Shown in pieces: positions 1 to 64,000 of a DNA stretch of 64,000 nt. Each line of letters starts with the position of its first letter. Within the stretch, counting starts at the first letter, position 1. Below the pieces are notes generated by a model. It did no database searches. It was not told where the DNA came from and saw nothing but the letters and a program-made list of their open reading frames with translations. A program made the translations under genes and the position numbers. The DNA comes from Pedobacter sp. MR2016-24 (GTDB taxonomy: Bacteria; Bacteroidota; Bacteroidia; Sphingobacteriales; Sphingobacteriaceae): positions 248,001 to 312,000 of the forward strand of contig NZ_JAPIVO010000008.1 of assembly GCF_026239655.1 (NCBI RefSeq), given 5' to 3'.

Positions 1-127
1 GTTCAATTTCTATTAACCTGGATTCTTCCCAGCTGCGCACATTCAATACGTTTCCAGCATTTAGCAGCTGGCTTTCAATTAACTTCCCTGCTTTATCTTT
101 GATTTGGCTTAATATGGATTTTTTCAT
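1..127 (-). CDS. N-terminus of an unidentified protein, possibly a siderophore-interacting FAD reductase (partial)
   Basis: An open frame starts with ATG at 125-127 and runs leftwards off the window edge without a stop, giving about 42 residues. The start reads MKKSILSQIKDKAGKLIESQ and continues with a segment like LNAGNVLNVRSWEESRLIEI. There is no signal peptide, so it is probably cytoplasmic. The short helix followed by a strand-rich 'NV..VR.WE...L.EI' stretch resembles the start of the FAD-binding barrel of Bacteroidota siderophore-interacting proteins, but this rests on memory of the family and on very little sequence. Only the first part of the gene can be seen. Confidence 0.4.
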   Translation of the reverse strand, partial: MKKSILSQIKDKAGKLIESQLLNAGNVLNVRSWEESRLIEIE

Positions 128-240
128 GTGACATTAAATTAATGCCACAAAGAAACCTGATTTTCAACGGGTTTAAAATAGCACATATCGTGTATTTGTA
201 GCACTATTCCCGGTATTGCCGCCAAAAACACCTTGGCTGT

Positions 241-274
241 AAAAAAAAAGCCGCTGGCATTAAATACCAGCGGC
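241..274 (-). terminator. Rho-independent terminator of the PA2169-family gene
   Basis: An 8-bp perfect stem GCCGCTGG / CCAGCGGC (250-257 and 267-274) with a 9-nt loop is followed, on the minus strand, by nine Us (the A run at 241-249). It begins 18 nt after the stop of the minus-strand gene that ends at 293, so it most likely ends that transcript. Confidence 0.85.
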
Positions 275-292
275 TTCATCAAAAATTATAAC

Positions 293-754
293 TTAAATTG
301 CAGCTTGCGCATCTCTTAAAGCTTTGATGGCATCGTGACCAGCATTTACACCAACTTGTTGTTGCAATAATACTGTTCTCACATTTTCACCTAATTCATT
401 TTCCTGAAGTGCATCTCTGTAGGCTTTTTTGATCGCATCCTCACCTCTTTCACATTCCGCTAAGATACTGTGACGGTCATCACCACCAAATCCTGCTTTG
501 ATATCTATCCAGGCTCTGTGTAATGTACCCAGAATCGTATTACCCGTATCAGGATTTTCTCCGTTTCTGCCAACCAGACCAGCAAGTTCGGTTACATTCG
601 CTCTGCTCTCTGATGATAATTTATCGAAGATAGCTTTCAGGTCAATATTTTCATCCTTCAAATCTGCCGCTGCTTTATTAAATCCATCAGCTCTATCATT
701 GTTAATCTCAATAAGGTCGTTTAAAACCTCAACTGTTTTTTCTGTGTTTTCCAT
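293..754 (-). CDS. PA2169 family four-helix-bundle protein (DUF2383)
   Basis: A 153-residue cytoplasmic protein that is entirely helical in character and has no signal peptide. It opens with a 'VEVLNDLIEINNDRADGF' helix and contains E/H/D positions typical of the ferritin-like PA2169/DUF2383 family, such as 'ILAECERGEDAIKKAYRDAL' near residue 100. The family is a four-helix bundle often induced by general or envelope stress in Bacteroidota, and its biochemical role is not settled. The gene stands alone, with a strong terminator just downstream and a divergent neighbour (880) upstream. Length matches the family's usual ~150 residues. Confidence 0.85.
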   Translation of the reverse strand: MENTEKTVEVLNDLIEINNDRADGFNKAAADLKDENIDLKAIFDKLSSESRANVTELAGLVGRNGENPDTGNTILGTLHRAWIDIKAGFGGDDRHSILAECERGEDAIKKAYRDALQENELGENVRTVLLQQQVGVNAGHDAIKALRDAQAAI

Positions 755-879
755 TTTAATCTATTTTGGTAGTTGTTAGCTATTAAACAGCATCACAGGA
801 TGATAGTTTGAAATATTATTTTTTTTAGTTTGCGCAACATTTTCTCTACGAGCTTGTTATCTATAAAAAACAAAAATAT

Positions 880-1398
880 ATGAAAAACTTATTTTTATTT
901 ACGCTCAGCCTTATTTCATTAACATTTCTGGCATCACAGACCTTCGCACAATCAGAAGAATCACGCAATAAGATACAGCTGATCATAACGCATGATGGTA
1001 AATCAATAACAGCCGATTTAAATTCATTGAGCACAACCATTTCACGAACAAGTGAAGAAGATATAGCTGAGGTAAAAACAGCTGCAGATACAAGTAAAAC
1101 TAAACTGCCGTCCCCCGGCACCACTGGTTCTGCATTTTATTTATCATTTGATATCAAACAGATGAGCAATGACCTGCTAAAGGTATTCGCCAGAAAAAAA
1201 ACACGCTTTGATGGAACAATTACCATTACGGATAGCTATGGTAAAAATGCACCAAGAAGTATCAGGTTCAAACAGGCATCCTTATACAACTATTCAGATC
1301 AGTTCTCCTCCGCATCTTATGGCGACACCTACGGAAGTTCTGTCATTGCAATTATGTGTAAGGAAGTTGCGATCAATGGAATAACTATAGAACAATAA
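880..1398 (+). CDS. Exported Hcp/TssD-like protein of unknown function
   Basis: 172 residues with a clear Sec signal peptide (MKNLFLFTLSLISLTFLASQ, cleavage after TFAQ). The mature protein is beta-rich. The C-terminal half, roughly residues 90-172, has the pattern 'F..K...FDGTITITDSYG', then 'RSIRFKQASLYNYSDQFS' and finally 'IMCKEVAINGITIEQ'. This resembles the Bacteroidota type VI tube protein TssD (Hcp fold), in which a K.....F.....L..Y...F core ends in an '...I.I....' strand. True TssD proteins are cytoplasmic and carry no signal peptide, and no other T6SS gene is in the window, so this would be an exported relative. Function is not assigned. The fold suggestion is an inference. Confidence 0.6.
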   Translation: MKNLFLFTLSLISLTFLASQTFAQSEESRNKIQLIITHDGKSITADLNSLSTTISRTSEEDIAEVKTAADTSKTKLPSPGTTGSAFYLSFDIKQMSNDLLKVFARKKTRFDGTITITDSYGKNAPRSIRFKQASLYNYSDQFSSASYGDTYGSSVIAIMCKEVAINGITIEQ

Positions 1399-1423
1399 GG
1401 CCGGCATCATTATCCTAACGACT

Positions 1424-1454
1424 CCATCGTGATTTTGAAAGATCGTGATGGTTT
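1424..1454 (+). terminator. Possible terminator hairpin after the TssD-like gene
   Basis: CCATCGTGAT (1424-1433) can pair with ATCGTGATGG (1442-1451), including two G-U pairs, around an 8-nt loop. It is followed by TTT. It lies 25 nt after the stop at 1398 and before the MscS gene at 1482. The weak U tract makes it only a candidate. Confidence 0.4.
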
Positions 1455-1481
1455 CGTATTATTGAACTAGGCCTCATCATT

Positions 1482-3971
1482 ATGCATATACAAAGCTATT
1501 TCCGCATTGTTATTTTTGTACTGCTCAGCATCTTTTCCATAAATGCTTCCGCACAGGGCAGGAATAGTGACAGTTCAGTTACCAGCAGGGATAGCATTGC
1601 AAAAGGATTTGTGGATAGAATGCAGGATTTCGCAAAAGAGTCTGCCATCAAGAGCAAGGCCGAATTTGACGCAGATAAAGCAATTGCAATCCAGTTAAGA
1701 ATCTTCGAAGAAGTAAGACTGACAATGCAGAGCGCGAAGAGTTATATGAAATCGGGTCTCGATACCTCGGCACTCAAGCAAAACCTGAAGGAAATTCAGG
1801 GCGACTTCACAATAGCTGCTGACGGCGTTTTTATCAACAAAGGAACGGCCCAGACTTATCGCAACCTGACCGCAACTAAAAAAATAATCAATGAGCTGAT
1901 TGGTGAGGCAAGGGTGAGCAAGCTGAGACTGGATACCAGACAGCAGGCACTGACCGGATACAGGTTTCGAATGGATTCATTGTTGACCACCCCGGCACTT
2001 TTTAATTTCCCGAAGGATTCCCTGGAATTGATGGATTACCTGCACAGCCTGGTTACGCTTGCCAAGGAAACGGGTCCTGTAGACTCAGCACTCAGAATTG
2101 CCGGACGGAATGTACAGCGACTGCTCAATGCCTACAATCTGGAAATCAACCAGCTGAAACTAAGTGTAGATGAAATTGAGCACGATGAGCAGAAGATGGC
2201 AAAAACCACTCTGAGCAGGGAATTTCCCAATCTTTGGAAAACACCAGGATCCTACAGACCTTTTCAGGAAATCCTGAATTTCTCCAAAGTAAAGGGGCTG
2301 CTCACCCTCCGGTTTTATGCCATTAATAATCTCTGGAAATTAGTAGCATTTACCGGATTGGCTATGCTTTCCTTCCTCTACCTGCGTTCCCTGAAGACGA
2401 TTTATACTTCGAAGGGATTAATGAATAACAGTTATGAAGGACAACTGGTCATCCGATACCCGGTGTTATCTGCAGTACTGCTGGTGATCAGTATATTTCA
2501 GTTCATATTTTTTTCTCCGCCTTTTATTTTGAACGTTATATTCTGGCTGATCTCCTGCATCTGCCTCACAATTATTTTCAGGGGCTATATTACCCGATAC
2601 TGGATGTGGGTATGGCTGCTCATGGTGACTTTTTTCTTTTTGGCCGCAGCAGACAACCTCGTGTTGCAGGCATCCAGAACTGAGCGCTGGTTTATGCTTG
2701 TGGTAGCCCTGGCAGGCATTTTTTCGGGTATTGTTATCATTTTTCAGCGACGTCAGCATGAATTGCGGGAGAAATGGATAGCCTATTCCATTGGTTTTAT
2801 GGTTTTCCTGGAAATATGTTCGGTCGCCTTAAATATATTCGGCCGCTACAATGTCTCCAAAACCTTATTCATAGGGGGATTTCTGAATGTGATTATTGCC
2901 ATACTATTCCTTTGGGTAGTCAGGTTTATCAACGAGGGATTGGTTCTCGCTTTCGATGTTTATACGGTTCAGGATAAAAAGCTGTTCTATTTAAACTTTG
3001 GACGGGTAGGGTCAAGAGCGCCCTTTTTGCTGTATGTACTTTTGGTATTGGGATGGATCGTCTTAATGGGTCACAATTTTCCTTTATTTGAATATCTTTC
3101 TCAGCCGCTACTGAACTTTTTAAGCAGGGACAGAACCATCGGGGATTATACATTTACGATCAATTCCCTGTTTCTCTTCTTTGCAATAATGTCCATCTCA
3201 GTTATTGTTTCTAAAATTGTTTCCTTTTTTGCCTCTGATGACCATCTGGGCACCAGCAAGGACAAGGAATCAAAAAAACAAAGATTAGGCAGCTGGGTAC
3301 TACTGGTACGCATATTTATCCTGTCCACAGGTCTTTTTCTGGCCATTGCAGCCGTGGGTATCCCTATGGATCGCATCACTATTATTATAGGGGCATTGGG
3401 TGTTGGGATTGGATTCGGCCTGCAAACCCTGGTTAACAATTTAGTCAGCGGCCTTATCATTGCTTTTGAAAAACCAGTTAATGTAGGTGATATTGTCGAT
3501 GTGGATGGCCAGGGTGGCACAATGAAGTCCATCGGTTTCCGTAGCAGTGTGATCACCACCTGGGATGGTGCTGATTTAGTGATGCCAAACGGCGACTTAC
3601 TGAACTCCCACCTGATGAACTGGACCTTAGCGGGAAACCGCAAGCGGGTGTCCATCCTCATCGGTGTGTCTTACGATGCTGATCTGGAAAAATGCAGAAA
3701 AATAGTGAAGGAATTACTGGATGCAGAAGAACGGATCAGCAAATCGCATCCTCCGGTTGTACAATTTGAAGAGTTTGGTGCCAGTGCAATCCATCTCAAA
3801 ATCTATTTTTGGACCAAACATATGTCCGATAACAATTCTACCAGAAGTGATCTGGTGATATCCATTACTAAAGCGTTCAAGTCTAATCAGATTCAAATAC
3901 CTTTCCCTCAACAGGATGTGCATTTACATATGGAGAAGCAGGAGAATGAAAAAACAAGGGGAAGCTCCTGA
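1482..3971 (+). CDS. Large mechanosensitive ion channel, MscS family
   Basis: 829 residues. A signal peptide (about 1-24, ending SINASAQG) is followed by a long helical periplasmic region (about 25-260), a block of hydrophobic segments from about residue 280 to 640, and the MscS core at about 630-800. The pore helix and vestibule start are plain: GALGVGIGFGLQTLVNNLVS near residue 637, then 'PVNVGDIVDVDGQGGTMKSI' and 'VMPNGDLLNSHLMNW'. The overall design is that of the large MscK/MscM-like channels, which open under membrane tension to release solutes during hypo-osmotic shock. The gene is transcribed alone, and nothing beside it points to a special substrate. MscS family membership is firm; the large-channel subgroup is inferred from length. 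Confidence 0.92.
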   Translation: MHIQSYFRIVIFVLLSIFSINASAQGRNSDSSVTSRDSIAKGFVDRMQDFAKESAIKSKAEFDADKAIAIQLRIFEEVRLTMQSAKSYMKSGLDTSALKQNLKEIQGDFTIAADGVFINKGTAQTYRNLTATKKIINELIGEARVSKLRLDTRQQALTGYRFRMDSLLTTPALFNFPKDSLELMDYLHSLVTLAKETGPVDSALRIAGRNVQRLLNAYNLEINQLKLSVDEIEHDEQKMAKTTLSREFPNLWKTPGSYRPFQEILNFSKVKGLLTLRFYAINNLWKLVAFTGLAMLSFLYLRSLKTIYTSKGLMNNSYEGQLVIRYPVLSAVLLVISIFQFIFFSPPFILNVIFWLISCICLTIIFRGYITRYWMWVWLLMVTFFFLAAADNLVLQASRTERWFMLVVALAGIFSGIVIIFQRRQHELREKWIAYSIGFMVFLEICSVALNIFGRYNVSKTLFIGGFLNVIIAILFLWVVRFINEGLVLAFDVYTVQDKKLFYLNFGRVGSRAPFLLYVLLVLGWIVLMGHNFPLFEYLSQPLLNFLSRDRTIGDYTFTINSLFLFFAIMSISVIVSKIVSFFASDDHLGTSKDKESKKQRLGSWVLLVRIFILSTGLFLAIAAVGIPMDRITIIIGALGVGIGFGLQTLVNNLVSGLIIAFEKPVNVGDIVDVDGQGGTMKSIGFRSSVITTWDGADLVMPNGDLLNSHLMNWTLAGNRKRVSILIGVSYDADLEKCRKIVKELLDAEERISKSHPPVVQFEEFGASAIHLKIYFWTKHMSDNNSTRSDLVISITKAFKSNQIQIPFPQQDVHLHMEKQENEKTRGSS

Positions 3972-4103
3972 TAAATCTTCCCCATGCAGAATTATGCAGC
4001 CCTTCTGTTTCTTAACTCATCCACTTCAGATTGGCGGAAGTAAATGGTTGTCTTATACCAGAATTTGTAAGTCAAATTGATTATGTTTATTTGCTGATAC
4101 CAT

Positions 4104-4355
4104 ATGCAACAACTCAAAGATATATCAACAACCATCTTGTCGGTCGCTACCCAGCGTGGCCCGGAAAAAAGCACCTGTCCATCAGAAATTGCACGAAAGC
4201 TATTTCCTGATGACTGGCGTAATCATATGAAAAATGTAGTAGACGTAGCTATAGATTTACATCATCAGGGTAAAGTGATGATCACACAAAAAGGGATAGC
4301 CATCGATGTGAATCACATTAAAGGACCTGTTCGCATTAAAATCATCTTACCTTAA
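4104..4355 (+). CDS. DUF3253 domain protein
   Basis: An 83-residue cytoplasmic protein. The hallmarks of DUF3253 are visible: 'RGPEKSTCPSEIARKLFPDD' followed by W, then 'GKVMITQKGIAID', and a final 'GPVRIKI'. The predicted fold is a small winged helix. The function of the family is unknown. It is convergent with the GH2 gene that ends at 4364, with 8 nt between the two stops. Length is typical of the family. Confidence 0.85.
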   Translation: MQQLKDISTTILSVATQRGPEKSTCPSEIARKLFPDDWRNHMKNVVDVAIDLHHQGKVMITQKGIAIDVNHIKGPVRIKIILP

Positions 4356-4363
4356 TAGCATAA

Positions 4364-6793
4364 TTATCTGGTTTTAACTGTTATCTGTCCGTTTTCCAAA
4401 CCTTCACTGATTGCCTGCAGCCGTGTGACTCCCTTCTCTTTTTGCGCCTGCAAAATAATTTGGCATTTACCATTGAATAACTTTCTTTTCCATTTCCCCT
4501 CTTCGCATTGATCTGCTTCATGACTGCTGGGATCACCATTGCCTACCCCAATGATTTTCAGACCACTTTGTACGGAAAATTCAACGCTTGAGTTTACATC
4601 GGGAACCGACCTTCCCTGCTTGTCTACAGCTGTCACATTCACCACAACAACATCTTTTCCATCTGCTTGAACCTGTGCCCGATTCGCATCAAGTACCAAA
4701 CGGTAAGGGCTTCCGGTAGTTTCTATTTTAGCTGTTATCTTTTTTCCTTTTTTATAAGCTATGGCTGATAAAGTACCGGGATGGTAGGGCACGTTCCATT
4801 TCAGGTGACTGTTGCGTGGCATTGTTTTTTGCCCCTGACTTTTACCATTCAGGAATAACTCTACTTTATCGGCATTGGTATTTACCCAAACCTCTATGGG
4901 CTGCCCCTCTTTTCCTTTCCAGTTCCAGTGTGGCGAAAGGTGCAGCACATCTTTATCTGTCCACCAGGATTGATAGTAATAATAAATATTTTTCGGAAAA
5001 CCACAAACATCCATCACCCCGAAATGTGAATTGATATTTGGCCATTCATAAGGTGTAGGCTCCCCTCTGTAATCAAATCCTGTCCAGATAAATCCGCCCT
5101 GCCAAAAATCATTTTCCGCAGCAAGCGTCCACCACTCTTCAGCTTTACTGGCCCACCAGGGTGCAGTAATGTCCTGATCTGGCACATAACCGGCTATAGA
5201 ATCTTTCACATAAATACCTCTGGTGGTTACTGTGCTCCCCATCTCTGTACCTATAAGAGGCTGATCAGGATGATCTTTATGGTAATCGGCAACGGCAAAC
5301 TGACGATAATTAAATCCCCTTACAGGGATTACCTCATTAACGCCATTAAACACGTTGGGCAGATCGGCGGCATAAGTACTGGTACGGTAAGGATCCAGTT
5401 CATGCTGTTTTGCCAATAGCGTCTGTGCAATACGTTTACCTACGGAACTGGTTTGCAGTAAACCTTCCTCGTTACCTATGGACCATAAAAATATGCTGGG
5501 ATGGTTTCTGTCTCTTTTGATCAGCCTTTCTAACTGTGACAGGTATTCAGCGCCACTGTTTAACAAGCGCTGCTCATCTAGCACCAACATTCCCAGGCTA
5601 TCGCAGGCGGCGAGCAATTCCGGCGTTGGTGCATGGTGACTCGCCCTGTAGGCATTACAGCCCATTTGTTTCAATAAGCTTATCCGGTAATACTGCATCT
5701 CATCTGGTAAAGCGCTACCGAGACCGGCATGATCCTGATGGTTGTTTGTCCCCTGTATCTTAATGTGTTTCCCGTTCAGAAAAAAGCCCTTTACAGGATC
5801 CATATGAATAGTTCTGATGCCATAACGCGTCACCGTACTATCCAATACTTTGGTTCCGGATTTTAAAAGGGTAACGACTTTATAGAGATAAGGATCTTCG
5901 AGCGACCAGCGTTTGGGCTGATCCAGGTTTATCACCTGCTTAGTCTGTCCCTTTGCATTCACCGCAAGGTCGAGATGCTGTACTGCTGCAGCTGATACCT
6001 TTCGGCCATTTCTATCTGTAATATAACTATACAATTGTATTTTACCAGGCTGCTGCCCCAGGTTCTGTACGGTTGATTCTACGGTCACCCTTGCTTTTTG
6101 ATCTTCTATATCAGCATGAATAAAAATTCCGTCTTGCGGCAGATGAATATTGTCATACTGGTTGAGCCAGACATGCCTGTAGATCCCTGCCCCCTCATAA
6201 AACCAGCCCTCATATTGGGTAGCATCTACCCTCACTGCAATCACATTGTCTTTCCCATAAATAAGGTTGTCTGTCAGATCATAACTGACCCCCAGGTAAC
6301 CACTGGCATTCCTGCCGAGATATATACCATTGACCCATACCTCCGCATCTCTGAAAATCCCGTCAAACTGTACCTGGAAACGCTGACCTGAATCTGCTTT
6401 TGACACAGTAAAATGTTTACGGTACCAACCGATGCTTGTTGCAGCAAATAAACCTCCTACCGGCTTATAACCATGTGCCAGAACATCTGCATTGGCAGAT
6501 TGTGCAAATGGAAGTCCCGCTGCCCAGTCATGCGGCAGATTCAATTTCCGCCATGCTGTATCGTCAAATACAGGACTAATTGCGGTCTGCTCTGCTTTGC
6601 CGGATTTAGCAAATAAGTTGGCTACTTTATAATTAAAGTCTTTAGCAGGATCAGCAGCATGCCCGAGACTGAATCTCCAGCCTTCATCAAAATTGAGGTG
6701 TGAGGGAAGAGAAGTTTTCTGGGCAGAAACAGGTTTCGGGCTAAAGAACTGGATGCTGGAAAGCAACAGGAACAATTTTATAAAATAGCGCAT
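4364..6793 (-). CDS. Secreted GH2 beta-galactosidase of the galactan locus
   Basis: About 809 residues from the ATG at 6793. That start gives a clean signal peptide (MRYFIKLFLLLSSIQFFS) and leaves 10 nt after the upstream stop. An earlier in-frame start at 6826 would overlap the previous gene. The order is sugar-binding jelly roll (about 25-200), Ig-like domain, TIM barrel (about 300-580) and C-terminal beta domains. Acid/base Glu is in FLWSIGNEEG (about residue 442), and the nucleophile Glu is in LIGTEMGS (about residue 517). It should remove terminal beta-linked galactose in the periplasm from galacto-oligosaccharides made by the GH53 enzyme. It is the last gene of the galactan operon, matching the GH2-GH53-SusE-SusD-SusC order of the Bacteroides thetaiotaomicron galactan locus. 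Confidence 0.9.
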   Translation of the reverse strand: MRYFIKLFLLLSSIQFFSPKPVSAQKTSLPSHLNFDEGWRFSLGHAADPAKDFNYKVANLFAKSGKAEQTAISPVFDDTAWRKLNLPHDWAAGLPFAQSANADVLAHGYKPVGGLFAATSIGWYRKHFTVSKADSGQRFQVQFDGIFRDAEVWVNGIYLGRNASGYLGVSYDLTDNLIYGKDNVIAVRVDATQYEGWFYEGAGIYRHVWLNQYDNIHLPQDGIFIHADIEDQKARVTVESTVQNLGQQPGKIQLYSYITDRNGRKVSAAAVQHLDLAVNAKGQTKQVINLDQPKRWSLEDPYLYKVVTLLKSGTKVLDSTVTRYGIRTIHMDPVKGFFLNGKHIKIQGTNNHQDHAGLGSALPDEMQYYRISLLKQMGCNAYRASHHAPTPELLAACDSLGMLVLDEQRLLNSGAEYLSQLERLIKRDRNHPSIFLWSIGNEEGLLQTSSVGKRIAQTLLAKQHELDPYRTSTYAADLPNVFNGVNEVIPVRGFNYRQFAVADYHKDHPDQPLIGTEMGSTVTTRGIYVKDSIAGYVPDQDITAPWWASKAEEWWTLAAENDFWQGGFIWTGFDYRGEPTPYEWPNINSHFGVMDVCGFPKNIYYYYQSWWTDKDVLHLSPHWNWKGKEGQPIEVWVNTNADKVELFLNGKSQGQKTMPRNSHLKWNVPYHPGTLSAIAYKKGKKITAKIETTGSPYRLVLDANRAQVQADGKDVVVVNVTAVDKQGRSVPDVNSSVEFSVQSGLKIIGVGNGDPSSHEADQCEEGKWKRKLFNGKCQIILQAQKEKGVTRLQAISEGLENGQITVKTR

Positions 6794-6803
6794 ATCTATA
6801 TTG

Positions 6804-9020
6804 TTATTTAAGATAAATAGATTCAATCTCCAGGGTATTAGGCTGGTCGGTTGTACGGTTATTCATACCGTAACCAAATGTCACTTCCAGTTTTCTCGCG
6901 TCTTGCAGATGGAAAACAGCTGAGGTAACCGATTGATAGTAAAGCGGTAAGAAGCCAGGATATGGCCGCGGAAGAAGTAATTGTGCATCTTTTTTCAAAC
7001 TACGGAGAGGAATCTCAATGTCTGAGAACTCGTTGCTCACCACCGCTTCAGCAGAGTAGAAATCTGCATTTTCGGTAATCAGTCCCAATTTGATTTTGAT
7101 AGACTTTTTATTACCGGTTTTCGCACGTATCACGATAGTCTTCAGCGCATCAATTCCCGGAGCGTTCGGGTCCATTAAATCTCCAAAATAACTTTGAATT
7201 CCAATTAAAGGATTTTGCTCAGTTGTATCCATCTTCAGTTTCAATACCGCAGCTCCGGGGATTTCGGCATCAATGTATTCAACCGCCTTGTTATTCCAGT
7301 CGGGATTATACACCGCTATTTTTTCCCTGTCTGTAACCGGATTAAATATTTTGATCAGTGATGTCCTGGGTGCCACAAATTCACCTGCTTTGATCACCCC
7401 AAGAGCACTTTGTGCAGTATAGCTGTTTTTCTTGTCTTTTCTGCTTAACCAGTAAACACCCGGGGAAACTTTAATTTCCTTGTCATTAGCGATAGCGGAT
7501 ACGGTCTTGTCATTAATTGCCGTTAGCCTGTAACCACTCCCCAGATCGGGCAGGTCCAGCACCATAGCATGACTGTCCCAGCTGATCCTGCTTACATCTT
7601 TACCGGGTGAATTCTTTTCAAAAGGGTCACGGATAAATACAGCATCAGGCATGACTTCCAATCGCCATAAACCTTCTTCCACATGGTCGATAAAATAAGC
7701 ACCTGTTCCTTTATACGTACTTAACACAGAACTGCCCACACCTGCTATATGTTGCAGCAATGCCGGATTTACAGGCAACGAAGTAGTGGTATTGGAGAAA
7801 TAAAATTCGTCGGCAGTATTCATCTCACTCAATGAATTTTTATGGTCAAGTCTGAAAGCGTCAAACAACGTATCTATCGCATATTTTTGAAGTCTCGGCA
7901 ACTGGTGAAAAGCCCTGGAGGCAATGAGCAAGCTGATTGCCTTTGAAGGAGTATAGGCCAGATTTAAGTAATGTGTCTGATATTCTACATTGCTGGAAGC
8001 GGTGGCCATCGGATCATACGCAAATTGCGTAGCCCACTGAAATCCTGCTGCACGGAAACTCCTGGCCATGGCCGGATACATATAAGCAGCCAATACATCT
8101 GCCGCATCAAATTCATAAACCATCTTCGCCCGGTTTTTAAAGCCGGGGATAGTATCGAAAGGAATGCTGTATGCTGATACGTTCGGCAGGTAATTGCCCT
8201 GCTGGGTGTGGCCGGCGACAAGCCCCGTGGGATACCATTGGAAACTATGGCCCTGTACATCTGCTTTGACGATGGCGCCGGCATATTTTGGCGATTCACT
8301 GATATTATAGAAAACGGGTTTCTTCCAGCCCGTCTGACGAATCGCTTTCACCATACGGTTAACATATTCAGTTGTTCTTGCCGGCGGACCGCTATGCTGC
8401 GGCTCATTGTTCACCTCAGTGGCAATCACATCCGGATCCTGCTGATAGGTAAGTCCGGTATAGCGGTTTTTATGCTTAAAAAATTGGGTCAGGTAGTTTT
8501 CCTGAGCTAAAAAAGCAGCTTCTTCTACCAGTGCGCGTTTTTTGCCATATTTTGAAGAGAAACTGCCCGTATTTTCATCCTTTTCCGGATAACCATTCCC
8601 CCAAAAGGCAATGGGCGTAATAATTGTTTTTATATTTCTCTTTTTAAGTTCAGCCAGCAGGAAATCGAATAACCGGAGATGTTCGTTATTGATGAGGTTG
8701 CCTAATGTGTCAGAAATTTCTGTATCCCATACATGCACCCTGAACGCATCCAGACCAAGGCGTGAAAAATGATACACATCATCTCTGATGGCCTGCTCTA
8801 CAGAAATGCCCAGCCGATTGATAGAGCGGTAACCATAAGCAAATGGTGCCGTATAATTCACACCAAAAAAAGCAGCTTCCTGTTGGTTTTTCTCCCAGCG
8901 AATCACCCCCTTCGCATCTATATAAATCCCTTGTTTAGCGGCTGATGATTTTTTGGATTGTGCAGTAGCATGTAATGAGAAGGCAGTAGCCAGGGCAAAT
9001 AAAAAGTATTTCTTAATCAT
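6804..9020 (-). CDS. Secreted clan-A-like glycoside hydrolase, galactan locus (possible GH147-type galactanase/galactosidase)
   Basis: About 738 residues from ATG 9020, chosen because it gives a typical signal peptide (MIKKYFLFALATAFSLHATA) and sits 7 nt after the GH53 stop. The N-terminal 450 residues form a GH5/GH53-like TIM barrel: 'FFGVNYTAPFAYGYRS' start, 'DAFRVHVWD', acid/base Glu in 'ATEVNNEPQ' (about residue 206) and probable nucleophile Glu in 'MVYEFDAADV' (about residue 303). The C-terminal 300 residues are beta-rich and may bind sugar. Databases often label such proteins only 'membrane or secreted protein'. The galactan setting makes a beta-galactan-acting enzyme likely, and GH147 is a reasonable guess that needs a family search. 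Confidence 0.65.
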   Translation of the reverse strand: MIKKYFLFALATAFSLHATAQSKKSSAAKQGIYIDAKGVIRWEKNQQEAAFFGVNYTAPFAYGYRSINRLGISVEQAIRDDVYHFSRLGLDAFRVHVWDTEISDTLGNLINNEHLRLFDFLLAELKKRNIKTIITPIAFWGNGYPEKDENTGSFSSKYGKKRALVEEAAFLAQENYLTQFFKHKNRYTGLTYQQDPDVIATEVNNEPQHSGPPARTTEYVNRMVKAIRQTGWKKPVFYNISESPKYAGAIVKADVQGHSFQWYPTGLVAGHTQQGNYLPNVSAYSIPFDTIPGFKNRAKMVYEFDAADVLAAYMYPAMARSFRAAGFQWATQFAYDPMATASSNVEYQTHYLNLAYTPSKAISLLIASRAFHQLPRLQKYAIDTLFDAFRLDHKNSLSEMNTADEFYFSNTTTSLPVNPALLQHIAGVGSSVLSTYKGTGAYFIDHVEEGLWRLEVMPDAVFIRDPFEKNSPGKDVSRISWDSHAMVLDLPDLGSGYRLTAINDKTVSAIANDKEIKVSPGVYWLSRKDKKNSYTAQSALGVIKAGEFVAPRTSLIKIFNPVTDREKIAVYNPDWNNKAVEYIDAEIPGAAVLKLKMDTTEQNPLIGIQSYFGDLMDPNAPGIDALKTIVIRAKTGNKKSIKIKLGLITENADFYSAEAVVSNEFSDIEIPLRSLKKDAQLLLPRPYPGFLPLYYQSVTSAVFHLQDARKLEVTFGYGMNNRTTDQPNTLEIESIYLK

Positions 9021-9027
9021 ATCAGGT

Positions 9028-10083
9028 TTAAGGTAAAAAAGCATCCATTGCTATTGTTGGCTTTCCGGTATCGTCAAATGCACCCAGTTTATAACCACTC
9101 CAGCTATTGTAAGATTGCGGCTCCCAGTAAAAAACGCCCAATCCTTTTTGATTAGGCAGGGATTTGTTTTTGGTTAGCAGATCAGTAATAAAAGCTTTAG
9201 AGGCGGCAGCTTCGGCGACCGGCATACCTACTTCGCAGATCATAATCTCCGAGCCATAACGCGTAACCATATCGTTCATATTGGCGAAACACTGTGTATT
9301 TTTTTCTGACCAATCTGCAATAGTCGGATATAAAGACATACCAATTACATCCCATTTGGCACCATTGTTTTTGAGTCCGTCAAACATCCATCTGAATAGT
9401 CCGTTATCATAGCCATTCGACAGGTGAACAATCACCTTCGAACCGGGATTAACTGATTTCACCGCATTATAACCAGAAAGTACCAGATCTGCAAAGTTTT
9501 TCATGTTAAGCGATGCCTTTCCCTCTTCCCACAACATCCCATTATTGGTTTCATTTCCTACCTGCACCCACTCAGGTACAATTCTATTGTTCTTCAAAAG
9601 TGTTAAAACTGCTGTGGTATGGCTGGCAACTGAAGTCTTCAGCGCCGCAATATCCTGCGACGCCCAGGCCGCAGGCTTATTTTGCTGCCCCGGATCTGCC
9701 CAGCTGTCACTATAATGAAAATCCAGTAATATCCGCATGTTCATGGTTTGTGCACGTTTTGCCTTGGCCAGTACATCATCTGCATTACACCATCCAGTTG
9801 CCGGATTTACCCATACCCTGAGCCGGATGGAATTTATTCCTTTATCGCTTAAAATCCGGAACAAGTCCTGTTGCACACCTGCACTAGTATAAAATTTCTT
9901 TCCGGCAGCTTCCATTTCGCTTACCCAGCTCACATCTGCGCCTTTGGCATAAGTACCTATAGGATCCGGCACCGGATAAATCTGGGTATCCCCTTTTGGC
10001 GTTTTTTCGCAGGCCGTGCTCAGCAGGGTAAACAGCGATAGCATTACTATACTCTTGAGGCTATATTTATTTTTAAAGATCAT
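9028..10083 (-). CDS. GH53 arabinogalactan endo-beta-1,4-galactanase, lipoprotein
   Basis: About 351 residues. The ATG at 10083 gives a lipoprotein signal (IVMLSLFTLLSTACEK, lipobox Cys near residue 25), so the enzyme is probably surface- or periplasm-anchored. GH53 motifs are clear: 'GADVSWVSEMEAAGKKFY', 'GINSIRLRVWVNP', 'RILLDFHYSDSWADPGQQ', acid/base Glu in 'VQVGNETNNG' (about residue 178) and nucleophile Glu in 'MICEVGMP' (about residue 284). It cuts internal beta-1,4 bonds of pectic galactan. It lies 7 nt after the SusE-like gene and before the clan-A-like glycosidase in a tight operon. It identifies the substrate of the whole locus. Confidence 0.94.
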   Translation of the reverse strand: MIFKNKYSLKSIVMLSLFTLLSTACEKTPKGDTQIYPVPDPIGTYAKGADVSWVSEMEAAGKKFYTSAGVQQDLFRILSDKGINSIRLRVWVNPATGWCNADDVLAKAKRAQTMNMRILLDFHYSDSWADPGQQNKPAAWASQDIAALKTSVASHTTAVLTLLKNNRIVPEWVQVGNETNNGMLWEEGKASLNMKNFADLVLSGYNAVKSVNPGSKVIVHLSNGYDNGLFRWMFDGLKNNGAKWDVIGMSLYPTIADWSEKNTQCFANMNDMVTRYGSEIMICEVGMPVAEAAASKAFITDLLTKNKSLPNQKGLGVFYWEPQSYNSWSGYKLGAFDDTGKPTIAMDAFLP

Positions 10084-10090
10084 GTCTGTT

Positions 10091-11191
10091 TTAGTTAATT
10101 GAATAGGTATAATTTCCATCACCGCCACTTAAGTCCAGTGTTACTGTAAATACGCCGGTTTTGGTAACCGGGATATTGATGCCGCCCCAGGAAGGTGCTC
10201 CGGCAAACATCAATGTACCTTTATCATCCACTTTATAACTGATATCATATGCACCGTTACAGGTGAAAACAAATGCTTTCCCGGCGGTTAAGGAGACATT
10301 GGCAGCAATCCATTTTTTGGTGGCAGCATTGTAAATCATCGGTGTTGATGAAGTACTCCAGCCATTATCATCACCAGAAATAAAGAATTTTACGGGTGTG
10401 TAATTGATGGTCAGCGCATCAAGGTCTACGTTTACTTTCATATAAGCAGGCGATGGTGTCAGCCATAAATTACCTCCTCCTAAGCTTAAAGTATTCGCGT
10501 CTGTTCCCCAGCCATATACTTTTGCATCTTTCGCTGAAACAAGCTGGAAAGCATCACCACCCCATCCATCTGCATTTGGAAGGTCGATATATCCTTCATA
10601 TTTGGAATTAAATTTAGCAGAAGTCAGCAGGAATCCTGCCGATTGCTCCAGGGGAGTTTTCCAGGAATTTGCGCCTTTCACCAATAATGCCGGATATTCC
10701 ATAATTGCTTTATAAGGTGTTACATCCATTTTAAGCACGGAATAAATTGGTTGTATGGTAGAGCCTGTACCTATATTCTGGTTTACTTCTGTTTTTAAAC
10801 GCACCACTAGTGTACTGTTTACGCCAGTTGGCAACAGCAGCTGTACCGAAAGCAAAGCGTTAAAATCCGCACCTGTGTAGGATTTCTGCAGACTATCGGC
10901 GGCAAGCTTAACGTTAATCGCTTTGCCCCAGGCATTGGCACCAATAGTATCTGCTGGCACATCAAATTGTAAGGTATAGACAGGAACGACTTTGATGCCA
11001 TAATCCGGAGCTTTAAAAGTAAAAGTTACTACCCTGGAAGCATCAGTGGCTTCGGATAAAACTAAACTAGTCGCCGTACTGCTAAAAGAAAGCGAATTTG
11101 CTGCAGGCGGGATGACTATATTTTGAGACTGTTCCTTTTTACAAGCCGCAAAAAGGAAGATGATGAAGATCAGTAGAAACTGATTTTTCAT
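10091..11191 (-). CDS. SusE-like surface glycan-binding lipoprotein
   Basis: About 366 residues from ATG 11191, which begins a lipoprotein signal (MKNQFLLIFIIFLFAACKK). A SusE-type N-terminal Ig-like domain (about 30-145) carries 'SLVLSEATDASRVVTFTFKA'. It is followed by beta-sandwich segments with Trp-rich sugar-binding signatures such as 'ISGDDNGWSTSSTPMIYNAA' near residue 270, typical of SusE/SusF starch-module-like domains. It occupies the position of the surface glycan-binding protein between susD and the GH53 gene. It is expected to hold galactan at the cell surface. It has no catalytic domain. Confidence 0.85.
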   Translation of the reverse strand: MKNQFLLIFIIFLFAACKKEQSQNIVIPPAANSLSFSSTATSLVLSEATDASRVVTFTFKAPDYGIKVVPVYTLQFDVPADTIGANAWGKAINVKLAADSLQKSYTGADFNALLSVQLLLPTGVNSTLVVRLKTEVNQNIGTGSTIQPIYSVLKMDVTPYKAIMEYPALLVKGANSWKTPLEQSAGFLLTSAKFNSKYEGYIDLPNADGWGGDAFQLVSAKDAKVYGWGTDANTLSLGGGNLWLTPSPAYMKVNVDLDALTINYTPVKFFISGDDNGWSTSSTPMIYNAATKKWIAANVSLTAGKAFVFTCNGAYDISYKVDDKGTLMFAGAPSWGGINIPVTKTGVFTVTLDLSGGDGNYTYSIN

Positions 11192-11236
11192 AGCGTATGA
11201 TTGGATGAATGAAGCTATCATGATTGCTGAACTAAA

Positions 11237-12868
11237 TTAATAACCAGTGTTTTGAATTAAGTTTGGATTAGCAGAAAGGTCTGTGGGCGGCAAAGGGAAA
11301 ATATTGAATTTCCCGGCTACGGAGGTACCTGCCCTCAATCCACCTTTCCATGACCATAAATAGGTGTTGGTGGTAAATTTATCAAAGCGGATCAGGTCTG
11401 TTCTTCTATGCCCTTCATAATACAGTTCACGGCCACGCTCGTCCAATATAAAGTCCCTCGTTAGTGCGCTGGCCGAGATATCTCCGGCAGTACTGCCATT
11501 ATAAGCCCGTCTGCGTAATTTATTGACATAATCCAGTGCTTTGTTTAAATCACCGCCCGTACCTCCGCGCAATACGGCTTCCGCATAGGTGAGGTAAGTT
11601 TCACCCAATCTGAACAGGGGAAAATCTATATCTGAAAAATCTTTGGCAGCATCCTGGTTTGGCGCAGGGGCACCCGACCTGGTCTTGTTCCTGAATTTAG
11701 TACTGGAATAGCCGTCGGTTGAAACATACAGTTCAGTCATGTTCAGATTTTGCCCGGTCATATAAAACTGGGCACGGGAATCCGTATTACCTGTTTTATC
11801 TGCAAAAAGATTCACGAAATTCTCTGTAAAGCGTAGACCTCCCCAGTCGCCGTTTGAACCGGAAACATCTGCGGGAACGTGAGCAGGCCCGTGCATCAGG
11901 TAAGTAGTACCCCCAAAATTCTGCGTGCTTGTTCCATCGTAATTAATGGTCAGGATAAATTCATCTCTATTGAGGTGATTATCTGCCATGGTGAGTTCCC
12001 TGTAATTATTATGCAGGGAATAACCAGCCCCGGTTATTTTATCACAATAGGTAATGGCTTCCGTGTATTTTGCCGTACCAGTATACACTTCTGCATTCAG
12101 GTACATACGCGACAACAGTGCCCATGCCGCAGCCTGGTCTGCCCTGCCATATTCATTAGTTTTAGCAGGTGCCAGTTCTCCTTCTATGGCTTTAAGTTCA
12201 GTCTCTATATAGGTGAAGAGCTCTTTCCGCTGAATCTGTTTAGGAAAATCCTTTCCCCCAATTTCAACCGACTCCGTAACCATTGGCGGATTAGCATACA
12301 GGTCCATTAACACCCAGTACTGATAAGCCCTCAGAAAACGTGATTCTGCCCTGTACCGACGGATGTTATCTGCATCTGCACCGCTGATCCCCCTTTTAGA
12401 AAGATTGTCATCCGAAGACTGCCTGATAAAATCATTGCACAAAGTAATCTGAAAAAAAGACCTGTAATATAATCCGTTGATGATTGAATTAATCGAAGAC
12501 CAGCTCAATTCATGCAAACCCTGAATTCCGGCATCACTTTGCCATGACCAGCCAGCTTCGTCCGTAGTCAGTTCCTGCAGGTTCCAGTATAACCTTAAAA
12601 AATCCGAGTTTCCCTCATCTTTAATAATTTCTACAGGAATATCCTGCTGCCCCGTGGTGGCATTACCGGTTAGCGCAAAAGCACCATATACTTTTGCCAA
12701 CGCTTGTTTATAACCTTCAGGTGTAGTGTAAACTTTATCAGCTGTAAGGTCATTGGTCGGCGTCAGGTCCAATTTATTACAGGAAACCAGAGAGATCAGC
12801 GTTAAACAGGTCAGTGAAACCGTTTTGAAAAAGCCTGGCAACATATATTTTTGGTGAGAAGTATTCAT
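11237..12868 (-). CDS. SusD/RagB family outer-membrane lipoprotein (galactan)
   Basis: 543 residues. A lipoprotein signal ending 'LISLVSCNKLDLTPTND' is followed by the SusD/RagB helical fold: 'TTPEGYKQALAKVYGAF' near the N-terminus, TPR-like helices, 'RADQAAAWALLSRMYLNAEV' mid-protein, and 'ILDERGRELYYEGHRRTDLI' near the C-terminus, which is the classic SusD_RagB end motif. It forms the lid over the SusC porin and captures oligosaccharides. It lies 18 nt after the susC stop. An alternative start is the Met nine residues in. Substrate (galactan) is inferred from the GH53 neighbour. Confidence 0.94.
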   Translation of the reverse strand: MNTSHQKYMLPGFFKTVSLTCLTLISLVSCNKLDLTPTNDLTADKVYTTPEGYKQALAKVYGAFALTGNATTGQQDIPVEIIKDEGNSDFLRLYWNLQELTTDEAGWSWQSDAGIQGLHELSWSSINSIINGLYYRSFFQITLCNDFIRQSSDDNLSKRGISGADADNIRRYRAESRFLRAYQYWVLMDLYANPPMVTESVEIGGKDFPKQIQRKELFTYIETELKAIEGELAPAKTNEYGRADQAAAWALLSRMYLNAEVYTGTAKYTEAITYCDKITGAGYSLHNNYRELTMADNHLNRDEFILTINYDGTSTQNFGGTTYLMHGPAHVPADVSGSNGDWGGLRFTENFVNLFADKTGNTDSRAQFYMTGQNLNMTELYVSTDGYSSTKFRNKTRSGAPAPNQDAAKDFSDIDFPLFRLGETYLTYAEAVLRGGTGGDLNKALDYVNKLRRRAYNGSTAGDISASALTRDFILDERGRELYYEGHRRTDLIRFDKFTTNTYLWSWKGGLRAGTSVAGKFNIFPLPPTDLSANPNLIQNTGY

Positions 12869-12886
12869 TTTCTGTGAGATTAGAAT

Positions 12887-15862
12887 TTAAAAATTGACAT
12901 TTAGTCCGAGCGAGAAGACTCTTGGTCTTGGATAAAGATTATTATCTATACCAAAAGGAACTTCAGGATCCAGTCCGCTGTATTTAGTAATCGTAAACAC
13001 ATTCTGCACACTGGCACTCAGCATCAGATTCGCCTTGCTTTGAAAGATTTTTCCAAACCGGTAACCCAGGTTGATATTGTCCATCTTAAGGAATGAGCCA
13101 TTCTCAATATAATAATCACTCAGTAACTGCTGCGTTTTAAAATTGGTGGTCAGATAATTCGGCGAAGCATTGGCAAGAACAGACGAACCCGTGATCTGTG
13201 CCAGGTTGCCGGTTTGACTATAAATATTATTGTATACGTAATTACCCAGATTAGCTCTCAGGGTAAAACTCATATTCCATTGTTTGTAACTGAGATTATT
13301 GCTGAATCCAAGAAAAACTTTAGGATCAGCAGGTTTCCCTTTATGGAAGTCATTTTCATTTACCTGGCCATCCCCATTCTGGTCTATATATACACCTTCA
13401 ATAGGTTGTCCGGATTGATTATAGGCTTGTTCCAAGAGATAAAAGGTATTTTTACTGCCGCCGACTGCATTGATTAAAGCAAATTGTCCGCCTATCCCGC
13501 CGGCAATGCTTCCAGACTGAAAGCCTTTATAATTCGCATCGTTGGGCACCACCGTAAGGTTAGTGATAGTATTTTTATTGTAAGTAGCGTTGAGACTGAA
13601 CTCCCAGTTCAGGTCTGCCGTTTTCACCGGGACAAAACCCAATGTAAGTTCCAGTCCTTTGTTAGTCATATCACCAACATTCACTACAGCACTTGCTGAA
13701 AAATTGGTTCCTGCAGGCTGTGGTACCCTATTGAGTAAATCGCTCGTTTTCTTGGAGTACCACTCCAGGCTACCGGTAATCCTGTTATCCAAAAAGCCAG
13801 CATCTACGGCTATATTGGTTGTGGCTGTCTGTTCCCATTTGATATTGGAAATATAAGCACTGGGGCGATACATCTGGTAAAAAGCATTTCCAAACTGGTA
13901 AGAGGCATTGGGTGTACTCAGGTTATATGTGGATAAATAACCATAATTATCAATCCCGTCCTGCTGACCAGTCAAACCGTAACTTGCCCTCAATTTCAAT
14001 GCAGAAATGGTCTTGCTATCTTTCAGGAAATCTTCATTTTTCAAGGTCCAGGCTAAGGCTACAGAAGGGAAAACAGCATATTTATATTTTGGTGCAAAAC
14101 GGGAAGAGCCATCTCTTCTGACAGTTGCAGTCAGTAAAAAGCGATTATCATAACTATAATTTACACGTCCGAAATAAGAAATAAGCCGGTTTTGTGGTTT
14201 GTTAAATGGAAAAGTAGGGTCTGAATTGGCTATTTTTTTCCCATCGGCATCAAAATCTGCAAAGTTGTACACCTTAGTGAGGTAATCATTGTAGGAATAA
14301 CCAGCTGTAGCATCTACCCTGCCCTTGATAGATTTAAATTCTTTGATGTAATTCAGGTAAAAATCAAATACGGTATTCATCCGGGTTTGTTTATATTCCG
14401 TGTTCACACCCGGTCTGTTAATTGTTTCTGCTGCGTATTGGTCAACAAATACAGTTCCTTTACCGGTTGCCATATCATAACCTGCATTCACATTGGCATG
14501 CAGCTCAGGAAGAAAATGAAATTTATAGTCCAATTGCAAATTTCCAATACTCCGGTAAGGATTGGAACGGTCTTCCCGCTGCTCCAGTAAACCTACGGGG
14601 TTTCTACCCACCAGGTTTGCCAAACCACTTGGGTTAGCCGCATTGAGCCATTCCCAATAACCATTATAATCGCTTCTATTGGTATAAGTAGCCTGTGTCG
14701 GATCAAAACTTACCGCACCACCAATGGCTGCAGTATTGGCAAACCTTGTTTTAAGAGTACTTCCCTTAAGGTTCAGATCCAGTTTTAAATGATTATCAAA
14801 AAAAGTAGGGTTTAGTACCAGTGCCAGGGATGTTTTTTGCAGTTCATCCGTACGCAATATACCGCGTTGGTTCTGATAACCCAGCGAAAGACGATAAGGC
14901 AATTTTTTAATTCCTCCGCTGATGCTCAGGTTATTGTCCGTCGCCAGACCATCCTGATAAATCAGGTCCTGCCAGTTGGTATTGAAATTGCCCAGCATTT
15001 CTTTTTGCTGTTGAGTACCGCTGGCATTCACAATACTGCGAATCTGATCCGCACTTAACACATCCACTTTCCTGACAATTCTGGATACAGAGTTCACTGT
15101 ATTGAAGGCCAGCTTTAATTCCCCGCCCAGGCCTTTTTTTGTGGTGATAATGATTACACCGTTTGCTGCTCTTGCACCATAAATTGCAGCAGCAGAAGCA
15201 TCTTTTAATACAGTAAAGGTTTCTATGTCGTTCGGATTGATGAAACTCAAAGGATTCGAGGCTCCAGAAACACCGCCATTTTCAAGCGGAACACCGTCGA
15301 TTACAATCAACGGATCATTACTGGCATTTAAAGAAGATCCGCCACGGATACGGATAGTACTTCCACTTCCCGGCTGACCACTATTTGAGGTAATGGATAC
15401 ACCTGACACTTTACCGGATAACATTTGCTCGGGGGTGGTGATATTTCCTTTTTGAAAATCCTTCGAACTGACTACCGCAATGGAACCAGTGAGGTCTTGT
15501 TTCCTGGTTGTACCATAGCCCACTACAACCACTTCAGATAAGGCAGCAGCATCTTCACGTAAGGTGATATTTAACCTGGTTGAGCCTGCGCTGAGTTCTT
15601 GTTTGATGAATCCTACAGAAGTGAATTCCAGAATGGCTTGTGGACTTGGAACGCGGATAGAAAAACGACCGTCAGTACCCGTTACGGTGACCGTAGCTGT
15701 TCCCTTTAAACGGACACTTACACCCGGCATTCCGAGTCCGTCGGTGGCCGACTTTACCGTCCCGCTCACGGTAACCGGCTGCTGTGCATACAGGCTCAGC
15801 GTAAAAATAAAGAGTAGCAGAAGGAGCATGCTGCTCTTATGATAAAAAGTAGAATTGTGCAT
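12887..15862 (-). CDS. SusC/RagA family TonB-dependent transporter (galactan)
   Basis: About 991 residues from ATG 15862, which starts just ahead of the signal peptide (LLLLFIFTLSLYAQQ). An earlier frame start at 15916 would add a charged, non-signal leader. The order is a carboxypeptidase-like regulatory domain (about 30-110, 'VSGTVKSATDGLGMPGVSVR'), the TonB-box region 'SEVVVVGYGTTRKQDLTGS', plug domain with 'VIDGVPLENGGVSGASNP' and 'VLKDASAAAIYGARAANGVI', and a C-terminal 22-strand barrel ending in aromatic 'SLGLNVNF'. It imports oligosaccharides with TonB energy. It is the first gene of the six-gene galactan operon and is divergent from the hybrid sensor. Confidence 0.94.
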   Translation of the reverse strand: MHNSTFYHKSSMLLLLLFIFTLSLYAQQPVTVSGTVKSATDGLGMPGVSVRLKGTATVTVTGTDGRFSIRVPSPQAILEFTSVGFIKQELSAGSTRLNITLREDAAALSEVVVVGYGTTRKQDLTGSIAVVSSKDFQKGNITTPEQMLSGKVSGVSITSNSGQPGSGSTIRIRGGSSLNASNDPLIVIDGVPLENGGVSGASNPLSFINPNDIETFTVLKDASAAAIYGARAANGVIIITTKKGLGGELKLAFNTVNSVSRIVRKVDVLSADQIRSIVNASGTQQQKEMLGNFNTNWQDLIYQDGLATDNNLSISGGIKKLPYRLSLGYQNQRGILRTDELQKTSLALVLNPTFFDNHLKLDLNLKGSTLKTRFANTAAIGGAVSFDPTQATYTNRSDYNGYWEWLNAANPSGLANLVGRNPVGLLEQREDRSNPYRSIGNLQLDYKFHFLPELHANVNAGYDMATGKGTVFVDQYAAETINRPGVNTEYKQTRMNTVFDFYLNYIKEFKSIKGRVDATAGYSYNDYLTKVYNFADFDADGKKIANSDPTFPFNKPQNRLISYFGRVNYSYDNRFLLTATVRRDGSSRFAPKYKYAVFPSVALAWTLKNEDFLKDSKTISALKLRASYGLTGQQDGIDNYGYLSTYNLSTPNASYQFGNAFYQMYRPSAYISNIKWEQTATTNIAVDAGFLDNRITGSLEWYSKKTSDLLNRVPQPAGTNFSASAVVNVGDMTNKGLELTLGFVPVKTADLNWEFSLNATYNKNTITNLTVVPNDANYKGFQSGSIAGGIGGQFALINAVGGSKNTFYLLEQAYNQSGQPIEGVYIDQNGDGQVNENDFHKGKPADPKVFLGFSNNLSYKQWNMSFTLRANLGNYVYNNIYSQTGNLAQITGSSVLANASPNYLTTNFKTQQLLSDYYIENGSFLKMDNINLGYRFGKIFQSKANLMLSASVQNVFTITKYSGLDPEVPFGIDNNLYPRPRVFSLGLNVNF

Positions 15863-15886
15863 ACAGTATTTGGTTTTTTTGGAGAT

Positions 15887-15920
15887 ACAAATGAAACCTT
15901 TCCCCTGCTTTTTCATTTGT
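15887..15920. promoter_or_regulatory. Perfect 10-bp inverted repeat between susC and the hybrid regulator
   Basis: ACAAATGAAA (15887-15896) and TTTCATTTGT (15911-15920) are exact reverse complements around a 14-nt spacer. The site begins 25 bp upstream of the chosen susC ATG. It could be the binding site of the AraC-type output domain of the divergent regulator, or a hairpin in the susC leader. I see no good TAnnTTTG element between it and the susC start. Confidence 0.5.
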
Positions 15921-16057
15921 TCAATTGATCATATTTTTTGTGCTATCAGACAAATCGATTGTAATTAACCCCATAAAAGCGTTTTTAATAGTTATTTATA
16001 GTCTTAATTTCTTTTACCTTTATAAAAATATAAACCTACTTCCTGCCACAATTCACC

Positions 16058-19000
16058 ATGATTTCCTTTACCAAAAGTCTGATCCTTTTATTATGCTGTT
16101 GTGTTTTCACAACGGTTTGCGGTCAAAATCTAAAGTTCAGACGTATAGGAATTGAGGACGGACTTTCAAATAGTACCATAGAATGCATTTTTCAGGATTA
16201 CCGGGGTTTTATCTGGTTTGGCACACGTGACGGATTAAACAAATACGATGGTAACCAGATCACTTTATATCAGCATAGCGAAGCAAATAGTACTATCAGC
16301 GATAACTATATCCGCTGTATTTATGAAGACAAACAGCATCGGTTATGGATTGGTACTTCAAATGGGCTGAACCGCTTTAATCCGGAAAACAATCAGTTTA
16401 CCCGGTATCATGCGGATCAAAATAAAAAGGCCGTACTGAGCAATAATGCTGTGGTTTCCATAAGTGAAACAGACCGTGGTTTGTGGATCGGTACCGATGG
16501 CGGCGGAATCAATCTGATGAATTTGCAAAGCGGAAAGGTGCAGTCTTATGTCGTTGCTGATCGTTCATCAGCCGTAGCCGCTGATCGTGTAAATGGTATC
16601 TATCCGGATCAGTCCGGCAATCTTTGGCTGGCAACAAATAAGGGCTTAGTATTTTTTAACACTGCAACCATTCAATTCAAATCAGTACCTGCACTCCGCT
16701 CCTATGCTATCAGGACCATTACAACTGCTCCCGAAGGCAATTTATGGCTGGGCACAGAAGAAAGAGGGTTATTTTGTTATGACATCAAAAACGCCACTTT
16801 AAAACAATACCAGCATCAGGAAAAAAATAAAAACAGCCTGGCAAGTGATTTGGTCAGGGCTGTGGTATTTCATAAAAAAAATGAAATATGGGTTGGTGGA
16901 ATCAATGGCGGACTTGACTTGTTGAATACCGCAACGAATACTTTCCGTCATTATCAAAATGAACCTGGAGACCCCTCCAGTTTATCGCAACGAACAGTTT
17001 CTGCACTGTACCAGGACAAACAGGGAAATTTATGGATAGGAACGCATCGCGGTGGGGTTAATTTATATTGTCCCGGATCGGAGAAATTCAATCTGGTTCA
17101 GCAGGAACTAAATAAAAATAGTTTAAGCTATAATGATGTTAAAGCCTTCTATGAAGACCAGCAGCAGAACATATGGATCGGAACAGATGGAGGAGGTTTA
17201 AATTACTTCGACCAGATTAAAAAGACCTTTGCTCATTACCGGACAAATCCATTTGATTCCGGAAGCCTGGGTTCTGATGCCGTTCTTGATATTATGGCCG
17301 ATCGCTACAACCAGCTGTTTATAGGTACCTGGGGAGGTGGTCTGAACCTGATGGACAAGAAAAACGGGACTTTTAAGCGCTTTACTTATGACGGAGGTCC
17401 CGGATCTATATCATCCGATTACGTACAAAAAACAATCGAAGACAGCGAAAACAACCTTTGGGTAGGCACCTATTATGGCGGTTTAAACTTGCTTGATCGT
17501 AAAACGATGCGCTTTACACGACTGACTGAAGGCAGAAACGGATCTAAGCTGGTCGGAAACAATATCATTTCCCTGCTGGAGGATGACAAGAAAAACTTGT
17601 GGATCGGGACAGATGACGGAGGCCTGAATTGTTATGATCTCCGCACAAAGATTTTTACACATTATTTTCTGAAGGAAGAACGCAAACCAGACCTGCGCGT
17701 ACTCTTTATGGATAGTAAACGCAGGTTGTGGCTGGGTCAGAAGGGACTGTACCTGTTTAATCCGGCAAAAAAGATGTTCTCGTTGTACACAAAAAAAGCT
17801 GAGCTGGGCAGTACTTTTATAAAAGGCATATTGGAAGATGAAGCCGGCAATTTGTGGATCTCCACTTCCAGGGGGCTCACCAGATTTAATCCCGAAAATT
17901 TATCCTTCAAAAAATACAACAGGGCAGATGGTTTGCAGGGCCTCGAATTTGAAGCCAATGCGGTCATGAAAACAGCGAAAGGAGAGTTGTTTTTTGGCGG
18001 CGTTAACGGATTTAATTCAATTCTTCCAAAAGATATTAAGCCGAATAAATATATCCCTCCTGTATATCTGACAGAATTTCAAATATTCAACAATAAAATT
18101 GTTCCTGGTGTAAAAGGCTCACCATTAGCAAAAGACATCGGTTTTACTAAAGAGATAAGGCTGAGTTATAAACAGTCTTCATTTTCCTTCAATTTTGCAG
18201 GGCTCAATTATACGGCACCTGAAAACAATAAATATGCATTTAAGCTGGAAGGTTTTGATAAAGAGTGGAATTACAACAGTACTTCAGGGAAGGCAGCATA
18301 CACCAATCTGGATCCGGGCACTTATACCTTTAAGGTAAGGGCGTCAAATAATGATGGACTGTGGAACCGGACAGGCACCTCGTTGCGCATAGTCATTGCG
18401 CCACCCTTCTGGGCTACATGGTGGTTCAGGTTGCTTGCGGCCAGTTTATCCATTTATCTGGCCTATGCATTGCTGAGTTTCCGGAGAAAGCTGGAACTGA
18501 GGACCCTCGAAGAAAAAAAGAGAGAGGAAATGCACCAGGTCCAGCTGCAGTTCTTTACCAACATTTCTCATGAATTCCGCACACCTCTCTCGTTGATCCT
18601 GGGTCCTATCGACCGTTTGCTAAAGGAAGATCACCAGGCAACCTTTCAATCTTACTATAAAACGATTCACCGGAATGCCAACCGGCTCCTCAATCTGATC
18701 AATGAACTGATGGACTTCAGGAAGATAGAATCAGGCGCATTACAGCTGAAAGTAACCCATGGCAACCTGAGCCTTTTTATTGATGAGGTAGCAGAAGAGT
18801 TTTCGGAAATGGCCTTAGAAAAGAACATCACTTTTAAAGTGAATAAAAGCGCCGAATTTACCGCCGTATGGTTTGACCGGCAGGTGATTGAAAAGATAAT
18901 CCTGAACCTGATCAACAATTCTTTGAAATATACGGACACTGGTGGTGAAATCACGTTAGCTGTATTTCATGCAGCAGCCAGTATCGAGCCCTGTTATGAG

Positions 19001-20197
19001 AATCAGTTATTCATCAAAAGTGATTTTGAAGCGCAGGAATATATTTCTATCCGTGTAGCAGATAATGGCATAGGAATTTCTGCCGATTCGATTCATCACC
19101 TGTTTGAACGCTATTACAGGATCACTGAATCTCATATGGGTTCCGGCGTAGGGCTGGCTTTTGTTAAGAGTCTGACCCTGCTGCATAAAGGTCTGATCAG
19201 GGTATCCAGTGAAAAACATAAGGGTACTGAAATTATCATCTCCTTCCCTTGCCAGAAGGAGGATTACAATAAAGATGAACTTTGGGGACAGGGCAGCAGC
19301 CAGGGAGGTACACGTTTAGAAAGTATCAATTATAATTCTGACGAGAAGCTTCCGCCGGCCTTAACTGATACCGTTCCTAAAAATAGTGCTGCATTTACCG
19401 GCACCCGGCACATTTTGATTGTGGATGATAATCAAGAGCTGCGTTCATTCCTGAAAGAAGCGCTGGAAGATACATATCATATCTTTGAAGCCGAAGATGG
19501 TCACACTGGCATAGTAATGGCCAAAGAAGTCTTTCCTGATCTGATCATTAGTGATGTGATGATGCCTGGAATGAATGGCACTGAATTTTGCAAACTGTTG
19601 AAAGAAGATATGGAGACCAGCCATATCCCCTTTTTAATGCTTACTGCAAGAGATAGTATTGAAGCTGAGATAGAAGGTGTAGAATCAGGAGCAGATCTCT
19701 ATTTTACAAAACCCGTAAATATGTATCTGCTGAAGATCAGCCTGAAGAAAATTTTTGATCAGCGGCAAAAACTTAAAGAGCATTATTCCAAAGATCATCG
19801 CTCAGCACTCAGAGAGTTGGTTCATTCTACCAAAGACCGGGAGTTTATGGAGAAACTGCTGGCGATTATCAATGCCCAGCTGATTAATCCAGACCTGGAT
19901 ATTGACTATTTATGTGCTGAGATTGGCATGAGCAAGACCAAATTGTATGTTAAAATCAAATCCATTACTGGTCAGTCGATAGGTGAGTTTTTGAGAGCGA
20001 TCCGTCTCAGAAAGGCTGTAGAAATTATGACCAGGGAAGACGTACTGATGACTGAAGTCATGTATAGGGTTGGCATTCAGACCCAGTCTTATTTTACCAA
20101 AATCTTTAAAAAGGAATTCGGTAAAACACCAACACAATTTCTGCAGGACTTTAATCATCAGGAAAAATCCAGACATAAGGGAACTCATCTTAATTGA
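16058..20197 (+). CDS. Hybrid two-component system regulator of the galactan locus
   Basis: 1379 residues combining sensor and regulator in one protein. Signal peptide (1-23); about fourteen beta-propeller repeats of the 'LWIGTDGGGLN' type (about 30-700); Y_Y_Y domain (about 715-780, 'NKYAFKLEGFDKEWNYNS'); one transmembrane helix (about 785-808); HisKA with phospho-His in 'FFTNISHEFRTPLSL' (about residue 838); HATPase with 'NLINNSLKYTD' and 'ADNGIGISADSI'; receiver with acidic pair in 'ILIVDDNQ' (about 1123) and phospho-Asp in 'IISDVMMPGMNG' (about 1166); C-terminal AraC-type HTH ending 'YFTKIFKKEFGKTPTQF'. The periplasmic propeller binds oligosaccharide and the HTH activates the locus. It is divergent from susC. 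Confidence 0.95.
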   Translation: MISFTKSLILLLCCCVFTTVCGQNLKFRRIGIEDGLSNSTIECIFQDYRGFIWFGTRDGLNKYDGNQITLYQHSEANSTISDNYIRCIYEDKQHRLWIGTSNGLNRFNPENNQFTRYHADQNKKAVLSNNAVVSISETDRGLWIGTDGGGINLMNLQSGKVQSYVVADRSSAVAADRVNGIYPDQSGNLWLATNKGLVFFNTATIQFKSVPALRSYAIRTITTAPEGNLWLGTEERGLFCYDIKNATLKQYQHQEKNKNSLASDLVRAVVFHKKNEIWVGGINGGLDLLNTATNTFRHYQNEPGDPSSLSQRTVSALYQDKQGNLWIGTHRGGVNLYCPGSEKFNLVQQELNKNSLSYNDVKAFYEDQQQNIWIGTDGGGLNYFDQIKKTFAHYRTNPFDSGSLGSDAVLDIMADRYNQLFIGTWGGGLNLMDKKNGTFKRFTYDGGPGSISSDYVQKTIEDSENNLWVGTYYGGLNLLDRKTMRFTRLTEGRNGSKLVGNNIISLLEDDKKNLWIGTDDGGLNCYDLRTKIFTHYFLKEERKPDLRVLFMDSKRRLWLGQKGLYLFNPAKKMFSLYTKKAELGSTFIKGILEDEAGNLWISTSRGLTRFNPENLSFKKYNRADGLQGLEFEANAVMKTAKGELFFGGVNGFNSILPKDIKPNKYIPPVYLTEFQIFNNKIVPGVKGSPLAKDIGFTKEIRLSYKQSSFSFNFAGLNYTAPENNKYAFKLEGFDKEWNYNSTSGKAAYTNLDPGTYTFKVRASNNDGLWNRTGTSLRIVIAPPFWATWWFRLLAASLSIYLAYALLSFRRKLELRTLEEKKREEMHQVQLQFFTNISHEFRTPLSLILGPIDRLLKEDHQATFQSYYKTIHRNANRLLNLINELMDFRKIESGALQLKVTHGNLSLFIDEVAEEFSEMALEKNITFKVNKSAEFTAVWFDRQVIEKIILNLINNSLKYTDTGGEITLAVFHAAASIEPCYENQLFIKSDFEAQEYISIRVADNGIGISADSIHHLFERYYRITESHMGSGVGLAFVKSLTLLHKGLIRVSSEKHKGTEIIISFPCQKEDYNKDELWGQGSSQGGTRLESINYNSDEKLPPALTDTVPKNSAAFTGTRHILIVDDNQELRSFLKEALEDTYHIFEAEDGHTGIVMAKEVFPDLIISDVMMPGMNGTEFCKLLKEDMETSHIPFLMLTARDSIEAEIEGVESGADLYFTKPVNMYLLKISLKKIFDQRQKLKEHYSKDHRSALRELVHSTKDREFMEKLLAIINAQLINPDLDIDYLCAEIGMSKTKLYVKIKSITGQSIGEFLRAIRLRKAVEIMTREDVLMTEVMYRVGIQTQSYFTKIFKKEFGKTPTQFLQDFNHQEKSRHKGTHLN

Positions 20198-20203
20198 TGA
20201 GTT
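20182..20203 (+). terminator. Hairpin overlapping the stop of the hybrid regulator
   Basis: AACTCATC (20182-20189) pairs perfectly with GATGAGTT (20196-20203) around a 6-nt loop that includes the stop-codon region. A T-rich stretch follows only after about 20 nt, so it is a weak terminator candidate between two convergent genes. Confidence 0.35.
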
Positions 20204-20247
20204 ATGAATTCCCGATTATTATCTTTTTTCTTAATGAATTTACCGTA

Positions 20248-20460
20248 TCACTCAAAAAAATATGAGGGTGACAATTTGAAATACTTTATTAACAATACAA
20301 TGTGTTTCAAATTGTACTTTGCGGAACTCTGTTTATTCTCTACGTTACCAACAAAAGAACCGGATACATCCAGAATCAATCCAAATTGTTTCTGTGTTAA
20401 CCGATGTTGCTTTCTTAATTTTGTGGCTTCATCTATAAAATACTGTTCACACTCTTCCAT
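20248..20460 (-). CDS. Small XRE-family helix-turn-helix regulator
   Basis: 70 residues from ATG 20460 (a TTG three codons earlier is less likely). Almost the whole protein is one HTH_3/XRE domain: 'EATKLRKQHRLTQKQFGLIL' followed by DVSGSFVGNVENKQ, then 'YNLKHIVLLIKYFKLSPSYF'. The Q-F-G-L-I-L-D-V-S turn and the recognition helix with 'FVGNVEN' are typical. It is probably a DNA-binding repressor with no ligand domain. It is convergent with the galactan regulator and divergent from the small genes at 20567-20888, which may be its targets. The overlapping plus-strand frame has no domain features and is treated as a shadow. Confidence 0.8.
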   Translation of the reverse strand: MEECEQYFIDEATKLRKQHRLTQKQFGLILDVSGSFVGNVENKQSSAKYNLKHIVLLIKYFKLSPSYFFE

Positions 20461-20566
20461 AATAACCAAGCTAAAATATCCCTAATTGGATCGAAGAGCG
20501 TAACTTTTGGACTAATATAATCATATGTGAAAACATTTAAAAAATTCAATAATAAAAAAACTGAAC

Positions 20567-20647
20567 ATGGAGAATAAGCCGTTCATCCTCGCTAACAATT
20601 CAGAACAACCTAAACAATTTATAAACCCCTATGTTATAGCGGTATAA
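20567..20647 (+). CDS. Possible 26-residue microprotein
   Basis: An ATG at 20567 opens 26 codons (MENKPFILANNSEQPKQFIN, then PYVIAV) and stops at 20645-20647, 10 nt before the next gene. It has no hydrophobic segment and no recognisable motif. Its position and spacing suggest either a short leader peptide or the first gene of a small operon. An open frame of this length can occur by chance, so the call is tentative. Confidence 0.3.
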   Translation: MENKPFILANNSEQPKQFINPYVIAV

Positions 20648-20657
20648 TCAGATAATT

Positions 20658-20888
20658 ATGGAAAAGTATATCTTGTACGGGGGAGAAATAGAAGGTCAGT
20701 ATCGGGAGGTATTGATATACGCAGTGATATCTAAACCAGATCAATTCCTGGTACACTGGGATGGCTTTGAAGTGGGCACTATCAACAAAATGGATGGCAA
20801 ATGGTATACGAGCAGCGTAGACTTAATAAATGTAACTAATGAATTGGGTAAATTTATAGATGAGAACAGGGAGAAATTCCTGTTTTGA
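20658..20888 (+). CDS. Small protein of unknown family, copy A
   Basis: 76 residues, probably cytoplasmic, not recognised. The pattern is 'QFLVHWDGFEVGTINKMDGK', then W-Y-T-S-S-V-D-L-I-N and 'LGKFIDENREKF'. It matches the 81-residue protein encoded at 22360-22605 on the other strand, which has 'RYEVRWEGLRIGYVYIS', then W-L-G-S-T-P-L-L-N and 'IGGFIERSD'. The alternating hydrophobic pattern suggests a small beta-sheet domain closed by a helix. It follows the possible 26-codon gene and lies about 230 nt upstream of the sigma factor. No function is proposed. Confidence 0.65.
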   Translation: MEKYILYGGEIEGQYREVLIYAVISKPDQFLVHWDGFEVGTINKMDGKWYTSSVDLINVTNELGKFIDENREKFLF

Positions 20889-21032
20889 CAATAAATAGCT
20901 AAGTTACATTGGACGATTAAGATAATTATTGTATAATTATCAATTGTTATATATTCAACACCAGTTTCATCGATTATAACCAGGTATATATTCAAATTTT
21001 TCGAATAAAACAAACAAAAGGTCTTTAAAATC

Positions 21033-21065
21033 AATTATTGTAAATTAATTAATTTTACAACAATT
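21033..21065. promoter_or_regulatory. Near-perfect 12-bp inverted repeat upstream of the sigma factor
   Basis: AATTATTGTAAA (21033-21044) faces TTTACAACAATT (21054-21065) around a 9-nt AT spacer; 11 of 12 positions are complementary. It ends 27 bp before a TAnnTTTG promoter element, so it sits where an operator or activator site would be. The local AT-richness lowers the significance, but the match is long. Confidence 0.45.
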
Positions 21066-21092
21066 CTCTACAAAAATTTGCAAAATAAATCC

Positions 21093-21112
21093 TATGTTTG
21101 AATAATTAGGAG
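21093..21112 (+). promoter_or_regulatory. Promoter -7 element and strong Shine-Dalgarno of the sigma-factor gene
   Basis: TATGTTTG (21093-21100) matches the Bacteroidota -7 consensus TAnnTTTG exactly; no clear TTTG lies 19-20 bp upstream. AGGAG (21108-21112) lies 7 nt before the ATG at 21120, an unusually good Shine-Dalgarno for this phylum, which supports the start. The leader would be only about a dozen bases long. Confidence 0.5.
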
Positions 21113-21119
21113 CAACGAT

Positions 21120-21929
21120 ATGCAAGAGAAGAAATACTTGTTTCCTGAAGCTGACCTAGTTAATTCTCTAAAGAACAAATCTGAATCCGGATTCAAAACA
21201 CTATATGAGAATTACTCTGCTTCACTTCTGGGAGTAATCTGCAGAATTATACCTGACGAAAGTTTAGCACAGGATATCCTGCAGGATGCCATGATTCTTA
21301 TCTGGAATAATATTGACAAATACGATGTTTCAAAAGGAAGGTTATTTACCTGGATACTTAAACTGACCCGAAATCTGGCCATAGATACCTTACGTTCCAG
21401 GAGATATACTAATAAGGGGCGTACAGATGATTTGCATGATAATTTTGATGCAATCGATTATATGAAATCCAATACGATAAACACAGATATTATTGGTCTG
21501 CGTAAACTCACAACCATATTACCACCTAAAATATTCATAGTACTGGATAAGGTGTTTTTTCAGGGATATACTCACGTTGATGCGGCAAAAGAACTGAACC
21601 TCCCCCTGGGGACAGTGAAATCGCGTATCAACCATGCAATTACAGCGCTCAGAAAGTCTTTCGAATATACATCAGACTATAACCTAGCCTCTTTACAGGA
21701 AGATTCATCTTCAATACCATACGAAGCACGTTTTTCAAGTCCAGACAAATATATGAGAAGCAAAGCAACAACAAAGCCCATTCTGGAATGGAAAACCATC
21801 CTTGAAGTAGTGTATTATAATGATTTTACACATGAAGAAGTAGCCTCAAAACTAAATATCAAGCTAAGTGAAGCAAGAAATATGAGCAGGATGTCATGGT
21901 CGGCGTTAAAAAAGACCTATATGAAATAG
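21120..21929 (+). CDS. ECF-like sigma-70 factor with an apparent second region 4
   Basis: 269 residues, longer than the usual ~190 of ECF sigma factors. Region 2 spans about 20-95 ('LAQDILQDAMILIWNNIDKY', 'GRLFTWILKLTRNLAIDTL'). Region 4 is at about 125-180 ('LDKVFFQGYTHVDAAKELNL' and 'PLGTVKSRINHAITALRK'). A linker follows, and the last 45 residues contain 'LEVVYYNDFTHEEVASKLNI' and 'SEARNMSRMSWSALKK'. This aligns without gaps to the first region 4, sharing L, V, TH, A, LN and the final ALxK. It directs RNA polymerase to a set of unknown promoters. No anti-sigma gene is adjacent. The neighbours on both sides are small proteins of one unknown family. Sigma identity is firm; the duplicated domain is an inference from visible alignment. 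Confidence 0.88.
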   Translation: MQEKKYLFPEADLVNSLKNKSESGFKTLYENYSASLLGVICRIIPDESLAQDILQDAMILIWNNIDKYDVSKGRLFTWILKLTRNLAIDTLRSRRYTNKGRTDDLHDNFDAIDYMKSNTINTDIIGLRKLTTILPPKIFIVLDKVFFQGYTHVDAAKELNLPLGTVKSRINHAITALRKSFEYTSDYNLASLQEDSSSIPYEARFSSPDKYMRSKATTKPILEWKTILEVVYYNDFTHEEVASKLNIKLSEARNMSRMSWSALKKTYMK

Positions 21930-21931
21930 AA

Positions 21932-22291
21932 TTAACATAGGGGGAACCAATATTCAACTGTGCCTTTAATAAAGGCATGTACCTGTCTTAACATTTCATT
22001 CACACGGTCAAATGACATCACCTGATAATAATAGGTAATTACAGCAACTGTCTCTTCTACAAATTTGCTAAATATGACGGCAATTATTTTATCCATATCC
22101 AGCCTCAGTTCCAGCGCCTGCATTAATATAAATTTCTTTTCCACAATACAAGCTAATCCCTTACAGTTTTTAGCGATGCTGATATGATCGTTTGATTCCG
22201 TTCTAACTGAAATACTGAGCGCATGCACAGTTGCAGTAGTAAATTTTTGTATATCAAAAGAATGGTTTGACATCTGCTTATTTATACCCAT
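21932..22291 (-). CDS. Hypothetical protein, 119 residues
   Basis: Not recognised. The stop lies 2 nt beyond the stop of the sigma-factor gene on the opposite strand, so the two are tightly convergent. There is no signal peptide and no transmembrane segment long enough to be sure of. The sequence alternates helices, with 'IVEKKFILMQALELRLDMDK' in the middle and 'VNEMLRQVHAFIKGTVEYW' near the C-terminus. The start could also be the Met at 22273 (MSNHSFDIQKF). Its regular codon use and its place in a cluster of small regulatory genes make it likely to be real. A partner of the sigma factor is possible but unsupported. Confidence 0.6.
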   Translation of the reverse strand: MGINKQMSNHSFDIQKFTTATVHALSISVRTESNDHISIAKNCKGLACIVEKKFILMQALELRLDMDKIIAVIFSKFVEETVAVITYYYQVMSFDRVNEMLRQVHAFIKGTVEYWFPLC

Positions 22292-22359
22292 AACTGAAAT
22301 GACAGATAAAATGTTTCAGCAAAAGATTATCTATCATAAAGAGATCTGTAATTAAAAGC

Positions 22360-22605
22360 CTACAGATCTGTTGAGTCATTGTAATAGCCACAATCGGATC
22401 TTTCTATAAAACCACCAATAATAGTTGCATAACGATTTAACAATGGAGTGGAGCCCAGCCATATCGCCCGGCCGTCATTTTTAATAAAGGCCGAAATGTA
22501 AACATACCCTATCCTTAGTCCTTCCCACCTCACTTCATACCTTTGCTCGCTATCAGCTGCGTACACAACGATCCGTCGGTTATCTATCACGATCTCATAA
22601 CTCAT
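22360..22605 (-). CDS. Small protein of unknown family, copy B
   Basis: 81 residues, cytoplasmic, not recognised. It shares the pattern of the protein at 20658-20888: 'Y.V.W.G..IG' followed after about 15 residues by 'W..S...L.N' and then 'G.FIE'. In this copy the segments read RYEVRWEGLRIGYV, AIWLGSTPLLN and IGGFIERSD. The two copies flank the sigma factor on opposite strands, about 1.5 kb apart, so they are diverged paralogues and not a recent duplication. No function is proposed. Confidence 0.65.
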   Translation of the reverse strand: MSYEIVIDNRRIVVYAADSEQRYEVRWEGLRIGYVYISAFIKNDGRAIWLGSTPLLNRYATIIGGFIERSDCGYYNDSTDL

Positions 22606-22701
22606 GCTAAAACAATTTAATATAATTAAAAGGCAATGCCCCTGTTTAACTCAAATAAAAAGAAACATAACTGATTCAGGTCATTGACTGATAGCTTGAG
22701 A

Positions 22702-22720
22702 CCGGGCGGCGGATACCCGG
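22702..22720. other. GC-rich hairpin upstream of the CheB-like gene
   Basis: CCGGG (22702-22706) pairs with CCCGG (22716-22720) around CGGCGGATA. It is a short GC-rich island in an otherwise AT-rich 207-bp intergenic stretch (22606-22812). There is no T run, so it is not a standard terminator. It could be part of a leader structure; I see nothing else in this gap. Confidence 0.25.
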
Positions 22721-22812
22721 CCTTTACGTTTAACTTTTATAATTAAATATTAAACAAAATACCCCTTTATATAGTTTTATAAATGAGGTTTTTCCATCAA
22801 ATTTCTTTACCC

Positions 22813-23391
22813 ATGAAAGACAGATATATTGTTGCACTAGGCGCCTCATCAGGAGGCATAGCTGCTTTGTGCAGTTTCTTTGACAATACCTTACCTGATG
22901 GTGTAACTTATATCATTACTACGCATATGTATCCCTATCAAAAAAGCCTTTTAACAGAAATTCTTCAGCAACACAGTGACATTGAGGTTTGTGAGGTCGA
23001 AAATAAAATGCAGATTCTATCTAATATAATATATGTTATGCCCGAAAATAAGGTGATGTACATTAGCGACGGGAAACTGATGTTGGAGGACAGGGATCTG
23101 GCTATAAAAGTGAACTATGCTATCGACATTTTTTTCCAGTCCCTTGCCAGCGATACTTTATTCAAGAAGATTGCAATAGTGCTTTCGGGAATGGGCGTTG
23201 ATGGTACCAAAGGTGTCCAGGCTATCGCAGAAGCAGGTGGATATATTATTGCACAAAAACCACTCTCTGCTCAGGAAAGCAGTATGCCCCTTAATGTAAT
23301 TAAAAAGGGCTTCGTTGACGATATTCTTTATCCCAGGCAAATGCCTGCAGCTATCATCGCACATATGAAACAAAAATTTCACCCGTTTTAA
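22813..23391 (+). CDS. Stand-alone CheB-type protein-glutamate methylesterase domain
   Basis: About 192 residues from ATG 22813 (MKDRYIVALGASSGGIAALC); an upstream in-frame ATG at 22783 adds an unlikely leader. The CheB catalytic fold is clear: Ser in 'GASSGG' (about residue 12), His in 'TTHMYPYQ' (about 38), Asp in 'LSGMGVDGTKGV' (about 132). There is no N-terminal receiver domain, so activity is not set by phosphorylation in the usual way. No CheR, receptor or flagellar gene is in the window. Stand-alone CheB proteins in Bacteroidota usually work with CheR-like proteins and large PAS sensors in stress or envelope signalling, not in motility. That role is an inference. Confidence 0.88.
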   Translation: MKDRYIVALGASSGGIAALCSFFDNTLPDGVTYIITTHMYPYQKSLLTEILQQHSDIEVCEVENKMQILSNIIYVMPENKVMYISDGKLMLEDRDLAIKVNYAIDIFFQSLASDTLFKKIAIVLSGMGVDGTKGVQAIAEAGGYIIAQKPLSAQESSMPLNVIKKGFVDDILYPRQMPAAIIAHMKQKFHPF

Positions 23392-23428
23392 CGCACAGGT
23401 GAAATTTATAGTTGATATCACATTATTC

Positions 23429-24217
23429 TTAAATCTGATCTTCCGCAGCAATATGCTTCTTAGGGAAGTTAAATAATAAAGAAGTGAAAACCGGAATAAG
23501 AAAGATAGCTACTGTGAATATGGATACAAAAAGATCTGTTTTTTCACCTTCAATGAGATGTGAAACAGGTGATTCAGGATAGAAATGTGTAAATAATGAA
23601 GAGGTTAATTTGATACCCAGGACACCAATAACGATGAATGCTACTGTTTCCAAAAATGTAAATTTCTCCATCAGCTTCACAAAAGCCTGCGCAACAAAAC
23701 GCATCGCAAGGATGCCAATAAATACACCAATATAGATTAAGTAAATATGGTCTGTAAAAGCAACCGCGGCAAAAACATTATCGATAGAAAAGGCAAGATC
23801 CATCACCTCTACCAAAGCTACTGTCGCCCAGAAAGAACCAATTGCACCAACTGTGGATTTATAAATCCAGCTCTGATTTTTATCAACTACTTCTTCCTCT
23901 TCACCACCTTTACTGTTCTTTTTCCTGAAGTAATCGAAAGCCAGATACAGCAGGTATAAACCACCTAATGGTTTTAACCACCATATTTTAACCAGCCATG
24001 CGGCTAAAAACAAACAGATTCCCCTGAAAACGTAAGCACCGATAATACCATATTTCAACGCTTTTTCACGCTGATCTTTGGGTAAATCCATCACCATAGT
24101 TGCCAGCACTGCAGCATTATCTACAGAGAGCAGACTCTCAATGACAATTAAATTTAAAATAATAAGAAGACCGGCCTGAATGTCGTCGCCTAGAATAGTA
24201 TGTAAAAAATCCATCAT
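23429..24217 (-). CDS. TerC family integral membrane protein
   Basis: 262 residues with about seven to nine transmembrane helices. The TerC signature acidic residues are in 'ESLLSVDNAAVLATMV' (about residue 27) and again in 'EVMDLAFSIDNVFAAVAF' (about residue 130); the repeated S-x-DN motifs mark the inverted-repeat LysE-like fold. A hydrophilic, Glu/Lys-rich loop lies at about 95-115. TerC/Alx proteins are linked to manganese export and to metallation of secreted enzymes. The gene is convergent with the CheB-like gene. It is probably monocistronic; the following gene on the strand starts well away. Confidence 0.92.
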   Translation of the reverse strand: MMDFLHTILGDDIQAGLLIILNLIVIESLLSVDNAAVLATMVMDLPKDQREKALKYGIIGAYVFRGICLFLAAWLVKIWWLKPLGGLYLLYLAFDYFRKKNSKGGEEEEVVDKNQSWIYKSTVGAIGSFWATVALVEVMDLAFSIDNVFAAVAFTDHIYLIYIGVFIGILAMRFVAQAFVKLMEKFTFLETVAFIVIGVLGIKLTSSLFTHFYPESPVSHLIEGEKTDLFVSIFTVAIFLIPVFTSLLFNFPKKHIAAEDQI

Positions 24218-24306
24218 GTTTGTTTATAGGCCGAAGATACTTATTTATCAGATTGGTATGAGATAAAAGAACAATTTTGATGAAACCTGTATATAAGATT
24301 AAAAAA

Positions 24307-24522
24307 CTAAGGTTTTTCGTCAGATTTATCGGGAGATTGCGGAGGTTTGAGCTGATTCAGCTGTGCATCCCAGATCTGATCCGGATTATTAAATCGGGCG
24401 GTTTTCAGCTGGCGGCGCAGGCGAACAATCTCATTCACATTAATAAAGCCCTGAAGTGGAACGTATTTATTATCAGAGGGTTCGTTTGCCTCTTCAGCAC
24501 TCTTTTTTGGTTCACTCTGCAT
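24307..24522 (-). CDS. Small hydrophilic hypothetical protein
   Basis: 71 residues, not recognised. A charged N-terminal tail (MQSEPKKSAEEANEPSDNKY) is followed by a short folded-looking part, 'LQGFINVNEIVRLRRQLKT' and 'NPDQIWDAQLNQLKPP', and a Pro/Asp-rich end. It has no signal peptide. It lies on the same strand as the antiporter upstream and TerC downstream. The plus-strand frame over the same bases has biased composition and no domain, so the minus-strand reading is preferred. Confidence 0.55.
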   Translation of the reverse strand: MQSEPKKSAEEANEPSDNKYVPLQGFINVNEIVRLRRQLKTARFNNPDQIWDAQLNQLKPPQSPDKSDEKP

Positions 24523-24575
24523 CGGGTTTAAAGTTATAAAAAAATCAGAAGATACAATAGTTCATGTAAAAAAAT

Positions 24576-25826
24576 CTATTTGGCAATGATTTCTACATCA
24601 TCCGGCAGCGTTTCTTCGAGCTTTTTAAAGGTAAAGCCAGCCGTTAAACCATGAATACCTATAGAGATCAGGATAATGAAGGCTACCAGCGACCATAATT
24701 GGTCCTGTTCTTTAAAAAAAACAGTTCCAAAGGCAAAAGCCAGGTAATAAACAGAGCCTACCCCACGAATTCCGAAAAAACCAATCACGAGTTTCTCCTG
24801 AATTTTCAGTCTGGTGCCGATCAATCCGATTAATGCACTAAGGGGTCTGATCACAAAAATGAATACTACACCAAATGCAGCCATTGGCCAGGTCAGGTAA
24901 TCCAGGATTCCACGGACAAGACTACCGCCAAAGAGAATCAGCAAAATGGCAACAAAAATGCGTTCCATCTGATCGGAAAAAGCATGCAGCCGGTTATGAT
25001 ATTGATGTCCCCTTTCGTAGTTGCGCAAGGTCAGGGCCGCAATAAATACGGCTACGAAACCATAACCGTGTACCATCTCGGTAACGCCATACACGAAAAG
25101 TGTAAGGGCAATAGACACAAAACCATCATTTGTACCGATAGATTCATATTTTTTTGCCAGGGTAAATAGAATATAAGCGAGTAACTTCCCGATTAAAAAG
25201 CCGCAAAGTGCACCTGCGAGAATCTGATAGACCAAATGTTTCCAGGCCCAGGTAATCAGGGAACCCTCCCCTCCGGCAGAAATCATTGCAACAGTAATAG
25301 CCAGCCATACAAAAGGGAAAGCCATACCATCATTGAAACCAGCTTCTGCAGTCAGCGAAAACTTAGCATTATCTCTATCTTCTTCATTTGGATCTCCCAC
25401 CTGTACATCTGTCGCCAAAACAGGATCCGTGGGTGATAAAACCGCAGCAAGTAACAAGGCTGATGCCAGCGGCATATTAAAGTAATACACTCCTATGGCA
25501 GTAACAGCGGCAATACATAAAAACATGGTGATCGTGACCAGCCGAAAAGGAATTCCCCAGGTCCGAAACGAAAATTTCTGGTCTATTTTTAATCCGGTAC
25601 ACATGAGGGAGACCAGGACCACCAGCTCGGTAAGATGAGTAGTCAGCTCCGGATTTTTTTTTGGATCAGGTGCAGGCAAAAAGTCGAATATGCCATATAA
25701 CAGCATCCCTAGCAAAACATAGATAATAGAGTATGAGATTTTTGTTTTTGCTGTGAAGGCAGGCATCCATGCCATACCCAGAATGCCTGCTCCAATAATA
25801 GTAAGTATAACCAGGTAATGATCCAC
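24576..25826 (-). CDS. CPA1-type cation:proton antiporter
   Basis: 416 residues with about twelve transmembrane segments. The Na+/H+ exchanger pattern is visible: 'AVLSPTDPVLATDVQVGDPN' (the TDP motif of CPA1 exchangers, near residue 131), 'LTAEAGFNDGMAFPFVWLA' with the ion-site ND pair near residue 168, and 'GFFGIRGVGSVYYLAF' near residue 345. It exchanges Na+ or K+ for protons at the inner membrane. The start is GTG at 25824-25826, overlapping the TAG stop of the upstream gene by one base (TAGTG), so the two are translationally coupled. There is no long cytoplasmic C-terminal domain. Confidence 0.92.
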   Translation of the reverse strand: MDHYLVILTIIGAGILGMAWMPAFTAKTKISYSIIYVLLGMLLYGIFDFLPAPDPKKNPELTTHLTELVVLVSLMCTGLKIDQKFSFRTWGIPFRLVTITMFLCIAAVTAIGVYYFNMPLASALLLAAVLSPTDPVLATDVQVGDPNEEDRDNAKFSLTAEAGFNDGMAFPFVWLAITVAMISAGGEGSLITWAWKHLVYQILAGALCGFLIGKLLAYILFTLAKKYESIGTNDGFVSIALTLFVYGVTEMVHGYGFVAVFIAALTLRNYERGHQYHNRLHAFSDQMERIFVAILLILFGGSLVRGILDYLTWPMAAFGVVFIFVIRPLSALIGLIGTRLKIQEKLVIGFFGIRGVGSVYYLAFAFGTVFFKEQDQLWSLVAFIILISIGIHGLTAGFTFKKLEETLPDDVEIIAK

Positions 25827-26275
25827 TATTTTTTATTCAGCAGATTAAGTACCAATCCTGTAACAATAGCGCCAAAAATATAATAACCCACAGTAAGCAC
25901 TTTTACCTGATCGGTTTTGGTCACCGGTTCAGGGTCCAATCCCATTGGCTCTGGTAGTTTAACTGCGCCAATTCCCGCAGTAAGACCGAGGAAAACTGCT
26001 TTAGGCCACAGGTATTTCTGATTGCCTGCACCAATTAAACTATAATACAAGGTATTGCTGATCAGGTCTCCCGCCAGCGTTGTTTTATACAAACTCGCTT
26101 TATCAGGCACACTGCTGCCAAAATATTTCAGCACTTTTTGAACAGCATCTTCTCCCAGGAGATCTACTCTCGGAACATCATCAGATTCTTTTTTCAATGT
26201 TTCATGCAACACATTCAAAGCTATTGCTCCTGCTGCTCCGGCTATTAAATTTTTAACTTTACTCATGACACTCAT
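25826..26275 (-). CDS. Small membrane protein coupled to the antiporter
   Basis: 149 residues, family not recognised. Hydrophobic stretches are at about 8-24 (VKNLIAGAAGAIALNVL), about 70-110, and at the C-terminus (ILL-like 'YYIFGAIVTGLVLNLLNKK'), suggesting three or four membrane helices. A soluble stretch with 'DDVPRVDLLGEDAVQKVLKY' lies between. Its stop overlaps the GTG start of the antiporter, so it may assist or regulate that exchanger. The start could be the first Met or the Met three codons later. Confidence 0.7.
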   Translation of the reverse strand: MSVMSKVKNLIAGAAGAIALNVLHETLKKESDDVPRVDLLGEDAVQKVLKYFGSSVPDKASLYKTTLAGDLISNTLYYSLIGAGNQKYLWPKAVFLGLTAGIGAVKLPEPMGLDPEPVTKTDQVKVLTVGYYIFGAIVTGLVLNLLNKK

Positions 26276-26336
26276 GTTTTAAATTGAAGCGGCAAACTGA
26301 TGCTGCGCTTTTACAACAAATAGCTAGTGATTATGT

Positions 26337-26504
26337 TTATCCCTGCTCATCTGTAGAGGGCTTCGGTCCGTTTTCATCTTCACCTTCATCAGCGGAATAC
26401 TGATTACCACCATCCGCTTCATTTTCATTTCTCTGGAGTTTCTCTGTATCAGTTGTATTGATATCATGACCTTGTCCTTCTTCGTGTTTTTTTCCGTTTT
26501 CCAT
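26337..26504 (-). CDS. Small acidic disordered protein
   Basis: 55 residues from ATG 26504. It is almost wholly polar and acidic (MENGKKHEEGQGHDINTTDT, then a Glu/Asp/Asn-rich tail ending STDEQG) and has no predicted fold. A similar hydrophilic protein lies at 30555-30785. Such proteins in Bacteroidota are often stress-induced, but nothing in the sequence shows a function. It is on the same strand as the small membrane protein downstream. Confidence 0.5.
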   Translation of the reverse strand: MENGKKHEEGQGHDINTTDTEKLQRNENEADGGNQYSADEGEDENGPKPSTDEQG

Positions 26505-26534
26505 AATGTGGTTTTTGATTAAGAACAAGGTCTG

Positions 26535-26555
26535 GCTATTAAAGTTTTTAATAGC
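26535..26555 (-). terminator. Hairpin at the end of the TonB-receptor gene
   Basis: GCTATTAAA (26535-26543) pairs perfectly with TTTAATAGC (26547-26555) around a 3-nt loop, directly overlapping the receptor's stop codon on the minus strand. No U run follows, so termination is only suggested. Confidence 0.4.
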
Positions 26556-28807
26556 TAATATTTCAGCAGGTTATACCTTAACCCTGCAAAAACCCTTCTG
26601 CCCTGTAATGGTGCATAATTATACTCAGTATCAAAAGTATAACCATTTGGATTGGCCACCGGATCTGCTGCAGTTTTATCAAATGGATCAAAAGAGCGGA
26701 TCAATGCATATTTAGGAATAAATCCCAAGATGTTTTTCAGCCCCCCATAGACCTCCAGTCCGTTTTTGAATTTCCTGGTGAGCTGCAGATTAGCAATGGT
26801 AAACCATGGTGAATATTCAGGCCGGTAATCATTTCGCTGCACCGGTAAACGCATTGTACCGGTAAAGACACCAGTAAGATCCAGCACAAAATCTTTTGGA
26901 AAGGTATAAGATGCCAGGTAATTGCCACTCCATTTTGGTGCATGCAATTGTGTTGTCTTCATTCTGCCACTACCATGATCATCCAGCTGGTAAACATCAG
27001 CATAAGTCACTCCTGCCAATAGTTTTAAAGGAAAATAAAAGGTAAAATCTGTATTTAATGATATCCCCCGGGAAATCGCATGTCCATTCAGATTGGCATA
27101 AATGATCTGATCAGGATTCTGGTCAAAGTCGCCCGTAATCTTATTGGTAAAGTAGGAATAGAAGCCCGTTACATCCAGTCCGAGTAAGAAATTGGCAGAC
27201 GGGATTTTTGTTACATAGTTCAGGTTTCCATTATAAGAACGCTCCGGTTTCAGCTCTTCTGCGATCACCACCTGCCTGGCTCCGGTAAGTGCCGCATGAT
27301 CTTCCGTAAAGAGATTGACTACCCTAAAACCGGTACCAAAACTCGCCCTCAGCGTATTTTTTTGATTCGGAGAAAATTTATAAGCCAGTCTTGGAGAGTG
27401 GATACTGCCATGGTACTGATCATGATCATATCTGTAGCCGGCAAGCAGGGTCTGTTTATCCGTAAATTTCCATTCATCCTGAATAAAAATTCCCGGTAAT
27501 GGTGTTTTCGCAGGCATATTGACTAATCCATCCGCAGATAATGTTCCCGGTGTATTGTCATCATACCAGGTATACCGGTAAGTTCCGCCTAACAGAAAAT
27601 TATGTCTTTTTCCCATTTCTTTGTCCCAGTATAACTGTGCAAAACCGACCTGCTGATTGGCCATATAGGGTGAATTGCCATACCATGAATTCTGATTATG
27701 CCAGTTATAGGAAAATTGTGCCATGATCTTTTCTTTCACAGGCAACTGGTAAAGGCCAATGAGTTCCCAGCGCCTGGTATAAATACTTTCCCCGTAGATA
27801 CTGTCTGAACCCCTGAATTCCTTGTTCCAATTCATCTGTCCGCCCCACCTGTCTTCATTTACGAAGCGGGCAGCGAGACTGGCTACCCGTTTATCTTTGC
27901 GTACAAAATTCCATTTATTAAATATAGAGATTCTGTTTTGGAGCGTAACATCAGTGAATCCATCATTGTTATGATCCAGCGGATGCTGATAATTGAAATA
28001 ATTTACGCCCAATAAACTCTGCAGTTTTTTGCCGCCAAATTTAAGGGCAGCATCGATATTATATTCCCGCCACGAAGTACCAAAAACATCAATACTGAAG
28101 GCAGGTGCCTGGGCAGGATTTTTCGTGATGACATTGATTACCCCACCCATCGCTTCAGATCCATAGAGGGAAGATGCTGGTCCTTTCACAACTTCAATGC
28201 GGTCTACCAGACTATTGGGGATCCCACTTAGCCCGTAAACAGTAGATAAACTACTGACTATCGGCATACCGTCAATCAAAATTAAGGTGTAAGGCCCTTC
28301 CATTCCATTGATATGAATATCCCCTGTATTACAGATATTGCAATTCAGCTGTGGCCGCACTCCATTAATAAGACCCACGCTCTCAAATAAACTGGGAGTG
28401 GGATTTTTTTTAAAATAAGCGGGAGTATAAACTTCTACCGGCACCGGACTATCCAGCCTGCGTACTTCCTTCATGGTACCGGTTACGACCACTTCATTTA
28501 AATCATCCGTGCGTTCTTCGAGCGCCACATCTACACTGATTATACTGTCCTGCACAATAACCAGCTGTTGTTTTTGGGTAAGATAACCAACAGCACTTAC
28601 AGTAAGCTCATACGATCCTACCGGTACATTTTTCATGGTAAAATGTCCTGAACCCGGAGTCACGGTTTTAAAACTGCTTTTTTTCAGACTTACGGTTGCT
28701 GCGGCAAGTGCTTTGCCATTTACTTCTACCTTGCCGGTTAATCCACCGGTTTGCGCAAAAGTACAGCAGGAAGAAAATATCAAAAAGAGTAGAAGTAGAG
28801 GTTTCAT
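26555..28807 (-). CDS. TonB-dependent receptor, probable metal or metallophore uptake
   Basis: About 750 residues from ATG 28807, which starts the signal peptide (MKPLLLLFLIFSSCCTFAQ). The order is a carboxypeptidase-like regulatory domain (about 22-105), TonB-box region 'LNEVVVTGTMKEVRRLDSP', plug domain (about 115-235) and a 22-strand barrel ending in Tyr ('GLRYNLLKY'). The plug has two cysteines in 'RPQLNCNICNTGDIHINGME', a C-x-x-C seen in some receptors linked to metal regulons, and 'VKGPASSLYGSEAMGGVINV'. It lacks the SusC length and a SusD partner. It is divergent from a DtxR/MntR-type repressor, so iron- or manganese-dependent uptake is likely; the exact substrate cannot be told. Confidence 0.9.
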   Translation of the reverse strand: MKPLLLLFLIFSSCCTFAQTGGLTGKVEVNGKALAAATVSLKKSSFKTVTPGSGHFTMKNVPVGSYELTVSAVGYLTQKQQLVIVQDSIISVDVALEERTDDLNEVVVTGTMKEVRRLDSPVPVEVYTPAYFKKNPTPSLFESVGLINGVRPQLNCNICNTGDIHINGMEGPYTLILIDGMPIVSSLSTVYGLSGIPNSLVDRIEVVKGPASSLYGSEAMGGVINVITKNPAQAPAFSIDVFGTSWREYNIDAALKFGGKKLQSLLGVNYFNYQHPLDHNNDGFTDVTLQNRISIFNKWNFVRKDKRVASLAARFVNEDRWGGQMNWNKEFRGSDSIYGESIYTRRWELIGLYQLPVKEKIMAQFSYNWHNQNSWYGNSPYMANQQVGFAQLYWDKEMGKRHNFLLGGTYRYTWYDDNTPGTLSADGLVNMPAKTPLPGIFIQDEWKFTDKQTLLAGYRYDHDQYHGSIHSPRLAYKFSPNQKNTLRASFGTGFRVVNLFTEDHAALTGARQVVIAEELKPERSYNGNLNYVTKIPSANFLLGLDVTGFYSYFTNKITGDFDQNPDQIIYANLNGHAISRGISLNTDFTFYFPLKLLAGVTYADVYQLDDHGSGRMKTTQLHAPKWSGNYLASYTFPKDFVLDLTGVFTGTMRLPVQRNDYRPEYSPWFTIANLQLTRKFKNGLEVYGGLKNILGFIPKYALIRSFDPFDKTAADPVANPNGYTFDTEYNYAPLQGRRVFAGLRYNLLKY

Positions 28808-28822
28808 AGTTTTAATTTTAGA

Positions 28823-28853
28823 CAAACATAAAACATAAATATGATAAACCAAA
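28823..28853 (-). promoter_or_regulatory. Bacteroidota-type promoter of the TonB receptor
   Basis: On the minus strand TTTG (28853-28850), 19 nt, then TATGTTTG (28830-28823) match the phylum's -33 / -7 consensus (TTTG, N19, TAnnTTTG) exactly. The receptor ATG at 28807 would follow a leader of about ten bases. Confidence 0.65.
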
Positions 28854-28862
28854 TAAATAAAA

Positions 28863-28894
28863 TTAGTCATAACTAATAATTATGGTTAGACAAA
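28863..28894. promoter_or_regulatory. Candidate operator for the DtxR-family repressor
   Basis: TTAGTCATAACTAA (28863-28876) has palindromic TTAGT/ACTAA arms, and the half-like sequence TATGGTTAG follows at 28881-28889. The 9-mer TTAGACAAA occurs twice in this 118-bp intergenic region (28818-28826 and 28886-28894). The palindrome lies just upstream of the receptor's -33 element and before a TACTTTTG element (28902-28909) for the repressor gene itself. One bound repressor could control both directions. Confidence 0.45.
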
Positions 28895-28925
28895 TAATTG
28901 TTACTTTTGATCCAGACACACAGCT

Positions 28926-29585
28926 ATGAAAAAGACTTATTCCGAAGAGAACTATTTGAAAGCCATTTATCATTTGGGTAAAGCTAAGCATAAGGTTAGC
29001 CCCAAAGCCATTGCCGATGCGCTGGAAAACAATCCTGCATCGGTAATTGATATGTTAAAGAAGCTCCAGGAAAAAGAACTGATCACCTATGATAAAACAA
29101 AGGGCGCTTTTTTATCCCATACAGGGGAAATAGCTGCACTGGATATCATCAGAAAACACCGTTTATGGGAAGTATTCCTGGTAGATAAACTAAACTACGG
29201 CTGGGATGAAGTACATGATATTGCTGAACAGCTGGAGCACATCCACGATGATCAGCTGGCAAAAAAACTGGATGACTTTCTGGGCAACCCTGCATTTGAT
29301 CCGCATGGCGACCCGATACCGGGATCTAATGGGAAGATGCCGGTATATGCGAACATACTATTAAGTGATATCGCTGTAAACCAGGTATGTAAGGTAGGGA
29401 GCGTACGTGATACTTCTCCGGCATTCCTTAAATACCTGAAGCAACTCGATCTTGGTCTTGGCGCTAAAATTAAGGTTCTGGAGAAACAGGAGTTTGACAA
29501 CTCCATGGTGATCACTATCAATGGCGGACAACAAAAAACGGTTTCAAATAAAATGACAGATCATATACTGGTGATCCAGGAATAA
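28926..29585 (+). CDS. DtxR/MntR family metal-dependent transcriptional repressor
   Basis: 219 residues. The N-terminal winged helix starts 'YSEENYLKAIYHLGKAKHKV' and has 'VIDMLKKLQEKELITYDKTK'. The metal-binding and dimerisation domain follows with 'IIRKHRLWEVFLVDKLNYGW' and 'DEVHDIAEQLEHI', which carry the His/Glu ligand pattern of the family. The C-terminus (about 150-219) is an FeoA/SH3-like domain. It represses metal uptake genes when Fe2+ or Mn2+ is plentiful. It is divergent from the TonB receptor and has a TACTTTTG (28902-28909) -7 match directly upstream. Which metal it senses cannot be told from the sequence. Confidence 0.92.
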   Translation: MKKTYSEENYLKAIYHLGKAKHKVSPKAIADALENNPASVIDMLKKLQEKELITYDKTKGAFLSHTGEIAALDIIRKHRLWEVFLVDKLNYGWDEVHDIAEQLEHIHDDQLAKKLDDFLGNPAFDPHGDPIPGSNGKMPVYANILLSDIAVNQVCKVGSVRDTSPAFLKYLKQLDLGLGAKIKVLEKQEFDNSMVITINGGQQKTVSNKMTDHILVIQE

Positions 29586-29693
29586 TAAAACAAACCTTGC
29601 AGTCGTCCGGATGTTGCATATTAGATAATATAAAATCAATGAACACATTATGATCTAAAAGGTCATCAACAATAAAAATTCAACTATTTACTG

Positions 29694-30491
29694 ATGAAAA
29701 AACTGCTGCAAATATCCAATCTTGTCTCTGTAGTGATCGCTATCTTTATCAATTACTATATCAATGCAGGAAGAAACAATACGCCATCAATAAGCGAAGT
29801 CTCTGCCCGTTATGATACCCTGCTCACGCCTGCTGGTTATGCTTTTGGCATTTGGGGACTGATTTATTTAGGACTCATCATCTTCGCGGTCTATCAGCTG
29901 ATGGATCATTTTAATAAAAAATTTGATAACAGTTACGTGATGGATATAGGCTGGTGGTTCGTTATTGCAAACCTGGCGAATGCTGCCTGGGTAGTCGCAT
30001 TTGTGCATCATCAAATCGGTTTATCAGTTGGCATCATGCTGGTCATCTTCTTTTCACTGCTGAAGATTGTCCTCAATACCAACATGGAAAGATGGGACGC
30101 ACCAGTTAAAATAATAGGCTTTTTATGGTGGCCAATCAGCGCTTATTTCGGCTGGATCAATGTCGCGCTGATGGTGAATATCGCTGCCTGGCTGACATCG
30201 CTTGGCTGGGATGGTGCTCCTTTGAGCGCGACTGCCTGGGCTATTATACTGTTATTCGTGGCCGGCCTGATATTCATTACGATGATCTGGAAAAGAAACA
30301 TGAGAGAATATGCCAGTGTAGGTGTATGGGGTATCGCTGCTATAGCGGTGAAAAACTGGGAAGTAAACCCAGCTGTCGCTTATGTAGCTATAGCTGTGGC
30401 ATTGGTTATTTTTATCAATACAGCTGTGCATGGTTACCAGAACAGGGCGACCGCTCCTTTTGCCAGAAGAGTAAAATCTATTGAAGGTTGA
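29694..30491 (+). CDS. TspO/MBR-related tryptophan-rich membrane protein
   Basis: 265 residues with about eight transmembrane helices, twice the usual length of TspO (~160). The family's conserved start is visible: 'DTLLTPAGYAFGIWGLIYLG' near residue 43, together with many Trp residues in helices such as 'GWWFVIANLANAAWVVAF'. TspO-like proteins bind porphyrins or tetrapyrroles and respond to stress. The C-terminal part has 'GVWGIAAIAVKNWEVNPAVA' and a basic tail. The gene lies about 110 nt after the metal repressor. Whether it shares that control is not clear. Confidence 0.8.
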   Translation: MKKLLQISNLVSVVIAIFINYYINAGRNNTPSISEVSARYDTLLTPAGYAFGIWGLIYLGLIIFAVYQLMDHFNKKFDNSYVMDIGWWFVIANLANAAWVVAFVHHQIGLSVGIMLVIFFSLLKIVLNTNMERWDAPVKIIGFLWWPISAYFGWINVALMVNIAAWLTSLGWDGAPLSATAWAIILLFVAGLIFITMIWKRNMREYASVGVWGIAAIAVKNWEVNPAVAYVAIAVALVIFINTAVHGYQNRATAPFARRVKSIEG

Positions 30492-30554
30492 TTATCATGC
30501 TGATATAAACAAAATCACAACGTTGCTGTTCTATACCTAAAAATCTGTCAAATC

Positions 30555-30785
30555 ATGGAAGAGCAAGTAAATAATCTCGACAATAAACATAAATCTGAAG
30601 CAAGCAATACAGAAAACCAACATTCCGCTGGAAATGAAAAAGGAAATGGTCTGGATAGCTGGAATGAGCGTTTGGATGAAAATCTTGAAAATGAAGATCA
30701 TGCAGACTTATCAGCGGATGAAAAAGCCAGGAGATATTCTGCAGAAAAGGGCAGTGGGGATCAGTCGGACGCCAGCATTAGCTAA
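30555..30785 (+). CDS. Small acidic hypothetical protein
   Basis: 76 residues, strongly hydrophilic (MEEQVNNLDNKHKSEASNTE, then N/E/K-rich), with the end 'LSADEKARRYSAEKG'. No signal peptide, membrane segment or known domain. It resembles in character the acidic protein at 26337-26504. It follows the TspO-like gene by about 60 nt. Probably intrinsically disordered. Confidence 0.55.
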   Translation: MEEQVNNLDNKHKSEASNTENQHSAGNEKGNGLDSWNERLDENLENEDHADLSADEKARRYSAEKGSGDQSDASIS

Positions 30786-30804
30786 ATAATCTTAAATTCG
30801 TCAT

Positions 30805-30912
30805 GTGAGTAAGTCTATAACCCTGCGCGATATCGCTATAGCTTTAAACTTATTAATTGCTACGGTATCCAGCGCAGGGATATTGGCCAGTTGGCAGCTG
30901 TATTTATTTTAA
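30805..30912 (+). pseudogene. Remnant of a LacI-family regulator (HTH start only)
   Basis: A GTG at 30805 opens 35 codons beginning VSKSITLRDIAIALNLLIAT and then VS. This matches the first 22 residues of LacI-family regulators in Bacteroidota, whose usual start is S-K-x-I-T-L-R-D-I-A-x-A-L-N-L-S-x-S-T-V-S. After 'TVS' the match to the expected 'KALRDSY' is lost; shifting frame by one base gives a weak 'Y..PVG' continuation. The rest of a ~340-residue regulator is missing because the M28 peptidase gene, on the opposite strand, ends at 30904. The fragment therefore looks like a truncated and possibly frameshifted relic. Confidence 0.6.
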
Positions 30913-32562
30913 TGATTTTTCTCTCGCCGCCATAAATTCTGAGCCTTTTTTCCATTTCGGGAAAGTTGTCTCCTTACTTAAACGGTAACCCATATCAAAT
31001 AATAAACGGACATCTTCCACTATTCCACTGCGGTCGGCAATAGCATCAAAATTATCCTGAGGTGCATGGTAACGTGATTTTGTATATTCAGCCACCTGCT
31101 TCAATCCCCATTCCCTGCCATGCGTTACATTATCTACACCGGAACCGGTGAATAAAGAAGGAACACCAACTTTAGCAAAATTAAAATGGTCTGAACGGTA
31201 ATATAATCCCGATGAAGGCACAGGATCTTTAACAATTATGCGACCTTGTTTTTTAGCTGAAGCTTCAGCATAATCTTCCAATTCTGACTGACCATAACCG
31301 TAAACTACTATATCTTTGGTTTTCCCCGCCAGTCCCATCATATCCATATTGATATCGGCTACAGTTTTTTGCACCGGGAAAACAGGATTTCCGGCATAAT
31401 ATTCAGATCCGATCAGTCCCTGCTCCTCTCCCGTAAAGGAAATGAAGACGATAGAACGTTCAGGTTTTACTGCAGACTGCTGAAAAGCAGCGGCAAGTTC
31501 GAGCAGTGCAGCAACGCCAGTAGCATTGTCTACTGCCCCATTGTAGATAGAATCTCCTTTAACGACCTCTCCAACTCCCAGATGATCCCAGTGCGCGGAA
31601 TAGATCACACATTCGTCAGGTCGTTTTGTTCCGGGAATCACGGCAATAACATTATTGGAAACAGACTTTTTGATTTTATTATTGATGGCCAGGGAAGTAG
31701 ACAATTTGAGATCTACAGCCTTAAATCCTTTTTTACCTGCATCAGCAAGTAAGGAGGCCGGTTGCCCGCTCAGTTGGAACAGTTGTTTTGCCATATCAGA
31801 ACTGATCCAGCCTTCCACAATGGCTCTGGACATGTTATTGTCTTTCTCTTCGGACTGCAACTTGGATTTAGACCAGCCACTGCGCACAACAGACCATGGA
31901 TAGGCAGCAGGTGCGGTATCGTGAATAATCAAAATTCCTGCAGCACCCTGACGGGCAGCTTCTTCAAATTTGTAGGTCCAGCGACCATAATAGGTCATAC
32001 TTTTACCTTTAAACAAGGTGCTGTCTGCAAAACCAGGGTCATTCACCATCACTACAACGGTTTTACCTTTTACGTCCAATCCGGCATAATCATTCCAGTT
32101 ATATTCAGGAGCCACAATCCCATAACCTGCAAATACAAGTGGAGAGTTGGCCAGATTTACCACAGGCTGTACGCGACGTGTAGCTGCGACAAAGTTCTCC
32201 AGATAGGTTGCTGTAACACTGCCATTAGCACCTTTAAAGATCATTTTGCTTTCCGGCACGGACTTAATTTCCACCATAGGGACTTTCTGAAAATAGGTGT
32301 CGCCATTACCGGGTTTCAAGCCCAGTTTACTAAATTCCTCTTTCAGGTAATTGATGGACCTGGTCTCACCAACCGTAAAGGGCTTACGTCCCTGAAAATC
32401 ATCCGAAGCCAGTACGCTGATATGTCTGGCGAAACTGGTATCATTAATGGCCTTGATACCAACAGAATCTGTATCAGCAGCAGCTGTATTTTGATGATCT
32501 GCCGAATTACATGCCATGAGGCAGCTGCCGGCAATAGCAAGGAAAAGCACTGTTTTATTCAT
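30904..32562 (-). CDS. Secreted M28 family metallopeptidase with PA domain
   Basis: About 552 residues from ATG 32562; the GTG two codons earlier is less likely. Lipoprotein signal 'FLAIAGSCLMACN'. A PA (protease-associated) domain lies at about 130-290, followed by the M28 catalytic domain with zinc ligands in 'YSAHWDHLGVG' (His), 'GAVDNATGVAALLEL' (Asp), catalytic Glu pair in 'FTGEEQGLIGSEYY', Asp in 'DINMDMMG' and His near 'DNVTHGREWG'. Expected to be an aminopeptidase acting on peptides in the periplasm or at the surface. The gene is preceded by a double palindrome. Confidence 0.93.
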   Translation of the reverse strand: MNKTVLFLAIAGSCLMACNSADHQNTAAADTDSVGIKAINDTSFARHISVLASDDFQGRKPFTVGETRSINYLKEEFSKLGLKPGNGDTYFQKVPMVEIKSVPESKMIFKGANGSVTATYLENFVAATRRVQPVVNLANSPLVFAGYGIVAPEYNWNDYAGLDVKGKTVVVMVNDPGFADSTLFKGKSMTYYGRWTYKFEEAARQGAAGILIIHDTAPAAYPWSVVRSGWSKSKLQSEEKDNNMSRAIVEGWISSDMAKQLFQLSGQPASLLADAGKKGFKAVDLKLSTSLAINNKIKKSVSNNVIAVIPGTKRPDECVIYSAHWDHLGVGEVVKGDSIYNGAVDNATGVAALLELAAAFQQSAVKPERSIVFISFTGEEQGLIGSEYYAGNPVFPVQKTVADINMDMMGLAGKTKDIVVYGYGQSELEDYAEASAKKQGRIIVKDPVPSSGLYYRSDHFNFAKVGVPSLFTGSGVDNVTHGREWGLKQVAEYTKSRYHAPQDNFDAIADRSGIVEDVRLLFDMGYRLSKETTFPKWKKGSEFMAAREKSLK

Positions 32563-32616
32563 AATCACATCTTAATTTTAGTTAATGTATCATAAAAAAT
32601 TAAGATTCATCACATA

Positions 32617-32688
32617 ACCTGGTCGGTTTTTTCCGACCAGGTGAAGATTCTCTTTACGCTGCACCTGGTCGGAAAAAACCGACCAGGC
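32617..32688. repeat. Double palindrome (two hairpins in mirror order)
   Basis: ACCTGGTCGG / CCGACCAGGT with a T6 loop (32617-32642) is followed 20 nt later by ACCTGGTCGG / CCGACCAGG with an A6 loop (32663-32687). Each unit is a perfect stem, and the second is the reverse complement of the first, so the whole 71-nt block is itself a palindrome. It lies in the 168-bp gap between the M20 stop (32731) and the M28 start (32562). It resembles a REP/BIME-type pair; no T run follows either stem. Confidence 0.85.
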
Positions 32689-32730
32689 AGGTTAAGGAGC
32701 TGTTAATCAAAGAAAAAAAATCCCTAACTA

Positions 32731-33843
32731 TCAACAAACGCGCCCGTTAACTAAGTAGGGAAAAAGGGATTCCAGTAAAAGGATATAGAGTTCAATTCCC
32801 TCAGAGATCTCTTCCAGGTAGATAAACTCATCGGCCGTATGCGAGCGTGCCGACTCGCCCGGCCCCATCTTTATAGATGGCATATCCAGCCAGCCCTGAT
32901 CTGAACTTGTCGGAGACACATACGCTTTTCTCCCGATAGCCATTCCGGTTTGCACGATAGGATGCAAATGAGCTATACAGGACGGTTTCAGTACACCTGG
33001 CCTTACTGTAAATTCACAAAAGGTATGGTTCTGAATGATATGGAGCATTTCTTTTTCTGTATAGGCATCTGTCAGCCGCACATCAACGGTAAAATGACAT
33101 TCTGCCGGAATAATATTGTGTTGCAAACCTGCATGCACTTCGGTGACAGTCATTTTAACCGGTCCCATTACGGGCGACACCAGCGGAAAATGATAGGTAG
33201 AGAACCACTGCATATCTTTTAAGGCCCGGTAAATCGCATTGTCCCCCTCCTCCCTGGCCGCATGCCCCGCGCGACCAAATGACGTGCAGTCCAGCACCAT
33301 AGATCCCCTTTCAGCTATTGCGATCTGCATATTTGTAGGCTCGCCCACTATTGCAAAAGCGACAGGCTGCAATTCAGGAAGAACACATTTTAATCCTTTA
33401 TCTCCGGAAGTTTCTTCTTCTGCGGTAGCAGCGAGACAAAGATTGAAAGGGAGATCTTTACGTTTGTAAAAATAGAGGAAGGTGGCGATGAGTGAAACCA
33501 ATGCACCTCCGGCATCATTGCTCCCTAATCCAAATAATTTTTCCTCGTTGATTGAAGGTTGAAAAGGATCTTTCTCATAAGCTTTTGAGGGCTGAACGGT
33601 ATCGTGATGAGAGTTAAGGAGAATTGTAGGTTTATCACTATCGAAATGAAGATTATAACACCATACGTTATTGAATTTGCGGAAAGTAAAAACGTTCCGG
33701 CTGTTTAAATACGACTCGATAACCGACGCTGTTCCCGCTTCATTACCGCTAAATGAGGGAGTTGAAATAAGTTGTTCCAGTAAATCCAGTGATTCCGCAT
33801 AAATTTGTCTGGATTGGTTAGTCTCATATGTTAAGCTTTCCAT
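32731..33843 (-). CDS. M20 family deacylase, similar to N-acyl-ornithine deacetylase (ArgE-like)
   Basis: 370 residues, cytoplasmic. M20 metal-site motifs are in order: 'LLNSHHDTVQPS' (His, Asp), 'GLGSNDAGGALVS' (Asp), catalytic 'ATAEEETSGDKG' (Glu-Glu), 'VGEPTNMQIA' (Glu) and the final 'ARSHTADEFIYLEE' (His). The lid domain lies at about 175-290. The protein resembles the ArgE-type deacylase of Bacteroidota arginine clusters (N-acetyl- or N-succinyl-ornithine/citrulline). It follows a GNAT gene by 12 nt. No other arg gene is in the window, so the substrate is uncertain. Confidence 0.85.
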   Translation of the reverse strand: MESLTYETNQSRQIYAESLDLLEQLISTPSFSGNEAGTASVIESYLNSRNVFTFRKFNNVWCYNLHFDSDKPTILLNSHHDTVQPSKAYEKDPFQPSINEEKLFGLGSNDAGGALVSLIATFLYFYKRKDLPFNLCLAATAEEETSGDKGLKCVLPELQPVAFAIVGEPTNMQIAIAERGSMVLDCTSFGRAGHAAREEGDNAIYRALKDMQWFSTYHFPLVSPVMGPVKMTVTEVHAGLQHNIIPAECHFTVDVRLTDAYTEKEMLHIIQNHTFCEFTVRPGVLKPSCIAHLHPIVQTGMAIGRKAYVSPTSSDQGWLDMPSIKMGPGESARSHTADEFIYLEEISEGIELYILLLESLFPYLVNGRVC

Positions 33844-33855
33844 ATATCGGAGAAT

Positions 33856-34473
33856 TTAAAAAGATGATTTTATTGCTGAGAAATTGTAGGAAGAAAAAGA
33901 TTGGGCTAAAGGAGGATTTGCATGCATTTCCAGTTCGGCAGGATCAAAAAGCATCGCTGTGCATAAACAGTTAGCCCGCTTCTTCCCCTCCAGGATGTCA
34001 TAATTGACACAGCCTTTGCAACCTTCCCAAAACAAATCATCCTGCGTGATCTGCTGAAAAGTAACCGGCTCGAAGCCCATCCTGGTATTCATTTTTAATA
34101 TGGCAGCTCCCGATGTGATGCTGAAGATCTTTGCCTGGGGATACCTGCTGCGTGAAATACGGAAGATGCGTTCTTTGATTGCTTTGGCCACACCGGAATT
34201 CCGGAATTGAGGCGCCACGATTAATCCCGAATTGGAAATAAACTGGTCATTCTGCCAGGTTTCGAGATAGGCAAAGCCCACCCATTCTTCACTGCTTGTT
34301 ACAGCGATGACCGCTTTACCTTCGCGCATTTTCCTGGCAATGGATTCAGGACTACGTTTTGCAATACCGGTGCCTCTTGCGATGGCAGATTCCTCGGTCT
34401 CTGTACATATCTGTTGTGTGTATCTGATATCATTTATTGTGGCCACCCGCACAAATATCATTTGCTGTTTCAT
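33856..34473 (-). CDS. GNAT N-acetyltransferase of the arginine-cluster type
   Basis: About 205 residues from ATG 34473 (MKQQMIFVRVATINDIRYTQ); an in-frame start at 34530 adds an unlikely leader. The acetyl-CoA site region reads 'GLIVAPQFRNSGVAKAIKER', the Q/RxxGxG/A loop of GNAT proteins. The C-terminal part has 'FWEGCKGCVNYDIL' and 'NCLCTAMLFDP', a cysteine-rich end seen in the GNAT that heads the Bacteroidota arginine cluster. It lies 12 nt upstream of the M20 deacylase. It may acylate an amino acid that the M20 enzyme later deacylates. This is an inference from gene pairing. Confidence 0.82.
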   Translation of the reverse strand: MKQQMIFVRVATINDIRYTQQICTETEESAIARGTGIAKRSPESIARKMREGKAVIAVTSSEEWVGFAYLETWQNDQFISNSGLIVAPQFRNSGVAKAIKERIFRISRSRYPQAKIFSITSGAAILKMNTRMGFEPVTFQQITQDDLFWEGCKGCVNYDILEGKKRANCLCTAMLFDPAELEMHANPPLAQSFSSYNFSAIKSSF

Positions 34474-34596
34474 TTTCAATTTTAGAAATGACGGATCAAA
34501 TGACATGCCTGCGTGCCACAAAATAGCCAAAAGGGCCTCTCTATTGGTCAGCCCTGTGATATTTCTTTAAAAACGATTAGTATGCCCCTTTACATA

Positions 34597-34615
34597 CCCT
34601 TCCATTTTGGAAGGG
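34597..34615. other. Hairpin between the GNAT and fuconolactonase genes
   Basis: CCCTTCC (34597-34603) pairs perfectly with GGAAGGG (34609-34615) around ATTTT. It lies just after the fuconolactonase stop at 34642 on the minus strand, so it may end the fucose operon, though a U tract is missing. Confidence 0.3.
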
Positions 34616-34641
34616 AGAATAGTCAATGAGGAAGGATATAC

Positions 34642-35475
34642 TTAGGAAAGACGGTAAAATGCAGAAGCATTTTCACCGAAAAAAAGTTCTTGTTCTCTGG
34701 CAGTAAAACGACTGAAATAGTTGGCTACAATACCCATCACATCGGTATAACTGCCGGCAGATAAACATACCGGCCAGTCTGAACCATAGAGGATTCTGCT
34801 GATACCAAAAGCTTCGACAACAGTGTCCAGATATGGCGTAAAATCATCAGCCTTCCAGGATTTAAGATCAGCTTCTGTGACCATACCCGACAACTTGCAA
34901 TGTACATTTTCATGCTGTGCTATTTGTTCAAGCTCTTTTTTCCAGTCGCCCATTACCTTATTTTTGATATCAGGCTTAGCCATATGATCAATCACAAAAC
35001 GAAGATCAGGAAAAGCGCCGACCAGTTCCGGCACATATTTGAGCTGATCCGGGAAAATTAAGATATCATAACTCAGGTCAAACTGCCGCAGTTTACTAAT
35101 ACCATTGAGAAAAGCCTTATCCAGCATCAGATCCCTTTGGGTTTCGCCCTGCAGGATATGACGCACACCTTTAAACTTATCATTACGGCTAAAGTGGTGC
35201 AGCCATTCTTCAATTGCGGGGCACTGGAGGTCTACCCATCCCACTACACCTTTAATAAAATCGTGCTCTTTTGCCAGCTGCAGTAAAAAAATGGTTTCAG
35301 CTTCTGTCTGATCTGCCTGTACAGCGATGCACCCTTCAATACCATGTTCCTGCAACACAGGGAGCAGGTTTTCAGGTAGAAAGTCCCTGCGGATCACGGC
35401 CATTTCTTCATTGATCCATTCGTGTTTCAAATAGTCATATTTCCAGAAATGCTGATGTGCATCAATTTTAACCAT
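34642..35475 (-). CDS. L-fuconolactonase, amidohydrolase family
   Basis: 277 residues, cytoplasmic TIM barrel. The start 'MVKIDAHQHFWKYD' carries the H-x-H metal ligands. 'VIDHMAKPD' (about residue 160) and 'LYGSDWPVC' near the C-terminus (about 240) supply the remaining His and Asp of the cog3618 amidohydrolases. It hydrolyses the lactone formed from L-fucose to L-fuconate. It lies 7 nt after the mutarotase gene and is the last of three tightly packed genes. The dehydrogenase that makes its substrate and the fuconate dehydratase are not in the window. Confidence 0.88.
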   Translation of the reverse strand: MVKIDAHQHFWKYDYLKHEWINEEMAVIRRDFLPENLLPVLQEHGIEGCIAVQADQTEAETIFLLQLAKEHDFIKGVVGWVDLQCPAIEEWLHHFSRNDKFKGVRHILQGETQRDLMLDKAFLNGISKLRQFDLSYDILIFPDQLKYVPELVGAFPDLRFVIDHMAKPDIKNKVMGDWKKELEQIAQHENVHCKLSGMVTEADLKSWKADDFTPYLDTVVEAFGISRILYGSDWPVCLSAGSYTDVMGIVANYFSRFTAREQELFFGENASAFYRLS

Positions 35476-35482
35476 TGCCTGA

Positions 35483-35818
35483 TTATTTATTCAGTTCAAA
35501 AATCCTGTCCATCAAAACCCATTTTTCACCAGGTTTCGCAGAGGGCAGTGCCTGCTGGTATTTCCACATTAATTCTTCCCATTCCTGCACTTTTGGATTC
35601 CCAGCATCCATCTCTGCCTTCTTTGTAAAGGTAAAGCTTTCATCTGTATCCATGATCATAAATAAAAGTGTACCTACCCGGTAAATTTCCATATCAGTGA
35701 TTCCGGATTTCAGTATGCTTGCTTTTATTTCCGGCCATATCGCCCGGTGGATTTCTTCATATTCAGCGATCAGCCGATCATCTGGAACAAGGCCAAGGCC
35801 TAAACAATATCTTTTCAT
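35483..35818 (-). CDS. L-rhamnose/L-fucose mutarotase family protein (RhaM fold)
   Basis: 111 residues. The dimeric ferredoxin-like RhaM fold shows in 'IAEYEEIHRAIWPEIKASIL' (catalytic His near residue 29), 'EIYRVGTLLFMIMDTD' and a final 'KWVLMDRIFEL'. It interconverts alpha- and beta-anomers of a 6-deoxy hexose. Between an L-fucose permease and a fuconolactonase, L-fucose is the likely substrate. Its ATG overlaps the fucP stop by one base (TAATG), indicating translational coupling. Confidence 0.9.
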   Translation of the reverse strand: MKRYCLGLGLVPDDRLIAEYEEIHRAIWPEIKASILKSGITDMEIYRVGTLLFMIMDTDESFTFTKKAEMDAGNPKVQEWEELMWKYQQALPSAKPGEKWVLMDRIFELNK

Positions 35819-37062
35819 TAGTGTGCTGTTATAATTTTAACCTTTTTCACATTAAGGTTACGTAGTGCAAAATAGAAAACGACTAAAAAGCAGAGTCCCG
35901 GTACGAGGTAAGCGGTCTGGATATTTGTCATATCAGATACTCTTCCCATTAATACGGGAAAAACCGCACCTCCGACTATCGCCATGATTACAAAAGAAGA
36001 TCCTTCTTTCATTCTGGAACCCAATCCCCTGATACTTAAAGAGAAAATAGTCGGGAACATGATAGACATAAAGAATTCTACCCCCATTAACGCATATACG
36101 GAAGCTTTGCCATGTAATACGATTGCGGCTATGATCAGCACCACATTGATGAGACTATATACCGCCAGTAATTTTGATGGTGAAATGTACTTCATCAGGA
36201 AAGTCCCTATAAACCTGCCCGCCATAAAACCAAAAAGGGCACCCGCAAGGAACATCGAAGCAGATTTTTCTGCTATACCTGCTACCTGAGCGGAGAAACG
36301 GATAAAAAAGCTGCTGACACATACCTGTGCACCTACATAAAAAAACTGGGCAACAACGCCCAATACCAGGTTCTTTTGTTTGAACAGTGAACCATTGTTA
36401 TCGACCATATCCTCTTCATCCTGTATTTCAGGTAAAGGTGTACGCATTAAAAATATAGCGATCAGCAATACTACTAAACCAATAATCATAAAGGGCAGCT
36501 TTACAGCAGATGCCTCATGGTCAAAGTAAGTGTTCAGCTGAGCTGGATTCATTGCAGCCTGTGCTTCAGGACTCAGTGTTTCACCCGATAAGATAAACAT
36601 TCCTCCCAATAGCGGTGCAAGCGTAGAAGCCAGTCCGTTAAATGATTGTGCAAAATTGAGTCGCTGTGTAGCCCCTTCCGGATCGCCCAGAACTGTAATA
36701 TATGGGTTTGCTGCAGTCTCCAGAAAGGTTAATCCGCTCGCAATAATAAACAACGCGCCCAGAAAAAAAACGTATGACCTGGTCTCTGCTGCAGGATAAA
36801 ACAGGAAAGCTCCTGTGGCAAACAACAGTAGTCCCAATACAATACCGCCCTTATAACCGAAGCGTTTCATGAATTTTCCTGCAGGGATAGCCAGTAAAAA
36901 GTAAGCGATATAAGAAGCAGAGTCAATAAATGCAGATTGTGTATCTGTCAGTTGACAGGCTTTCTTTAAATGCGGAATCAATATAGGATTTAAATTGAGT
37001 GCAAATCCCCATAAAAAGAAGAGGGATGTAATCAGCACTACCGCGAAATGATTTTTTTTCAT
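35818..37062 (-). CDS. fucP: L-fucose:H+ symporter
   Basis: 414 residues with twelve transmembrane helices of the major facilitator FHS (FucP) family. Typical segments are 'LFFLWGFALNLNPILIPHLK' (helix 1), 'KFMKRFGYKGGIVLGLLLF', 'LTFLETAANPYITVLGDPEG' with the conserved Glu, and 'NFAQSFNGLASTLAPLLGG'. It imports L-fucose with protons across the inner membrane. It is the first gene of the three-gene fucose unit and is divergent from an AraC regulator. Other sugars of the FHS family (glucose, galactose) are possible but the neighbours favour fucose. Confidence 0.92.
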   Translation of the reverse strand: MKKNHFAVVLITSLFFLWGFALNLNPILIPHLKKACQLTDTQSAFIDSASYIAYFLLAIPAGKFMKRFGYKGGIVLGLLLFATGAFLFYPAAETRSYVFFLGALFIIASGLTFLETAANPYITVLGDPEGATQRLNFAQSFNGLASTLAPLLGGMFILSGETLSPEAQAAMNPAQLNTYFDHEASAVKLPFMIIGLVVLLIAIFLMRTPLPEIQDEEDMVDNNGSLFKQKNLVLGVVAQFFYVGAQVCVSSFFIRFSAQVAGIAEKSASMFLAGALFGFMAGRFIGTFLMKYISPSKLLAVYSLINVVLIIAAIVLHGKASVYALMGVEFFMSIMFPTIFSLSIRGLGSRMKEGSSFVIMAIVGGAVFPVLMGRVSDMTNIQTAYLVPGLCFLVVFYFALRNLNVKKVKIITAH

Positions 37063-37208
37063 CGTTTAAATATACAGGGTTATAATTTTATATCGGTTAG
37101 CCGAAAGTAAGTATGATTTAGCTGATGAAACAATTCATCTTATCAATTTATTAAGGTATATTAACATTAGTATTTAAAAATAAACAAATTCCTGTATATA
37201 TTTACCTG

Positions 37209-38078
37209 ATGAAGCCGCAGCATCTTAAAATACAAACAAACGCCGATCAATCTTTTAGTGTGAGAAAAGATACATCGCCTAATGTAAATAACAGATGGCA
37301 TTACCATACCGAAGTAGAAATGGTTTGTTTTCACAATGGCACAGGAACTCAATTTGTGGGGGATAATATTGAGCGTTTTTTACCGGGTGATGTAGTGCTG
37401 TTAGGCAGTGACCTTCCGCATTACTGGCGTTACGACTCTTCTTATTTTGAGGAAGACAGGGCCGAGGAACCGCATGCTACAGTAATCCATTTTTATGAGA
37501 GTTTTCTTGGTGAAAGATTTCTGCATTTGCCGGAGACCAAGGCAATCAAAAATATATTAGAAAAGGCGAAAAGAGGGATTCTGATCCGTGGCGATGAAGC
37601 GGAGAAAATTTCCCAGCAGATGGAAAAGATTTACATAGCTGAAGGGCTGAACAAAATCACTGCGCTGCTGGATTGCCTGATGATGGTGGCGGGCATGCCT
37701 AAAATTGAAATACTGTCTTCTTTAGGGTTTAAGGCCGACTTCAGGGCAGCAGAAAATGACAGGATGAATAACATCTATAATTTCGCGCTGAATAATTTCA
37801 AGAAGAAAATCCAGCTGGAAGAAATTGCTGCCGTTGCAGATCTGGTTCCTAATTCTTTCTGCCGCTATTTTAAAACCCGGACAGGAAAAACATTTTCTAA
37901 GTTCATGGTAGATATCCGTGTGGGTTATGCCTGTAAACTGATCCTCGAAAACAGACTGGATATTAAGCAGATCTGCTTTGAATCTGGCTTTAACAACTTC
38001 TCCTGCTTCCATAAAAGTTTTAAGACCATTACAGGGAAAACCCCGAAACTTTATCAGGAAACACATTTACTTGTGTAA
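37209..38078 (+). CDS. AraC family transcriptional regulator of the fucose genes
   Basis: 289 residues. A cupin-like N-terminal sensor (about 20-110) has 'NNRWHYHTEVEMVCFHNGTG' and 'ERFLPGDVVLLGSDLPHYW'. The C-terminal AraC HTH pair spans about 185-285, with 'IQLEEIAAVADLVPNSFCRY', 'RVGYACKLILE' and 'ICFESGFNNFSCFHKSFKTI'. It probably activates the divergent fucP operon in response to L-fucose or a product. The 146-bp shared intergenic region (37063-37208) is AT-rich. A TATATTTA close to the -7 consensus lies just before its ATG. Confidence 0.92.
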   Translation: MKPQHLKIQTNADQSFSVRKDTSPNVNNRWHYHTEVEMVCFHNGTGTQFVGDNIERFLPGDVVLLGSDLPHYWRYDSSYFEEDRAEEPHATVIHFYESFLGERFLHLPETKAIKNILEKAKRGILIRGDEAEKISQQMEKIYIAEGLNKITALLDCLMMVAGMPKIEILSSLGFKADFRAAENDRMNNIYNFALNNFKKKIQLEEIAAVADLVPNSFCRYFKTRTGKTFSKFMVDIRVGYACKLILENRLDIKQICFESGFNNFSCFHKSFKTITGKTPKLYQETHLLV

Positions 38079-38098
38079 TTCAGCCCTGCAGTTCCAGC

Positions 38099-39463
38099 CT
38101 ATTTTAGTGATGAATACTTTACAACTGCATACTTACCCGTCTTTTTAGCCGGAAACAGGCCTATATTCAGAGAAAACGATACCCCTACCGACTTCAAATC
38201 TACATTTCCGTTTCCTATTCCCGTGAGCGGTAGCTTGGCAAAAGGCTGTAGCCCTACGCTGAAAGATTCATTTATCCGATGGTCGAAGCTGAGCGAAATA
38301 TTTGCTATACCGAAAAGATGTTTGTTTTGATTCTGCACTTCCAATGTAGACACCTGCTGCCCCGCTCCGGCAGCCCCGGTAATAAATTCGTACTTTTCTT
38401 TCAGCATAAAATAACTCGATAAGCCAGTATTCACACTCACAGAAAGCCGCTTTTTATTTAACAGCTTGTAGTTCACATTCAGTGGAATATCCAGCACATT
38501 ACAGTCTGCATCTACCTCCCAATCCTGCGCCGCGGCATAAGGATTATCCTGCGGAGCGGTACCCGCAGAGTTATAATATTTTTTAGCATAAATCGCACCG
38601 GAAGTCACGCTGAATTTCGGGCTCAATGCATAAGTTGCCAGCATCCCCAGGTTGGAACTCACCTTTGAGGATTTGCTCGGTTTTGCCGTAGTAATATCAG
38701 GAGCAGCCATAGCACTCAGAATTAAGGTATTTCGTGGGGACAACGCTGTTTCCATATTTTTTTGCACACTTCTTGCAATTTCAGTGGGCGTAATTTTTTC
38801 GAAAGGATCTTTACTCTGCGCCAATGCATTAGCCTTTTTTTCCAGCGCTATCCTATCGCGTTCAGCAGCTGTGCTGACATCCGCAACCTCTTTACTTGAG
38901 TGTGCTAATGTAGAAGAAACCTGTAGATTGACCTCTGGTCTCATCAGATTAATACCTGAATTTATGCCATCATTTGCGGTAATGGCACTTAATAAAGGCA
39001 AAACAGGCGGTGCCTGTTCAGTCATCAATCCCACGGCAGTTGTCCTGCCACTGATATTCCCGGCTATTTGCACTTGTGAATAGAACTGTTGACCTGTTTC
39101 CTGGTGGATATGGGTATCTGCTGAATTTATTTGATGCTCAGCACGATTCATTTTCAGATCCGCAGTGTTATTTTCCAGCTCTGCCTTTTTAATCCCTGGT
39201 TTTACCGGTTCAACCGAGGAGAGTTCTTCGCCCCCCTTTTTATTAATTTCCACAGGAGTGGAGAGCAACCAGAATAATACCACCGTCAACACTGCGGCAA
39301 TACCTGTCGCCGTATATAACCACATTGGAATCAGGCGTTTTTTGTTTTCTGTTCCATCCAGTTTACGCTCCATTTTCTCCCAGTCCAGTTCATTGAAAGG
39401 AATTTCAGGATCACTTAGTCCGTTTTTAAATAGCTGATCTATATCGTTCTCGTTTTCCATCAC
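38099..39463 (-). CDS. Membrane-anchored partner of the sigma factor, with C-terminal beta-barrel-like domain
   Basis: 454 residues. The N-terminal 45 residues are cytoplasmic and charged ('FNELDWEKMERKLDG', a motif common to anti-sigma-like proteins beside Bacteroidota ECF sigma factors). One transmembrane helix lies at about 47-67 (MWLYTATGIAAVLTVVLFWL), followed by a long low-complexity periplasmic linker to about 270. The C-terminal 180 residues look like an outer-membrane beta-barrel (PorT type), with alternating strands such as 'FSVTSGAIYAKKYYN' and 'HRINESFSVGLQPFAKLPL'. It starts 3 nt after the sigma-factor stop. It could anchor and inhibit the sigma factor and sense the outer envelope; this is an inference. 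Confidence 0.8.
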   Translation of the reverse strand: MMENENDIDQLFKNGLSDPEIPFNELDWEKMERKLDGTENKKRLIPMWLYTATGIAAVLTVVLFWLLSTPVEINKKGGEELSSVEPVKPGIKKAELENNTADLKMNRAEHQINSADTHIHQETGQQFYSQVQIAGNISGRTTAVGLMTEQAPPVLPLLSAITANDGINSGINLMRPEVNLQVSSTLAHSSKEVADVSTAAERDRIALEKKANALAQSKDPFEKITPTEIARSVQKNMETALSPRNTLILSAMAAPDITTAKPSKSSKVSSNLGMLATYALSPKFSVTSGAIYAKKYYNSAGTAPQDNPYAAAQDWEVDADCNVLDIPLNVNYKLLNKKRLSVSVNTGLSSYFMLKEKYEFITGAAGAGQQVSTLEVQNQNKHLFGIANISLSFDHRINESFSVGLQPFAKLPLTGIGNGNVDLKSVGVSFSLNIGLFPAKKTGKYAVVKYSSLK

Positions 39464-39466
39464 TAT

Positions 39467-40072
39467 TTATCGATTTTTTGCTGGCATTTCATTGTTAACA
39501 TTTATAGGATTAACCCCTTGTCTGGCAATGAAGCTAACATCTGCTTTTAAACTACCGTTTATTGTTGCCAGCTTCTCTTGCAATTTTTGTCGCGCTTTAA
39601 ATAAATTGGATTTCGAAGTACCCGTAGAAATTTTTAACAGCTCTGCTATTTCTTCATGCGAATACCCATCTATAGCATACAGATTGAACACGGTGCGATA
39701 CGCAGGAGATAGTCCCTGGATCAGTGCCAACAACTCTTTGTAGGCCAGCTGACTATAAACTATTGCCGCATCACCGATATGTTCCAGGGTGCTTACATCC
39801 TCATGGTCAGCAAATTTTAGATTGGCGCGGTAATGATCTATCGCAGTATTGGTGATAATTTTTCCGATCCATGATTTAAATGGTTTTTCGGGATCGTATT
39901 TCTCTATGTTGTTGAATATTTTCAGGAAACCATCATTCAGCACATCCGCAGCATCCTCGTCATCTAATGCATAACGTCTGCATATAGCCAGTCCATAACT
40001 ATAAAATTCTTTATAGAGTAAGTACTGACTGGACCTGTCTTTTTTGATGCACCCGCTGATGATTCTCTGCAC
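39467..40072 (-). CDS. ECF sigma factor
   Basis: 201 residues. Region 2 has 'DDEDAADVLNDGFLKIFNNI' and 'KPFKSWIGKIITNTAIDHYR'; region 4 has 'LSPAYRTVFNLYAIDGYSHE' and 'EIAELLKISTGTSKSNLFKA'. The spacing is that of a typical ECF factor. It directs transcription of envelope or stress genes when released by its partner, the membrane protein encoded 3 nt downstream. It is divergent from the lipoprotein-cytochrome operon at 40247, which is a possible target. The intergenic stretch (40073-40246) holds a perfect palindrome CCGTATACGG (40107-40116) and a GGTTGCC/GGCAACC inverted repeat (40132-40138 and 40170-40176). Confidence 0.93.
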   Translation of the reverse strand: MQRIISGCIKKDRSSQYLLYKEFYSYGLAICRRYALDDEDAADVLNDGFLKIFNNIEKYDPEKPFKSWIGKIITNTAIDHYRANLKFADHEDVSTLEHIGDAAIVYSQLAYKELLALIQGLSPAYRTVFNLYAIDGYSHEEIAELLKISTGTSKSNLFKARQKLQEKLATINGSLKADVSFIARQGVNPINVNNEMPAKNR

Positions 40073-40246
40073 CTTTTTTATGATTTAAGCTGAGTCATTT
40101 TCTACCCCGTATACGGACAGTTTTTACAAAAGGTTGCCCCGAAAAAAAATTTATTTATCTGCTTGCACAGGCAACCGGCAGCAGTAATGTAACGTAATCG
40201 CTACAATCGATTAAATATATCGTTTCATTCTAAAAGTAAAGAAATT

Positions 40247-41134
40247 ATGTTGGTAATTCTTAAAAGAAATCTGGCTTTAATAAGCCTGGCAGGACTGATG
40301 GTCTTTGCTTCATGCTCAAAAAATAACGATGCTCCGGAAGACGCGGGGAAAGATCCGTATGGTAATCCTGTTACACCAGGAGGTACTGCCGCCAGCTCCG
40401 GTTTGCAGTTAGCCACCTCAACTACATTTGGCAGTGTATTTACTGATGGTAACGGAAAAGCTTTATATGCATTTGCAATAGATGCGAACGGCACTTCCGG
40501 ATGTGTAGATGGCTGCCTGTTAGCCTGGCCGGTCTATTATGCGGGCAATGAAACTGCACCAGCCGGAGTAGCGGCTACAGATATTGCGACCATCACACGT
40601 GCAGACGGCAGGAAACAAACCACTTATAAAGGCTGGCCATTGTATTACTATAGCGGAGATGCGACGAAAGCAGATATTAAAGGTGACGGTGTAGGGGGAA
40701 CCTGGTTTGTTGCAAAACCTGATTATTCAGTCATGTTTGCCAAAACACAACTGGTGGGCCGTGATACGAAAAACTATACCGCCGAAGGTGTTGAAGGTAC
40801 AGGTGAAACGGTTTACCTGACGGATGCAGCAGGTAAAACCTTATATGCTTACGCACCAGATACATTTAATGTAAATACCTATACCGAAGCAGACTTAAGC
40901 AACAATGCGCTCTGGCCCATCTTTGAATCTGAGATCCTGAACGTACCATCTATCATCAAAAAAGATGTCATTGTACAAATCACTGCAGCAGGTAAAAAAC
41001 AATTGACCTATAAAGGACATCCGCTTTATTATTTCGGTGGTGATGCCAAACGTGGTGAAACTAAAGGAGTAAGCGTACCTGCACCCGGCGTATGGCCTAT
41101 CCTGACTGTAAACACGCCAGCTTTAACTAAATAA
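40247..41134 (+). CDS. PF03640-type repeat lipoprotein
   Basis: 295 residues. Lipoprotein signal (ISLAGLMVFASCSKN). Two copies of the 'secreted repeat of unknown function' unit can be read: 'GKALYAFAIDANGTSGCVDG' with 'AWPVYY' and then 'RKQTTYKGWPLYYYSGDATK'; and 'GKTLYAYAPDTFNVN' with 'LWPIF' and then 'KKQLTYKGHPLYYFGGDAKR'. The family is found in exported proteins across phyla and its role is unknown. It is the first gene of a four-gene operon that also encodes a c-type cytochrome, which hints at a redox or metal-linked role in the periplasm. Confidence 0.88.
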   Translation: MLVILKRNLALISLAGLMVFASCSKNNDAPEDAGKDPYGNPVTPGGTAASSGLQLATSTTFGSVFTDGNGKALYAFAIDANGTSGCVDGCLLAWPVYYAGNETAPAGVAATDIATITRADGRKQTTYKGWPLYYYSGDATKADIKGDGVGGTWFVAKPDYSVMFAKTQLVGRDTKNYTAEGVEGTGETVYLTDAAGKTLYAYAPDTFNVNTYTEADLSNNALWPIFESEILNVPSIIKKDVIVQITAAGKKQLTYKGHPLYYFGGDAKRGETKGVSVPAPGVWPILTVNTPALTK

Positions 41135-41141
41135 ATTTCAT

Positions 41142-41507
41142 ATGTTAAAATATCCGATCACCACCATCGCTATTGCATTTGTTTACCTCCTGCTGGCCTG
41201 CTGTTCAAAAAAGCAGGCTGAGGAGATCAAACCTGATCAGCCCCCGACTGAAAAGCCGGGTACAAATGTAAGTTTCGCCAGTTTTGTGCAGCCCCTGTTG
41301 CAAACCAAATGTGCCGGATGCCATGCGCCGGGCCGTTCTGCAGCAGCCATCTGGAGCTTTAATGGCTATACCTCGGTCACCGCTAATGCAGACCGGATAA
41401 AAGATGCTGTACTGGTAAAAAAATCTATGCCGCTGGGCGGAACGATTACTGCGTCCGACCTGCAATCGCTCCAGGCCTGGTTTGACCAGGGTACACTTAA
41501 CAACTAA
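41142..41507 (+). CDS. Mono-haem c-type cytochrome lipoprotein
   Basis: 121 residues. Lipoprotein signal 'AFVYLLLACCSKK'. A single haem-binding C-x-x-C-H (KCAGCH, residues 57-61) and a plausible Met axial ligand in 'KKSMPLGGTI' (about residue 91) mark a small cytochrome c domain of the type fused in Planctomycete cytochrome proteins. It would carry electrons at the periplasmic face of a membrane. It lies 7 nt after the PF03640 lipoprotein and 12 nt before YceI. No oxidase or dehydrogenase partner is in the operon. Confidence 0.88.
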   Translation: MLKYPITTIAIAFVYLLLACCSKKQAEEIKPDQPPTEKPGTNVSFASFVQPLLQTKCAGCHAPGRSAAAIWSFNGYTSVTANADRIKDAVLVKKSMPLGGTITASDLQSLQAWFDQGTLNN

Positions 41508-41519
41508 AAAACTGATCTC

Positions 41520-42068
41520 ATGAAAAGAATGATTCTGCTATTTGGCCTCTGCTTATCTTTCATGGCAGCCGGAGCCCAAAATATTTTTGTAAGTAAAGCG
41601 ACCTCCATTACGTTTTTCTCCAGTACTCCTGTTGAAGATATTGAAGGGAAAAGCACTACTGCAAGTTCCGTAGTGGATATTAAATCCCGCAACATTGTGT
41701 TTAAAGTGTCGAATACCTCTTTTCAGTTTAAAAAAAAACTGATGCAGGAGCATTTCAATGAAAATTATATAGAGAGTGACAAATATCCTTTTTCAATTTT
41801 CAGGGGGAAAATCACAGACGATGTAGACCTGAGCAAGGATGGCAGTTATACCGTAAATGTCGAGGGTACCCTGGATATACACGGCGTTACAAAAGCTTAC
41901 CAAAGTAAAGCCAATATTGTAGTGGCCAAAGGAGTAATCACTGCCCGCACTACAATAAGGGTCAAAATTGAGGATCACCAGATCAAGGTTCCTTCTATCG
42001 TATTTAAAAACATCGCGGAATTTGTCGACGTGCGCATATCGGCAACTTATCAACCCAAAAAATCATGA
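41520..42068 (+). CDS. YceI family periplasmic protein
   Basis: 182 residues with a signal peptide (MKRMILLFGLCLSFMAAGAQ). The YceI lipocalin-like barrel is visible: 'ATSITFFSSTPVEDIEGKS', 'NIVFKVSNTSFQFKKKLMQE', 'KYPFSIFRGKITDDVDLSKD', 'YTVNVEGTLDIHGVTKAYQS' and 'IKVPSIVFKNIAEFVDVRIS'. The fold binds polyisoprenoid-like lipids. Its stop overlaps the next start (ATGA), so the two are coupled. Confidence 0.92.
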   Translation: MKRMILLFGLCLSFMAAGAQNIFVSKATSITFFSSTPVEDIEGKSTTASSVVDIKSRNIVFKVSNTSFQFKKKLMQEHFNENYIESDKYPFSIFRGKITDDVDLSKDGSYTVNVEGTLDIHGVTKAYQSKANIVVAKGVITARTTIRVKIEDHQIKVPSIVFKNIAEFVDVRISATYQPKKS

Positions 42069-43039
42069 CGACAAAACCTTTTTATTTTAACGTGGTAAAA
42101 TGCTTAATCCTTTTACTGTTGGTTTCCAGGTCACTCACCAGTTATGGACAGACCGAACTGGAAAAGGACCTGGAAAATACAGCGCCTGCACATGAAAAGG
42201 TAAGCGCTACTTTTAAGTCTACCAAACTCATTAATGGCCACACCAATGAAACGATTTACAAACATGAGCTCGACTTTAAAGTAGATCACCGTTTTGGGGA
42301 TATTGCAGGGAGCAATGGTGGATTAAGGCAGTTTTTTGGACTGGACAATTCAACTGATGTACGTATCGGTTTTGATTATGGGATCAGTGACCGGCTGAAT
42401 GTAGGATTTGCCAGGGCAAAAGGAGCGACCACCGTGCAGCAGCTGTACGAATTTAATGTGAAGTACAGACTGCTGGAGCAGACTACAGATGATTATGTTC
42501 CCGTAGCAGTGACTTTGTTCGGCAGCAATACCATTGCCGCCGTGAAGGCCAGTGACGATCCTGCATCAGCGACTGCTTACCGTAACCTGACAGACCGGAT
42601 GAATTATGTTACCCAGATCATCTTTGCAAGGAAATTTAATTCCAGTTTCTCTGTTTCCTTAACGCCTGGTTATGTACACCGGAATTTTACCGCCTTCAGG
42701 GATCAGAACAATATGTTTTCTGTAGGCGCCGGAGCCCGCGCAAAAATCACCAAAAGAATGGCACTGGTAGTTGATTATTTTATGCCTTTCAGGAATAAAG
42801 ATGATGAAGCCTACCTGGAGCAACTCAATGGGGTGAAATTCTATAACACTTTAGGTGTAGGCCTGGAAATGGAAACAGGCGGACATATTTTCCATCTCAA
42901 CTTTACTAATGCAACCGCTATTCAGGAGATGCAGTTTATCCCGCAAACCACCAGCTCATGGTTAAAAGGGCAATACAGGTGGGGCTTTAGTATAGCCCGC
43001 AGGTTCTCATTTGATAAGAAAAAAGATAAGCGGTCTTAG
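42065..43039 (+). CDS. DUF5777 family outer-membrane beta-barrel protein
   Basis: 324 residues. Signal peptide ending 'SLTSYGQT'. The rest shows alternating amphipathic strands: 'TFKSTKLINGHTNETI', 'ELDFKVDHRFGDIAGSNGGL', 'RIGFDYGISDRLNVGFARAK' and 'NMFSVGAGARAKITKRMALV'. The end is 'YRWGFSIARRFSFDKK'. It matches the DUF5777 pattern and is expected to form a barrel in the outer membrane. It is translationally coupled to YceI and is the last gene of the operon. A 12-bp stem terminator follows. Confidence 0.85.
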   Translation: MTTKPFYFNVVKCLILLLLVSRSLTSYGQTELEKDLENTAPAHEKVSATFKSTKLINGHTNETIYKHELDFKVDHRFGDIAGSNGGLRQFFGLDNSTDVRIGFDYGISDRLNVGFARAKGATTVQQLYEFNVKYRLLEQTTDDYVPVAVTLFGSNTIAAVKASDDPASATAYRNLTDRMNYVTQIIFARKFNSSFSVSLTPGYVHRNFTAFRDQNNMFSVGAGARAKITKRMALVVDYFMPFRNKDDEAYLEQLNGVKFYNTLGVGLEMETGGHIFHLNFTNATAIQEMQFIPQTTSSWLKGQYRWGFSIARRFSFDKKKDKRS

Positions 43040-43083
43040 CACGAATGCAGAGATCGCTGATGCATTCATCATATCATTATACC

Positions 43084-43114
43084 AAACAGTAATCCTTATC
43101 CGGGATTACTGTTT
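43084..43114. terminator. Bidirectional terminator hairpin
   Basis: AAACAGTAATCC (43084-43095) and GGATTACTGTTT (43103-43114) form a perfect 12-bp stem around a 7-nt loop. It lies between the convergent DUF5777 gene (stop 43039) and the esterase gene (stop 43118), so it can end both transcripts. Confidence 0.8.
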
Positions 43115-43117
43115 GTG

Positions 43118-44542
43118 TTACTGTTCATCTGTTCTGAAAGGCAGTGCCGGAAAACCTTGCCGGTTATAAAAATTCACAGGAGGCGGATTATCTGTAAAAG
43201 CATACCTCAGGTACATTGGCCTGGCCACTTCGCGGGCCGAAACCGTAACTTCCCTGTTCCTGATTATTGCCCTTGCCGGATAAAACTTTTTGTCCTCTCC
43301 TGCTATGGTGAAACCACGCAGCGTATCCACGCTATCTTTTGCAACAATTCCTCCATCCACATGGTCAAAACTGGCGATTATTGTACCGTTTAGTATTTTT
43401 GCTGAGCGGAAAGCCGGACCGTATGCGGCGACCGACCGATCGCCGTAAACTTCATGGAAGGCCAGGGCAGCAAGTCGCCTGCCCACCTCCTGTTTATTGA
43501 CCGGATGCGCATCAAAAGGATTTCCGATGTCATTTGTAACGACTAAACCTATATTTTTCAGCTGTTTTGACACCTTGTATTGTGCTTCCTGTACAATTGC
43601 CCATCCGGATACCGGCATTACTTTGGTTACTTTCTGGTTATAATTAGCCAGCTGAACCAGCAGAAAAGGAAGGTCCGGATCAGCCCATGATTTCCGCCAG
43701 GATTGAACCATTACTTTTAATAATTGTTCATAACCAAAGCAAACAGGCCAGTCTGAATTTGCCTCCCCCTGGTACCATAATACGCCTTTAACCGGGTAGC
43801 TGAAAAAAGGGGAAATCATTGCATTGTAGATACCTGTAGGGTATCCGTTTTTTAATGGCAACTTCAGCTGACTGAGTTTAGCGGTCAGCGCAGGGAATGC
43901 CTGCAGGTCATCTTTACCCATAAACTGTTCAATCGGTTTTCCTCCCCACGAAGCATGAACAATACCGATGGGAATCTTATTTTTTTTGTACACTTCTTTC
44001 GCAAAGAACCAGCCAACGGCAGAAAAGCTGCCGATAGTTCCTTCTCCGGCCATTTTCCATTGAGATTTGCCAATATCCTGCTGCCGCGCCAGGGAAGTGG
44101 TAAGTGGCACTGCAAATTCCCGGATGAAGGGGTATGAGGCATCTTTCACCTCTTTATCGTAATCTTTCGCCTGGTCTACCCTGAAACTCATATTGCTTTG
44201 TCCGCTGCAAAACCATACATCTCCGAAATAAATATCCTGTATGGTTTTATTTTCCTTTCCTGACCGCACCCTGAGCTGATAGGGTCCCCCTGCCTGAAAA
44301 GCGGGTACTTTTATTGTCCACGTGCTGTCCTGCTGAACAATACACTGGAAATTATGCTGGGCCAGACGCAGATGAATTTTTTCCCCCGGTACCGCCCAGC
44401 CCCGGATTTGTAAGTCCGCATTCCGCTGCATGACCATATGGTCTGAAAAGTAATTCGGCAACCTGAGCTGCGCTCTTGCACCTAATGCCGTAAATATCAA
44501 CAGGATTGCCGTTAAGCCTGTTAGATTTGTTATTTTCTTCAT
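43118..44542 (-). CDS. Secreted sialate O-acetylesterase family (SGNH) esterase 1
   Basis: 474 residues with a signal peptide (LLIFTALGARAQ). The SGNH pattern is clear: nucleophile Ser in 'VWFCSGQSNMSF' (about residue 116), 'GIVHASWGGKPIEQFM', 'GVLWYQGEANSDWP' and the Asp/His pair in 'NDIGNPFDAHPVNKQEVG' (about residue 340). It removes O-acetyl groups from sugars. It is the last gene of the long operon and differs clearly from the second esterase at 48661-50112. Despite the family name, no other sialic acid gene is nearby, so another acetylated sugar is likely. Confidence 0.9.
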   Translation of the reverse strand: MKKITNLTGLTAILLIFTALGARAQLRLPNYFSDHMVMQRNADLQIRGWAVPGEKIHLRLAQHNFQCIVQQDSTWTIKVPAFQAGGPYQLRVRSGKENKTIQDIYFGDVWFCSGQSNMSFRVDQAKDYDKEVKDASYPFIREFAVPLTTSLARQQDIGKSQWKMAGEGTIGSFSAVGWFFAKEVYKKNKIPIGIVHASWGGKPIEQFMGKDDLQAFPALTAKLSQLKLPLKNGYPTGIYNAMISPFFSYPVKGVLWYQGEANSDWPVCFGYEQLLKVMVQSWRKSWADPDLPFLLVQLANYNQKVTKVMPVSGWAIVQEAQYKVSKQLKNIGLVVTNDIGNPFDAHPVNKQEVGRRLAALAFHEVYGDRSVAAYGPAFRSAKILNGTIIASFDHVDGGIVAKDSVDTLRGFTIAGEDKKFYPARAIIRNREVTVSAREVARPMYLRYAFTDNPPPVNFYNRQGFPALPFRTDEQ

Positions 44543-44565
44543 GTATAATTCAAATCACGTTTAAA

Positions 44566-45849
44566 CTATTCTTCCAGGAAATCAAGATCCCTGTCATGCG
44601 TTTCTTCCAGGGTCAGGATACAATAAAAGCCGATGACAAAACAGACTACCCCTACAACTGCACCAGCCTGCAGTACCGGCAAAGTGGTTTTAAGCGTAGC
44701 AAAAGCAGTGGTCATCAAGACTACGGTGCCCCGCACCATATTGGGTATGGTTGTCGCCGCCGTAGCGCGTAAATTTGTGCCGAATTGTTCTGCGCCAATG
44801 GTAACGAACATCGCCCAGTAACCAATCCCCAATCCAAGGATCAGTGTAGTGATATACATGCCATGGGCACTCTTCAGGTTCCCGAACAGGTAAAGCACTG
44901 AAGCAAAAAGGGTAAGCAGCATGAAAATAAACACAGTTTTCTTGCGGGATTTTAATCCGTGACTGAGAAAACCGCTCGCCACATCACCTGCGGACAAGCC
45001 GATATAACACCACATGATAGATAAACCGGGCTTAACTGCCTCTGGCAGATGCAGGGCTGTGCCAAATTCATTACTGAAAGTAGCCAGAATACCAATAACA
45101 AACCAGGTGGGCAGCCCCATACCAATACATCTCAGGTATCTCTTCAGGCGGTTTTTATCGGTAAAGAGGGAAAAGAAATTACCCCGTTTCACCAGTTTAT
45201 CTGATTTGATATGTTCAAATACGCCCGATTCAAAAACACCCAGCCTTAATAAGAGCAAGCTGATCCCCATGCCTCCGCCAATAAAATACGCAGTTCTCCA
45301 TTCAAAATATTCCACTGTAAAATAAGCGACAACGGCACCAAGCAGACCTACGCCGGCAACAAGAGAAGTTCCGATACCTCTCAGTCTTTTAGGCAAAATT
45401 TCTGATACCAGGGTAATACCCGCACCCAGTTCACCTGCCAGTCCTATACCGGCAATAAACCTGAATACTTTATACATGCCCGGATCCTGGATAAAACCAC
45501 AGGCAATATTTGCAATGGAATAAGTCAGAATAGAACCGAAAAGGACGGAAAGCCTTCCTTTTTTATCTCCTAAAACACCCCATAACACTCCGCCTATCAG
45601 CAGGCCGGTCATTTGCCAGTTTAAAATGGCAGCCCCTACGGATGACATTTCACTTGCGGACAGGCCCATTGAGGCCAGGCTGGGCATACGCACTATGCCA
45701 AAGAGCAGTAAATCATAAATATCGACGAAATAACCCAAGGCAGCTACAATGACAGGGATGCTGAATAAATGCTGGAAATCTGTTTTTTCAGCACTGGCAT
45801 CTGCCCTGTCTGCATTGCCTTTGGCCTGATTTTTAGTATTTTGAACCAT
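44566..45849 (-). CDS. MFS transporter of the operon
   Basis: 427 residues with twelve transmembrane helices. MFS signatures are in the loop between helices 2 and 3 ('GVLWGVLGDKKGRLSVLFGS') and in 'FRFIAGIGLAGELGAGITLV' and 'ILPKRLRGIGTSLVAGVG'. The pattern resembles metabolite:H+ symporters of the sugar/acid type (NanT/aromatic acid group). It would import a released monosaccharide or sugar acid across the inner membrane. It lies between the unknown secreted protein and the first esterase, with gaps of 7 and 23 nt. Confidence 0.9.
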   Translation of the reverse strand: MVQNTKNQAKGNADRADASAEKTDFQHLFSIPVIVAALGYFVDIYDLLLFGIVRMPSLASMGLSASEMSSVGAAILNWQMTGLLIGGVLWGVLGDKKGRLSVLFGSILTYSIANIACGFIQDPGMYKVFRFIAGIGLAGELGAGITLVSEILPKRLRGIGTSLVAGVGLLGAVVAYFTVEYFEWRTAYFIGGGMGISLLLLRLGVFESGVFEHIKSDKLVKRGNFFSLFTDKNRLKRYLRCIGMGLPTWFVIGILATFSNEFGTALHLPEAVKPGLSIMWCYIGLSAGDVASGFLSHGLKSRKKTVFIFMLLTLFASVLYLFGNLKSAHGMYITTLILGLGIGYWAMFVTIGAEQFGTNLRATAATTIPNMVRGTVVLMTTAFATLKTTLPVLQAGAVVGVVCFVIGFYCILTLEETHDRDLDFLEE

Positions 45850-45856
45850 CTTATCC

Positions 45857-46423
45857 TTAATTGCTTCCCTGTAAAGACTTCACTGCAATATCATCAATGC
45901 GGAAAACGACAAATTTGCCCGTCTGCCTGAACCTGACTGTTAAGTTCGCCACTTTTGGGATCGGAGCAGTTTCCCTGTAATTCCAGACCAGACCTGTGCC
46001 CGCACCTGTTGGCAAAGCGGGATATTTTATGGCTGCCCATTTTGATCCGCCATCAGTACTGTATTCTACTACCAGTTCCGATCCGTTAGCACTGTCGGGA
46101 CCTTTTAAAATACCAAAGCCAATTACCGGCATCATGATTTCAATGGTATTGATACCGCTGATAACAAAATCTGTTTCCGGCACATTCGCAAAGCGAAGGT
46201 TGGCCCCTCCCGAAGCATTTGTGTATTTGCCTTCGGATGAGCCCTGCTGCTGCAGTTCGCCACTGCCTGAAAAGCTCAGTTGTTTATTGGCGAAACCTTT
46301 TGCCGCCTGATGGGCGGCGATCGTTGTATTTGCAGTGACGGTTCCGAGAGTTTCTACAGAAACCTGCGCGCTAAGCGTTAAAATAGTAAGTGCAAATGCT
46401 GCTGTTAAAATGATCTTTTTCAT
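45857..46423 (-). CDS. Secreted protein of unknown function, probable beta-sandwich
   Basis: 188 residues with a signal peptide (ILTAAFALTILTLSAQ). The mature part is Gly/Ser/Thr-rich and beta-rich ('GFANKQLSFSGSGELQQQG', 'VIGFGILKGPDSANGSELVV', 'LTVRFRQTGKFVVFRIDDIA'). The end resembles carbohydrate-binding jelly-roll modules that read '..F.IDDI.V...'. No enzyme motif is visible. It is in the middle of the polysaccharide operon, so binding of the glycan is a plausible guess. Confidence 0.6.
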   Translation of the reverse strand: MKKIILTAAFALTILTLSAQVSVETLGTVTANTTIAAHQAAKGFANKQLSFSGSGELQQQGSSEGKYTNASGGANLRFANVPETDFVISGINTIEIMMPVIGFGILKGPDSANGSELVVEYSTDGGSKWAAIKYPALPTGAGTGLVWNYRETAPIPKVANLTVRFRQTGKFVVFRIDDIAVKSLQGSN

Positions 46424-46444
46424 ATGAATATATTTGGTTGCTGA

Positions 46445-48661
46445 TTAGTTGTACTGCATGGCCGATGGCGGTGCATCTGTTATTTTACTGCCCCAGGTTT
46501 TATTTGGCAGTTCACCCATCACCAGTTCCAGTTTTCCGCCCTTGATCACGTCATCGTGACTGAACCAGGGTTTATCCCAGGTTTGGCCATTGAGCTTTGC
46601 AGACTGGATATATTTATTTGTCTCGCTGTTGTTCCTGGCAGTAAGGGTAAAGATTTTACCATTGCTTAGCTTGATGGACATCTCGTTAAAAACAGGGCTT
46701 CCAATCGTATATACTGGAATTCCCGGCGTTACAGGGTAAAAACCCATCATGGAAAAGACCACGAATGCACTCATCCCACCGCCATCTTCATCACCGGGAA
46801 TGCTAAACAGATGATCGCCAAACCAGGTAGCTAAAAGACTGCGGATCCTTTTCTGACTCTTCCAGGGTGCCCCCATATAATTGTATAAATAAGGGATATG
46901 AAAGCTGGGTTCGTTGCCCATTACAAACTGGCCGACCAGTCCTGTCGCATCCGGAAAAGTAGCCTGAAAATTATATTTACCGCGACCTAAATCCTCACGG
47001 AACAACTGATCCAGCTTTGCTTCTGCCTGGCCAATTCCTCCCATCAGGGTGAATAATCCGGAAAGATCATGTTTCACATCCCAGTTATAGGTATAGGCAT
47101 TGTTCTCCGTGAAATACTGCCGCCCGCCCAAACCACCGGAAAACTTGGGATCAAATGGTTCAATCCATTCCCCTTCGCTATCTTTTGGCCACATAAAACC
47201 TTTATCTGTCCGGAATACATTTTTATAGTTACCTGCCTTCTTTACAAACAGTGTTTCGTCTTTATCCGCCTTCACTACTTTAGCCAGCCTGGAAAGGCAC
47301 CAGTCATCATAACTCTGCTGTAAAGTTATGGCTACCGCCTGCCTCTTCTCAAAAGGATCAACTCCGGCCACGGTCTCTTTTTCATCCGTCCGCAGTGCCG
47401 GAAAATAACCATGTACCGCATAAAAACTATCCAGCTGCGTACGCGGGCCATTTTTCCATGGCAGCAGCGTGGCTTCCAGCGAATTCTTGCGAACACCCTC
47501 ATAGGCTTTTTTCAGCTCAAAATTGCGTACCCCCTTAAACCAGGCATCCGCCATCCAGGCCGCAGCATGGTTCCCGGTCATGCAGGGGTTATCCCCAAAG
47601 ACCAGGGCAAAAGAAGGCATCCAGCCGGACTGCTGATACATTTTTACATAGGATTGAATTTTATCTCCTTCTTTTTCAGGATCAAGGATAGTATGCAATG
47701 GCTCCTGTGCCAGGTACATATCCCAAATCCAGTTATCTGCATAGTGGGGACGTTTATCGGTATGCACTTTATGGTCATAAGCACTGTAATATCTGCCATA
47801 CTCACTGATGTCCACCATCCTTTCATAGCTGCGGTATAAGGCTGTGTAGAAAGCTCTTTTCTGTACAGCAGTGCCTCCTGCCACCTGAATCTGACCTAAA
47901 GTTTTTTCCCAAATTGCCGCTGCCCTGTTTTTCACCTGATCAAAAGACCAGTGCGGAATTTCTTTTTGCAGATTGGCCTTCGCCTGTTCGATGCTGATAA
48001 AAGATATCCCATATTTGAACTGGACTACCGCAGCGTTGGTTTCCAGAAATATAATTTTAGCCTGTGGGTCTTTGCGCTGTACTAAGGTGACAGCTGTATC
48101 CAGCTCCGCATATACAAAGGCCTGCATTCCTTTGAACTGTTCAGTGCCTGTGATGATTCTTTTGCCTGTCAGTGTCATATTTCCTTCATTTATGACCCCG
48201 ATTCTCAGCTTTACCGGTGCCACAGCCGTAGCCGTAAAGCGGTAAAAACCGCTGCGCTCAGCGGGAGAAAACTCCACTCTTACTCCCGGCTCATCAAGCG
48301 CAACGGTATAATAATGCGGTGCAGTTTTTTCCAGATCCGACGTGGCCCTGACCGGCTGCTTTGCATTCCGGTAAGGCATGACTGAAAATAGATTCCCTAT
48401 CCGGTGAGAATACATACTCAGCGGAAAATAACTGATCTGATCATCCAGCTGGTCTTTCCGGATCGGGTAAACCCTTACCATGCTATTGGGCAAATGCATC
48501 GTTGGTCGCGTAGGTTCCAGTAAATGACCAACAGCGCCAATTGTAGGATCCACATATTGGAGGACACCAGGGTTGGGCAGCTGATTTTGCCGGGCAGCCA
48601 GACTGCCCGATAGTGCTATAGCGACCAGGAATGCAATTCCTGCTTTAAAATTTCTCTTCAT
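46445..48661 (-). CDS. Divergent GH92-family glycosidase (copy 1)
   Basis: 738 residues with a signal peptide (AFLVAIALSGSLAARQ). The fold is that of GH92: N-terminal beta-sandwich and C-terminal (alpha/alpha)6 barrel. The start is unusual: 'YVDPTIGAVGHLLEPTRP' replaces the usual 'VNPFIGT.G.GHTYPGA'. The probable acid Glu is kept in 'YFTENNAYTYNWDVKHD' (about residue 519). The base region reads 'PGDEDGGGMSAFVVFSMMGF' (Asp-Glu-Asp at about 624-626), where standard GH92 has N-D-D-x-G-Q-M-S-A-W. GH92 enzymes are Ca2+-dependent exo-alpha-mannosidases; the changed sites suggest a different linkage or sugar. It starts by a one-base TAATG overlap with the esterase gene. Confidence 0.85.
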   Translation of the reverse strand: MKRNFKAGIAFLVAIALSGSLAARQNQLPNPGVLQYVDPTIGAVGHLLEPTRPTMHLPNSMVRVYPIRKDQLDDQISYFPLSMYSHRIGNLFSVMPYRNAKQPVRATSDLEKTAPHYYTVALDEPGVRVEFSPAERSGFYRFTATAVAPVKLRIGVINEGNMTLTGKRIITGTEQFKGMQAFVYAELDTAVTLVQRKDPQAKIIFLETNAAVVQFKYGISFISIEQAKANLQKEIPHWSFDQVKNRAAAIWEKTLGQIQVAGGTAVQKRAFYTALYRSYERMVDISEYGRYYSAYDHKVHTDKRPHYADNWIWDMYLAQEPLHTILDPEKEGDKIQSYVKMYQQSGWMPSFALVFGDNPCMTGNHAAAWMADAWFKGVRNFELKKAYEGVRKNSLEATLLPWKNGPRTQLDSFYAVHGYFPALRTDEKETVAGVDPFEKRQAVAITLQQSYDDWCLSRLAKVVKADKDETLFVKKAGNYKNVFRTDKGFMWPKDSEGEWIEPFDPKFSGGLGGRQYFTENNAYTYNWDVKHDLSGLFTLMGGIGQAEAKLDQLFREDLGRGKYNFQATFPDATGLVGQFVMGNEPSFHIPYLYNYMGAPWKSQKRIRSLLATWFGDHLFSIPGDEDGGGMSAFVVFSMMGFYPVTPGIPVYTIGSPVFNEMSIKLSNGKIFTLTARNNSETNKYIQSAKLNGQTWDKPWFSHDDVIKGGKLELVMGELPNKTWGSKITDAPPSAMQYN

Positions 48662-50112
48662 TATTTCTTCTGATCAGTAATTCCGGGCCAGTCATCCGTC
48701 CGGAAAGGTGAGGCTGGCAGCGCTGCTGCATTGATTAAATTACATACCGGATTATTGGCCCAGGCATAGCGTACTGCAACCGGATTTTTAACCTGATCCG
48801 ACGAAACGATGATGCTGTTACCGCTGATTTCAGCAGTCGCCCAATAAAATTTCCGGTCTGCACCAGCAATTGCAAAACCTGTCAGGGCTTTTCCGTCCTG
48901 TGTTTTCAAAGCTGCAACCGAAGGTTTAAAACTGATCCTGATTTTAGCCCCTTCAATTTTATAGGATTGGTAAACAGGTCCCTCATCAATCACATCCTGC
49001 CCATAAACCTTTCTCAAAGCCAGTAAGGCCAGTCTTTTACCGGCATCCTGTTTATTTTTAGGATGAATATCTCCGGTTTCTCCGATATCTATAGCTACAG
49101 CCATACCTGTATTGGGTAAACGCAGGGCCATAGCCTGTGCCTCTCTCAGTTCAGCCCAGGTAGCGTCTGCCGGTTGAGGCAAAATAGCCTGGAAATTCGC
49201 CAGCTGCACAAACAGAAACGGCATTTTTGCACGCCCGAACTTCGTGCGCCAATCATTGATCAGCAATGGAAAAAGTTCACGGTACTGGTAGGCCCTTGAA
49301 TTATTACTCTCCCCCTGGTACCAGATAACCCCCTTTATGGTTACCGGCAGCAAGGGATTGATCATCCCGTTAAAAAGCAAGGCAGGCTTGTTGGGATTCG
49401 TTAGTTTTGTCGCGGCAGGGATAGACGCGTATTTTCTGACCGTGTCTGTAAATACTGCTACCTTAGCAATCGCCTCCGCACTGGTCCATGATTCAATAAC
49501 GGTACCGCCCCAGGTGGCATCGATTAAACCAATCGCCACATTTTTATCCTGGATGATTCTCCTCGCAAAGAAATAAGCCGTGGCAGAAAAATCTGATATG
49601 GTGGAAGGAGCACATTCCTGCCAGCCCATGGTGTTCGACTGAAAATCATGTTGCGGGTGACTATTGATGGTTTTCTTCACTTTCAGGATCCGGATATTCG
49701 GGTAATTTGCATTTGCAATCTCCTGCTGGTAGTTTTTGATCTTACCCCATCCTGCCAGCGGCATTTCCATGTTGGACTGTCCCGAGCACAACCAAACTTC
49801 TCCTATCATTATATTTTTAAGTACCAGTAATTCACCATCATTGAAAGAAAGCTGAAAAGGTCCGCCTGCAGCGGGAATGTCAATTCTGATCTTCCAGTTG
49901 CCGTTCGCATCAATTGTGGTGCTGTATTTTTTATTGTTCCAGGAGGGAATAATTGTGATAGACTTACCCGGTGCAGCTTTGCCCCAGAAGGTAGATTTTT
50001 CTTTCTGCTGCAATACCATATTGTCGGTAATGACATCCGGCAGTACGATAAATGCATTCACATTGAAAGCGCAGCAAAGCGCGATGAGTACTAGATATAT
50101 TTTTTTACGCAT
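48661..50112 (-). CDS. Secreted sialate O-acetylesterase family (SGNH) esterase 2
   Basis: 483 residues with a signal peptide (LIALCCAFNVNAFI). SGNH motifs: 'VWLCSGQSNMEMPLAGWG' (nucleophile Ser near residue 114), 'VAIGLIDATWGGTVIESWTS', 'GVIWYQGESNNSRAYQY' and 'DIGETGDIHPKNKQDAGKRL' (Asp/His). The whole protein is similar in plan to esterase 1 but diverged. Two esterases in one operon argue for a glycan with O-acetyl groups at more than one position. Its stop overlaps the GH92 start by one base. Confidence 0.9.
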   Translation of the reverse strand: MRKKIYLVLIALCCAFNVNAFIVLPDVITDNMVLQQKEKSTFWGKAAPGKSITIIPSWNNKKYSTTIDANGNWKIRIDIPAAGGPFQLSFNDGELLVLKNIMIGEVWLCSGQSNMEMPLAGWGKIKNYQQEIANANYPNIRILKVKKTINSHPQHDFQSNTMGWQECAPSTISDFSATAYFFARRIIQDKNVAIGLIDATWGGTVIESWTSAEAIAKVAVFTDTVRKYASIPAATKLTNPNKPALLFNGMINPLLPVTIKGVIWYQGESNNSRAYQYRELFPLLINDWRTKFGRAKMPFLFVQLANFQAILPQPADATWAELREAQAMALRLPNTGMAVAIDIGETGDIHPKNKQDAGKRLALLALRKVYGQDVIDEGPVYQSYKIEGAKIRISFKPSVAALKTQDGKALTGFAIAGADRKFYWATAEISGNSIIVSSDQVKNPVAVRYAWANNPVCNLINAAALPASPFRTDDWPGITDQKK

Positions 50113-50114
50113 GA

Positions 50115-52301
50115 TTATAAATGATTTGGCCCCATGATAAAGGTTAATTGTCCACCTGCCATCACTTGCTGATGGGTGATATAACCTTCTTTTATTGCTT
50201 TGTGATTTAATACGACCGACTGTACAAAACGATTTTCAGGAGAAAGATTTTTTGCATTGATGTGCAGCGTTTTACTCCCCAGCTTTAGTGATGCCTTTGT
50301 ATAAGCCGGTGTGCCGAATACATATTTTCCATCCGCCGGATTCACCGGATAAAAGCCCAGCGAGCTGAAGATATACCAGGCACTCATCTGTCCGCAGTCA
50401 TCATTCCCGCTCAAACCATCAGGCTTATTTTTGTATTGGTTGGCCAGGATTTCAGGGATCAGCTGCTGCGTTTTCCAGGCTTTTCCGGCCAGGCTGTAGA
50501 GGTAGGCAATATGGTGACTGGGTTCATTCCCATGTGCATACTGACCAATTAAACCTGTCACATCCACCAGCGCACCATCTCCGAACACCTTCGAATCCAT
50601 AGTAAACAGGGAATCCAGTTTAGCAATGAACGGCTCATTTCCGCCCATGAGCGAAATCAGTCCGGGTACATCCTGTAATACATGAAAAGAATATTGCCAG
50701 GCATTACCCTCCGTATAATCCCCGCCAGATGTACTGGCATGTGAAACCTTCAGGGGATCAAAAGGCTTCACCCAATTGCCATCTGTATTTTTTCCGCGCA
50801 TCAAACGGACGGACGGATCAAAGAGGTTTTTATAAAAGCCGCTCCGTTTTAAAAAGAACTGGTAATCCTCAGTCTTCCCTAAACGCTGTGCCATTTGTGC
50901 CGCGCACCAGTCGTCAAAGCCGGCTTCCAGGGTACGTGACACCGCCTCTGTTTTGGTCATGTCAGACGGATAGTAGCCATAGCTATCATATTGTTTCCAG
51001 TCATGCTTAGGGTTACCATTAGTGGTCAGTGTTTTTTTTATGGCCCGGTAAGCACGCTCTGCGTCAAATCCCGGCAGCCCCTTTAAATATGCGTCAACGA
51101 TCACCGGAATAGAATGGTTACCAATCATACACCAGTTTTCTTTCCCCGCCAGTGTCCACACCGGTAAGGTTTGGGCAGCATCAAAATGATCAACCATGGT
51201 GTTGACGATTTCTGCATTCCGTTCCGGATACAAAATAGTATACAAGGGATGGGCTGCCCTGAAAGTATCCCACAATGAAAGTGTGGAATAGTAGTTTTTA
51301 TTTGCAGACTGGTGTACCTTGTCATCCGCACCGCGGTATTTCCCATCCGCATCGGCAATATTATTTGGCTGGATGAGTAAATGATAAAGACTGGTATAAA
51401 AGTTCTGCTTTTGCGCCAGCGTGCCTGTAATCTCCATTGCCGATAAATAGTGGTCCCATTCCCTTTTTGCAGCAGTTCTGATCGCTGTAAAAGTTTTACC
51501 GGAAGCTTCCTGCATGTTTAATTTTGCACCTGCAATACTGACTGTGGACAAGGCTACTTTGAGTCCTATTTTCGTCCCTTTGCTGACTTCAAAATCCACT
51601 ATCAGCTTCCTTTTTTTGTCGCCATCCGTAAAATGGTTTGCAATGAAGGGACGGTCAAATACAATGGTAAAATATGTTCTTTTCGTCACCCATTTTTTAG
51701 ACTGGATATAACCATTGATGGTCTGATTTCCCTCTGCTTCCAGCTGACCTTCCAGGATATGCATGCCCAGTTCCCTGGGAGAATTGACCAGGCCATTTTG
51801 GGCATCGATTAAAAGAGAAGCTTTGCCCGTCTTGCTGAAGGTGTACTGGTGTACGCCCACCTTGGCACTGGCGGTCAGTTCTGCCCTGATATTTCCTTCC
51901 TTAAGCAGCACCGTGTAATAACCCGGCTCTGCCTTTTCTGTCTGTTTTGAAAAACTGCTTTTCATTTTGGACGACTCTCCCTGGAAAGGAAAAATCAGGA
52001 CATCGCCCAGGTCACTTACGCCCGTACCACTTAAATGCGTATGTGCAAATCCCAGCAGCGTGCTGTCTGCATACTGGTATCCCGAGGTATAATCCCATTT
52101 GAAATTCCCTGTTTCCGGACTGAGCTGTACCATACCAAAGGGTACTGTTGCGCCCGGATAGGTATGTCCGAAACCACTTGTTCCGATAAAGGGATTCACG
52201 TATTTTGAATGCCCTTCCTGTGCGGAAAGCGGTTGCAGTGCGCCTAAAAGCAGAAGGCTGCAAATTAATATTTTAAATAGCTGCTGTCTGATTGGTTCCA
52301 T
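50115..52301 (-). CDS. GH92 family alpha-mannosidase (copy 2)
   Basis: About 728 residues from ATG 52301. That start has a purine-rich AGAGGGAGAGAA right before it, avoids overlap with the upstream stop, and is followed by the signal peptide (ILICSLLLLGALQPLSAQ). An ATG at 52322 would overlap by 8 nt. Canonical GH92 motifs: 'YVNPFIGTSGFGHTYPGATV', 'DTFRAAHPLYTILYPE', Glu in 'GDYTEGNAWQYSFHV' (about 531) and the two Asp in 'GNDDCGQMSAWYIFSSLGF' (634-635). It is expected to be a Ca2+-dependent exo-alpha-mannosidase in the periplasm. Unlike copy 1, it keeps the standard catalytic site. Confidence 0.92.
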   Translation of the reverse strand: MEPIRQQLFKILICSLLLLGALQPLSAQEGHSKYVNPFIGTSGFGHTYPGATVPFGMVQLSPETGNFKWDYTSGYQYADSTLLGFAHTHLSGTGVSDLGDVLIFPFQGESSKMKSSFSKQTEKAEPGYYTVLLKEGNIRAELTASAKVGVHQYTFSKTGKASLLIDAQNGLVNSPRELGMHILEGQLEAEGNQTINGYIQSKKWVTKRTYFTIVFDRPFIANHFTDGDKKRKLIVDFEVSKGTKIGLKVALSTVSIAGAKLNMQEASGKTFTAIRTAAKREWDHYLSAMEITGTLAQKQNFYTSLYHLLIQPNNIADADGKYRGADDKVHQSANKNYYSTLSLWDTFRAAHPLYTILYPERNAEIVNTMVDHFDAAQTLPVWTLAGKENWCMIGNHSIPVIVDAYLKGLPGFDAERAYRAIKKTLTTNGNPKHDWKQYDSYGYYPSDMTKTEAVSRTLEAGFDDWCAAQMAQRLGKTEDYQFFLKRSGFYKNLFDPSVRLMRGKNTDGNWVKPFDPLKVSHASTSGGDYTEGNAWQYSFHVLQDVPGLISLMGGNEPFIAKLDSLFTMDSKVFGDGALVDVTGLIGQYAHGNEPSHHIAYLYSLAGKAWKTQQLIPEILANQYKNKPDGLSGNDDCGQMSAWYIFSSLGFYPVNPADGKYVFGTPAYTKASLKLGSKTLHINAKNLSPENRFVQSVVLNHKAIKEGYITHQQVMAGGQLTFIMGPNHL

Positions 52302-52314
52302 TTCTCTCCCTCTT

Positions 52315-54099
52315 CTATTCATTGTGATACATCTGTTTTAATAAGCTTCTTCTGGAGCCGCCGTTGCTATACTGCTGCAGTTTCTTGCCTGACAAGCCTT
52401 CCCACAACCTGATGGTTTCGGCATCTGCCGGATCGTCCAGTCTGGCTTTGTAATCAGGCAAATAGCCCTGAAGGCCCATCAGCTGCACCATTTTGAAATC
52501 GGGATCCTTTACCGTTAGGTCTGAAAAATAAATCAGTGTAGCCTGCTGCTCCAGTAATATTTGCTGTACCTGCAGTACCGGAATATCCTGAACTGCCATC
52601 CTGTTTTGCTGCATCAGCGCAGCGGTTACCCCTGCGGCCTGTCCCAGTGCCATCCAGCAAGGTTCCATTCTTAAAGTAGAGAAACCGATATGCGTGCCTG
52701 ATACAGGAACCGGACATAGCACATTTTTGATCTTTTCACTAAACATCACCTCAATTGGTACGGTATAGGGCTGTGTTTTATAACTTAAAAAACCTTCCAG
52801 CACCGGCTTGCCGGCTTCTCTTTTTAATGTAGCATGGGAATCCAGCGAATAATGCCCGGCAGTAATACTGCTCCGGTAAAGCGGCGGACGTTCTTTTCCC
52901 GCTACAGCCAATGCATCATTCGCAGTGAATATATGCTTCCCGATAATTCTTCTTCCTTCCCTGACATAGACCTGCCGCGGAAAATGCTGGTTATCCTGGT
53001 ATTCATCACTGGCCAATCCCCATTCATTGACTTCAGCCCGGAATGCAGCCGGTAAAGCAGGATCATTCGCTGCGAAATAGAGCAGTCCCAGTATATATGA
53101 CCGGAGCCTTTCCGCAAATTTATCCCGCCAGGCCCAGCCGGCTTTAGGCCACCTGTAATTTTCTTCCGGTAAATCTGTAGAGATCAGGGCAGCATGCTGG
53201 TTATTGGCGTCTACTTTCCCATTGGGGATCAGTACACTGTTGACCACCACATCAATTCCATGCTTCATCGGACCGATGGCCTGCTGCCTGTTTTCCAGCA
53301 CATCAGTAATCAGTGAGATATATTCTTCCCTGTTATAGTTTGCAGGCCTCTCAAAAGGAATTCTTTTTGAGGCTACCTTTGTCAGGTTTACCCGGTAATT
53401 ATAAGCCTGGATGGCGGTATCCCCTTCACGTGTGCTTAAGGCAGCTATTTCCGGTCCCTCCCAGTATTTATAAATTTTACCTGCACCAGTTTCGCCGTAT
53501 GCTTTCCGGCTTTCACGCCCTACCCGGAATGGAATACCTGCTGCCGCTGCAAGATCACCTTCATAGGTACCATCAATAAATACTGCAGCAGTATAGTGTT
53601 CAATTTTACCATTATCCCGGTTCGTTACCTGGATAGAGCTGACCAACCCCTTACGGATCTTTACATTTTTGTCAAGCGCATCAAACTGCCGGCGCTTCAG
53701 GACGGTAATATCCGGATATGCAGCTATCATTTGCAAAAAAACCTGCTCTGCTACCGAAGGTTCGAAATGATATCCCTCTCTGCAATCTTTTACCTGCTGG
53801 GAATTTTCGCCATAGGTTTTGATATAATGTGATTTAATATGCTGTACAAATTCTAAAAATAAACCTGTGGTTGCCCCCCTGGTGTCAATATCTGTAGCGC
53901 CCAGCCCATTGGCCGGTAAACCTCCGATATGATGCGTACGTTCCAGTACCAGTACTTTCTCACCCATACGGGCTGCAGCAATGGCGGCAGTAATTCCGCC
54001 CGGATTGGCACCCACCACCACAATATCATACTTATTTTGTGCCAAGGCAGCCATAGTTATCACATGCAACAGCGATAACAGCCATAATCTTCTCATCAT
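52315..54099 (-). CDS. Secreted FAD-dependent oxidoreductase (PF12831 type) 1
   Basis: 594 residues with a signal peptide (LLSLLHVITMAALAQ). A Rossmann FAD site follows directly: 'YDIVVVGANPGGITAAIAAA' with the acidic end 'VLVLERTHHIGGLPANGLG'. Further on are 'AAVFIDGTYEGDLAAAAGIP' and a C-terminal 'STLRMEPCWMALGQAAGVTA', which closes the FAD site. The family is annotated FAD-dependent oxidoreductase; reactions are mostly unknown. Its start overlaps the GH28-like stop by four bases (ATGA). The signal peptide implies an exported, probably cofactor-carrying enzyme, which may use the Tat or Sec path. Confidence 0.88.
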   Translation of the reverse strand: MMRRLWLLSLLHVITMAALAQNKYDIVVVGANPGGITAAIAAARMGEKVLVLERTHHIGGLPANGLGATDIDTRGATTGLFLEFVQHIKSHYIKTYGENSQQVKDCREGYHFEPSVAEQVFLQMIAAYPDITVLKRRQFDALDKNVKIRKGLVSSIQVTNRDNGKIEHYTAAVFIDGTYEGDLAAAAGIPFRVGRESRKAYGETGAGKIYKYWEGPEIAALSTREGDTAIQAYNYRVNLTKVASKRIPFERPANYNREEYISLITDVLENRQQAIGPMKHGIDVVVNSVLIPNGKVDANNQHAALISTDLPEENYRWPKAGWAWRDKFAERLRSYILGLLYFAANDPALPAAFRAEVNEWGLASDEYQDNQHFPRQVYVREGRRIIGKHIFTANDALAVAGKERPPLYRSSITAGHYSLDSHATLKREAGKPVLEGFLSYKTQPYTVPIEVMFSEKIKNVLCPVPVSGTHIGFSTLRMEPCWMALGQAAGVTAALMQQNRMAVQDIPVLQVQQILLEQQATLIYFSDLTVKDPDFKMVQLMGLQGYLPDYKARLDDPADAETIRLWEGLSGKKLQQYSNGGSRRSLLKQMYHNE

Positions 54100-55547
54100 T
54101 TGAAATTTACCTGTTTTACAAATTCGTTTGTCTTTACCTGAGCAGCCTTTAACTTTTCACCATTTAAGGTGATGTTTTTGAAGGAGACCTTGTTCACCAG
54201 ATTCTCCGGACCATAACCCAATAACTCTACCGTCAGCGGTGTTCCTTTTACCATTATATTTTTAAAACTGATATTGTCAATATGTCCCCGGTGCTCATCC
54301 GTTGTCCACACATCTTTATTGATCCACAGGGATATAAATTTTTTAGACTCTTCTATCCTTAAGTTTTCAAAGCGGATATTGCTGACCAGACCACCATCAC
54401 AATGATAAACCCTTAAAGACCACTCCCTGGCCTGATCATGAATCACATCACAATCTGTAAACAAGACATCATGTATGTTCTCGTTGATTTCTGCACCCAG
54501 GCTTAAGGCATGTGCCACTTCGTTCCACAGTACACATTTGCGCACGGTAATCTTCCTCGTATCCCCTTTACCTTTTAAAGACTTGATCACCACCAGATCA
54601 TCGAGTGTTCTGATGAAACAATTTTCAACCAGTACATTGCTGCTGTTGCAGATATCCACGCCATCAGAGTTGGCCCGGTAACCCAGCAGTTTAATGTTAT
54701 CAATATGGATACCGGCCGACTGCCGCACGGGCAGCGTCCATAAAGGAGCATCACGTAAGATGATACCCTCAATGCTGATATTTTCGCCCTGAACCATGAT
54801 CATGTTGCGGGAATGGGTTGGACAGGCCGATGCATCAATAATTCCCCTGCCCCTTACTTTGATGTTTTTACCAGTTAAACTGATCGATGGCGGATAGGGT
54901 TTATTTTTTAATCCGCTTGTTGGCGTGGTGGATGCCTTTTCATTTTCCCCGATAACAGTTCTTAAAATAGCACCGCCGGCCAGGTAAAGGGTCTGGTTAT
55001 CTTTAACTACCAGTCGGCTGATCTCATGGATCCCCGGACCATAAAACAATACATCCGGGTCATTTGCATCAGGTTTATTCTTTTCTATCGTATTCGCAAA
55101 AATATGTAAGGACTGGATGATTTCACCATTGATTTCTACCGTTACCTGCTGACCGGCCTTAATTTGAAAAATGACTTTACCCGCTTTGATTTCCGCTGCA
55201 ATCTGATAGGAAGATGGCAGGATTTTTACCGTTTTAATCACTGAGGCTGCACTGACAGTAATTGTAGCACTCCCCGGTAAATCAAAATAACTGAACGCGG
55301 CCTCTTCAAAATAGCGCGCAGAATTTATCTTGTCATCCATCGCTTTGTAGCGCAGCTTACGGTCGGACGAAGCTACTTTTGCAACATAAACAGGCACGTT
55401 TTTCCCGGCAGCGGTCACCTGGTAAGCACGACTCAGCGTTTCGCCCGCAGGTGCCGGATAGATGATCACCTCTGATTCAGCCTTCCATGCAAATCCGCTG
55501 AATGCAGTAAAACAAAGGGTAAGTATAACAAGCAGTCTTCTTTTCAT
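54096..55547 (-). CDS. GH28-like right-handed beta-helix glycosidase
   Basis: 483 residues with a signal peptide (VILTLCFTAFSGFAW). An N-terminal beta domain (about 25-150) precedes a parallel beta-helix. GH28-type catalytic positions can be followed: Asp in 'RANSDGVDIC' (about 295, standard NTDG), the Asp pair in 'RTLDDLVVIKS' (about 316-317), and His in 'EVAHALSLGAE' (about 346), where the usual G-H-G has become A-H-A. The standard R-I-K may be replaced by 'SLRVYH'. GH28 enzymes cut galacturonan or related polymers by inversion. With the three Asp and the His kept, it is probably active, but on an unusual substrate. It lies in the operon between two FAD oxidoreductases. Confidence 0.82.
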   Translation of the reverse strand: MKRRLLVILTLCFTAFSGFAWKAESEVIIYPAPAGETLSRAYQVTAAGKNVPVYVAKVASSDRKLRYKAMDDKINSARYFEEAAFSYFDLPGSATITVSAASVIKTVKILPSSYQIAAEIKAGKVIFQIKAGQQVTVEINGEIIQSLHIFANTIEKNKPDANDPDVLFYGPGIHEISRLVVKDNQTLYLAGGAILRTVIGENEKASTTPTSGLKNKPYPPSISLTGKNIKVRGRGIIDASACPTHSRNMIMVQGENISIEGIILRDAPLWTLPVRQSAGIHIDNIKLLGYRANSDGVDICNSSNVLVENCFIRTLDDLVVIKSLKGKGDTRKITVRKCVLWNEVAHALSLGAEINENIHDVLFTDCDVIHDQAREWSLRVYHCDGGLVSNIRFENLRIEESKKFISLWINKDVWTTDEHRGHIDNISFKNIMVKGTPLTVELLGYGPENLVNKVSFKNITLNGEKLKAAQVKTNEFVKQVNFK

Positions 55548-55548
55548 T

Positions 55549-57534
55549 TTATTTCTTTTTAAATCTTAAACCATCCGCAATCACAACTCCGCCGTTGCCC
55601 TGATTCGATAAGACAATCTTTGGCCTGTGCTGCTTTGAAAATTTGTATTCTCCCAATGTATGCCAGTAACCTGCCGGCGCCTTCCTGGTCATATCCACAG
55701 CTACCACTTTACGGCCCTCATCACAGTCGATCATAACTAATGCATTTTTACTCCTGTTTTTATCGGCCGAGTACATTAACGCTACTTCATACATTCCATC
55801 TTCTTTCAGTTCAGGGAAATAAGTAGCAGATGCTGTTTGTGTGGCAGACTGGCTGGCAAACCGGTAATTGTATAACAGGAAGGGTGCTGAGCTGATAGAA
55901 TGCAGCCACTCGCCCTTAAATACGGCATCAGTATCGTCCATTACATAAGCACTGCTATCTTTATTCAGGAAAAATCCCGGTTTTGTGTCATACTTCAAGA
56001 TCTGCTGCTGTGTCCGTAATTTTGTGCGGAGCTGATCTGTATTTACTTGCTGAACCGTTATATTTTCTCCGATCGCCATCGCAGCCGCTACCCCCGCCGC
56101 ATGTCCCGTCATCATGAAAACAGGCTCCATTCTTAGTGAGCCGTAAATAGTATGTGAGGCCGACAAACACACGGTGACAAAAAGGTTTTCACAGTCTGCC
56201 GCCCTGGGAATGAGCGCAGCATAAGGGATCTCATAAGGTCTGAAAGGCGCATGTTCCATTTCTCCTTCATGCACCAGCTGTCCTTTGGGAGTGATAAATT
56301 GCTGTACCGTATGGCAGTCCATAAAATACGAGCCCATCGCAATACCATCTTTCTTATGAATATTGTCCCACGCATCCTGCTGTTTCATCACGTAAGCTCC
56401 CGACATTCTCCTGCCTTCTCTCACATAGAGCAGATAAGGCCAGTTGCCATGGTCAGCAAATTCATCTTTCGGATAACCATAACGCCGGGCATCTTTTCTC
56501 AGCTCATCCGGTACACGACTGTCGTTTGCTAAAAAATAAAGATAGCCCTGCTGGTATGCTTTATGGTAATTTGCGATTTCATCACGTTCAGCATAGCTGC
56601 CATCCGCATAATTCCATGAGGCATTCACCAGGTCTAAATGGTTGATGTCTGCTTTTTCATTGGGCATCGGATAAACTGTGGTGACCTGATCGAAAGTCCT
56701 CAGTTTCTCCTTATGAATCTTATTTAGCAGATCCCTGTATCTTTCCGGCTGGTAATTTTCAGGCTTGACAAAAGGGATACGGTTGTCAGCCTTTGTGGTT
56801 AAAGACAGGCGGTAAGTATAGGCCTGTACCTTTTTGTCTGCACCGCCCTGAGTTGCGGTCTCATCAAATAGATAATCCAGCGGAAAATCTTTACCAAGCA
56901 GCCTGATTTCATTAATCCTGTCCGGTTTTAGTATTCCGGTAACCTTATACTGCTGTATTCCCGCTGAAGATTCGTTGTATTCCTCTTTACTTTCCCTGCC
57001 TATACGATAAGGAACCTGACTCCAGGCCATCAGATCTCCCTCATAAGTGGCATCAATAAACATCTTTGCACCATAGGTATCACCATTGGACAGGAACAAC
57101 GCTGTTATTTTACCGGCCCTTTTCTGAACCCCGGTTTTTTCCTGCAGTTTAGCCTGGTAAATCACATCTACGCCTGCTTCACTCATCATTTCCAGGTACA
57201 CCTTCTCTGCCGCAGAGCTCTCCATTTCCGTACAAAAACGGTTCATTTTATAATGTGCACCTACCCTTTTCAAAAATTCCATGGTATAGCCCCCTACAGT
57301 CTCAGGATTGCCGATATCCACATGCCCCAGTCCGCTGGTCGTTAAACCGCCCAAATGCAGGTTCGGTTCCAGGATAGCTACCTTTAATCCTTCTTTTGCA
57401 GCAGCATAAGCCGCAATTACACCCGATGATGTGCCGCCGTAAATGATCAGATCGTAGCTTTTAATTGGTTTTGAACGCGTAAACGCGCTCAAAACCAAAA
57501 CCAAACCACAAAACACCCAAATTAGTCTCTTCAT
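55549..57534 (-). CDS. Secreted FAD-dependent oxidoreductase (PF12831 type) 2, with C-terminal binding domain
   Basis: 661 residues with a short signal peptide (LVLVLSAFTRSKPIKS). FAD motifs: 'YDLIIYGGTSSGVIAAYAAA', 'VAILEPNLHLGGLTTSGLGH', 'AKMFIDATYEGDLMAWSQVP' and 'GSLRMEPVFMMTGHAAGVAA'. It is a paralogue of the protein at 52315-54099. An extra C-terminal domain of about 130 residues (about 530-661; 'YFPELKEDGMYEVALMYSAD', ending 'VVIADGLRF') has the golvesin/xanthan-lyase C-terminal look, a domain found in envelope polysaccharide enzymes. It lies 1 nt before the GH28-like gene. Confidence 0.88.
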   Translation of the reverse strand: MKRLIWVFCGLVLVLSAFTRSKPIKSYDLIIYGGTSSGVIAAYAAAKEGLKVAILEPNLHLGGLTTSGLGHVDIGNPETVGGYTMEFLKRVGAHYKMNRFCTEMESSAAEKVYLEMMSEAGVDVIYQAKLQEKTGVQKRAGKITALFLSNGDTYGAKMFIDATYEGDLMAWSQVPYRIGRESKEEYNESSAGIQQYKVTGILKPDRINEIRLLGKDFPLDYLFDETATQGGADKKVQAYTYRLSLTTKADNRIPFVKPENYQPERYRDLLNKIHKEKLRTFDQVTTVYPMPNEKADINHLDLVNASWNYADGSYAERDEIANYHKAYQQGYLYFLANDSRVPDELRKDARRYGYPKDEFADHGNWPYLLYVREGRRMSGAYVMKQQDAWDNIHKKDGIAMGSYFMDCHTVQQFITPKGQLVHEGEMEHAPFRPYEIPYAALIPRAADCENLFVTVCLSASHTIYGSLRMEPVFMMTGHAAGVAAAMAIGENITVQQVNTDQLRTKLRTQQQILKYDTKPGFFLNKDSSAYVMDDTDAVFKGEWLHSISSAPFLLYNYRFASQSATQTASATYFPELKEDGMYEVALMYSADKNRSKNALVMIDCDEGRKVVAVDMTRKAPAGYWHTLGEYKFSKQHRPKIVLSNQGNGGVVIADGLRFKKK

Positions 57535-57540
57535 TCTATA

Positions 57541-59112
57541 TTATTGCTGTACAACCTTAAACGATACAGTATAAAATCCTTTGGTCGTATCTTTAGGATC
57601 TACTGTAATAGATTCAATTTTCATCATTCCAATCTTAGCCCCGCTGGTGGAAGTTGCCGCTGTCTGGAAAAAGGCAACCTCGCCCGCCACATAATTGGCA
57701 AAATCTGCCGTTACCTGTGCGCTGTTCAGATAAGTTTGTACGGCACTGGCCTTCAGCTCTGCTGAGGTAACATTATCGAAATTAAAAGCGAAGGAACCAG
57801 GCGTAAACTTTTTGATCTTAGTGGCATTTCTTGGTACACCCGTCCAGTTTTCCATCAGTGGAATGCCATTGGCCACATCTCCTGACCAGGCCTCTCCGGG
57901 TCTGTTGGTAGATGCCTGATATAAACGGACTGCACCGCCGAAGAAATAGAAGTACAGATCAATATTTGGCCTGTTCGTATAGAATTGTGCCAGGGAATAT
58001 GTTTTCATATCCTTCACAGAATAGAAACAGAATACCCCCGGGTAAGCCGGATCTGCCACTTTTGAATAAAACTGCGATCCAATCCTCGCATTGGGATGAT
58101 AATTCAGGTCAATAATGGTCTGGATATCAACTGTAGTTGATCTGCCCAGCTGGTCATATGCTGTAATTCTGATCCCTGTAGTGGTCGGTGTAAAGGCCGG
58201 AAGATCAGCAATGAAATTGACCGCTTTTTCTGAAGTATAAGTTTTTGCAGCCGCTGTGATTTCTGTAACAACGTTTTTCTCCAGTTTGTACACCCTGATC
58301 GCATTGATTCCTATGCCAGAAGTAGCGGTAAAATTTAACGTTTTAGTAGTATTACTGGCCGCAATAATCGGCTCCAATGTGGTTGATCCGGCCACTTTCA
58401 GTTCAGGCAATGGTATAGCAATATACCTGATGGGCAAGGTTTCAATTTTAATTTTCCCGTAAGCATCTGTCACGGAAACCTGCAGTGCATTATCCCCGGC
58501 TTTGTACAGGATTTCCTGATCAAATTCGTAAGTCAGCTGCTCTGTGCCTAAAGCAGGATTCAGGGGAACAGGCGTGGTACCTGCTGCAGAAAACAGGTTT
58601 ACTTCTACCTTTGCTATCGCTGATGCCGCAGTTACGCTGAATTTTGTACGGGGGATCACGATGCTGCCCGAGTTTTCATCAATTAAGATTTCAGCTACCG
58701 GAAAAGTAATCACCGGTGCCGCCAGATACCTGGTCACACTGATCGGGATCACTTTCTCCACCGTTCTCCCTGCCCTGTCGGTAGCAATAATTTTAAAAGA
58801 CTGGAAGGTATCATCCCACAAAGGCAGTTCTTTCACCGAATACTGCGTAATGTCGTAGAAGGTGGTAATTTCTTTAAAATCCGTTTCTACACCCGCTTTA
58901 ACAATCTTCATTTTAACCGACTGTAAACCTGCTTCGGCGAATACCACACATACCAGTGGAATATTATCCGCCTTGTTTAAGTCCGGCTGAATAACATCCA
59001 GGATCGACTTGATTTCCGGTGCTTTCGTATTGGAATAATCCATTTCCCGGTCTTTGCTGCATCCTGCTGCCAGGATCAGGAAAGCGGCCATTAAGGCCAT
59101 AACTTGTTTCAT
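57541..59112 (-). CDS. Ig-like domain surface lipoprotein of the SusE position
   Basis: About 523 residues from ATG 59112 (another ATG lies at 59118). Lipoprotein signal 'LMAAFLILAAGCSKD'. Several beta-sandwich units can be seen at about 30-360 (for example 'VKMKIVKAGVETDFKEITTF', 'SFKIIATDRAGRTVEKVIPI' and 'GIRITAYDQLGRSTTVDIQT'), followed by a C-terminal domain with aromatic residues ('VDLYFYFF'-like strand, 'NRPGEAWSGDVANGIPLM'). It has no enzyme motif. It stands where a surface glycan-binding protein is expected after susD, and probably binds the glycan. Confidence 0.8.
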   Translation of the reverse strand: MKQVMALMAAFLILAAGCSKDREMDYSNTKAPEIKSILDVIQPDLNKADNIPLVCVVFAEAGLQSVKMKIVKAGVETDFKEITTFYDITQYSVKELPLWDDTFQSFKIIATDRAGRTVEKVIPISVTRYLAAPVITFPVAEILIDENSGSIVIPRTKFSVTAASAIAKVEVNLFSAAGTTPVPLNPALGTEQLTYEFDQEILYKAGDNALQVSVTDAYGKIKIETLPIRYIAIPLPELKVAGSTTLEPIIAASNTTKTLNFTATSGIGINAIRVYKLEKNVVTEITAAAKTYTSEKAVNFIADLPAFTPTTTGIRITAYDQLGRSTTVDIQTIIDLNYHPNARIGSQFYSKVADPAYPGVFCFYSVKDMKTYSLAQFYTNRPNIDLYFYFFGGAVRLYQASTNRPGEAWSGDVANGIPLMENWTGVPRNATKIKKFTPGSFAFNFDNVTSAELKASAVQTYLNSAQVTADFANYVAGEVAFFQTAATSTSGAKIGMMKIESITVDPKDTTKGFYTVSFKVVQQ

Positions 59113-59129
59113 TAACATATGACAATGAA

Positions 59130-59792
59130 TTAAAATGCTTGAACATAATTGGCATCACGCTTATAGTAGGCAAAAGCCGGGAAAACATGAATTGCACCAT
59201 TGGTAGTTAGAATATTGGTGGTAACCGAGCTGATGCTGGCACTCACAAAATTGCTTGGTCTCAGGTTAACAATGATATTTCCATTGGTAATCGGAGAACC
59301 GACCGAGTTTGCTGAGGATTTATTGACCTTGATCGTTAATAAGCCATCTTCCCCCGCCAGCAGCGTCTTCACGTAAATCGGTTCAGTCGGCAGTTTCTTA
59401 TCATAAGCATGGTATTCCCCCTCTATGATATGGTATTGCAAAAGTTTGCGCACTTTCTCTGCATCAATATTTTTAATGGAACTAAAACCATATTTGGTAA
59501 TAAAGCTGGTCATGCCCGTATTGTTGATCAGCAAATACGTATATTTTGCATCTGTCTGTTCATAAACACTTTTCATACCTGCATATTCAGCAGCCTCCGT
59601 CATTAAAGAAAAGACATCTGGTCTGCTCTGCATAAATTGCCAGGTAGTCATGTTCACATGCGTGTCTATTGCCTCTCCTTCATATGCATAGCTTTTTTGT
59701 AAAGCCAGTTTTTTACAACCTGTTAAGGTCAGTAAGCTGCATACCTGCAGCATCAGCAGCAGGCAGGTATATCTTTTTAGTATTGGTTTCAT
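59130..59792 (-). CDS. Fasciclin-domain lipoprotein
   Basis: 220 residues. Lipoprotein signal 'LLMLQVCSLLTLTGCKK'. One fasciclin (FAS1) domain spans about 45-215: 'MTTWQFMQSRPDVFSLMTEA', 'YTYLLINNTGMTSFITKYGF', 'VRKLLQYHIIEGEYHA' and 'LTTNGAIHVFPAF', following the H1/H2 pattern of the family. FAS1 domains mediate adhesion. It lies 49 nt after susD and before the Ig-like lipoprotein. It may help hold the substrate at the cell surface. Confidence 0.88.
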   Translation of the reverse strand: MKPILKRYTCLLLMLQVCSLLTLTGCKKLALQKSYAYEGEAIDTHVNMTTWQFMQSRPDVFSLMTEAAEYAGMKSVYEQTDAKYTYLLINNTGMTSFITKYGFSSIKNIDAEKVRKLLQYHIIEGEYHAYDKKLPTEPIYVKTLLAGEDGLLTIKVNKSSANSVGSPITNGNIIVNLRPSNFVSASISSVTTNILTTNGAIHVFPAFAYYKRDANYVQAF

Positions 59793-59841
59793 TGATGATT
59801 CTCTTTTAGTGGATATGAAATCTGTATGCCTGTGGCAGGGA

Positions 59842-61353
59842 TTAATAACCTGGATTTTGCACCAGTGCCTTATTCTGATTGATTAAGCTCTGATTGATAG
59901 GGAATAAAGTCTGGTTCACATTACTCATCCCGTTAATAGGTTGCATTACTTTTACTGCCCGTTTTGTTCTGACCAGATCAAACCAGCGCTTGCCTTCCCC
60001 TACCAGTTCAATCTGGCGTTCATTCAGTACATAATCCACCACCTGTTCCCTTGATGAAAAACTGCTTAGTGGCCTTGTGCTTGCGGCAACGCCTGCCCTT
60101 GTCCTCACCGTGGTCCTGATGATATCCAGTGCATCCTGCCATTTATCCAGCTGTGCTTTGGCTTCTGCCTGCATCAGCAATATATCTGTGAAACGGTATA
60201 CCGGATAGGCCATCTGGCAATTGACAAAATTCTGATAAGGCAGTGAAGTACCATTCGCGATGTATTTGTGCACCTGGTAAGTGGTTGTTCCGCCACCCGA
60301 AGGTGCCAGGTAATTTTCAAAGCGGTTATCACGCGGTGTAGCGGCATTTGCTGCGGTATAAATTGCCTGCAATTTAGGCGAAAGCACTACCGTAGAACCC
60401 TGACCTGAACCGCTGCCCAGCAGCAGCCAGATCAGGCTGTAATTACTAAGTCCTGCCTCCGACACATTCTGGTGGATCACGAAAATCATCTCATTCGTTG
60501 CCGGTCCATATTCATCTTTTGTAGGGTCATTGTCGTTTACCTTATTATTCAGATCCTCCACAAACTGCTTTTTCATGAGCGACATATCAGGCTGAAAATT
60601 GGTATAGGTGACATTCGAACGCAGTTTATCTATCGTTTTATCTGCACTATCATAATCTTCCAGCCACATATAAACATCCGCCTGAATGGCATAAATCGCG
60701 TTGCGTGACAGTCTTTTTCTTTCCAGATTGCCCGGGTTGATCAATTGCTCCGCCATTTTCAGATCTGCCAGGATATGATCCCTCAGCACAGTTTTCATAG
60801 CTGTCCTGGGTCTGAATTCACCCTTATCAATATTATCTATCGGATCAAGATAGACAGGCACATCCCCCCAAACCCTTACTGCATAAAAATAACTCAGCGC
60901 GCGCATAGCATAGGCCTGTGCCAGGTAATCATTTTTTAAAACTGCATCTGTAATATCAGCATCCGGAATATTTTTGATCGCGAAGTTCGCATTGCTGATC
61001 ACCTTATAAAGGGTATTCCAGTTGGCACTGACCAGGTCAGTTGTCAGCTGATTTAAAATCAGTTTTCCATTCTCTGTGGGCTGCTCACTGAACAGGACGA
61101 AGTTATCCGACCGCATTTCCCCCCAGGAGAAATAGTTTGCATTTAAGGCTATTCTGAAAGAAGAATACATTTCGGCAAGGCCAGCATTCACATCCCGCTG
61201 ACTTTTCCACATTTTATCTGCAGGGATCTCACTGATCGGATCCACTTCCAGGAATTTTTTGCAGGATGGCGTGATACTGCTCAATACCAGCAGGACCAGT
61301 AAACACATACTGTTCTTCCAGGAATTCATTTTCTTTATATGAGTTATTTTCAT
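59842..61353 (-). CDS. SusD/RagB family outer-membrane lipoprotein (second locus)
   Basis: 503 residues. Lipoprotein signal 'LLVLLVLSSITPSCKKFLEV'. SusD features: 'DPISEIPADKMWKSQRDVNA' at the start, 'LAQAYAMRALSYFYAVRVWG' (first TPR region), 'NAIYAIQADVYMWLEDYDSA' and the end motif 'VLNERQIELVGEGKRWFDLV'. It binds oligosaccharide above SusC. The start may also be the Met nine residues later. It lies 5 nt after the susC stop. Its sequence is well diverged from the SusD at 11237-12868, fitting a different substrate. Confidence 0.93.
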   Translation of the reverse strand: MKITHIKKMNSWKNSMCLLVLLVLSSITPSCKKFLEVDPISEIPADKMWKSQRDVNAGLAEMYSSFRIALNANYFSWGEMRSDNFVLFSEQPTENGKLILNQLTTDLVSANWNTLYKVISNANFAIKNIPDADITDAVLKNDYLAQAYAMRALSYFYAVRVWGDVPVYLDPIDNIDKGEFRPRTAMKTVLRDHILADLKMAEQLINPGNLERKRLSRNAIYAIQADVYMWLEDYDSADKTIDKLRSNVTYTNFQPDMSLMKKQFVEDLNNKVNDNDPTKDEYGPATNEMIFVIHQNVSEAGLSNYSLIWLLLGSGSGQGSTVVLSPKLQAIYTAANAATPRDNRFENYLAPSGGGTTTYQVHKYIANGTSLPYQNFVNCQMAYPVYRFTDILLMQAEAKAQLDKWQDALDIIRTTVRTRAGVAASTRPLSSFSSREQVVDYVLNERQIELVGEGKRWFDLVRTKRAVKVMQPINGMSNVNQTLFPINQSLINQNKALVQNPGY

Positions 61354-61358
61354 GACGA

Positions 61359-64000
61359 TTAAAAATTAACATTTAAGCCTAAACCAAACTCTCTTTTACG
61401 CGGATAACGGTTAATGTCCATTCCGATCCCCAGTGCACTATAAGAAGAGAACTCCGGATCATAACCTGAATAGCCCGTAAAAGTGAAGGCATTATTCACA
61501 TATCCATAGAGATTAATTCCTCTTAATTTTATTTTTGACACCCATTTTGCAGGGAGTAAATAGCTTAACCTGATATTGCGGATTTTTAAATAAGACGCGT
61601 CTTCCAGGTAATAGGAACTGACCGCACGTGCATTCTGAAAGCGATCAGAATAAGGGCGTGCATAATCAACCATATCCCCCTGCTGTATCCAGAAATTATG
61701 CTGAAAATCAAATGAGGGTACTGTAGACAGCCCATTCATACTGCCCTGAACCAGATTGTATTTCGCTGCATTGTATATTTCTCCGCCTATGGAGAAGTAG
61801 GAGGCAACAAATAAACTCCAGCTTTTATGGCGGATATTGAAATTGAATCCCCCCGTAAAATCCGGCTGGGCATTGCCCAGTACCATACGGTCTTTATCTG
61901 TAATGATACCATTTGCATCACCGTCTCCATTCTCCCAGTTCATATCGCCACCTCTGAAAGGCGTGCCATCAGGCAGTTTTTTCTGGTTGACCTGACCTGC
62001 ATAAGGTGCACCACCCAGGGTATAATTGCTGAGCAGGAATTTCCCGTTTGCATCTTTGATCATCTGTCCCGCAGCATCCATCTGGAAGACCGGTGTCAGT
62101 TGTTCCCAGTTACTGCTGAAGGCATTGGACTGGTCATACGCAAATATGCCCTGCGCCTTATAGCCATAGAAATCGCCAATAGGCTGTCCCTGGGAAATCC
62201 ACCAGGTATCATTGAAAAGATAAGGAATGCCCCCGGCAATTTCTTTAATGCGGTTGCTGTTGAAAGAAATATTGGCCCCCAGGTTCACCGTTGTGTTTTT
62301 GGTTTTGATAAGATCACCTGTCAGGCCTATCTCTAATCCTTTGTTGGTAATTGAACCGATATTTTTGCGGACCGTATTAAATCCCCATTCTTTTGGGATC
62401 TCATAAGCAGCCAGTAAGTTAGTCGTCACTTTATTGTATAAATCCACAGTCAGCTGAAACCTGCTTTTTGCAAAACTGACATCCAGTCCCACGTTCGACT
62501 GTGCCGTTTGTTCCCAGCCCAGGTTATCTACAGCAATCCTTGCTGCTGTAACCCCTGCTACCCCGTCGTAAATTCCACCAATGCCATAAGATAAAATGGA
62601 TTCATAATCCCCGATACTTTCATTACCCGTTACACCGTAACTTACTCTTAATTTGGCATCGTCTATTTTTAACTTTTTGGTCCACTGCATGAAAGCTCCA
62701 TCAGAAAAACGCCATGCGGCAGATGCTGAAGGGAAATAACCAATTCTTTTGTCTTTCGCAAACCTTGAAGAACCATCAGCCCTCATGTTTGCGGTGAACA
62801 AATAGCGCGATTTATAATTATACGTCACCCTTGAAAACAGCGAAGCCAGTGTATGTGCCGATGCCGTGGTTCCGGTTTTAGTGAGGTCGAAATTTGCAGC
62901 AAAGGCATTCTGCGTATAGATCGCATCAGTTGCCGAATTTCTTCCGCTATAACCATCAATTTCTGTGCGCCAGCTCTGTGCACTCACACCCAGCAGCGCA
63001 GTGAAATTATGCACGTTATTGATTGATTTACTGTAGTTCAGGTAATTTTCATTTAACCAGTTCCAGTTCATGGTGCTGGTATGTGAACCAAAGTTGTTCA
63101 GATAACCATCACTCAGCAGGGTTGGACGCATAAAATTATAGCGCACCAGTCCCAAAACCCCATTCACATTGGTCGTAAATTTCAGGTCTTTGGTAATCTT
63201 ATATTCTGCCATCTGGTAAAAGGAGGCATTGTAGATATCTGAAAAGTTAGTTTGCAGATTCAGCGCCAGGGGACTGCTCCCCCAGAGTGTTCCGATAATC
63301 GAATTATCGGGATAATACAAAGAAAGATTAGGCTTGCGCGACAACAGTGAGTTCAGGAAACCACCTTCGTCTATCCCCTTTTTCTTACCATAACTGACAT
63401 TGAACCTGGTTCCAAGCGTCAGCCTCGCGTTCGGAATATAGTCGGCATTTACTCTCGTTGTGATCCTGTCATAAGAAGTATTGGTGATAATTCCCTTTTC
63501 ACCGAGGTAACCACCCCCGATAAAATACTTCAGCTTTTCCGATCCGCCGCCAATACTGGCATCAATCTGATTTTTATGTGCCGGGTTAAAAGCGATATCC
63601 TGGTAATCGTTATCCGCATTCAGCAGAAAGTTAAGCGAATCTGCCATTTGCGCAGCCAGTACGTTTTGTACTGCGGCAGGTACCAGCAACTTCCCCTCTC
63701 CCTGAATATATCTAGACAATCCTTTTTGCATGTCCCGGTACTGGGCCGTGTTTAACTGCGGCACAGTATGGGTCAGCTCATTGATAGAATGCAGGTATCT
63801 TAACTCGATCACAGGTGCCCTGGAAGAACCTTTTTTAGTGGTGATGATGATTACACCATTTGCCGACCTGGAACCATAGATTGCTGCAGAAGCGGCATCT
63901 TTTAAAATTTCCATCGAGGCAATATCATAAGGATTGATCGCATCCACATTCGTTGTGGGTACACCGTCCACTACCCAAAGCGGGCCGATGCCATCGTTAT
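61359..64000 (-). CDS. SusC/RagA family TonB-dependent transporter (second locus, partial)
   Basis: The C-terminal 880 residues are seen; the gene runs off the right edge. The reading frame continues past the apparent GTG at 63971 ('[19 protein letters not shown]'), so that codon is not the start. The plug signature is present: '[20 protein letters not shown]' followed by '[13 protein letters not shown]', then the beta-barrel, ending in '[10 protein letters not shown]'. It imports oligosaccharides from the surface for this operon. The N-terminal regulatory domain, signal peptide and any upstream regulator lie beyond the window. Confidence 0.94.

Follow-up and report, generated by a model that had tools for sequence, protein, structure and literature searches.

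A one-electron carrier, a YceI-type lipocalin and a DUF5777 outer-membrane barrel form, as judged from gene neighbourhoods, the core of a conserved envelope gene unit, and in Pedobacter sp. MR2016-24 the comparison of upstream regions strongly supports control of this unit by a divergently encoded sigma factor. Our tentative reading, to which we would give somewhat less than an even chance, is that these genes constitute a stress-inducible outer-membrane redox module working like BcnA/LcoA.

In the window (the whole 64-kb stretch of Pedobacter sp. MR2016-24 DNA that we analysed), four open reading frames lie on the forward strand at positions 40247-41134, 41142-41507, 41520-42068 and 42065-43039, with spacings of 7, 12 and -4 nt, the last being an ATGA overlap. 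Together with the Pfam matches, these values bear out the initial annotation, which had described four tightly packed genes; signal peptides and lipoboxes of their products were assigned by eye. A terminator-like hairpin with a T-rich tail located 3' of the last gene (43083-43115, + strand; 14 pairs, -19.7 kcal/mol, z = -6.0) suggests that the run ends there, sites of this kind being about as frequent in the sequence (7) as in its shuffles (5.7).

The first of these genes (40247-41134) encodes a lipoprotein with three stretches matching PF03640 (9e-36), and all three PF03640 matches of the genome fall within it. The second (41142-41507) encodes a mono-haem cytochrome c lipoprotein with a CAGCH motif, a downstream Met-Pro and a lipobox cysteine, its PF13442 match (0.0014) lying below the family cut-off. 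Among 24 homologues, lipobox C21, C57, C60, H61, P97 and W113 are invariant and M96 nearly so; with both class I features, CXXCH and the axial Met, present, His/Met ligation is predicted. The third product (41520-42068; PF04264, 8e-10) is a YceI-type lipocalin with a signal peptide, whose profile matches are 5ixg, 1y0g and 5ixh, that is BcnB, E. coli YceI and BcnA (PMC9113575). By analogy with this family, the “electron or quinone-linked process” put forward in the initial annotation is plausible. The fourth product (42065-43039; PF19089, 2.3e-87) is DUF5777, confidently predicted to be a 12-strand barrel (AF2, pLDDT 93.2) with porin-like Foldseek matches. Both the DUF5777 and the PF03640 proteins of the window score well above their family cut-offs, and for neither did Foldseek or PDB sequence searches point to a function; the two papers listed for “PF03640” dealt with viruses and repeat-protein modelling.

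The conservation of this arrangement was assessed in 181 loci: the window, 40 places from 39 of 48 other genomes with matches, 60 places chosen by hand among the matches listed (259 matching genomes, four of which gave two places each), and 80 loci kept out of 583, a choice that favours similar loci. Removal of 7 loci that were at least 97% identical to others left 174 distinct loci, the base of all counts given out of 174. A YceI gene is present in the same gene run as DUF5777 at 147/174 loci, and at 142/174 it is the direct same-strand neighbour; as this genome has five YceI genes, such adjacency is beyond chance. An electron carrier confirmed by its ligand motif is found in the run at 151/174 loci, and both YceI and such a carrier at 130/174. 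The linkage is thus, by gene order, far wider than the initial annotation could show, and its proposal that four families form one unit holds for the carrier, YceI and DUF5777. It fails for PF03640, which we rejected as a core member: it occurs in the run at only 14/174 loci, among the examined loci exclusively in Pedobacter and Parapedobacter, and it follows the sigma gene. No fusions between core families were found among the called genes of the 181 loci. In a subset of loci, hemD and DUF4271 lie downstream of the unit, and so, presumably, does rnpA.

In a sample of 295 genomes from the class, 259 carry DUF5777, and the gene set is common in oxygen-respiring Bacteroidota. Of the 283 genomes that have COX1, 257 also have DUF5777, vs. 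2 of the 12 that lack COX1, a correlation confounded by kinship, since five of the ten genomes lacking both belong to one family. This co-occurrence, together with the resemblance of the cytochrome to c551, c6 and bc1-complex c domains, would fit a different role, namely that the carrier shuttles electrons for an unlinked periplasmic oxidoreductase or oxidase, with YceI and DUF5777 having no more to do than stabilise or deliver a cofactor. We consider this improbable: the genes conserved beside the carrier encode a lipocalin and an outer-membrane barrel, and no recurrent enzyme was noticed in the inspected gene runs, in which annotation covered part of the neighbours.

By profile alone, a cytochrome was counted at 129 of the 174 loci, a Rieske protein at 33, both at 7 and either at 155. 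Because the Rieske matches at loci L130 and L217 and the cytochrome-only matches at L127, L182 and L207 had no ligand motif, we tightened the counts by also demanding a haem or Rieske ligand motif, which gave cytochrome c at 126 loci, a Rieske 2Fe-2S lipoprotein at 31, both at 6 and neither at 23. The two types seldom occur together (Fisher test, 7.9e-12, computed without kinship correction), and the DUF5777 tree implies at least four changes from one carrier alone to the other. Pfam assigns Rieske to all three proteins tested; the L130 protein, despite lacking the Rieske ligand motif, is a Pfam Rieske match. As these patterns indicate, two unrelated one-electron carriers repeatedly substitute for each other, which argues strongly for a redox role of the unit, as the initial annotation had supposed.

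Exchangeable one-electron carriers would also suit an outer-membrane electron conduit, in which the carrier and DUF5777 link the periplasm to extracellular donors or acceptors and YceI is a quinone supply or an assembly aid. Proteins of one family with a CX2-4CH motif are encoded near 11 distinct loci, and the two members tested carry a type IX secretion (T9SS) tail (PF18962) and a Reeler domain; such probable exported haem proteins of some relatives fit a conduit better, as does a T9SS-tailed plastocyanin at one locus. (In the “CUPRE” profile, seeded with the plastocyanin, the T9SS tail common to other proteins brought in contaminants, and for this reason cupredoxin counts are not given.) In addition, the N-terminus of the cytochrome, CSKKQAEE, recalls surface-export signals such as the KKEVEEE of MucG. 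In the part of the literature on surface lipoproteins available to us, the export signal (LES) is given as C-X-K-(D/E)2 or Q-A-(D/E)2, with C-X-K-(D/E)2-X as the optimum; the QAEE of the cytochrome occupies +5 to +8 after the lipobox cysteine, off the optimal position so described. Further points speak against a conduit: each carrier of the window's family holds a single haem, an exported haem partner was not seen at most loci, and the solved folds nearest to DUF5777 are NanC, FapF and OmpG, with no cytochrome conduit of MtrB/Cyc2 type in the best 50 of 914 Foldseek matches. A conduit seems to us rather unlikely, though a serious rival to the redox module.

As to regulation, the gene divergent from the run (39467-40072, - strand) encodes an ECF sigma factor (PF04542, PF08281; TIGR02937, 2.4e-27); its start is called as GTG, and the real start may be internal. 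Two copies of a promoter-like element, GGCAACC-N16-CGTA, lie between this gene and the operon, one facing the sigma gene (40112-40138, - strand) and one facing the operon (40170-40196, + strand), and a pattern search found no other non-coding site in the 5.8-Mb genome. A third match, inside a MurF-like gene, was treated as chance. In nine relatives the sigma and PF03640 genes have been relocated away from the operon, and in 9/9 both keep the element, in both directions; the operons left behind keep it too, exactly in seven cases and with one mismatch in two. A relaxed form, CAACC-N16-CGT[AG], occurs close to the start of the leading gene of the operon at 37/44 Sphingobacteriaceae loci vs. 2/130 other loci and 63/4000 random windows, so that beyond this family it does not rise above background. 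In a search permitting spacers of 14-24, CAAC-N17-CGTA was found at 22/36 sigma genes (20/34 once two duplicate loci were removed). The idea that the divergent sigma factor controls the operon is thereby strongly supported, as one element recurs in front of both divergent genes and also in trans, and PF03640 probably belongs to the regulon, travelling with the sigma gene. In a few genomes of Pedobacter the element also stands 5' of the gene for a glutathione peroxidase, PF00255 (exact at 3/30 examined loci, with one mismatch at one more and two mismatches at two) and is absent at this genome's own copy; with so few exact elements, the case for this gene as a general regulon member is weak.

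The product of the next gene (38099-39463, - strand) is predicted to have the architecture of a Dma dual-membrane anti-sigma factor. According to the available part of the report on these proteins (PMC13088901), a Dma protein comprises an N-terminal anti-sigma domain, a TM helix, a long disordered tether and a C-terminal barrel, and adjoins an ECF21 sigma gene. The AF2 model has cytoplasmic helices at residues 6-40, a TM helix at 47-68, pLDDT below 50 over most of residues 73-195, consistent with a disordered tether, and a C-terminal barrel of eight strands (267-435, pLDDT mostly above 90) that is OmpA/NspA/OmpX-like in Foldseek; the PF13568 match (6e-5) is below cut-off. The sigma/anti-sigma pair is situated beside the operon at 34/174 loci. 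Two other candidates were rejected: a 718-residue sigma ORF at L172, considered as a Dma3-like fusion, whose match stops at residue 120 with no anti-sigma match after it, and a gene divergent from the operon in Chitinophaga, which is MurF-like by eye. Since Dma1 and Dma2 influence vesiculation in Bacteroides, as far as the same partial source goes (PMC13088901), and since lipid binding is known for YceI proteins (PMC9113575), one might suppose that the haem or Rieske protein senses redox state instead of carrying electrons, and that the predicted Dma protein switches the homeostasis of outer-membrane lipids or vesicles. However, the pair is not alongside the operon at 140/174 loci, and we regard this as improbable as well.

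We thus return to the redox module, which we infer to act on prenyl lipids and to be induced by outer-membrane damage. In this scenario, damage or strain of the outer membrane would act on the Dma barrel, the sigma factor would then be freed, and it would induce the unit together with further sigma and anti-sigma factor. YceI would carry a prenyl lipid, menaquinone or similar, which might quench lipid radicals or exchange electrons at the outer membrane, while the carrier, tethered there, would re-reduce or oxidise the YceI-held lipid, cytochrome c or Rieske filling the place of cytochrome b561 in a BcnA/LcoA-like scheme; DUF5777 could serve as a docking site or a channel. Ultimately, the module may protect or recharge cell-envelope lipids. 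In its favour we count the conserved linkage, the carrier swap, the shared element, the co-occurrence with COX1, the BcnA/LcoA precedent and the element before glutathione peroxidase genes. Several points speak against it: neither the operon's four genes nor the divergent pair gave a cytochrome b561 match (Pfam, E up to 0.1), 23/174 loci have no motif-confirmed carrier and 27/174 no YceI in the run, the sigma pair accompanies few loci, the element does not exceed background in other families, the COX1 correlation is confounded, the glutathione peroxidase element is rare, and the probable exported haem proteins of some relatives fit a conduit better. By eye, cytochrome b561 is likewise lacking next to the genome's four remaining YceI genes. 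A more general scheme, in which aerobic Bacteroidota maintain an antioxidant or electron pool at the outer membrane, a lipocalin-held prenyl lipid being kept reduced by a DUF5777-docked cytochrome c or Rieske protein and, in Pedobacter, the set being induced by a sensor bridging two membranes, is in our opinion unlikely.

DUF5777 is widespread, yet our literature searches found no open-access paper using its name, and none on the carrier/YceI/DUF5777 module. Such a module would be a means to study both electron transfer at the outer membrane of Gram-negative bacteria and the protection of that membrane. The sigma/anti-sigma locus, which is self-contained and has a defined element, offers a switch open to immediate testing.

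Among known systems, the porin-cytochrome conduits (MtrCAB, Cyc2) consist of an outer-membrane barrel and a c-type haem protein, a pairing also seen in the module, which differs in its 12-strand barrel, separate mono-haem lipoprotein, lipocalin and Rieske substitution. The Dma/Das-ECF21 pairs of Bacteroides thetaiotaomicron share, in the part of their description at hand (PMC13088901), the predicted four-part architecture and the adjacent ECF sigma gene; the likeness is one of architecture, and the probable targets in the window are instead the redox module and PF03640. By analogy, the closest worked-out counterpart is the lipid peroxyl radical detoxification system of Burkholderia cenocepacia, composed of the YceI protein BcnA and the cytochrome b561 LcoA, mutants of which show increased lipid peroxidation and in which, according to the authors' proposal, LcoA returns the ubiquinone held by BcnA to its reduced state (PMC9113575; the string “Bacteroid” does not occur in its main text). 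In both cases a YceI lipocalin is encoded with a haem electron-transfer protein, in conserved synteny and with an envelope location, whereas the electron protein of the module is a cytochrome c or a Rieske protein and not a cytochrome b561, and the module adds the DUF5777 barrel and, in the window, the predicted ECF/Dma switch.

The operon described in the initial annotation, four genes with short gaps, was confirmed by open reading frames and Pfam matches. It occupies 40247-43039 on the forward strand with gaps of 7, 12 and -4 nt, and its products match PF03640 (lipoprotein), PF13442 (cytochrome; a weak match, under the cut-off), PF04264 (YceI) and PF19089 (DUF5777). A terminator-like hairpin of 14 pairs begins 43 nt 3' of the last gene. 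In 24 linked homologues of the cytochrome, the lipobox Cys, both haem Cys, the His, the Pro following a near-invariant Met and a Trp are conserved, with a longer Cys spacing at the haem site in three of them; this matches what a class I cytochrome with His/Met ligation on a lipoprotein would show. Haem-attachment spacing shows an unusual spread within this one family: among 128 linked single-domain cytochromes we counted CX2CH in 78, CX4CH in 42, CX3CH in 4 and no such motif in 4 (examples at loci L051 and L060). Divergent from the operon, on the reverse strand, lies an ECF sigma factor gene (Pfam/profile match), and 3 nt beyond it a gene for a 454-residue protein, the predicted anti-sigma factor.

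How far this linkage reaches was assessed in the window, 40 DUF5777 places in relatives, 60 places taken from 295 sampled genomes of the class and 80 named loci. Removal of 7 near-duplicates left 174 distinct DUF5777 loci, on which all locus counts are based, and a run was defined as genes on the same strand with gaps of at most 300 nt. YceI is found within the DUF5777 run at 147 loci and directly adjoins DUF5777 at 142. A window-family cytochrome with its haem motif is present in the run at 126 loci and a Rieske protein with its ligand motif at 31, so that a motif-checked carrier of either kind occurs at 151, and together with YceI at 130. The motif check lowered these counts slightly, as profile matches alone gave 129, 33, 155 and 133, respectively, and it left the weighing of the explanations unchanged. 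YceI-DUF5777 with a carrier was seen in Pedobacter, Parapedobacter, Mucilaginibacter, Chitinophaga, Dyadobacter, Runella, Cytophaga, Pontibacter, Hymenobacter, Gillisia and Christiangramia; counter-cases, some of them cut by contig ends, comprise 23 loci without either carrier and 27 without YceI in the run. Linkage of carrier, YceI and DUF5777 in other genomes is strong. The initial annotation had treated four families as one unit, and this holds for these three, which form the core, and not for PF03640, which is in the run at only 14/174 loci, all from Pedobacter, Parapedobacter or the genus of the window. In nine genomes of that genus (L244-L249, L255, L256, L263), PF03640 lies away from the operon together with the sigma/anti-sigma pair; its location goes with the sigma gene rather than with the operon.

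Cytochrome and Rieske protein are both present at only 6 of the 174 loci (Fisher's test, 7.9e-12, kinship not corrected), and at least 4 steps between cytochrome-only and Rieske-only are needed on the DUF5777 tree. All three proteins submitted to Pfam were called Rieske; in L130, one of the three, the second ligand motif is altered. As these unrelated carriers replace each other, the shared property that counts would be one-electron transfer, and this swap argues more strongly than any other observation that the module has a redox role, which we consider likely.

The divergent sigma factor had been suggested to control the operon, and this idea is strongly supported by a promoter-like element, GGCAACC-N16-CGTA. 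In an alignment of 19 divergent intergenic regions (two being duplicates), CAAC and CGTA are fixed in the operon-facing element and a reverse-strand counterpart points towards the sigma gene. A pattern search of the whole genome (5.83 Mb) found three sites: 40112-40138 (reverse strand, towards the sigma gene), 40170-40196 (forward strand, towards the operon) and one within a MurF-like gene; the reversed control pattern gave two matches. When spacers of 14-24 were allowed upstream of 36 sigma genes with an adjacent anti-sigma gene (34 without duplicates), CAAC-N17-CGTA was found at 22 (20 of 34), the spacer always being 17, and at some of the remaining genes the element lies nearer to or beyond the called start. 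CAACC-N16-CGT[AG] stands close to where the first operon gene starts at 37 of 44 Sphingobacteriaceae loci; the corresponding figures are 2 of 130 for the other loci and 63 of 4000 for random windows, so that outside Sphingobacteriaceae the element is at background level only. A sigma/anti-sigma pair also flanks the operon at seven loci that carry no Sphingobacteriaceae assignment (Dyadobacter, Emticicia, Siphonobacter, Hymenobacter and three further). All nine relocated sigma/PF03640 pairs carry the element both towards sigma and towards PF03640, and the distant operon of the same genomes has it exactly in seven (G009, G010, G011, G020, G027, G031, G034; matched by position) and with one mismatch in the other two (G003, locus L042; G007, locus L052). 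On this evidence, the sigma factor very probably drives its own gene, PF03640 and the operon. At one Parapedobacter defluvii locus (L172:1899-4055) the match of the operon-adjacent sigma gene stops after about 120 residues, with no anti-sigma match later in the reading frame, and both elements are kept. Taken as a whole, the earlier interpretation holds in part and can be extended: the evidence for linkage and for sigma control is strong, a redox role is likely, and PF03640 falls outside the core.

DUF5777 was found in 259 of 295 genomes of the class, in 33 of 80 genomes of the phylum, other classes included, and in none of 14 control genomes. Comparison of genome lists by eye placed it in 257/283 genomes with COX1 versus 2/12 without (Fisher's test, 1.2e-8, confounded by kinship). 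Its AF2 model has 12 predicted strands (pLDDT 93.2); the best Foldseek matches are NanC, FapF and OmpG (TM 0.39-0.46 of the query), and a PDB sequence search with E up to 0.1 detected no relative. Over 93 aligned sequences (window gene, 42065-43039), H75, R117, Q139 and H274, among others, are invariant and H205 nearly so; besides His, several Arg and Gln are almost unchanged. These fixed polar residues seem more than we would expect for a plain porin, and they may form a cofactor, lipid or partner site. In the PDB, the structures matched by the YceI profile are BcnB, E. coli YceI and BcnA. One of the genome's other YceI genes (L295, C1:98500-105500) shares its run with genes for DUF3347, an HMA-domain protein and an exported protein that has no match in Pfam, and may belong to a metal-linked YceI system. 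In the open-access literature no paper was found for DUF5777 by name, which does not show absence from print, nor for COG4315, and PF03640 led only to two papers on other subjects. YceI searched with cytochrome c, Bacteroidetes, operon or outer membrane led to one iron-limitation study that lists a YceI gene; with Rieske, Bacteroidetes or genus names, nothing on the module was among the matches listed.

In Burkholderia, lipid peroxidation rises upon loss of BcnA (YceI) or LcoA (cytochrome b561), and re-reduction of BcnA-held ubiquinone by LcoA is a suggestion of the authors (PMC9113575). As the Bacteroidota module combines the same two functions, a lipocalin and an electron protein, we put first the hypothesis that envelope damage would switch it on and that it would then perform prenyl-lipid redox work at the outer membrane; its exact chemistry is hypothetical. 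A polyprenyl synthetase within 4 kb of DUF5777 at 8/174 loci, seven on the same strand (L046, L050, L101, L189, L190, L191, L198; PF00348 in the one tested, L046), gives a weak hint of a connection with prenyl lipids. The element also precedes a glutathione peroxidase gene (PF00255) in some Pedobacter genomes (L251, L252, L257), which fits the same hypothesis; this support is weak because the element is exact at 3 of 30 such loci and missing at the genome's own copy. The main rival is an outer-membrane electron conduit, favored by what are probably exported haem proteins, encoded near 11 distinct loci (L049, L056, L107, L141, L182, L183, L209, L211, L218, L226, L238). These proteins carry an N-terminal CX2-4CH and belong to a family whose two tested members have a Reeler domain and a T9SS tail; they are possible exported c-type haem proteins. 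Directly upstream of one cytochrome-YceI-DUF5777 run, at L064:5410-6030, is a gene for a plastocyanin-type protein that ends in a T9SS sorting tail.

For the prenyl-lipid module, the predicted sensor would be the 454-residue protein. Its AF2 model (pLDDT 71.7, pTM 0.53) has helices at the N-terminus and another at 47-68, a mostly low-confidence stretch at 73-195 and a C-terminal barrel with strands at 267-435, mostly at pLDDT >90, which Foldseek finds OmpA/NspA/OmpX-like. In predicted architecture alone, this is the same domain order as that given for the Dma proteins in PMC13088901. To the two functions of the BcnA/LcoA system, the module itself adds an outer-membrane barrel.
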